In this document: piece by piece, positions 1-23,865 of the stretch
Layout of the letters: each line of letters opens with the position of its first letter
Position numbering within the stretch: the stretch's first letter is position 1
Virus record (IMG/VR): IMGVR_UViG_3300025872_000304
Coordinates: 1-23,865 of that record
Reading direction: 5' to 3' (one strand)
Origin: a virus
Length of the DNA: 23,865 nt
Notes under the pieces: generated by a model
Told to the model about the DNA's origin: nothing
Database searches by the model: none
The model's input: only the letters and a program-made list of their open reading frames with translations
Translations under genes and position numbers: made by a program

Positions 1-3000
1 TAGCGAATATTGACCAGCAGTTTTTGTTCCGTTCTTGCTGACAATGGTTACACCAGCGGCCCCAGACACTGTCACCTGACCTGCGTCAAGTTGCATCATT
101 AGAAGCTGTGTGCCAACAGGAAAGTCGGTTGTAACAGAGCCTGTGTCAGCAGCAATTGTTACCGCAATTGGATTTGGATTACTAAGCGTGATTAACTTGC
201 CAGCGTCACTTGGAGAAGTCACAACAGGCGTGAACGTCGTGCCAGTCTGCGCGTTGATAAGCACCATTGCCGTGGCAATTGGCGTTCTGTTAAGCACAGA
301 GAACTGATTGGACTCGGTAATGTAGAGCTGCGTGTTATCCCACTCAAGAGCGCCAAGTGCGCGGGTGGACAGAAGCGTGGCAGCGCCAGTTGTGAAGCTA
401 ATTGGGTTAACTGTGCCTGTGTTTGTAGCCAGCGTTTGCCTGCCGCTAAACGTATTTGCCGCAGTGGTTGCGTTGCTGTTTCTGGAGCCAACAGAAGGCG
501 TGGTTATTAAACTTTGTCCAACTGTAATATCTGTCTTTGACGCAAGTGCTGGCCCAATAGCGGCTCTTATGGCCCCTGCATTTGCATTTCCGTATTTAAT
601 AACACACATAGTGTTATTCTTTACGGTTCCAGAAAACCATGCTGGACGTGTCAACTCTGTTGTGACACTTGCAGTTCCAACTCTAGTAATAACCCACGGG
701 CCGCCAGCAGCAGTATTTGGAGTTGTTGTGGTTGTTTGTCCTCCAACAAAAACCGTATCACCCACAGATGGCGCAATGCCTTCAATCGTAAGTACAGCAG
801 GAGTATTGTAAGTTAATACATTTATTCCAGAGGTTGTCATTGACCCTGCAATTGCAGCACTAATGTAGTAGTCAACTTGTTGAAGGCCGCCCATTGCAGT
901 GCGAGCGGCTTCTTGTGTGATTGCTCCAGTACCACCAAGCTCGATCCCCAGCGGAGCAGCCGTCGTAAGCGCAGGCTGGTAGGCAGACAACTGGCCCGTT
1001 GTCGCCAGTCCGCTCAGTGACGCCGAAGTAATCCCGCCAAGGTTGCTCAGTGCAGATGGTGCGTCCGTTGCGCCTGTGCCGCCGTTGGAAATATCCAGCG
1101 TACCAGTCAGGTTGAACGTCTCGCTGCCGCTTGTAAGTGGGGTGACCGGAAGAAATGACAGGCCGGAAACTTGGCTAGTCATCGCAATGCTCGTAATTTT
1201 ACCTAAACTAGCCAAAGAAGCCGTTTCAAGCGCACTGACGCGCCCGTAAGCGTCCACGCTGATAACAGGCACTGCTGCGCTCGATCCCACGTTTGTCAGC
1301 ACACCCGGGCCAGCAGTCTCAAGAGCAATCGTTCCAGTTCCCGTGATGGTGCCGCCTGTGAGGCCCGTGCCAGCCGTGATGGACGTAACAGTGCCAGAGC
1401 CGCCAACTGCAATAGCTTCAGTCGTGAGTGCCGTGATTTGGCCGTAAATGTTGGCCGAGATGACCGGAACTGCGACAGATGATCCTGCGCCTGTGATGAC
1501 TGGGATTCCAGTGGTTTGCAGTGCAAGCGTGCGGCTTGCAGACAAGTCGCCTCCGCCAGTCAATCCTGCGCCAGCAGACACGCTGACTTGGGACATCTGG
1601 ATTTTGTTTAACGCAAGGGGCGCTGCGGTCGAGACATCCGAGTCGGTGATCAGTGACGCCGGGTTCTGTGGAACACCGTTGATGATCTTTACTACACCTG
1701 TGCCACCCACAGACGGGATCGTCGTGTGAACGTGAGAAGGGGTGCCATCGCCAAAGTCGATTGTGGCAGTGTGTCCAGCGGCAGAGGCCTGTACTTGCAG
1801 GAGGATGTAGAGCCTGTCGGATGGCGTCACATCGGTCTGCGGGATCACCACCGAAATGGCAGTCTGAACCGTGGTGCCGTTGTTGCTGACAACAGCAGTG
1901 CCGGACGTGGCAATCAACGTGGAAGTTGTGCCATCCCACTTGTAGACCTGCACGCGCAACAATGTCGGCGCATTTGCGTTTGCGTCTGACTTAGCCCACA
2001 CGTTGAAGTCGAAGATGCCAGCCGGGATATCTTCAAGGTTCGGGTCAAGATCATTTGAAACAAACCCAGCGATGTCCGTCCACACGTTACTGGTCAGCAC
2101 CGCTGACTGCACGGAAGTCTGGGCCACCTCAGCAACACGTCCAAGTTGCTTTGATCCTGCCGGAGCTGGAGAAATTGGAGACGTGCCATAATTAAGGTAG
2201 AATAGCACGCCACCGCCACCAGAACCACCTGCTGCTGGAGCTGTAGCCACCCATGCCGAACCATTCCAAGTCAACACTTGTCCGCTGGTTGGAGCAGCGG
2301 CAGACACATCCTGACCTTGAATCTTTGCGACCGTTGGGTTCGGGTAATTGCCGGACAGATCTCCACCAGCAGCGGCAGTCGCAGACAGTGCGCCAAGACT
2401 TGTTAATGCGGCAACACTGGTGGTGGCTCCAGTTCCACCTTGCGAGATGGCAAGGGGTGCAGTAGATGTTAGCGCAGGTTGAAGCGCGTCAATCTGGGTT
2501 GTCGTTGCATAGCCGCTAAGTTGATCGGTTGTGGCAAACCCTGAAAGCTGTGCAGTTGTTGCGTAAGATCCAAGCTGTGTGGTGGTCGCAAAGCCAGAGA
2601 TTTGAGCCGCGCTAACTGCATTTTGATTGTAATTGACAACAGAAACGGAGATGTTGCTTGTGCCAACGGTGATGGCTCCGCTTGTGGCCTTGCCTACGTT
2701 GTAGATGTACCCAGAACGAGTGTTCCCAGCGCCAACACTAACAGTGACGCCTTGATAGATAGTTCCGCTGAACCATGTTGGGCGAGTCAAGACAGCGCCA
2801 GATGAACTAGTGTTCATCGCGGTCACAATCCACGGCCCGTTTTGTTTTGCATCAGACTGAGCCGTAAAAAGAACTACAACGCCAAGAGAAATATTTTGGC
2901 CATCAAGATTTGGGGTGCCAAAAGAAGTGTAAGTAAACGTGTTAGGCGTGGGGACAGTGTTTGACGTTCCATCTTGATTTGTTAAGGCCGCCAACCCGGT

Positions 3001-3543
3001 CACGTAATGGCCCGTGCCGCCTGTCTGAACCGTGCCGTCATAAAATCTCACACCTCCAGATGCAACCGTTAATGCTGGAAGTCCTCCAGTGGTATTGATC
3101 GTCAATCCACCAGTCATCGTCGAACCGGACTTCAACACATAAGCATTTAACTGCTGGGTATCGAACGCAGGGACTTGAGCAGACGTGATCCCGCCAAGTG
3201 CAGCAAGTGCGCTGGGTGCATCGGTCGCCCCGGTTCCACCGTTAGTGATAGCAATAACGTCACTTGTGGCAAACGCTCCAATCGAAGCGGGGGTAATCGC
3301 CGCAAGTTGGTCTGTGGTGGCAAATCCAGATTCAGCGTCGGTCGAAATAGCCCCGATGCTCGTGGGCGTGACTCCCGCAATCCCTTGGGTGACCAGCGCG
3401 TTGACTTGAGCGGTATTTGCAAAGCCAGCAACAAACAGACTTTTTGCGGCAGTCTTGGTATCACCTCCTTGATTTAAAACAACAATGTCATTGTCATTGA
3501 CAGTGCTTGCTACTGGAAGTTGAGAAATTTTGATGTCTGGCAT
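1..3543 (-). CDS. Large tail fibre-like protein (partial, 3' end outside window)
   Basis: The frame is open without a stop from the ATG at 3543 to the left window edge, 1181 codons, so the C-terminus is missing. The N-terminus (MPDIKISQLPVAST, then NDNDIVVLNQGG) matches the start of the fibre gene at 4417-5358, which supports this ATG although no Shine-Dalgarno sequence precedes it. The rest is low-complexity and rich in Gly, Thr, Ser and Ala, as in phage fibres. NGGTGAT-type motifs occur at about 3180-3230, 2400-2450 and 1030-1075. A nine-residue repeat of the form GFATTxQLS runs about four times near 2494-2600. A domain containing LTRPxWFSGT occurs twice, near 2715-2960 and 570-815. GTGLTGG-type repeats lie near 1340-1580. 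By inference it is a virion-attached host-recognition fibre. The receptor-binding tip, and any chaperone or depolymerase domain, would lie beyond the window. Confidence 0.88.
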   Translation of the reverse strand, partial: MPDIKISQLPVASTVNDNDIVVLNQGGDTKTAAKSLFVAGFANTAQVNALVTQGIAGVTPTSIGAISTDAESGFATTDQLAAITPASIGAFATSDVIAITNGGTGATDAPSALAALGGITSAQVPAFDTQQLNAYVLKSGSTMTGGLTINTTGGLPALTVASGGVRFYDGTVQTGGTGHYVTGLAALTNQDGTSNTVPTPNTFTYTSFGTPNLDGQNISLGVVVLFTAQSDAKQNGPWIVTAMNTSSSGAVLTRPTWFSGTIYQGVTVSVGAGNTRSGYIYNVGKATSGAITVGTSNISVSVVNYNQNAVSAAQISGFATTTQLGSYATTAQLSGFATTDQLSGYATTTQIDALQPALTSTAPLAISQGGTGATTSVAALTSLGALSATAAAGGDLSGNYPNPTVAKIQGQDVSAAAPTSGQVLTWNGSAWVATAPAAGGSGGGGVLFYLNYGTSPISPAPAGSKQLGRVAEVAQTSVQSAVLTSNVWTDIAGFVSNDLDPNLEDIPAGIFDFNVWAKSDANANAPTLLRVQVYKWDGTTSTLIATSGTAVVSNNGTTVQTAISVVIPQTDVTPSDRLYILLQVQASAAGHTATIDFGDGTPSHVHTTIPSVGGTGVVKIINGVPQNPASLITDSDVSTAAPLALNKIQMSQVSVSAGAGLTGGGDLSASRTLALQTTGIPVITGAGSSVAVPVISANIYGQITALTTEAIAVGGSGTVTSITAGTGLTGGTITGTGTIALETAGPGVLTNVGSSAAVPVISVDAYGRVSALETASLASLGKITSIAMTSQVSGLSFLPVTPLTSGSETFNLTGTLDISNGGTGATDAPSALSNLGGITSASLSGLATTGQLSAYQPALTTAAPLGIELGGTGAITQEAARTAMGGLQQVDYYISAAIAGSMTTSGINVLTYNTPAVLTIEGIAPSVGDTVFVGGQTTTTTPNTAAGGPWVITRVGTASVTTELTRPAWFSGTVKNNTMCVIKYGNANAGAIRAAIGPALASKTDITVGQSLITTPSVGSRNSNATTAANTFSGRQTLATNTGTVNPISFTTGAATLLSTRALGALEWDNTQLYITESNQFSVLNRTPIATAMVLINAQTGTTFTPVVTSPSDAGKLITLSNPNPIAVTIAADTGSVTTDFPVGTQLLMMQLDAGQVTVSGAAGVTIVSKNGTKTAGQYSL
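2494..2600 (-). repeat. Nine-codon tandem repeat inside the large fibre gene
   Basis: About four consecutive 27-base units encode variants of GFATTTQLS, GSYATTAQL and GYATTTQ. The repetition is in frame and preserves the reading frame. It resembles the short-period repeats of fibrous phage shafts and could change length by recombination. Confidence 0.7.
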
Positions 3544-3580
3544 AACTTTATGTGGCTAAAATTACCTTATAGATGTCTGG

Positions 3581-4417
3581 CTACGAAGTAAATGTGATTG
3601 TGCCAGAAGTTGTGAATGTGTGGATCGTATTTCCGCTTACTGTTGTGACGGTGCCTCCAGTTGCTCTCTGCGCTCCAGTGTACCAGATTACTACACGTCC
3701 AGATCCGCCATTTCCACCTGAGCCAAAAAACCCTGACCCGCCTCCACCTCCGCCAAGGTTGTCAGTTCCGGCAAGGCCATCTGCATTCGGCGAGATATCG
3801 GAAAAACCTCCCGCACCTCCACCTCCAGTGCCTCCTGCTAACCTAGAAGTACTGCTGGTACGCCCGCCGCTTCCTCCTCCTCCGTAAACTGTGGGAGTGC
3901 CTGCAATTGTTACGGATTTTCCTGCCCCGCCAGCACCTGCTGCTGTTAAAGTTGCATTTCCGCCAACAGCGCCACCTCCACCTCCGCCCCCGCCCGCTCT
4001 GTTTGTTACGGCCCACCCTGTTCCGCCATTAAATCCTTGGCCAGAAGTTCCTGATCCAGCCGTTCCAACATTATTTTGGAATGTAGCACCTCCGCCGCCA
4101 GAGCCTCCGTTAAGGCCATTGACGGCATTCGTGCCACCGCCTCCTCCGCCTCCTAAAGAAAACCACGGGGAATTTTCTATAAGCGAATTTGTCCCGCTAG
4201 AGCCTCGTCCAAGCGCGCCTCCGCCTCCTGCGCCAACAGTTACGGTGTACACTTGAGAAATTTCAAGTGTTGCAGTCGTTGATGTGACCACTCCACCACC
4301 TCCACCTCCAGCCGAACTGTCATCCCCCCCGCCACCTCCACCTCCAGCAACAAGCAATATATTAAATGCTGTTGTAGGGGCAATCCCTTGAGAAAGCGCA
4401 AAAGATCTTGAAAACAT
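3581..4417 (-). CDS. Glycine-rich adhesin-like tail protein
   Basis: This 278-residue protein is dominated by polyglycine runs (blocks of six to eight Gly at several places) separated by short variable segments such as TNAVNGLNGG, FQNNVGTAG and SDISPNADGLAG. It ends in a non-glycine, Thr/Ser-rich stretch with GGTVTTVSGNTIHTFTTSG. Glycine-rich domains of this kind are known from phage receptor-binding tips, for example the detachable adhesin of some T-even-like phages, where Gly-rich helices pack in a lattice and the intervening loops contact the receptor. The ATG overlaps the TAA of the upstream fibre gene (TAATG), suggesting translational coupling. It ends with TAG. By inference it is a host-range determinant; the exact position on the virion is unknown. 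Confidence 0.8.
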   Translation of the reverse strand: MFSRSFALSQGIAPTTAFNILLVAGGGGGGGDDSSAGGGGGGVVTSTTATLEISQVYTVTVGAGGGGALGRGSSGTNSLIENSPWFSLGGGGGGGTNAVNGLNGGSGGGGATFQNNVGTAGSGTSGQGFNGGTGWAVTNRAGGGGGGGGAVGGNATLTAAGAGGAGKSVTIAGTPTVYGGGGSGGRTSSTSRLAGGTGGGGAGGFSDISPNADGLAGTDNLGGGGGGSGFFGSGGNGGSGRVVIWYTGAQRATGGTVTTVSGNTIHTFTTSGTITFTS

Positions 4418-5358
4418 TAGTAAACGTAGTTTTTAGAAACATTTCCGTACCATTTATTTCCGTCAGAAACAAATGAAAATATATCAAGTCTTCCAAGTGT
4501 GTTATTTGTTGATGGCGGGAGTCCTCCAGACCAAACAACATTAGTAAATGTTACAGAGTTAACAGCAGTTCCAGTTGATGGCTGCTTAAGATACAAAGCA
4601 AATGATTTTCCTGCTTGCAGTGCAGGCATTGCAAACGTACACGTTGTGCCAGAGGTTAGCTGTGCAATAATTACCGTGCTTGTTGCGATAGATATAGTGT
4701 AATTTGATGCAACTGTTACGGATGTAACTCCTTCCAGATATCCATTGATTGTTGGATTTTGTACTGTTGGCGTAGTTGCAAGAACAGCGTCACCAGAGCC
4801 TGTAACTCCGCTTGCCAAAACAGCCGATCCTGTCCCAACAACTCCGCTTGCCAAAACAGCCGATCCAGTTCCAGTAACTCCACTTGCAAACACCACAGAT
4901 CCAGTGCCAACCTCGTCAGTAAGTGCGGCAGCTAGATTTGCGCTGGTTGGAGTCTCCAAAAATGCAGAAACGCCAGTTCCAAGATCTGTAAATTTTATAG
5001 CTCCTATAGCACTTGCGTCAATGGCAACTGAAGCGGCTGAAGTAATTCTGCCCTTGGCATCTACTGAGAACTGGCCGACTTGAGTAACTGATCCGTAAGT
5101 TGACGCAGTAACGCCAGTTGTTGTTAATTCCGGGCTTGGATAAGTGCCAGTTAAATCGCCACTGGCAGCTCCGGTGGGGGTGCGCGAATCACTTAATCGT
5201 GGGTCATTCCCAACACATACATTGGTTGGCCCTGTTCCAAACGCTGGACGCACTAAAGATATGGCTGCTTTTTTTGTAGTGCCACCTTGAACAAGCGGAA
5301 CAATATCAGCGTCATTTGCGATTGACGCCGCTGGAAGATCTGAAATTTTAATGCTCAT
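4417..5358 (-). CDS. Tail fibre-like protein sharing its N-terminus with the large fibre
   Basis: This 313-residue protein begins MSIKISDLPAAS, then NDADIVPLVQGGTTKKAA, closely paralleling the first 35 residues of the large fibre gene. That points to a shared virion-attachment segment. Residues about 40-80 contain NDPRLSDSR and SGDLTGTYPSPEL, motifs common in phage tail fibre proteins. Residues 150-197 are four 12-residue repeats of the GTGSAVLASGV type. The C-terminal 115 residues look like a compact beta-rich domain (SKNYVY terminus). It begins four bases after the stop of the preceding 65-residue gene and its stop overlaps the start of the glycine-rich gene. No Shine-Dalgarno sequence is visible. 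By inference it is a structural fibre or fibre-adaptor. Confidence 0.8.
   Translation of the reverse strand: MSIKISDLPAASIANDADIVPLVQGGTTKKAAISLVRPAFGTGPTNVCVGNDPRLSDSRTPTGAASGDLTGTYPSPELTTTGVTASTYGSVTQVGQFSVDAKGRITSAASVAIDASAIGAIKFTDLGTGVSAFLETPTSANLAAALTDEVGTGSVVFASGVTGTGSAVLASGVVGTGSAVLASGVTGSGDAVLATTPTVQNPTINGYLEGVTSVTVASNYTISIATSTVIIAQLTSGTTCTFAMPALQAGKSFALYLKQPSTGTAVNSVTFTNVVWSGGLPPSTNNTLGRLDIFSFVSDGNKWYGNVSKNYVY
4768..4911 (-). repeat. 36-base in-frame tandem repeat (4 units) in fibre gene
   Basis: Four units encode GTGSVVFASGV, GTGSAVLASGV, GTGSAVLASGV and GSGDAVLAT, each in a 12-codon period. The two middle units are almost identical at the DNA level, which suggests recent duplication or gene conversion. 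The fourth unit is the most diverged. Confidence 0.8.
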
Positions 5359-5361
5359 GAG

Positions 5362-5559
5362 TTAACCAATGTTGATGCGCTGGCTGGCTTCTGTATTAAG
5401 AAAATCATTTGCTTGCGTCAAAATACGAACACTTGAAGGAACGTCTACTTTTTTAAAGGCAAATGTTTTGGAATTACCCCTTACTTGAACGCGAGCAAAG
5501 TTTTTGTTTATGTCAAGCGAAGTGTTAGCGTTTCGCTTTCTAATAAATTGAGTAATCAT
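5362..5559 (-). CDS. Small protein of the tail module, function unknown
   Basis: The ATG at 5559 gives MITQFIRKRNANTSLD and a 65-residue basic protein ending SQRINIG. This start is two bases past the stop of the upstream 402-residue gene, and the frame upstream of it overlaps that gene with unlikely sequence. I recognise no domain. Its position between a connector-like gene and the first fibre gene suggests a minor virion or assembly protein. Confidence 0.65.
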   Translation of the reverse strand: MITQFIRKRNANTSLDINKNFARVQVRGNSKTFAFKKVDVPSSVRILTQANDFLNTEASQRINIG

Positions 5560-5560
5560 A

Positions 5561-6769
5561 TCAGTAAGTGTACACCATGTCCAGCCTCTGAATTTGACCT
5601 TGTTGGCGAATAAGAACATCAATCTGTTGCTGGATTGCAGATTCTGCGAGCTGTTCAAACACGACAGCTTCTTCGGCGCGACCTTCAGATTTTAGAAAAT
5701 CAGAAGACACAGAGTTTGCTAAATAATCCCTAAACCTAGCAGGAATTTCAACAATTTGCCAAATTTCCGACGTTTGCACAGATGGGCTAACTCCAGCAAC
5801 TGCATTGGTTTTGGCAAAGAAAAAGTTTCCATTGCTTGGCTTTGTTTTGTCTCCAATGTAGTAGTTTCCGCTATCTTGCCCTAAATCAAAGTAAATCTGC
5901 GCCCCAGTCGTGTATATGGAGGTTGGATCGTATTTTAAACCAAACATTCGGGGAGGCTCTAAACGATATTGCACAAACTGACGGCCAGCCTCAAATGTGC
6001 GAAGGTAACTCACATCGTCATTAAACGATTGTGGAGATTGGTCTGCAAAATCCTCAACAATAAACGGCAATGGAATTGCTCTGGTTGATTGTCTTGGATC
6101 GTTACTGTAAACGCTTAACCCCTGCAAAGACCCCTCTGGAATCTGAATAAGCAACTGCTGGTTGTCCATAAACAACACCTTGCTTGCCAAAGGTGAGTTT
6201 GGGCCGCTGTACTCAAAATAATTTGTACTTGTAAATGGCGTCTCAACGACAATGCTTGTTATATATTCACCAATGCTATCAACTGCCGTCGAATAAGTGA
6301 ATTGATATTGCTCTTCGTCAATTGGAGACAAGTCTCCGTTTTCGATTGATCCGTAAAATGGGTTCAAGAACTTTACATACGACTGGGAAATTGTGTTCTT
6401 TTTGTAAGCGTCGTTTGCAAAGTCCTGCAAGTAAATGCGCTTAAAGTTGGTGTCAAAGTTAATGCGCGTTGTGTTTGTGTTAAGGTCGTTTTGAGCAAAC
6501 AAGTCCTGCAAGTCTTCTGTGGCTATCGGAATATCGGATTCAGTGGCCAAAATATTTAACCCAGCGTCAATCGACTCCACGGGCAGCCCCGGCCAAGTGT
6601 ACATGTACCGCTGAATGTCAGGCCACTCTTCGCGATCCCAGATCACAGACAAACGTCTGCCTGTGAAGTCACGAATGGCTCCAAAAGACTTATCGTTCAG
6701 CGTGGCGCGATCCAGCCCTACAAGCTGGCAGACAGAAGCAAGAATGTCGCTAAACGGGACTGTCTTCAT
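5561..6769 (-). CDS. Putative virion connector/tail structural protein
   Basis: This 402-residue protein has no signal peptide or membrane segment. The N-terminus (FSDILASVCQLVGLDRATL, then FGAIRDFTGRRLSVIWDREEWPD) resembles the start of head-tail connector or tail-adaptor proteins. The middle is beta-rich. Near the C-terminus lies PARFRDYLANSVSSDFLKSEG followed by a helical, Gln-rich end (QQQIDVLIRQQGQIQRL). The start overlaps the upstream gene by ATGA, so the two are probably translated together. Placement after capsid and before fibres supports a neck or tail role, but I cannot assign it to a named family with certainty. Confidence 0.72.
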   Translation of the reverse strand: MKTVPFSDILASVCQLVGLDRATLNDKSFGAIRDFTGRRLSVIWDREEWPDIQRYMYTWPGLPVESIDAGLNILATESDIPIATEDLQDLFAQNDLNTNTTRINFDTNFKRIYLQDFANDAYKKNTISQSYVKFLNPFYGSIENGDLSPIDEEQYQFTYSTAVDSIGEYITSIVVETPFTSTNYFEYSGPNSPLASKVLFMDNQQLLIQIPEGSLQGLSVYSNDPRQSTRAIPLPFIVEDFADQSPQSFNDDVSYLRTFEAGRQFVQYRLEPPRMFGLKYDPTSIYTTGAQIYFDLGQDSGNYYIGDKTKPSNGNFFFAKTNAVAGVSPSVQTSEIWQIVEIPARFRDYLANSVSSDFLKSEGRAEEAVVFEQLAESAIQQQIDVLIRQQGQIQRLDMVYTY

Positions 6770-7113
6770 TGATAAACGGTGCGAGAGCGGACGTTAGTGG
6801 ACGGAACCCATCCTACACTGATTTCTTTTGTGCCGCCAGAGTTTACTTTGCACTGGTTGTTGTCGCGCAAGAACTCCCTCATAAACCCCTTGTCATCCCA
6901 ACACTGATAGCCAAGTTTGTGGCCCCAGAAATGATACGCATGTCCCGGTATGCTTGCCACCTTCTGCCCAAGTCCTTCAATCGACTTGTGTCGCATCTTG
7001 GTGTACTTGGCTGCTTTCTTTGATTCGATTTCAGCGGTTACACGGTTCATCTGCCAGCCGCGCCGAAATTCAGCCTCCATCTGTACTGCTAGACTAGGAT
7101 CGATGTTGAGCAT
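6766..7113 (-). CDS. Conserved-looking phage protein next to the capsid gene, function unknown
   Basis: The ATG at 7113 yields a 115-residue protein, MLNIDPSLAVQMEAEF. A GGGGA stretch about eight bases upstream may act as a weak ribosome binding site; a longer upstream reading would run into the repeat region. Residues about 40-90 (SIEGLGQKVASIPGHAYHFW, then KLGYQCWDDKGFMREFLRDN) are aromatic-rich and look conserved. The C-terminus includes GGTKEISVGW. It overlaps the next gene by ATGA. Position suggests a head completion or virion component; this is inference only. Confidence 0.68.
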   Translation of the reverse strand: MLNIDPSLAVQMEAEFRRGWQMNRVTAEIESKKAAKYTKMRHKSIEGLGQKVASIPGHAYHFWGHKLGYQCWDDKGFMREFLRDNNQCKVNSGGTKEISVGWVPSTNVRSRTVYQ

Positions 7114-7124
7114 AAAAATGTCCC

Positions 7125-7313
7125 CGTCTCTCCGAGGTGTCACACCACTGACTCAACCAGCTTTCGCCAGCCAGCTTTCGCCAATCAAGTCCGGCGGCAT
7201 GGAGCCACCAGCAGGTGTCGCTCTCCAATTAGAGGAGTAATCGTCTCTCCGATTAGTCACACCACTCGTTTGCGCCTATAGGTATGGTGGCCAAAGGTCG
7301 GCAGGTGTCGCTG
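7125..7313 (-). repeat. Two degenerate copies of a repeat unit in the gap after the capsid gene
   Basis: The 209-base gap between the capsid gene and the next gene contains the same three blocks twice in the same order on the minus strand: AGCGACACCTGC (7312-7301 and 7222-7211), AGTGGTGTGAC (7266-7256 and about 7149-7139) and TCGGAGAGACG (about 7252-7242 and 7135-7125). Spacing between blocks differs, giving units of roughly 71 and 98 bases. The first copy also contains a perfect hairpin, TAATCG-GAGAGA-CGATTA. The second ends just upstream of the next start codon. No gene longer than 15 codons is visible here. Confidence 0.75.
7157..7184. repeat. 14-base tandem duplication
   Basis: CCAGCTTTCGCCAG (7157-7170) is followed directly by CCAGCTTTCGCCAA (7171-7184), differing only in the last base. 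It lies inside the longer repeat copy after the capsid gene. Confidence 0.85.
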
Positions 7314-7322
7314 GTAGGGGGA

Positions 7323-8381
7323 CTAGCTTGAGAAGTCAAACTTGCCGAGACCCAGCGGGTTCCCGACAACAAGACCGCAAACCGCTTCAACGAGGCGAGC
7401 AGGGCCACCACCAAAGCTAGGCAGGGCTTCCACCGCAGCGACGTTCCCGCCGTAACGGACTTCGATCAAGTCCATATTCAGGACAAGACCTTTGTACGGG
7501 GTCACCGTCCATGCGCCCGAGCTGATCGTTCCGAGGAACACCGTGGGGTGCAACTTGACCGTGCCGAAGTCACCTTGGAACACGTCCACGGACTGAATGT
7601 ACGCCTCAGCTGAAGCATCACGCTGGAAGGTTTGCACCTTCGTTGCGCCTGCGCCAGTCACACCGGAAGTGGTCGTGGTGGTCAGTGCGGTCGTGCCAAG
7701 CAGGCTGGTGAAAGCACGCTTCAGGTCGGTGCCAACGATGGCATCGTAGGAGCGGTACTGACCAGTCTGGTTGTAGATGCTCTTGAGCAAGCCCTGCACA
7801 GCCGTGTCGGTCAAGCTGCTGGATGCACCAGTCAGGATCGAGTCCGTTGGGGTTGCAAACGTGCCGGGAACATTTGGAATGCCGCCACCGATAATCCCGG
7901 TAGTGCTGATCCAAGTCTGAACCCCTGCCGTAAGGTAGGGAACAGAACCGTTGTCCTGCTGTGCCGCTTGGTTGGAGCAAAGTGTCGTTTCAATCGACCG
8001 CTTGCACTGAAGGATCGACTTAGACACGTTGTACGCCAGCTCATCGCGCACGCCAGCCACCTGAGCAATGTCAGTGGACAGCTTGGACACACGGACAGGA
8101 TCCATGCGGAACACCTGAGCGTAGTTTGCAAGTTCAGTACGGAAGCCAACATCAAAGTTGGTGTAGTCGCTTGAGGTCACGTCAGTGCCGTCAACCGTAC
8201 CACCGATCTTCGGTGCGGGGTTGCTATCTGCCTGCCAGCGGAAATACATATTTCCGGGCTTGCTGCCCTTGCGGGCCATTGAAGTGAAGGGCGTGTCTTT
8301 TGCGTCCACCATGCTGATCATGTCAGCAAGATCTTCGCGTTTACCACGTCCAGTAAGTTGGGGTTCAGTAAGAAGTGCCAT
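7323..8381 (-). CDS. Major capsid protein (SU10-like, HK97 fold family)
   Basis: This 352-residue protein has the start pattern of the SU10-like/DUF5309 capsid family: GRGKREDLADMISMV, then DAKDTPFTSMARKGS, then a segment on nucleic-acid-free shells (YFRWQADSNPAPKIGG). The middle includes QVAGVRDELAYNVSK and KRSIETTLCSNQAA, typical of the spine-helix region. The C-terminal third (DVFQGDFGTVKLHPT, then MDLIEVRYGGNVAAVEAL) fits the A-domain region that forms capsomer contacts. It would polymerise into the icosahedral shell with the scaffold encoded just upstream. It starts 31 bases after the scaffold stop, has no recognisable Shine-Dalgarno sequence, and ends with TAG. Confidence 0.9.
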   Translation of the reverse strand: MALLTEPQLTGRGKREDLADMISMVDAKDTPFTSMARKGSKPGNMYFRWQADSNPAPKIGGTVDGTDVTSSDYTNFDVGFRTELANYAQVFRMDPVRVSKLSTDIAQVAGVRDELAYNVSKSILQCKRSIETTLCSNQAAQQDNGSVPYLTAGVQTWISTTGIIGGGIPNVPGTFATPTDSILTGASSSLTDTAVQGLLKSIYNQTGQYRSYDAIVGTDLKRAFTSLLGTTALTTTTTSGVTGAGATKVQTFQRDASAEAYIQSVDVFQGDFGTVKLHPTVFLGTISSGAWTVTPYKGLVLNMDLIEVRYGGNVAAVEALPSFGGGPARLVEAVCGLVVGNPLGLGKFDFSS

Positions 8382-8411
8382 AAAACTAAATAAGGTTAAC
8401 TGGGTTAAGGA

Positions 8412-9410
8412 CTAAACTAAGTCCATTGCTTTGATAAGGTCTTCAACGCCGCGAAGGGAGGAGTCCTTTGCAAAGGATTGCTTGGCTTTCTGTAGGTCCG
8501 ACTGATTTGCTACCACTGGAGCGGCTTTAACCGCAGGTTGAGCTGGGGCGCGTTTAATTGGAGTTGCCGTCTTCTTTGCCGCCTGTTTTGCCGCCATTGC
8601 TTCGGCACCAAGGGCAAATATTCCAGCCAACCACAAATGATCCGGCCTGCGCTTAACCTCTGGGAAGTCTTTGATGACCTGTTGCGCCAGCAAGTACTTT
8701 TCGCTTTTGGGATCTGCCAAAAACGGCATTTCCTTGATTGCGTTGGCTTTTGCTTGGGCTTCGTGTTGAATATATTCAGCACGAGCAGGTAATTCGACCT
8801 CCTTGCGCCTCATTGCCACCTTCTTCAGGTTGCGAACCTCCACGTCACTTAGTTCGTGTTCAACTCCGTCAGAGGTCTTTAAAGTACCTCCATCGATGTT
8901 GTCTTCGCACCACATAAGAAGCTCTAATGCATTCTGGTGTTCTTTCCTGATCTGTTCAATCGAGGTCAAACGCTGTACTGCATCAGAAACATCGACCCTT
9001 GCTTCAGGAACGTAAGACTTTGCAGTCTCAAGTTCTTGCTGCAATTCGGCCAATCTGGCTTTTTGCGCCTCCAGTTCCGCTTGAGCGGCCTTCTTCGCAG
9101 CAACCAACTTGTTGATGCGCTTCTGGACACCCTTGCTTAGTGGACTTTCTTCAGCCTCGCTTTCTTCTTCAGCGGGTTGATCGGCTTCCTCCTCAGCTTC
9201 AACTTCCGAGTCCACAATTGGCTCCTCAGTCTCCACTTCAGGTTCTGCCTGCTGCTCCTCTTTGGCTGGAGCCGCCCCTTCCTCGTCAAGGAAATTTGAT
9301 TTGATGAAGTCAGCTAGGCTATCTCCATTAATCTCTCCGAGGTTATTTGCAACGGGTACTTTTACTGCCTCCTGACTCCCGGAATCAGGCTGTGGGGTTG
9401 TTTTAGTCAT
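8412..9410 (-). CDS. Putative capsid scaffold protein
   Basis: The ATG at 9410 gives 332 residues beginning MTKTTPQPDSGSQ; a TTG five codons earlier is a less likely start. Residues about 35-90 are extremely acidic (repeated EEE, EAEEE and AEEES patches). Residues about 95-150 are a predicted coiled coil (VAAKKAAQAELEAQKARLAE). A helical basic and Ala-rich tail follows (AAKKTATPIKRAPAQPAVKA). Acidic, coiled-coil proteins encoded directly before the major capsid gene are typical scaffolds that guide shell assembly and are then lost. I do not see a protease domain, so release is not explained here. It ends with TAG. Confidence 0.78.
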   Translation of the reverse strand: MTKTTPQPDSGSQEAVKVPVANNLGEINGDSLADFIKSNFLDEEGAAPAKEEQQAEPEVETEEPIVDSEVEAEEEADQPAEEESEAEESPLSKGVQKRINKLVAAKKAAQAELEAQKARLAELQQELETAKSYVPEARVDVSDAVQRLTSIEQIRKEHQNALELLMWCEDNIDGGTLKTSDGVEHELSDVEVRNLKKVAMRRKEVELPARAEYIQHEAQAKANAIKEMPFLADPKSEKYLLAQQVIKDFPEVKRRPDHLWLAGIFALGAEAMAAKQAAKKTATPIKRAPAQPAVKAAPVVANQSDLQKAKQSFAKDSSLRGVEDLIKAMDLV

Positions 9411-9440
9411 GCTAAAAGGTAGCAAGTCCTTAATTTATCA

Positions 9441-9457
9441 TTCCAGTAACGCTGGAA
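9441..9457. other. Inverted repeat in the gap before the scaffold gene
   Basis: TTCCAG-TAACG-CTGGAA is a perfect six-base stem with a five-base loop, in the 62-base gap between the 83-residue gene and the scaffold. No T-run follows on the minus strand, so a classical terminator is unlikely. It could be an RNA processing or operator site. Confidence 0.5.
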
Positions 9458-9472
9458 AGCCCGTCAGTGGCG

Positions 9473-9724
9473 TTATGCCAAATCTTCTGTAGGAGTCAAG
9501 CCATTTAATTGTCTTGCATCCTGTCTAAATTGTACAAGTGTCGATAAAACTAGATTAATGCCGTCCGCTGAACCACATGCGTGTATTCTATCTTCGCCTT
9601 TTGTGTCTTTGCCGATGGCAATCATCCACTGCTGCTGCTGCATGTCTTCAATTAATTTAATGACTTCAGTCCAAACAATGTTTTTGCCTGAAAATCCAAA
9701 GGCGTTCTTTTGATCTTCCGTCAT
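9473..9724 (-). CDS. Small protein between portal and scaffold, function unknown
   Basis: This 83-residue protein (MTEDQKNAFGFSGKNIVWTE) has an ATG that overlaps the TAA of the portal gene (TAATG), indicating coupling. It contains EDMQQQQWMIAIGKDTKGED followed by RIHACGSADGINLVL. It has no signal, membrane segment or recognised domain. Its place in the head operon suggests an assembly or minor head role, which is inference. Confidence 0.68.
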   Translation of the reverse strand: MTEDQKNAFGFSGKNIVWTEVIKLIEDMQQQQWMIAIGKDTKGEDRIHACGSADGINLVLSTLVQFRQDARQLNGLTPTEDLA

Positions 9725-11832
9725 TATTGTTGTGATACAGGAGTTACACCAATGCGGCCAATCTGCGCGTTTTGCTGCTGCATAATCGACATTTGAAGAC
9801 TCTTAACGTAGTTTTCAAACAAAGCCTTGAAGTTCTCGTCTTGCTGAAGAGCCGCCTGCGCTTTCGGGTTGGATTGCATGACCTGTTGGGCGTACTGCAA
9901 CTTGGTCTGTGCGGCAGGATCGTTCTCTTGGTAAAGCGCCTCGTTGCCAAGCAGCATGTTGCCAATGTCTGACTGGACATCCTTGAACATCTGTCGGCTT
10001 GCATCCTGTGGATCGAGGATAAGCTCCTGCGCCATCTCTGGCGCGACAGCTTGAATCATCATTGCTGTCAACTTGTTGCGATTTAGTACTCCGCCAGTAT
10101 CCATCTGTGCAATTTGACTCAGGAACTGGATCTTTTGCGCGATGTACTCCTTGTCCAAGTCCATGACATCAAACTTGACGGTAAGGTCAAATTCGTTGTG
10201 GATTTCTGACAAGCTCTGCGGAAGTTGTCCGCCTGTGATGCGCTGGATCTCCTCAGGACTCATGTACTGGCAGCAAAGCGAGAACATCTGCCGATAAACA
10301 CTTCTCCAAGTAAGCAGCCAAGTATTAACAAGATCCTGCTGTGCGAGTTGTGTCTTTGATGGCGCGACAAGCGGGTTGACGGTGCCAAAGTATGCGGCGT
10401 GACTGGCTTCGACGCGCTCAATCAACTTGAACGCCACCGTGGGTTCACGGGCTGGAGGCTCCATGAAACTGTAGTCGGTCGGGTTGACCACTGGCAGTTG
10501 GATGCCGGGTCCAACCTTGTTAATAGCTCCGATTCGTTTGACGACTTTAATGGGAGGAAGAGTCGAGAAGGCAGTATGATCCCGGATGGAGTCGTGCTGC
10601 GCCTTAATTTCGTCCTGATCCGTGTGAGCAAGTTCAGGGACACCGCGAGTATCAGTGATGGCACGACGAATGCACTCACGACGAAACTCCACAAACGGAT
10701 ACTCTCCGTGCGCGTAGTCCAGTCTCTCATGTATAGCATAAGAGATTCTTTCTTTGCGATGATCCACGGCTGCTTGTGGACAGATGACGGTGTAGTAGAT
10801 GCAAGGGGCTTTTCCATCGAGACTTTTGGTGTAGCAGTACACCACCTCAATCATGTTCTGGTAGTTGAGCGCATTGTATACAAGAAGCTCTGTCGTCGGC
10901 AGGATGTTCGTGTTGTACATCGTGCTGCTCTTGCCAGCCATCTGCACGGCAAGTTCCACCCAGTCCTTGTTCCAGCCTTCTGTCGTAATCTTCTCACGGA
11001 TCTCCACTTCACTCATCCAAGTGCGACGAAAGATGACACGCGAGCGTTGCAGGTCGGATGTTTCAGGCGGGAAGATGATTTCATCCCAAGGTTTAAGCGC
11101 GACAATCTCGGGTAGGTTCTTGCTGACATACTCCTCGTCGCGGGTCGTCATGCCTGTTTCGGCAAGTTCCCTGACCATGCGTTTTGCCTCGGACTCCGTG
11201 GTGCCGGGTACTGCGGCCTGAATGATGGCGGCAGCCTCTTCAGACTGGCGCATGATCAACTCTGGCAACTGCATCAGCGTGGGACTGCCGCTTTGCTGGG
11301 CAATGGCAATGACCTCGTCCATCGTCACGGGCTGCTCGCGCTTGCTGATATTCTGCCTCCAGCCTACAAAGAACGCGCTCCAGCCGTATTGCAGGGCATA
11401 CTGGGCGGCAAGTTTGGCCTCACGCCTGAGTTCCAGTGGCATCTTGTTGTCGCGAACCCACTGTAAAAGGGTGGTTGCCACTCCGCTAATGGTCATGTCG
11501 TTAAGTTCGACACCATTTGCACGAATATTGGAACGCTCAAAGGCTGTGACCAAAAGGGAGGACAACTCGTTGCAGGTTGAGTCAATCAAACGGTTGCGAA
11601 CATCGCTTGCGCCCTCAAACGGCCATGCCGGGTCGCCTTCGGGGCGGACTTCGCTGTGTTTCTTACCGTCGTCGCTCTGACCAGCCCACCGAGCAAAACG
11701 CACATCATCAAACTTGATCGTCAGGTTGCCCTGCGTCGAGTTGATCATGGCACGGTTGTATTCGCTCAACAAATCCCCAACATCAGGGACATTCGTCGCA
11801 ATAGCCAGAGGATCAGAAGAAGCTGAATACAT
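9724..11832 (-). CDS. Portal protein
   Basis: This 702-residue protein lies directly after the large terminase. The N-terminal part carries PAWPFEGASDVRNRLIDS, a pattern typical of podovirus-type portal proteins, followed by a long helical region (ELRREAKLAAQYALQYGWSA). Residues about 380-480 include YPFVEFRRECIRR and a proline-rich stretch before the conserved QLAQQDLVNTWLLTWRSVYR. The C-terminus is helical and Gln-rich (AQAALQQDENFKALFENYVK, then SIMQQQNAQ), fitting a barrel or crown extension. It would form the dodecameric DNA channel at one vertex and dock the terminase. It starts 14 bases after the terminase stop without a visible Shine-Dalgarno sequence. Confidence 0.92.
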   Translation of the reverse strand: MYSASSDPLAIATNVPDVGDLLSEYNRAMINSTQGNLTIKFDDVRFARWAGQSDDGKKHSEVRPEGDPAWPFEGASDVRNRLIDSTCNELSSLLVTAFERSNIRANGVELNDMTISGVATTLLQWVRDNKMPLELRREAKLAAQYALQYGWSAFFVGWRQNISKREQPVTMDEVIAIAQQSGSPTLMQLPELIMRQSEEAAAIIQAAVPGTTESEAKRMVRELAETGMTTRDEEYVSKNLPEIVALKPWDEIIFPPETSDLQRSRVIFRRTWMSEVEIREKITTEGWNKDWVELAVQMAGKSSTMYNTNILPTTELLVYNALNYQNMIEVVYCYTKSLDGKAPCIYYTVICPQAAVDHRKERISYAIHERLDYAHGEYPFVEFRRECIRRAITDTRGVPELAHTDQDEIKAQHDSIRDHTAFSTLPPIKVVKRIGAINKVGPGIQLPVVNPTDYSFMEPPAREPTVAFKLIERVEASHAAYFGTVNPLVAPSKTQLAQQDLVNTWLLTWRSVYRQMFSLCCQYMSPEEIQRITGGQLPQSLSEIHNEFDLTVKFDVMDLDKEYIAQKIQFLSQIAQMDTGGVLNRNKLTAMMIQAVAPEMAQELILDPQDASRQMFKDVQSDIGNMLLGNEALYQENDPAAQTKLQYAQQVMQSNPKAQAALQQDENFKALFENYVKSLQMSIMQQQNAQIGRIGVTPVSQQ

Positions 11833-11845
11833 AGAAAGTTAAAGT

Positions 11846-13684
11846 TCAATAAGAGCCGCATTTTGACATTTGAATCATCTGCTTTTCCCATTGTTCGCCG
11901 CCAAAGTGTTTAGGTTGCATGACAACAAGGTAGCCCAAAGCGTCAATAGGATCTTTACTAGCACCCTTCTGACCATCGGCCCCAGTCCACTCCCTTAAAC
12001 TATAAATCAAGTTTTGACAAGATTCATGTACCATTATTTTAGGGTGGTTATGTTCCCTATCAAGCGGCTTTTCCCTGTCGTAACATAACATGTCATTAAT
12101 TAAAATGACCCGTTCCTCAACCGGAACCGCAGCAGAAGGCAATAAGTACAGAGGAACCGTAGCTTCGGCAAACAAGTCCACAATGGTGACGCCACCCTCT
12201 TTGGTGATGGTCTCCGTGCCTGCGGTTCTAGGGTCAATATAGCGTTCGGCGATGTCTTCCCTAGTGTTTCCCTGTGTTTCCAGTCCCCAGATCAGCTCAC
12301 TGTACTCGTTCACCCCTCTTCCAGCTCCGCTTCTTTGTGCAGGGCCGGGTCTGCCGTCAGGCTTGTCACTGGGGAGCGCCCATTCCCCGTAACTTTGGTC
12401 AGGCCATTCACGGTAGATCCACAGTATACCGTCCATGTCCACCCTGCCCCACAGCATGAACCAGTTCCGCGCTCCAGCGGGGTCGATTGCCATGTAGTTT
12501 GTCCCTTCCGGGGCCATGTCCATGACATCCCCCTTAAAGATGTTAACCTCGCCAAAGTAGGGAAACTCCGTGCCAGCCGTCTGGTCGGCCCAGCCGTAGC
12601 AGCGAATCTTGATGTCGTGCGTGGATCTTCCAGCAAGCTCCTGCTTCATGCGGGTCCAGTTGTTGTACGGGTTCAACTTGGAGTGAAACCAAACGCAGGC
12701 ATGCCTGCCATAGATGTTTTCAGCCGTATAAGGCATGTGACCAGCTGGAACGCCCAAGACGTTGTTATTAGGCAAAAGCTCACTTTCCTTCCATTTGGTG
12801 ATCTTGGCGGAATTTACATAGTCTTTTACCGTCTGGGTGTAGCCTTGAACCGGGGTAAAGGTAACGAGCAACTTGCCATTTCGGGTGACCAAACGGTAGC
12901 GCAAAGTGTCCAGCCAGTCTTGAGGCACAAGTTCATCACACCAAACAAAGTCAACCTCGCCACCTTCGACAACCTTGATGTCCTGCTTGTAATTCAGGAA
13001 CCAAATCTGGTTTTTCATGTAAACAGCCGTATTCTCGCTAAAGCCGTTCTTTTGGGTGAAGCTAATTTGAATATTGTTGTTTCTTTTGGCATTTTTAAGT
13101 TCTGTGGGAAGGTACTTATAAAACACAGTCTGCTGCATCGCGATGCTGGTCATACTGCTGGTATGCAAACACCAAATGCGGAGACCGCGCTGGTGAATCC
13201 TTTCCAATATCCAAGGCGGCACGTTCCCGGACAAGTCAGCCCCGACAAACGCCTGAGCCATCCTCTTGGCAGCCCACTCCGTCTTGCCAGCCCGGTTCCC
13301 GCCCAATCCCACGATCTCATTATACTTACACAAAAGTTCATCAGCATCCTTCCAAGCCTCAAGTTCAGCCCCATACCTGTGCGGGTCGGAGCTCTCAGCG
13401 TTAACCCTGTTCTCCCTGACAATAAACAACTCCATGACCTTTTCAGGGCCAATGTTGTCGATCATCGTCAGCCGCTGCTTCTTGTCCGGTAAAGGCAGGG
13501 TGGGATGCTCTGTAAGTTTAAACCTTAAAATTTTGTCTATCAGCCTGTCTTTTTGTTCAGAATCCATTGACATACTCTGTATCACAGCTATTCTATTTGT
13601 GTAGGCCAAAATAGGCCTGCCGTGTAACCTCTGGGAATCGAACATGTTGTCGGCCCACAGGCGAAGGAGAGGTTCCCCTTGCAT
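11846..13684 (-). CDS. terL: Terminase large subunit (packaging ATPase/nuclease)
   Basis: The reading from ATG 13684 gives 612 residues. The ATPase domain has Walker A GLGGNRAGKT (about residues 125-134), Walker B VDFVWCDELV (about 248-257) and the coupling motif TFTP (about 279). The nuclease domain begins with MAIDPAGARNW, and a late acidic site is SKDPIDALGYLV near the C-terminus, both fitting the RNase H-like fold. It cuts concatemeric DNA and drives it through the portal. The first 37 residues look poorly conserved and overlap a repeat-rich region, so the true start may be ATG 13573 (MSMDSEQKDRLIDKIL); neither start has a clear Shine-Dalgarno sequence. The candidate small subunit is 3.8 kb upstream, separated by the accessory cassette. 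Confidence 0.94.
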   Translation of the reverse strand: MQGEPLLRLWADNMFDSQRLHGRPILAYTNRIAVIQSMSMDSEQKDRLIDKILRFKLTEHPTLPLPDKKQRLTMIDNIGPEKVMELFIVRENRVNAESSDPHRYGAELEAWKDADELLCKYNEIVGLGGNRAGKTEWAAKRMAQAFVGADLSGNVPPWILERIHQRGLRIWCLHTSSMTSIAMQQTVFYKYLPTELKNAKRNNNIQISFTQKNGFSENTAVYMKNQIWFLNYKQDIKVVEGGEVDFVWCDELVPQDWLDTLRYRLVTRNGKLLVTFTPVQGYTQTVKDYVNSAKITKWKESELLPNNNVLGVPAGHMPYTAENIYGRHACVWFHSKLNPYNNWTRMKQELAGRSTHDIKIRCYGWADQTAGTEFPYFGEVNIFKGDVMDMAPEGTNYMAIDPAGARNWFMLWGRVDMDGILWIYREWPDQSYGEWALPSDKPDGRPGPAQRSGAGRGVNEYSELIWGLETQGNTREDIAERYIDPRTAGTETITKEGGVTIVDLFAEATVPLYLLPSAAVPVEERVILINDMLCYDREKPLDREHNHPKIMVHESCQNLIYSLREWTGADGQKGASKDPIDALGYLVVMQPKHFGGEQWEKQMIQMSKCGSY

Positions 13685-13700
13685 GAAAACCGGGGGGGAT

Positions 13701-13725
13701 TAAAAACTCGGGAGCTGGGAGCCCG
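13701..13725 (-). terminator. Possible rho-independent terminator upstream of the terminase
   Basis: On the minus strand CGGGCT-CCC-AGCTCCCG forms a GC-rich stem with one bulged base, followed by AGTTTTTAA. It would end transcripts from the cassette and separate them from the packaging genes. If real, the terminase needs its own promoter between about 13700 and 13573, consistent with a start at 13573. Confidence 0.45.
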
Positions 13726-14021
13726 ATACTTCCAAGTAGTCCACGAAAGAAGACTAGCGTAGGTTGACTCGGGTACCCTCTGCGCGTGACTTGGTAAAAG
13801 CGAAACGAAAGGCGACGGTGACGGTGAGTCATCTTACTTTGAGTTGAGCTAAGTAACTTACAAAAAGATTTTCTCTTTTTGTTATCTTCTTCGGAAGGGT
13901 TACTTATGCTCACTCAGGTCTCTGGTTCTGGTGAGTTTTCTTACTTTTACCTTTTACTTTAAAAGTAGAAGATAGGGATAGCGAGCGAGAGCGAGCGGAC
14001 AAAGACAAGCCTGAAGGAAAG
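13726..14021. other. Non-coding gap between the 142-residue gene and the terminase
   Basis: I see no convincing gene here. A 106-codon frame on the minus strand starts at a GTG without a ribosome binding site and has an Arg/Pro/Ser composition unlike its neighbours. The gap holds an AT-rich inverted repeat, CAAAAAGA-TTTTC-TCTTTTTG (13861-13881), and a short GAGCGA-type repetition near 13980-13998. A promoter for packaging genes might lie here, but no convincing -35/-10 pair is visible. Confidence 0.5.
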
Positions 14022-14035
14022 CTAAGGGTAGCTTT
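14018..14035. terminator. Hairpin at the end of the 142-residue gene
   Basis: AAAGCTA-AGGG-TAGCTTT is a perfect seven-base stem with a four-base loop overlapping the TAG stop of the upstream gene. The downstream sequence on the minus strand (CCTTCAGG) has no T-run, so it is at best a weak terminator or a transcript-end stabiliser. Confidence 0.35.
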
Positions 14036-14450
14036 GCGCTTTGCCTAGAAACATACTGTCACCCTTGCAAGTTATCCTTTGACCACGCTTCAAAGTTGCA
14101 CCTTTACCTCCCACAAAGATGGTCTTCCCACTCTTTACCCTGACATATCTTGTATTTGGGAAGATGTTCTCCACCACATCCACAAAGATGTTGTCACTTT
14201 GACTTAACTGCTCAACTTGTTTTTCCAACTTAATCGGGGCAACTTCAATTTTAGGCTCATCTAGGCCCAACTTGGCTTCCAAAGATAACAAGATGTCTTC
14301 GCGATAGACGTTCTTGCGGCCAAGTTTGCATCTTTTGTCGAAGATAACAACATAATCCCGGCCTTCCTGCCACAACTTGAGCTTATCTTCAAACTTGTCG
14401 CCATAGACCTCTTTAACTTGTTTCTCGCTTACAGTGAAGTTCATGATCAT
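14022..14450 (-). CDS. Hypothetical protein of the accessory cassette
   Basis: This 142-residue protein begins MIMNFTVSEKQVKEVYGD; the second Met (14444) is an alternative start and neither has a Shine-Dalgarno sequence. The N-terminal half is charged and helical (KFEDKLKLWQEGRDYVVIF, then KLGRKNVYREDILLSLEAKL). The C-terminal half is beta-rich with RYVRVKSGKTIFVGGKG. The protein is Lys-rich and has no membrane segment. The N-terminal layout loosely recalls DNA-binding or excisionase-like proteins, but I cannot assign a family. It is preceded by a 380-base non-coding stretch and ends at a hairpin, so it may be its own transcription unit. Confidence 0.62.
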   Translation of the reverse strand: MIMNFTVSEKQVKEVYGDKFEDKLKLWQEGRDYVVIFDKRCKLGRKNVYREDILLSLEAKLGLDEPKIEVAPIKLEKQVEQLSQSDNIFVDVVENIFPNTRYVRVKSGKTIFVGGKGATLKRGQRITCKGDSMFLGKAQSYP

Positions 14451-14831
14451 CTTGAACTAAACGACCAAAATTCATACGTCAACTCAGATTATTCGTCACA
14501 AGGTGCCATTCTGGCGTGCCTGCAGGGCCACTGTACAGGCTTGCAGGTGACGGCTACAGGGTACACGTAACAGAGTAAAAGAGGGGGGGTCGTTTGCAAA
14601 AATAAAGTGTGGGGGGTTGGATGCGTCGCGTATTTACGGGATAAAAGCAAATCGACCCCCGCCCCCCCTACTTGCAAAAATCACAAGCAAAAAGAGCGGA
14701 GTCGACTGTTTCTTTCGGGAGTTTACCGGGCTCTACCGGGCTGACCAGTTTGCCGGGTCGTGGGGTTGAGTAGGGGCGGGAGGAGGGCAACGCATTCAGC
14801 ATTCAGCATTCAGCGACACCCCTATTCACCT
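14451..14831. other. Non-coding, G-tract-rich region with palindromes
   Basis: No gene is supported here. It contains palindromes CCTGCAGG and CTGTACAG near 14517-14538, a seven-G run at 14583-14589, a six-G run near 14611, a C-rich stretch near 14655-14669, and direct repeats TTTGCAAAAAT/CTTGCAAAAAT flanking the G/C blocks. TACCGGGCT occurs twice near 14724-14740 and GCATTCA three times in tandem. The composition differs sharply from the surrounding genes. Possible roles are a packaging site, an origin or a scar of insertion, but none is shown. Confidence 0.55.
14792..14812. repeat. GCATTCA tandem repeat (3 units)
   Basis: Three perfect seven-base units follow one another at 14792-14798, 14799-14805 and 14806-14812. 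They lie 20 bases beyond the 51-residue membrane protein gene. Confidence 0.9.
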
Positions 14832-14987
14832 TCACGCTTGCCGATCCACTTCCCATTTATTGAACCGCTTTTTGCCTAGCTTTTCTCCTACGCGCTCGCA
14901 GAGCGCAACGGCCCCGCAAAGGGCAGTCACGATTAACATGGGGGCACAAAGGGCCAACGCCGAAATAATAATGTCAGTCATAATCAT
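14832..14987 (-). CDS. Small single-span membrane protein
   Basis: A 51-codon frame begins at ATG 14987, overlapping the TGA of the glutamine amidotransferase gene as ATGA. It encodes MIMTDIIISALALCAPMLIV, continuing through TALCGAVALC to a basic tail (ERVGEKLGKKRFNKW). Residues about 5-30 form one hydrophobic helix, and the positive tail predicts a cytoplasmic C-terminus. The overlap and the sharp hydrophobic/basic division argue that it is real despite its size. It could be a small holin-like protein or a membrane partner of the two upstream enzymes; there is no lysin nearby to favour the holin option. Confidence 0.62.
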   Translation of the reverse strand: MIMTDIIISALALCAPMLIVTALCGAVALCERVGEKLGKKRFNKWEVDRQA

Positions 14988-15685
14988 GCAACGTAATCAG
15001 ACCAGTCTGCGCAGACCTCACACAAGAACGTGTTCCTCCCTGAACGGTAGCTGACCTCCCGCGAGCCGCACGAGTGGCAGTCCAGAGGGACAAGATCCCG
15101 AGACCCCGTCCGCTGCCGATACTCCCTTCCGAACCCTATCCCGCTCCAATAGGCAGCCGAATCAAGATTGCAATTGGATTGCCATACTTCCGGTGTTCTC
15201 CACGAGCCTTGCCCCTCATTAGCGATTAAGAGCTTTCCCTCATTATTTAACAGGGCGACCTTGCCATATCCCAGGCGTTGAATGTCCTCTTCAATCGACT
15301 GAACAGATATCTTTTTGATTGTCCTAAAATAAGCCTCTGAGTCAGTTATATCTCCCTCCGGTTTGATGTTACTAAAAACACCGTTGTGGGCTCCTACCCA
15401 TGCGGTTCTCTTATCCGAGACTTTCGGGAGCGTGAACGGGTGAACATTATTCAGAGTCGCGCTTCCATGCGTACCCATTCGCCAATGTAAAAGAGCAGGG
15501 ACATTATCGGGGATCCGCTGAATTGAATCCCACGCGACTTTTTCCGTGAGACTTTTGCTTATCTTCAACTTCCCGCCGCTTGCATATGCGAGCCCGAAGC
15601 CGTCCGAATTTATTCTCCATGCATTACTGAATTCCTCTTTGGTAGGTTTCCAACTTCCAGCTTTTCTTACAACTAATAAACACAT
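14984..15685 (-). CDS. Class II glutamine amidotransferase (Ntn-hydrolase fold) with C-terminal zinc ribbon
   Basis: This 233-residue protein begins MCLLVVRKAG, placing Cys2 as the expected N-terminal nucleophile once Met is removed. Further class II glutaminase features are DGFGLAYASGG (about residue 29), HWRMGTHGS (about 67, glutamine-binding Arg and the THG motif), and GAHNGVFSN (about 98, the Asn/Gly oxyanion-hole motif). Residue D in TDSEAYFRT (about 115) follows the usual order. The C-terminus carries a zinc ribbon, CHSCG through CEVC. The enzyme would release ammonia from glutamine for an amide-forming partner. The adjacent amidoligase-like gene, 18 bases upstream with an AAGGAAAGGAAA ribosome binding site between them, is the obvious partner. 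Such pairs have been described in phages and bacteria; the target here is unknown. Confidence 0.85.
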   Translation of the reverse strand: MCLLVVRKAGSWKPTKEEFSNAWRINSDGFGLAYASGGKLKISKSLTEKVAWDSIQRIPDNVPALLHWRMGTHGSATLNNVHPFTLPKVSDKRTAWVGAHNGVFSNIKPEGDITDSEAYFRTIKKISVQSIEEDIQRLGYGKVALLNNEGKLLIANEGQGSWRTPEVWQSNCNLDSAAYWSGIGFGREYRQRTGSRDLVPLDCHSCGSREVSYRSGRNTFLCEVCADWSDYVA

Positions 15686-15703
15686 TATTTTATTTCCTTT
15701 CCT

Positions 15704-16384
15704 TTATTTCACTAATTCAATCGCTCTTTTGATTACTTCTGCACCTTCCCTTGCAAGCGTTTTGAGGCTTTTACCCTTTGCTAATTGTTCCAAGCCTTCA
15801 ACTGCAAATAAATAAGCCTCGATGCGGGAAGGCTTCAGACTGCCGCTAAATAATCTCCACTCGATTCTACCGTATGACGAAACATTCAACGCCGCATATT
15901 TCCCTTGGTGGCCCCTTGCTAGGGCTTGTAAGCGCCTCCTTGCCCCGTATAGAACGCCGTTGCTATAGGGAGAGTAGGAATCACACTCACGTCCCGCCAA
16001 TTGAATGAGAAGGCTTTTGTTTCGCTCGATTAAATAAATGAGCCTTGCAATCTCACGTTCACTCCATCCCTCCCGATTGCGATTGATATGGCATCCCGCC
16101 CATCTATCCCGCTTTCGTTTCAATTGCCAAGATATCCCGCCGTAGCTTTTCGCTATACGGCAAATTGTGGAGACTTCATTTAATAGCTCTTCTTTCGTTT
16201 CATAATAGCAGAAGATGATTTCAATGCCTTTTGCATGGCATAAGGAGCCGTCTTTTTCCCAAATTACCCGCCGCAAATTTAATTCCTTTATTTCTTCTAA
16301 AAAGTCCCTTCTGTCCTCTTCTGACTCCAATTCGAGCTCGAGTTCCAGAGACCAGAATGAATGCGCTTCCATGCCGCGCGGCAT
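15704..16384 (-). CDS. Amidoligase-like (glutamine synthetase/COOH-NH2 ligase fold) protein, part after an in-frame TAG
   Basis: From ATG 16384 this is 226 residues; Met5 (MEAHSFWSLELELE) is another possible start. The acidic SLELELELE strand matches the metal-binding opening of phage amidoligase-like proteins. It is followed by WEKDGSLCHAKGIEIIF (a DGS...GxEI pattern), then AGCHINRNREGWSEREIARL (the G-H-I-N motif with helix) and NKSLLIQLAGRECDSYSP. These motifs occur in the family's order; the call is from memory of the family, not a search. The frame continues open upstream of ATG 16384 for 46 codons to a TAG and then joins the 107-residue zinc-ribbon frame, so the intact protein is probably longer. 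No Shine-Dalgarno sequence precedes ATG 16384. Confidence 0.7.
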   Translation of the reverse strand: MPRGMEAHSFWSLELELELESEEDRRDFLEEIKELNLRRVIWEKDGSLCHAKGIEIIFCYYETKEELLNEVSTICRIAKSYGGISWQLKRKRDRWAGCHINRNREGWSEREIARLIYLIERNKSLLIQLAGRECDSYSPYSNGVLYGARRRLQALARGHQGKYAALNVSSYGRIEWRLFSGSLKPSRIEAYLFAVEGLEQLAKGKSLKTLAREGAEVIKRAIELVK

Positions 16385-16522
16385 GCGGGGACGGGTGGCT
16401 TGGTGCCATGAGGGTATCTCATCTTCTCTGTTCTCGTTGCATTCAAGGCAAAGGACAGAATCCTCATAGTCAGAGCGCTCTGAGTTACAATAGGTTTCAT
16501 TACAGTTTTCGCAACAAAAACT

Positions 16523-16846
16523 CTAATCCTCATAACATGGAGCGCACCAAAGACGGCTTCTCCCGCCCCTTCTAACATGATGCCCCCGATCGATAGGGAA
16601 ACTGTTATGGCATTCATGGCAAGCCTCACATTCAGAGCAGGAATACCAATTCCCTTGCCATTCAATGGCATGTGAATCGTGACACGTTCTCCCGTTCTCT
16701 AGAGTTACGCATTCACTTTCGGAGTGCCAAGCATTAGTGTAGGCGCAAAACGCTAATGTAAAGCGCGTTGCGATTCTTCTCGCCCTTTCAAGGGGAAGGC
16801 CACGATTTTGATTAAGCGCGTTTTGCGCGATTATTTCTAGTCTCAT
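16523..16846 (-). CDS. Zinc-ribbon N-terminal part of the amidoligase-like protein, ended by TAG
   Basis: This 107-residue frame begins MRLEIIAQNALNQNRG and has paired cysteines: SECVTLENGRTC, WYSCSECEACHEC, and LWCAPCYED directly before TAG at 16523-16525. The same frame resumes after the stop with a second cysteine set, FCCENCNETYC and VLCLECNENRE, before the amidoligase motifs. Cysteine-pair ribbons ahead of an amidoligase domain are known in phage proteins of this type. The start codon lies inside a 17-base inverted repeat. As a free product the part could still bind zinc, but the downstream ribbon shows it once belonged, or still belongs, to one longer protein. Confidence 0.66.
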   Translation of the reverse strand: MRLEIIAQNALNQNRGLPLERARRIATRFTLAFCAYTNAWHSESECVTLENGRTCHDSHAIEWQGNWYSCSECEACHECHNSFPIDRGHHVRRGGRSRLWCAPCYED

Positions 16847-16926
16847 AAGATACTGTTTTTCAATTTGTTAGGTTTGTTTCTGTCCCGCCGCCCACACCGC
16901 ACTGAGTCTGTATCTTATGAAACTAG
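16837..16926. promoter_or_regulatory. 17-base inverted repeat around the start of the zinc-ribbon/amidoligase gene
   Basis: CTAGTCTCATAAGATAC (16837-16853) and GTATCTTATGAAACTAG (16910-16926) are inverted copies with one mismatch, separated by 56 bases. The left arm contains the ATG of the gene (16846). The right arm carries TAAGAT, a possible -10 box, 16 bases after TTGTAT on the minus strand. It could be a double operator or promoter for the cassette. A long-stem hairpin in the leader RNA is another option. Confidence 0.55.
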
Positions 16927-17023
16927 CAAAAGAATACAAGTAAAAAAATCTCACCTTCTATCTATGCGCCTTAGCACCTAATGCCCGCCTGCACATGGCG
17001 GAGATTATTTTATTCTTTTCTTG

Positions 17024-17047
17024 GCGCGGCAGCGCGGCAGCGCGGCA
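17024..17047. repeat. GCGCGGCA tandem repeat (3 units)
   Basis: Three perfect eight-base units at 17024-17031, 17032-17039 and 17040-17047, followed by GCCCGGGC. The GC-only content contrasts with the AT-rich arrays 90 bases away. Confidence 0.9.
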
Positions 17048-17138
17048 GCCCGGGCAGGAGATTATCTCGATCCAATCAGGGAAACGTCAGGATCTGTCCG
17101 GCCATCGGCGGCGGCAAACAGCCCGGCGGCGAATCTGC

Positions 17139-17210
17139 AATTTCAAATTTCAAATTTCAAATTTCAAAAATGGGAAATCCCAAAATCGGAATTTCAAATT
17201 TCAAATTTCA
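17139..17210. repeat. Two AATTTCA heptamer arrays around a small palindrome
   Basis: Four perfect AATTTCA units (17139-17166) and three more (17190-17210) flank TGGGAAATCCCA (17171-17182). The second array overlaps the stop codon of the 89-residue gene by three bases. Heptamers of this type are scattered in some bacterial genomes, so the array may have come with host DNA. Confidence 0.9.
17166..17184 (-). terminator. Weak terminator-like hairpin at the end of the early operon
   Basis: Read on the minus strand, TGGGA-TT-TCCCA is followed immediately by TTTTT. It lies about 26 bases after the last early gene. The stem is only five base pairs, so it would be weak alone. Confidence 0.4.
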
Positions 17211-17477
17211 CTTTATCATTTTCCGCATTTCATCCCACTTGCTTGCCGCCCTCTCCTGCGTCATGGGGATATGCACCTCTTCCACGGTAGCCTTGAACAT
17301 GGCAAGTATGCCAGCCATCCTGACCTTATCCTCCTCTTGTGCGCCTTCGAAGAACCCTTCCTCATGCACCCTTCCAAGCTCCGAGGCAATCCTCTTTGCC
17401 TCACCGATAAACTGCGTGTACTCCAAGCCCTGCTGTAGGACAGGACAATACACAAATTTCAATTTTTGTTTTTTCAT
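17208..17477 (-). CDS. Hypothetical protein, last gene of the early operon
   Basis: This 89-residue protein (MKKQKLKFVYCPVLQQGLEY) overlaps the helix-turn-helix gene upstream by ATGA. It is mostly helical and charged (GEAKRIASELGRVHEEGFFE, then ERAASKWDEMRKMIK). No domain is recognised. Coupling to a candidate small terminase suggests a packaging or regulatory accessory role, as inference. Confidence 0.65.
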   Translation of the reverse strand: MKKQKLKFVYCPVLQQGLEYTQFIGEAKRIASELGRVHEEGFFEGAQEEDKVRMAGILAMFKATVEEVHIPMTQERAASKWDEMRKMIK

Positions 17478-18016
17478 TTTGGCTTTAACGCCTGCATGAA
17501 TTGATCGGTTATCTCCGAGTTCCCGTGAAGATGAACATGTTGATGCAACTGCTCCGGTGACTTGGCCTTCTCCAAAGCCATGTACTTGTCCAGTGTGATG
17601 CCAAGGGTAAGCACGGCATCTTTGGGTGCCATATGTGGCAGGGTATCCTCCACTCTCTGCATCGCCCCATCAATGATGACCTGCATCTTGTTCTTGAGGT
17701 TGGCGGAGAAGTAGGCGTTGCGGAACTGGGAGTCGTAATCCAAGAAGTACTGCCTGACCTCGTTGACCGTGTTGTACGAGACCCCCACTTTATCAGCGAT
17801 AAACGGGCTGCCATGACCCTGACAGTACAGTTCCAGTATCTGCTTGCGCTGATCCTCGGAAACCCCCGCAAAGAGGCCTTTACCGTTGATCTTCTCAATC
17901 TGCACACCCATCACATGGTCTTCGATCTTGACGTTGGCAAGACCTGCCAGTTGACGGGCGCGGGTTTCGGCTGACTTGTATTGCCGCTTCTTCTTCTTAG
18001 GTTTCGGATCTTTCAT
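17474..18016 (-). CDS. Helix-turn-helix protein, candidate terminase small subunit
   Basis: This 180-residue protein has a very basic N-terminus (MKDPKPKKKKRQYKSAETRA). A helix-turn-helix lies at about residues 55-90 (QRKQILELYCQGHGSPFIAD, then KVGVSYNTVNEVRQYFLD). A long helical middle part follows (NAYFSANLKNKMQVIIDGAM) and a His-rich tail (LHQHVHLHGNSE). Small terminases combine a DNA-binding HTH with helical oligomerisation segments, so the layout fits, and no other small-terminase candidate is visible. The alternative is a phage transcription regulator. A GAGGTGA ribosome binding site is seven bases before ATG 18016. The gene overlaps the upstream gene by 20 bases. The large terminase lies 3.8 kb downstream, with the cassette in between. 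Confidence 0.6.
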   Translation of the reverse strand: MKDPKPKKKKRQYKSAETRARQLAGLANVKIEDHVMGVQIEKINGKGLFAGVSEDQRKQILELYCQGHGSPFIADKVGVSYNTVNEVRQYFLDYDSQFRNAYFSANLKNKMQVIIDGAMQRVEDTLPHMAPKDAVLTLGITLDKYMALEKAKSPEQLHQHVHLHGNSEITDQFMQALKPK

Positions 18017-18341
18017 AAACTATCACCTCGATGCCAAGGTCTGCAAAGTTGAGCGTAATTGGCGCAACCTCACCCATCTTGTCACCGACGAGTAGTCCAG
18101 ATCCCACAAACTTGACCGTCCTGCCATTGTAGGAAACACGGAACCCGGTGTCGTTGTTCTTCCACAACCCCTCGTCATCCACAAAGATGATATGATCCCT
18201 GTCCAAGCGGATGGTGTCCACCAAGTCGCAGTTAAGCCACTTGTAAAGCGGGTCAAGGCTCTCGCCATCGTACAAGACCGTGCGTGCGGTTTGTTCGTTT
18301 GCGTCAAATAGCAGTGCTGTTTTTTTGTTTAATGCGATCAT
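17997..18341 (-). CDS. DUF3846-like phage protein
   Basis: This 114-residue protein (MIALNKKTALLFDANEQTAR) has the order seen in DUF3846-type early phage proteins: LYKWLNCDLVDTIRLDRDH, then IIFVDDEGLWKNNDTGFR, then VGSGLLVGDKMGEV. The family's function is unknown. An AAAGGA ribosome binding site precedes ATG 18341, within the 3' end of the upstream gene. The family call is from memory and of moderate certainty. Confidence 0.6.
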   Translation of the reverse strand: MIALNKKTALLFDANEQTARTVLYDGESLDPLYKWLNCDLVDTIRLDRDHIIFVDDEGLWKNNDTGFRVSYNGRTVKFVGSGLLVGDKMGEVAPITLNFADLGIEVIVYERSET

Positions 18342-18585
18342 TTTTCCTTTTTAAATATCTTTCCTTTGATTGTAGTTCCCCGCATTCGCGGCAGTATTTC
18401 TGTATGCTTACGTTCTTTACAAAAGATTGCCCACACTTGCAGCAAACTCCAGTAGTTTTTCTAATTTTGTTTTCTTTTCTTTCCGAGATGACATCTGGGA
18501 ATATGACCAGCTTGCGCCTTAGCCCGTCCAGTACGATCCGGTTTGCCTGCCTGTAGAAGTCCTCTGCTAGGCGTTTCTTATGCAT
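18304..18585 (-). CDS. Small zinc-ribbon protein
   Basis: This 93-residue protein (MHKKRLAEDFYRQANRIVLD) has a CxxC-x17-CxxC zinc ribbon: CCKCGQSF followed by KYCRECG near residues 48-70. It ends in a Lys/Arg-rich tail. By inference it binds DNA, RNA or protein in early infection. It overlaps both neighbours (18567-18585 and 18304-18341). Confidence 0.68.
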   Translation of the reverse strand: MHKKRLAEDFYRQANRIVLDGLRRKLVIFPDVISERKENKIRKTTGVCCKCGQSFVKNVSIQKYCRECGELQSKERYLKRKNDRIKQKNSTAI

Positions 18586-18770
18586 TGCAGGGAAATGCTA
18601 TCAATGATGTCTTTTGCCATTTGAGTAGCCGCGCTTCTTGACCAGCCAAACTCCATTATTTCTTCAATGAAGGCTTTCTTGTTAGCCATCAAGAAGAACG
18701 CAGTGACATCCAGATCATAGAAATCCAGCTTTAGTATCGGGTTTTTGTTTATCTTGCTTTTCTGTTTCAT
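18567..18770 (-). CDS. Hypothetical early protein
   Basis: This 67-residue protein (MKQKSKINKNPILKLDFYDL) has a helical C-terminal half with FGWSRSAATQMAKDIIDS. The ATG overlaps the previous stop as ATGA. It ends with TAG. No family is recognised. Confidence 0.6.
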   Translation of the reverse strand: MKQKSKINKNPILKLDFYDLDVTAFFLMANKKAFIEEIMEFGWSRSAATQMAKDIIDSISLQCIRNA

Positions 18771-19021
18771 GGTTTGGTTTTTTTGAGTTTATCCATGAGC
18801 TCCTTATTCTGATCCTTAAGGGCATCGTTCATCACGCGCAGCGCGTTGTTCTCCAGCTTCAGGTCGAAGTTCTCGCATCTAGCGTCGCGAGCAGCCTGAA
18901 ACACGTCTTTTGTTAGCAGCCGTCCATATTGGATGATGCCCTCAATCTCAGTCCGACTTAAATCAACGCAATCGGATTTCAGCCCGGCTTCAATGAAGCA
19001 GTTCTCTTCGTGTTGTGTCAT
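18767..19021 (-). CDS. Hypothetical coiled-coil early protein
   Basis: This 84-residue protein (MTQHEENCFIEAGLKSDCVD) has a predicted coiled coil in the C-terminal half (LKLENNALRVMNDALKDQNK). ATGA overlap with the upstream gene. No family is recognised; it may be a small oligomeric regulator. Confidence 0.6.
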   Translation of the reverse strand: MTQHEENCFIEAGLKSDCVDLSRTEIEGIIQYGRLLTKDVFQAARDARCENFDLKLENNALRVMNDALKDQNKELMDKLKKTKP

Positions 19022-19314
19022 TTTTGTTTGATGTATTCAATCCCAGCAGCGTCCAGAAGCGCATACAACCGCAGCGCCTCCTGCTTCCATGTTGTTTTCT
19101 TTTGCGGCACCTCGATGCCAGCCAGCCGCTTTAACTTGTCTATTGTACCAGCACCGATGCCTGCAAGCTCCTTGCTTGCCAAGGCTTCTATAAGGCTCTC
19201 CCTGCCCGTTATGTTGTATGCCTCGATGTAGCGAGCCATCTTGAAATCGAGCGGGACAAGCCCTGCCTGCGCCTCAATGCGGCGTATCCATAGTTGTCGC
19301 GGGTTCAAGCTCAT
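19018..19314 (-). CDS. Hypothetical protein with a helix-hairpin-helix-like segment
   Basis: This 98-residue protein (MSLNPRQLWIRRIEAQAGLV) contains ELAGIGAGTIDKLKRLAGI, which fits the helix-hairpin-helix pattern of non-specific DNA binding (GIG turn between two helices). ATGA overlaps join it to both neighbours. The DNA-binding role is inference. Confidence 0.62.
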   Translation of the reverse strand: MSLNPRQLWIRRIEAQAGLVPLDFKMARYIEAYNITGRESLIEALASKELAGIGAGTIDKLKRLAGIEVPQKKTTWKQEALRLYALLDAAGIEYIKQK

Positions 19315-19517
19315 TGCTGGGCCTCCCTTCGCAGTCGTTGCGTAAACTTGCAGATGTCGTGGTAGTACAAAACATACTCATCCATCGCATAGATTCTGTA
19401 GTACTCATTCCACCCTTCGATAAGACTGGCGGCTTTTAACAGCAGCGGTTGCATCTGTTCGATCTTCTCCTTTGCCTTTGCAAGCTGGGCCTCTGCATCT
19501 TCAACTGTCACGCTCAC
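19311..19517 (-). CDS. Hypothetical small early protein, GTG start
   Basis: GTG 19517 is chosen because it overlaps the previous stop as GTGA and has AAGGAG eight bases upstream. The product is 68 residues (MSVTVEDAEAQLAKAKEKIE), a helical coiled-coil start followed by aromatic-rich YYRIYAMDEYVLYYHD. The longer reading in the same frame would lie inside the upstream gene. Confidence 0.6.
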   Translation of the reverse strand: MSVTVEDAEAQLAKAKEKIEQMQPLLLKAASLIEGWNEYYRIYAMDEYVLYYHDICKFTQRLRREAQQ

Positions 19518-19876
19518 TTCTGCGCCTCCTTCACCATTTCGGTGCGCCCAACAGATTGGTGATCCCACTTGCCTAGCGTCCGCAGAAACGCCTCTGCGCG
19601 TTGACTAGCTGTGGCAAACGCTAACTCATAACATGAGTCAAATAATCGAGCTACATAATCGTCGGATTGCTCTTTCGTCAACTTCATCTCCGCCTCATGC
19701 ATGGCGTTGAGATCGTTGCAGTAGTTTGGAATTGGCGTATGGACATCAAATGTCACGCGCATCTTCTCGTTTGTTCCAATCAGCCTTTTGTGAAGCCAGC
19801 CGCTTGATGTGCTGCGCGTAATGTTTTTCCACCCACACGCCTCAGCGATTGTGATGTTGATTTGCTCGTCAGTCAT
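19514..19876 (-). CDS. Phage ABA-sandwich-like protein
   Basis: This 120-residue protein has the signature order of a widespread small phage family: IAEACGWKN, PNYCNDLNAMHEAEMKL, and FATASQRAEAFLRTLGKW. That family is annotated as a phage ABA sandwich domain of unknown function and is common in early gene clusters. The ATG overlaps the upstream stop as ATGA. The call is from memory and fairly confident for the family; the role is unknown. Confidence 0.72.
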   Translation of the reverse strand: MTDEQINITIAEACGWKNITRSTSSGWLHKRLIGTNEKMRVTFDVHTPIPNYCNDLNAMHEAEMKLTKEQSDDYVARLFDSCYELAFATASQRAEAFLRTLGKWDHQSVGRTEMVKEAQK

Positions 19877-20049
19877 TTTTGATTGTATGTTTGGTTTAAG
19901 ACCTGCATTGCAAGCCCGTCCAGCTCAATTTGAGAGAAGACAATGCTGTCTTCCAGTCTCTTACATAGCTTTCTGAGCTTATGTAGCCGCCTTGTCTTTT
20001 GCTCCAACTGCTTTCGTGCGTTTATATATGCCTGTTGCTCGTCAGTCAT
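19873..20049 (-). CDS. Hypothetical small early protein
   Basis: ATG 20049 overlaps the previous stop as ATGA and gives a 58-residue basic, helical protein (MTDEQQAYINARKQLEQKTR). The longer frame upstream reads inside the neighbouring gene. No domain is recognised. Confidence 0.6.
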   Translation of the reverse strand: MTDEQQAYINARKQLEQKTRRLHKLRKLCKRLEDSIVFSQIELDGLAMQVLNQTYNQK

Positions 20050-20246
20050 TGCAGTGCCTCCCTCGCTATTCTGCGAACTACGTCCATGCAGTCGGGCTGC
20101 GCGTTGGTAAGACTTAATTTTTCGATGCACTCCAGCGCACTTCTAAGACGGTTGATTTGCTCGTAAAGCTCATTGCGGTCTCTAGCGTCTACTCTAGCAG
20201 CCTCTTCAAGGATTGAAGTAATGCAAGCTACAGTGCTTTTATCCAT
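20046..20246 (-). CDS. Hypothetical small early protein
   Basis: This 66-residue protein (MDKSTVACITSILEEAARVD) is helical with ELYEQINRLRSALECIEKL. A GGGAGGAAAA ribosome binding site sits just before ATG 20246, within the end of the upstream gene. No family is recognised. Confidence 0.6.
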   Translation of the reverse strand: MDKSTVACITSILEEAARVDARDRNELYEQINRLRSALECIEKLSLTNAQPDCMDVVRRIAREALQ

Positions 20247-20481
20247 TTTTTCCTCCCTTCATTAGCTCCCCAATCGGAACACATGGGCCATGTTTTATCT
20301 CGCGCCGCAGCTTCTCGTTCTCTTCAAGCAGTGCGATGTTGCACTTGAGTGCAGCGATCATCATTCCCTTAATATGTTCAGAGAATGGAGCATTTTTGAT
20401 CGTCTGCATGAAGTTCTCCGTGCGAGCAATAGCTTTTTCCCAGTCACTTTCCATTTGCTCGATGATGTAGTCTGGTATCAT
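20239..20481 (-). CDS. Hypothetical small early protein
   Basis: This 80-residue protein (MIPDYIIEQMESDWEKAIAR) contains HIKGMMIAALKCNIALLEEN, probably an amphipathic helix rather than a membrane span, then a basic tail. It starts on the overlapping TAAATGA with the upstream gene. Confidence 0.6.
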   Translation of the reverse strand: MIPDYIIEQMESDWEKAIARTENFMQTIKNAPFSEHIKGMMIAALKCNIALLEENEKLRREIKHGPCVPIGELMKGGKNG

Positions 20482-20660
20482 TTACCCCCTCCCTTCTTCG
20501 CCTTCTCGCGCTCCTCGCGCTCCCTCTTCTCACATGCAGGGCAGAACCATTCATTGAAGAGATCCTGCTCCATCAGCTCATCGACGCACTTGTCGCACCA
20601 GTACTCGGGCTCGTCGTATCTTGGGTCACTGTCGTTTGCTCCAATACCTATCATTCTCAT
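20478..20660 (-). CDS. Small zinc-ribbon protein
   Basis: ATG 20660 is chosen because AGGAGG lies five bases before it. The 60-residue product (MRMIGIGANDSDPRYDEPEY) has a CxxC pair, WCDKCVDEL, then FCPACEKRE 20 residues later, and a highly charged C-terminus (REREEREKAKKGGGK). It is probably a zinc-binding protein of unknown target. Confidence 0.68.
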   Translation of the reverse strand: MRMIGIGANDSDPRYDEPEYWCDKCVDELMEQDLFNEWFCPACEKREREEREKAKKGGGK

Positions 20661-20673
20661 GTTATCCTCCTTT

Positions 20674-21039
20674 CTAGTGTGCAATGGTTGCCTTGAGTCT
20701 GTACGCTTCTGACAGTACTAGATCCGCATCCAGCAGTGCCGCCCTGTCGCCGGGGAATGAATCCAGATCATCCGGTGTGCGTCCGCGCAGTCGCGCCATA
20801 AGTTGCTGAATCGCTTCTATCGAGCGTTCGGTTAGGTGCCTGTGAAGCATGATCTCCTGCTTCAGTTCGCTGATGACCTGCGCCTGCCTGTTGTGCGCGT
20901 CAATGTACTGTTGTAGTTGTAGTTCCATTTGTTTTATATCGTTTGTTAGTTGACTGACACTTTCACCAATAGCGATCTGCTGTTGCAGCCGCAAGGTTTT
21001 TATTTGCTCCATCAGGTTGTCGATGACTTGTGCGCTCAT
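20674..21039 (-). CDS. Coiled-coil protein downstream of the helicase fragment
   Basis: ATG 21039 overlaps the helicase stop as ATGA, so the product is 121 residues (MSAQVIDNLMEQIKTLRLQQ). Most of it is predicted coiled coil (SQLTNDIKQMELQLQQYIDA). The C-terminus has TPDDLDSFPGDRAALLDAD. Close coupling to the helicase fragment suggests it could act with it, but no family is recognised. Confidence 0.65.
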   Translation of the reverse strand: MSAQVIDNLMEQIKTLRLQQQIAIGESVSQLTNDIKQMELQLQQYIDAHNRQAQVISELKQEIMLHRHLTERSIEAIQQLMARLRGRTPDDLDSFPGDRAALLDADLVLSEAYRLKATIAH

Positions 21040-21632
21040 TTTGTAAGGGAAAAGAATCTTGCAAGCCTGCCCATGAATCCAAGTTTCGTACTCACACCAC
21101 ACGGCCCTGAGCGTTGAATCGGAATGCTAATCTCGCGCTCCGCTGGATCTTCAGTGAGCTTGACGATAATGACTGCTGTTGCGTCCTGACCGATGGCCCG
21201 ACTCTCCCGCGCCCTGCCCTGCTCGTTAAGCTGCGTAATCGCAAAGACCACACAACCCAATTCCAGCCCAAGTAGACGCAGCCTGCGGCTAACCTCGGCA
21301 ACCTCGCGCTCTCGCGTGATGTCCTTGTGCGTGGTCAAATCACACCTGACTAGCTGTATGTAATCCACAAACAAAACCTTCAGGCCCTCTGGCGATTTTG
21401 CCATCGCTCGGGCCGCAGCCACAATGGACGCAATATCATGCAGATCATCGCGGATCACAAGCGGGGCCTTGGTCAGCACGTTCATTGCCTTGAACACGCC
21501 GCGCATCTCAGCCTCGCTCTTCACGCCTTCTGCCAATGCCCTGAGCGGCACGCCGCCGATGTTCGAAACAAGCCGATCAATGATCTGCTGGGCTGACATC
21601 TCCAGACTGACTATCATTACTCCTTTTTTCAT
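21036..21632 (-). CDS. DnaB-like replicative helicase, C-terminal fragment (Walker B onward)
   Basis: This 198-residue frame begins MKKGVMIVSLEMSAQQ, which is the strand right after the Walker A helix in DnaB (the SLEMS motif). Walker B is GLKVLFVDYIQLV (about residues 83-95). The sensor ITQLNEQGRARESRAIGQDA and the terminal QRSGPCGVS through LARFF match the rest of the RecA-like helicase core. Walker A is absent; it lies in another frame 1.6 kb upstream (23203-23505). The start has no good ribosome binding site, though AAGGAG lies just before the second Met (MIVSLEMS). It overlaps the upstream gene by 56 bases. It can bind ATP properly only if joined to, or assembled with, the Walker A fragment. 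Confidence 0.85.
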   Translation of the reverse strand: MKKGVMIVSLEMSAQQIIDRLVSNIGGVPLRALAEGVKSEAEMRGVFKAMNVLTKAPLVIRDDLHDIASIVAAARAMAKSPEGLKVLFVDYIQLVRCDLTTHKDITREREVAEVSRRLRLLGLELGCVVFAITQLNEQGRARESRAIGQDATAVIIVKLTEDPAEREISIPIQRSGPCGVSTKLGFMGRLARFFSLTK

Positions 21633-21960
21633 ATGTATATAGTTTATTTTCCAAGTTTGCGATTGTCTGCTTCATGTCGCGGATGTGATCCTGCAAGCCT
21701 TTGATGACTTCATCCTTTGGATCTTTCGGGCGACGATACACTGACGCATATTCCTCTAATGCCTTTTGGTAATAGTCCTTTGGAAGCTCGATTGGCGTTG
21801 ACAAAAGATCCTTATCTTCCCCATCTGGAATGCCCCCGCCTTGCGTATCCTTCCACCTGAAGTATAGGTTCCAAGGCTTGATGCGCCTCAAATGCTTCTT
21901 CTTCGCCTTACCTTTTCCCGTTGCCGGGCCTTGCTGATGTTCCTGTTTTTTGTCCTTCAT
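21577..21960 (-). CDS. Hypothetical basic protein between helicase fragments
   Basis: ATG 21960 gives 127 residues (MKDKKQEHQQGPATGKGKAK); a GTG at 21981 would add seven. The N-terminus is strongly basic. The middle has RIKPWNLYFRWKDTQGGG, and the C-terminal half is helical (EVIKGLQDHIRDMKQTIANL). Its last 56 bases overlap the start of the helicase C-terminal fragment. No family is recognised. Confidence 0.6.
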   Translation of the reverse strand: MKDKKQEHQQGPATGKGKAKKKHLRRIKPWNLYFRWKDTQGGGIPDGEDKDLLSTPIELPKDYYQKALEEYASVYRRPKDPKDEVIKGLQDHIRDMKQTIANLENKLYTYEKRSNDSQSGDVSPADH

Positions 21961-22150
21961 CTTTTTGTAGTTTGATTTCACAACTGATTATGTCTGTTGA
22001 TTGATTCTGCGGCAGGTTTACAATGGTTTGCAGGTGGCGCTCCGCCGCTTCACGCTCACCCCTGAACACCACATCCTGCGTAACCTTCGGCCTTGGCAGG
22101 CTGATGTCGCCGATCACCGTTGTCCTGCGGATTATGACCCAACCTGCCAT
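21908..22150 (-). CDS. Hypothetical protein between helicase fragments
   Basis: ATG 22150 gives 80 residues (MAGWVIIRRTTVIGDISLPR), starting inside the 3' end of the nuclease gene by 19 bases. It contains REAAERHLQTIVNLPQNQ and a basic end. No family is recognised. The longer frame starting at 22192 would overlap the nuclease further and is less likely. Confidence 0.58.
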   Translation of the reverse strand: MAGWVIIRRTTVIGDISLPRPKVTQDVVFRGEREAAERHLQTIVNLPQNQSTDIISCEIKLQKDEGQKTGTSARPGNGKR

Positions 22151-22914
22151 GACTTGAGTGTGATGGTTTTCATGATCGGCAACCCCGGCCAAGCGTCCAG
22201 TTCCTGACAGTGCTTGAGATTCGCGACCAGCTCGTCGAGCTTGAGGTTTGCGTTTTGCAGTACTGCCTCGTCTGGTTTAACCCACTGTGCAAGGTGCGGC
22301 ATCTCGGTGTCCACGACAAGGAAGTAGAAGTCAACCTCATCAAGGCTGTGGATCTGCTTGAGCCCGTAGGCGTACCACGCCGCCTGCCTGTCGTACTTCA
22401 AGCCGAAGAACTTGGAGTCAAACCGCAGGATGTCGCTGGTGGTCTTGAGGTCCACAATCGCTGGTCTGCCTTTGATCTCGGTGATGAGATCGGGCCTGCC
22501 CTTGCACTGCAATCCACCGCGCTCCCAGAACATCGAGCCCTCGATGATCTTCTTTGCAGTGATCATGTTCATGAGCGGCTGGGCGGCTTCAGCGGCACCC
22601 TCGATGCGAGCAACCTCTTCAGCGTTCATTACGAACTTGCCTTGGTTGTCCACACAGAAAGCCTCCCATTCGGCCTTGCCAGCGTTGGTTCGACGGTTGA
22701 TCTCCGGTGCCTGCACATAGTCCACGCGCCCCTCCAGCAGGAGCGAGTGAATGCAGGTGCCAATCTCCATCTCGCGGGTTGGCTTGAACTCCTGCCCTCC
22801 ACGCCACTGGTAGTACTTGGGACACACGCTGAAGGCATCGAGCTGATGCTTGGACAGACCGGGCATCTTCCTGTACTCGGCCATATCCAGATTTTGAATT
22901 AGTTCTCGTTTCAT
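22132..22914 (-). CDS. PD-(D/E)XK exonuclease, RecE/exonuclease VIII-like
   Basis: This 260-residue protein has the layout of phage RecE-type nucleases. The N-terminal GLSKHQLDAFSVCPKYYQWR is followed by METIGT-like EIGTCIHSLLLEG (about residues 50-62). The catalytic site is GLQCKGRPDLI (metal-binding Asp) then AIVDLKTTSD (the D-x-K pair), followed by YDRQAAWYAYGL (the conserved Gln and Tyr). It would degrade one strand at DNA ends so that a single-strand annealing protein can pair them. No RecT-like partner is visible in the window; it may lie to the right. It overlaps the upstream gene by ATGA. It sits between the two helicase fragments. Confidence 0.85.
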   Translation of the reverse strand: MKRELIQNLDMAEYRKMPGLSKHQLDAFSVCPKYYQWRGGQEFKPTREMEIGTCIHSLLLEGRVDYVQAPEINRRTNAGKAEWEAFCVDNQGKFVMNAEEVARIEGAAEAAQPLMNMITAKKIIEGSMFWERGGLQCKGRPDLITEIKGRPAIVDLKTTSDILRFDSKFFGLKYDRQAAWYAYGLKQIHSLDEVDFYFLVVDTEMPHLAQWVKPDEAVLQNANLKLDELVANLKHCQELDAWPGLPIMKTITLKSWQVGS

Positions 22915-23237
22915 TTTACTTTGTAGGATTTGTTGACTTGCAATGCTCCGCAGCCGATGACATGCCCGATGCTGTTGCGGATCAGCTTACTTGGTGACGC
23001 CAAGTCGTTTCTGTCTGGCAGCGCCTCACGAACGTGCGTCGGCACGATGTAAAGCACGCCCCTTTTTGGCTCGGGCAGATTGGAAACACCAGCAAATTCC
23101 GCGATCATAATCGGCACGCCTTCGATCATGTCCACCTGCATGAGGTGACCGTGACTGCGGCTGACGATTCCCGATGGCTCCAAGTCACCATATCCGGTGA
23201 CGTTAATTTTGTGTGGTGTCAGATTTATAAACTTCAT
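22911..23237 (-). CDS. Conserved phage protein with INLTPH motif, function unknown
   Basis: This 108-residue protein begins MKFINLTPHKINVTGYG. It contains SGIVSRSHGH, EFAGVSNLPEPKRGVLYIV and SPSKLIRNSIGHVIGCGAL. A family with this INLTPH start and YIV-type strand is common in phage genomes, without an assigned function. Its ATG lies 35 bases inside the helicase Walker A fragment in another frame, and its stop is coupled by ATGA to the nuclease gene. Confidence 0.7.
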   Translation of the reverse strand: MKFINLTPHKINVTGYGDLEPSGIVSRSHGHLMQVDMIEGVPIMIAEFAGVSNLPEPKRGVLYIVPTHVREALPDRNDLASPSKLIRNSIGHVIGCGALQVNKSYKVK

Positions 23238-23505
23238 GTTGCAGGATGTTTGCTATTATGTTTAGTACGATTGTTGTTTTTCCGCTTTTGGTTTCTCCAC
23301 CAAAGACGATCAGGTCTGTTTCACGCATTGGTGTGATATTGTCAATCTCAGGGAATCCCGTCCGTATCCGCATGTTTGCGTCATCGCCCTTCTCGTAACG
23401 ATTGGTCGCTTCAACAAGCATTGCGTTTTTGTCCAGAATACTCGGAGGGCTGATCTCGTTCTTAACCCCTTCACTAACAGCCACAAGGGAAGTCAGGAAG
23501 TCATT
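23203..23505 (-). CDS. DnaB-like replicative helicase, middle fragment with Walker A
   Basis: This frame encodes NDFLTSLVAVSEGVKNEISP, a linker, then TGFPEIDNITP and Walker A GGETKSGKTTIVLNIIANIL, then diverges after LQHE to end VYKSDTTQN. The sequence up to LQHE is what DnaB has immediately before the strand that opens the distant C-terminal fragment. The frame is open upstream to 23637 but DnaB-like only from about 23505. It has no good start codon: a GTG at 23484 lacks a ribosome binding site. It lies in the +1 frame relative to the N-terminal domain gene, whose stop is exactly at the junction. I therefore place its 5' limit at that junction. Confidence 0.78.
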   Translation of the reverse strand, partial: NDFLTSLVAVSEGVKNEISPPSILDKNAMLVEATNRYEKGDDANMRIRTGFPEIDNITPMRETDLIVFGGETKSGKTTIVLNIIANILQHEVYKSDTTQN

Positions 23506-23509
23506 AAGG
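23503..23509 (-). other. Possible +1 frameshift site CCT-TAA-T at the helicase domain junction
   Basis: Slipping one base forward on CCT places CTT in the P site and AAT next, bypassing TAA and joining KTEP to NDFLTSLV. The layout, a slippery codon before a stop, resembles known +1 sites such as the RF2 CTT-TGA. A GAGG sequence lies 11 bases upstream, further than in RF2. A single-base sequencing error would look the same. Confidence 0.4.
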
Positions 23510-23865
23510 TTCAGTCTTAACCTCGCCCTGCGCGTTATGGATGACGATCTGCATCGCCCTCCTCTTTGCCGCAGTGCGGGTAAGCTCGATGAACTCGGGT
23601 GCAAGCGCAAGCAGGGGGCAGACCGTGTACAACTCACTCAACTCATAAAACTCCAGATGAGTGTCCTGCCGTGCCAGCTCGTACAGCACACGGATGTCCG
23701 TCGCCTTGCCTTGCGCGGCCTGTTGCAGGGTGACCTCTGCAATCTTACGCAGGCGCAAATCAAAGATGTCTGTTGTGCTGAACGCGAGTTCCGTGATCTT
23801 AAGCAGGGCATCTTCGGGGTGGTTGAGGATGACGCTGATCAATCCCTTCTCCGCCTCTTCAGCCA
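23504..23865 (-). CDS. DnaB-like helicase N-terminal domain (partial, 5' end outside window)
   Basis: The frame runs off the right edge. It reads AEEAEKGLISVILNHPEDAL, then IFDLRLRKIAEVTLQQAAQG, KATDIRVLYELARQD and EFIELTRTAAKRRAMQIVIH, matching the DnaB N-terminal domain in order. An internal TTG (23842) could be read as a start, but the match continues upstream of it, so the true start is outside. It ends GEVKTEP then TAA at 23504-23506. The next helicase segment continues in the +1 frame from this point. This domain mediates hexamer-ring contacts and primase or loader binding. Confidence 0.8.
   Translation of the reverse strand, partial: AEEAEKGLISVILNHPEDALLKITELAFSTTDIFDLRLRKIAEVTLQQAAQGKATDIRVLYELARQDTHLEFYELSELYTVCPLLALAPEFIELTRTAAKRRAMQIVIHNAQGEVKTEP

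Follow-up and report, generated by a model that had tools for sequence, protein, structure and literature searches.

In one virus record, an amidoligase-like gene, a glutaminase gene and a gene for a small membrane protein follow one another, which raises the question of what reaction such a set would carry out and whether it would do so at the membrane. The record considered here, namely IMG/VR record IMGVR_UViG_3300025872_000304, is 23,865 bases long, and the whole of it is referred to below as the window. The answer proposed, with slightly more confidence than doubt, is a phage pair of a familiar type that amidates with the help of glutamine and that, in some lineages, is bound to the inner membrane. 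For the most part, the pair is an ordinary and widespread set of phage enzymes, which the first-pass annotation recognised rightly.

The window carries SU10-type capsid and portal genes, and all likely genes examined lie on the minus strand. The cassette sits between the gene for a small HTH protein (17474-18016) and the terminase large subunit gene, in the order amidoligase (16846→15704), glutaminase (15685→14984) and small membrane protein (14987→14832). The amidoligase stop at 15704 is separated from the glutaminase start at 15685 by 18 bases, while the glutaminase stop and the membrane-protein start overlap as ATGA at 14984-14987. Coordinates, strand, spacing and coupling are therefore as first described; the description of the amidoligase as one open frame does not hold, as an in-frame TAG, previously unreported, interrupts it. 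Searches of the cassette against PADLOC for defence systems and against Rfam for structured RNAs gave no match. The features of the cassette are the following:

16834..16929, minus strand: inverted repeat forming a 17-bp perfect hairpin over the amidoligase start codon (z -3.0; window only)
16523..16846, minus strand: Cys-rich (zinc-type) N-terminal domain of the amidoligase, here a separate 107-aa ORF ending at the TAG
15704..16522, minus strand: predicted catalytic amidoligase domain of glutamine synthetase / glutamate-cysteine ligase fold (PHROG, AlphaFold, invariant residues)
16337..16345, minus strand: E168-x-E170 motif, expected metal ligands (invariant in 51 sequences; role by analogy with glutamine synthetase)
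15854..15862, minus strand: E329-x-R331 motif, expected metal and nucleotide/phosphate site (invariant in 51 sequences; same analogy)
14984..15685, minus strand: predicted class II (Ntn) glutamine amidotransferase, 233 aa, nucleophile Cys2 (Pfam, invariant residues, fold)
15011..15079, minus strand: CxxC-x15-CxxC at the C terminus of the glutaminase (residues 203-225; modelled with low confidence)
14832..14987, minus strand: single-span membrane protein, 51 aa, or 49 aa from Met3 at 14981 (topology, codon-position test, relatives)

Other parts of the window show traits of their own. Heptamer repeats of the TTTGAAA type, shared with the relatives L002 and L003, occur upstream of the cassette at 17132-17220. 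Next to the terminase large subunit gene, on its upstream side and within 13690-13900, about 180 bp are almost identical to L002 and L003 although the adjoining coding regions diverge far more from them. This block is missing in a further relative, L012; it matches no Rfam family above threshold and nothing in phage records, forms no stable fold (z 0.4), and may serve in packaging or control. The DnaB helicase is encoded in separate pieces, its N-terminal parts at 23863-23203 and its C-terminal part at 21632-21036, with about 1.6 kb carrying a PD-(D/E)XK (DUF3799) gene between them; in L003, too, the nuclease gene comes first and the C-terminal part of the helicase then has a frame to itself, and the gap in the window matched no intron family and no Rfam entry.

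Regarding the first enzyme, the window protein has no Pfam match, including at the curated score of Amidoligase_2 (PF12224), a profile with a cut-off of 22 bits for which its L003 relative reaches 13.2 bits and more distant paired members 30.0 and 19.5. The PHROG amidoligase families do match it (30.4 bits, E ~1e-7) and, by profile, it is a predicted diverged relative of Amidoligase_2. A sequence search of the PDB returned nothing relevant and the assignment was settled by fold. The AlphaFold model, built from 51 relatives (pLDDT 90.6), resembles glutamine synthetases with Z of 12-13.7, best over residues 159-361, as well as YbdK (Z 11.6) and the plant glutamate-cysteine ligase (Z 11.7), while the Pup ligase PafA is among its Foldseek matches with E < 0.001; the model thus has the glutamine synthetase / GCS fold. 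All 51 amidoligases share E168, E170, D199, S201, G207, E209, G251, H253, R286, E329, R331 and F333, i.e., the Amidoligase_2-type motifs E-x-E, DGS, HxH/HxN and E-x-R are conserved, and by analogy with glutamine synthetase these residues would serve metal and phosphate binding. Profiles, fold and invariant residues all agree with the amidoligase named by the first-pass annotation.

As for the second enzyme, annotated from the outset as a Cys2 class II glutaminase, its match to Pfam GATase_4 lies narrowly above the cut-off (24.2 bits versus 23) and the complete class II pocket is present, namely Met1-Cys2, R..THG, HNG and Asp, with M1, C2, R69, T72, H73, G74, H100, N101, G102 and D115 invariant in 53 of 53 glutaminases. 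Score, pocket and fold uphold the family assignment, the activity being a prediction.

The association of an amidoligase with a class II GATase is already known in phages (PMC10580990, PMC3890496). Since 2009, the pair has been read as a modifier of the cell wall or of metabolites (Iyer 2009, as relayed in PMC10580990), and the proposals put forward, as PMC10580990 relays them from Iyer 2009 and Mageeney 2012, are cell-wall change, superinfection exclusion and secondary metabolites. The papers found report no biochemical test of any pair member. In a survey of viral contigs conducted once from the glutaminases and once from the amidoligases, an amidoligase adjoins the glutaminase in 78 of 80 loci found by the former route, the contig or stored sequence ending close to the glutaminase in the other two, and a glutaminase is present in all 28 loci found by the latter. 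The two genes lie on the same strand, the amidoligase nearly always first, and their pairwise distances correlate (Mantel r 0.69, 0/2000 permutations); they are, in other words, adjacent, co-directed and co-inherited, and the pairing anticipated from the window alone extends to its relatives. Some related phages add a RimK-like ATP-grasp gene, and in the Pseudomonas phages the additions comprise an ATP-grasp enzyme, an AIG2-type protein and a COOH-NH2 ligase (see also PMC3890496); such additions point to amide-bond chemistry. A search of bacterial genomes with an alignment of closer sequences found no relatives, and the first 50 kb of the phiEco32 record contain no gene named amidoligase. In the halovirus ChaoS9, a protein whose gene lies directly upstream of a class II GATase (L118, 3857-4927) displays E-x-E, HxH and E-x-R by eye and is possibly a very distant amidoligase in an archaeal virus; profile comparison lends this no support (probability <1%), and ChaoS9 is not counted as a case of the pair in a host without murein.

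Both enzymes bear Cys motifs, which the first-pass annotation had taken for zinc ribbons foreign to the known pairing. In the amidoligase, CxxC motifs occur at residues 70, 73, 76, 101, 112 and 133 (counting the TAG as residue 108), Cys is three times as frequent in the N-terminal segment as in the catalytic domain, and a shuffled segment attains as many motifs in an average of 28% of trials; a close UniProt relative is named 'LIM domain containing protein'. Each of the 51 amidoligases examined carries at least two CxxC/H motifs ahead of its catalytic domain, a figure that holds for this clade as the survey profile was seeded from its sequences. The glutaminase has CxxC pairs at residues 203-206 and 222-225, and 33 of 53 glutaminases carry at least two CxxC beyond the Ntn domain. 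Given these counts, zinc-type motifs are ordinary in this clade rather than foreign to the pairing. The motifs would presumably bind zinc.

The 51-residue single-span protein is real. It has one hydrophobic span, at residues 6-24; its differences from the L003 counterpart fall 12/6/24 over the three codon positions, with 36 amino acids identical versus 24 in a random model (0/5000), and the ORF is coding. Since relatives start at Met3, the true start may be 14981 and not 14987. Counterparts of the same topology and weak sequence conservation exist in L002, L003 and L012, i.e., the ORF is found in four of four members of the lineage of the window, and the three-gene set, envisaged from the start as a recurring unit, does recur in these close relatives. 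A wider survey considered ORFs of 28-75 codons with a strong hydrophobic span and a start no more than about 25 bases from the glutaminase stop. Of 92 loci, 14 have such an ORF after the glutaminase, versus 11 of 265 control genes on the same contigs (odds ratio 4.1), the p of 0.001 being indicative only, as threshold and search distance were set after seeing the gene and related loci are not independent. On the glutaminase tree the trait requires six changes, versus a mean of 14 and a minimum of 11 after shuffling, and has therefore been inherited within clades after some six appearances. The six groups have no clear sequence identity in common and, being missing in most relatives, the ORF is not needed for the core reaction.

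It could be argued that the membrane protein is an unrelated downstream phage gene, e.g., for lysis or superinfection, and that a soluble pair modifies a metabolite or a host protein. Its absence from most relatives, the lack of shared identity among the six groups and the commonness of small membrane ORFs in phages, as in the 11 of 265 controls, would all suit such a view, which is regarded as a minor yet real possibility; the enrichment after the glutaminase, with stop-start overlaps or very short gaps, and the inheritance within clades following separate appearances argue against it. Under the preferred reading, the presence of the membrane protein in six lineages narrows the search for a substrate to the membrane in those lineages.

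A second alternative concerns the direction of the chemistry. EgtC is the gamma-glutamyl hydrolase of ergothioneine synthesis and, by structure, ties with the glutaminase domain of GlmS as the best match of the window glutaminase (both Z 15.2). The ligase might then attach glutamate or another acid to an amine, as EgtA does, the Ntn enzyme removing the gamma-glutamyl group later and no glutamine ammonia being involved. Because EgtC matches the structure as well as GlmS does, this alternative keeps some probability, the more so as glutamate-cysteine ligase is among the structural matches of the amidoligase and as the conserved glutaminase-type residues would recognise a gamma-glutamyl group either way. 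The sequence profile of the glutaminase, on the other hand, favours GlmS and PurF, and, in known families, the pairing of a glutaminase with a ligase is the usual arrangement for supplying ammonia; an EgtA/EgtC-like route is accordingly judged unlikely.

A third alternative is raised by the TAG itself, codon 108 of the amidoligase (16525-16523), which divides the Cys-rich domain from the catalytic domain in a frame otherwise open from 16846 to 15704. A code with reassigned TAG is unlikely, because TAG is an ordinary stop elsewhere in the window, where it ends at least six genes, the major capsid gene among them. The stop and the hairpin might instead have inactivated the amidoligase in a cassette now decaying in this phage, the other genes being remnants. 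No such stop interrupts the homologues in L002, L003 and L012, no clear ribosome-binding site lies ahead of the internal ATG at 16384, and the inverted repeat over the start codon, absent from L002 and L003, is peculiar to the window; stop and hairpin may together cause the window amidoligase to be poorly expressed. Yet identity to the outgroup L012 is 30.1% before the TAG and 32.7% after it, compared with 31.7-34.0% and 31.5-33.1% for the intact copies, and the lack of faster evolution on either side argues against old decay or an old pseudogene. The amidoligase motif residues are also intact, as are the glutaminase and the membrane ORF, both under coding constraint, and decay of the cassette appears improbable. 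The TAG is best described as recent, tolerated or an assembly variant, no near-identical genome by which to judge it having been found, and the amidoligase of the sequenced copy would be incomplete unless the TAG is suppressed or such a variant.

Taken together, the fold, the invariant polar motifs, the glutaminase pocket, the co-inheritance and the recurring membrane ORF support the reading of an amidating system. With glutamine and ATP, the pair would probably convert an acid group of a host molecule into an amide, and the reaction best supported would be one in which a two-protein enzyme amidates a carboxylate in dependence on glutamine. In this scheme, (i) the N-terminal cysteine of the glutaminase would release ammonia, or a similar amine, from glutamine, (ii) the amidoligase would use ATP to activate a carboxylate, in the manner of glutamine synthetase, and (iii) it would join the ammonia to the activated carboxylate, yielding a carboxamide. 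The most likely role of the Cys-rich domain at the N terminus of the ligase would be to bind the acceptor or the partner enzyme. The two enzymes may form a physical complex, and the co-translated single-span protein, added in this and five other lineages, may anchor them at the inner membrane, where they would lie close to a precursor of the envelope or to a membrane protein. A bolder and rather doubtful extension is that a small anchor was added several times and that the membrane-bound complex acts during infection by amidating either a membrane protein or a lipid-linked precursor of the envelope, e.g., to exclude competing phages; peptidoglycan as substrate and superinfection exclusion as outcome are published proposals only. 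New are the almost obligatory pairing across a large sample, the Cys-rich domains as a normal trait of the clade, the co-translated membrane ORF recurring in six clades and the in-frame stop of the window copy.

Compared with known systems, MurT/GatD, which amidates the peptidoglycan of S. aureus, is an analogue in that an ATP-dependent ligase and a separate glutaminase amidate a carboxylate (PMC3267633), probably at the lipid-linked stage (PMC3267633). It combines a Mur-ligase fold with a CobB/CobQ-type triad (class I) glutaminase, i.e., families different from those of the window, whose glutamine-synthetase fold and class II Ntn enzyme with N-terminal Cys rule out membership. EgtA/EgtC of ergothioneine synthesis is comparable in that it associates an enzyme of glutamate-cysteine-ligase fold with a class II Ntn amidohydrolase; EgtC, however, removes glutamate and feeds no ammonia, and the ergothioneine operon context is absent in the window. 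The cluster of LUZ24-like Pseudomonas phages, comprising a PF14395 ligase, amidoligase, GATase, ATP-grasp and AIG2 (PMC3890496), shares with the window the amidoligase and class II GATase, there in one early cluster (PMC3890496), but differs by its extra ligases, an amidoligase without N-terminal Cys-rich domain (UFV-P2 ORF23), a far longer GATase (486 aa) and an HNH gene between the two; no single-span ORF was found beside this GATase. A further likeness is with the PF12224 and class II GATase pairs of the Methylophilales phages MEP401/402 (PMC10580990), mycobacteriophage Marvin and Caudoviricetes ctgrD200, where the same two enzymes are adjacent and in the same order and a Cys-rich segment likewise precedes the ligase domain, at just 17-30% identity to the window enzymes. 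None of them has the small membrane protein of the window. Marvinvirus has an 81-codon ORF of its own coupled to the glutaminase, with a hydrophobic N terminus (L006, 4897-5142; L120, 2397-2642), which is gp115 in the Blackbeetle annotation, next to the ligase gp113 and the glutaminase gp114, and missing from that of Marvin; most changes between the two copies are at third positions (2/1/12), so this ORF is coding, and the Marvinvirus version with the coupled ORF infects M. smegmatis mc2 155.
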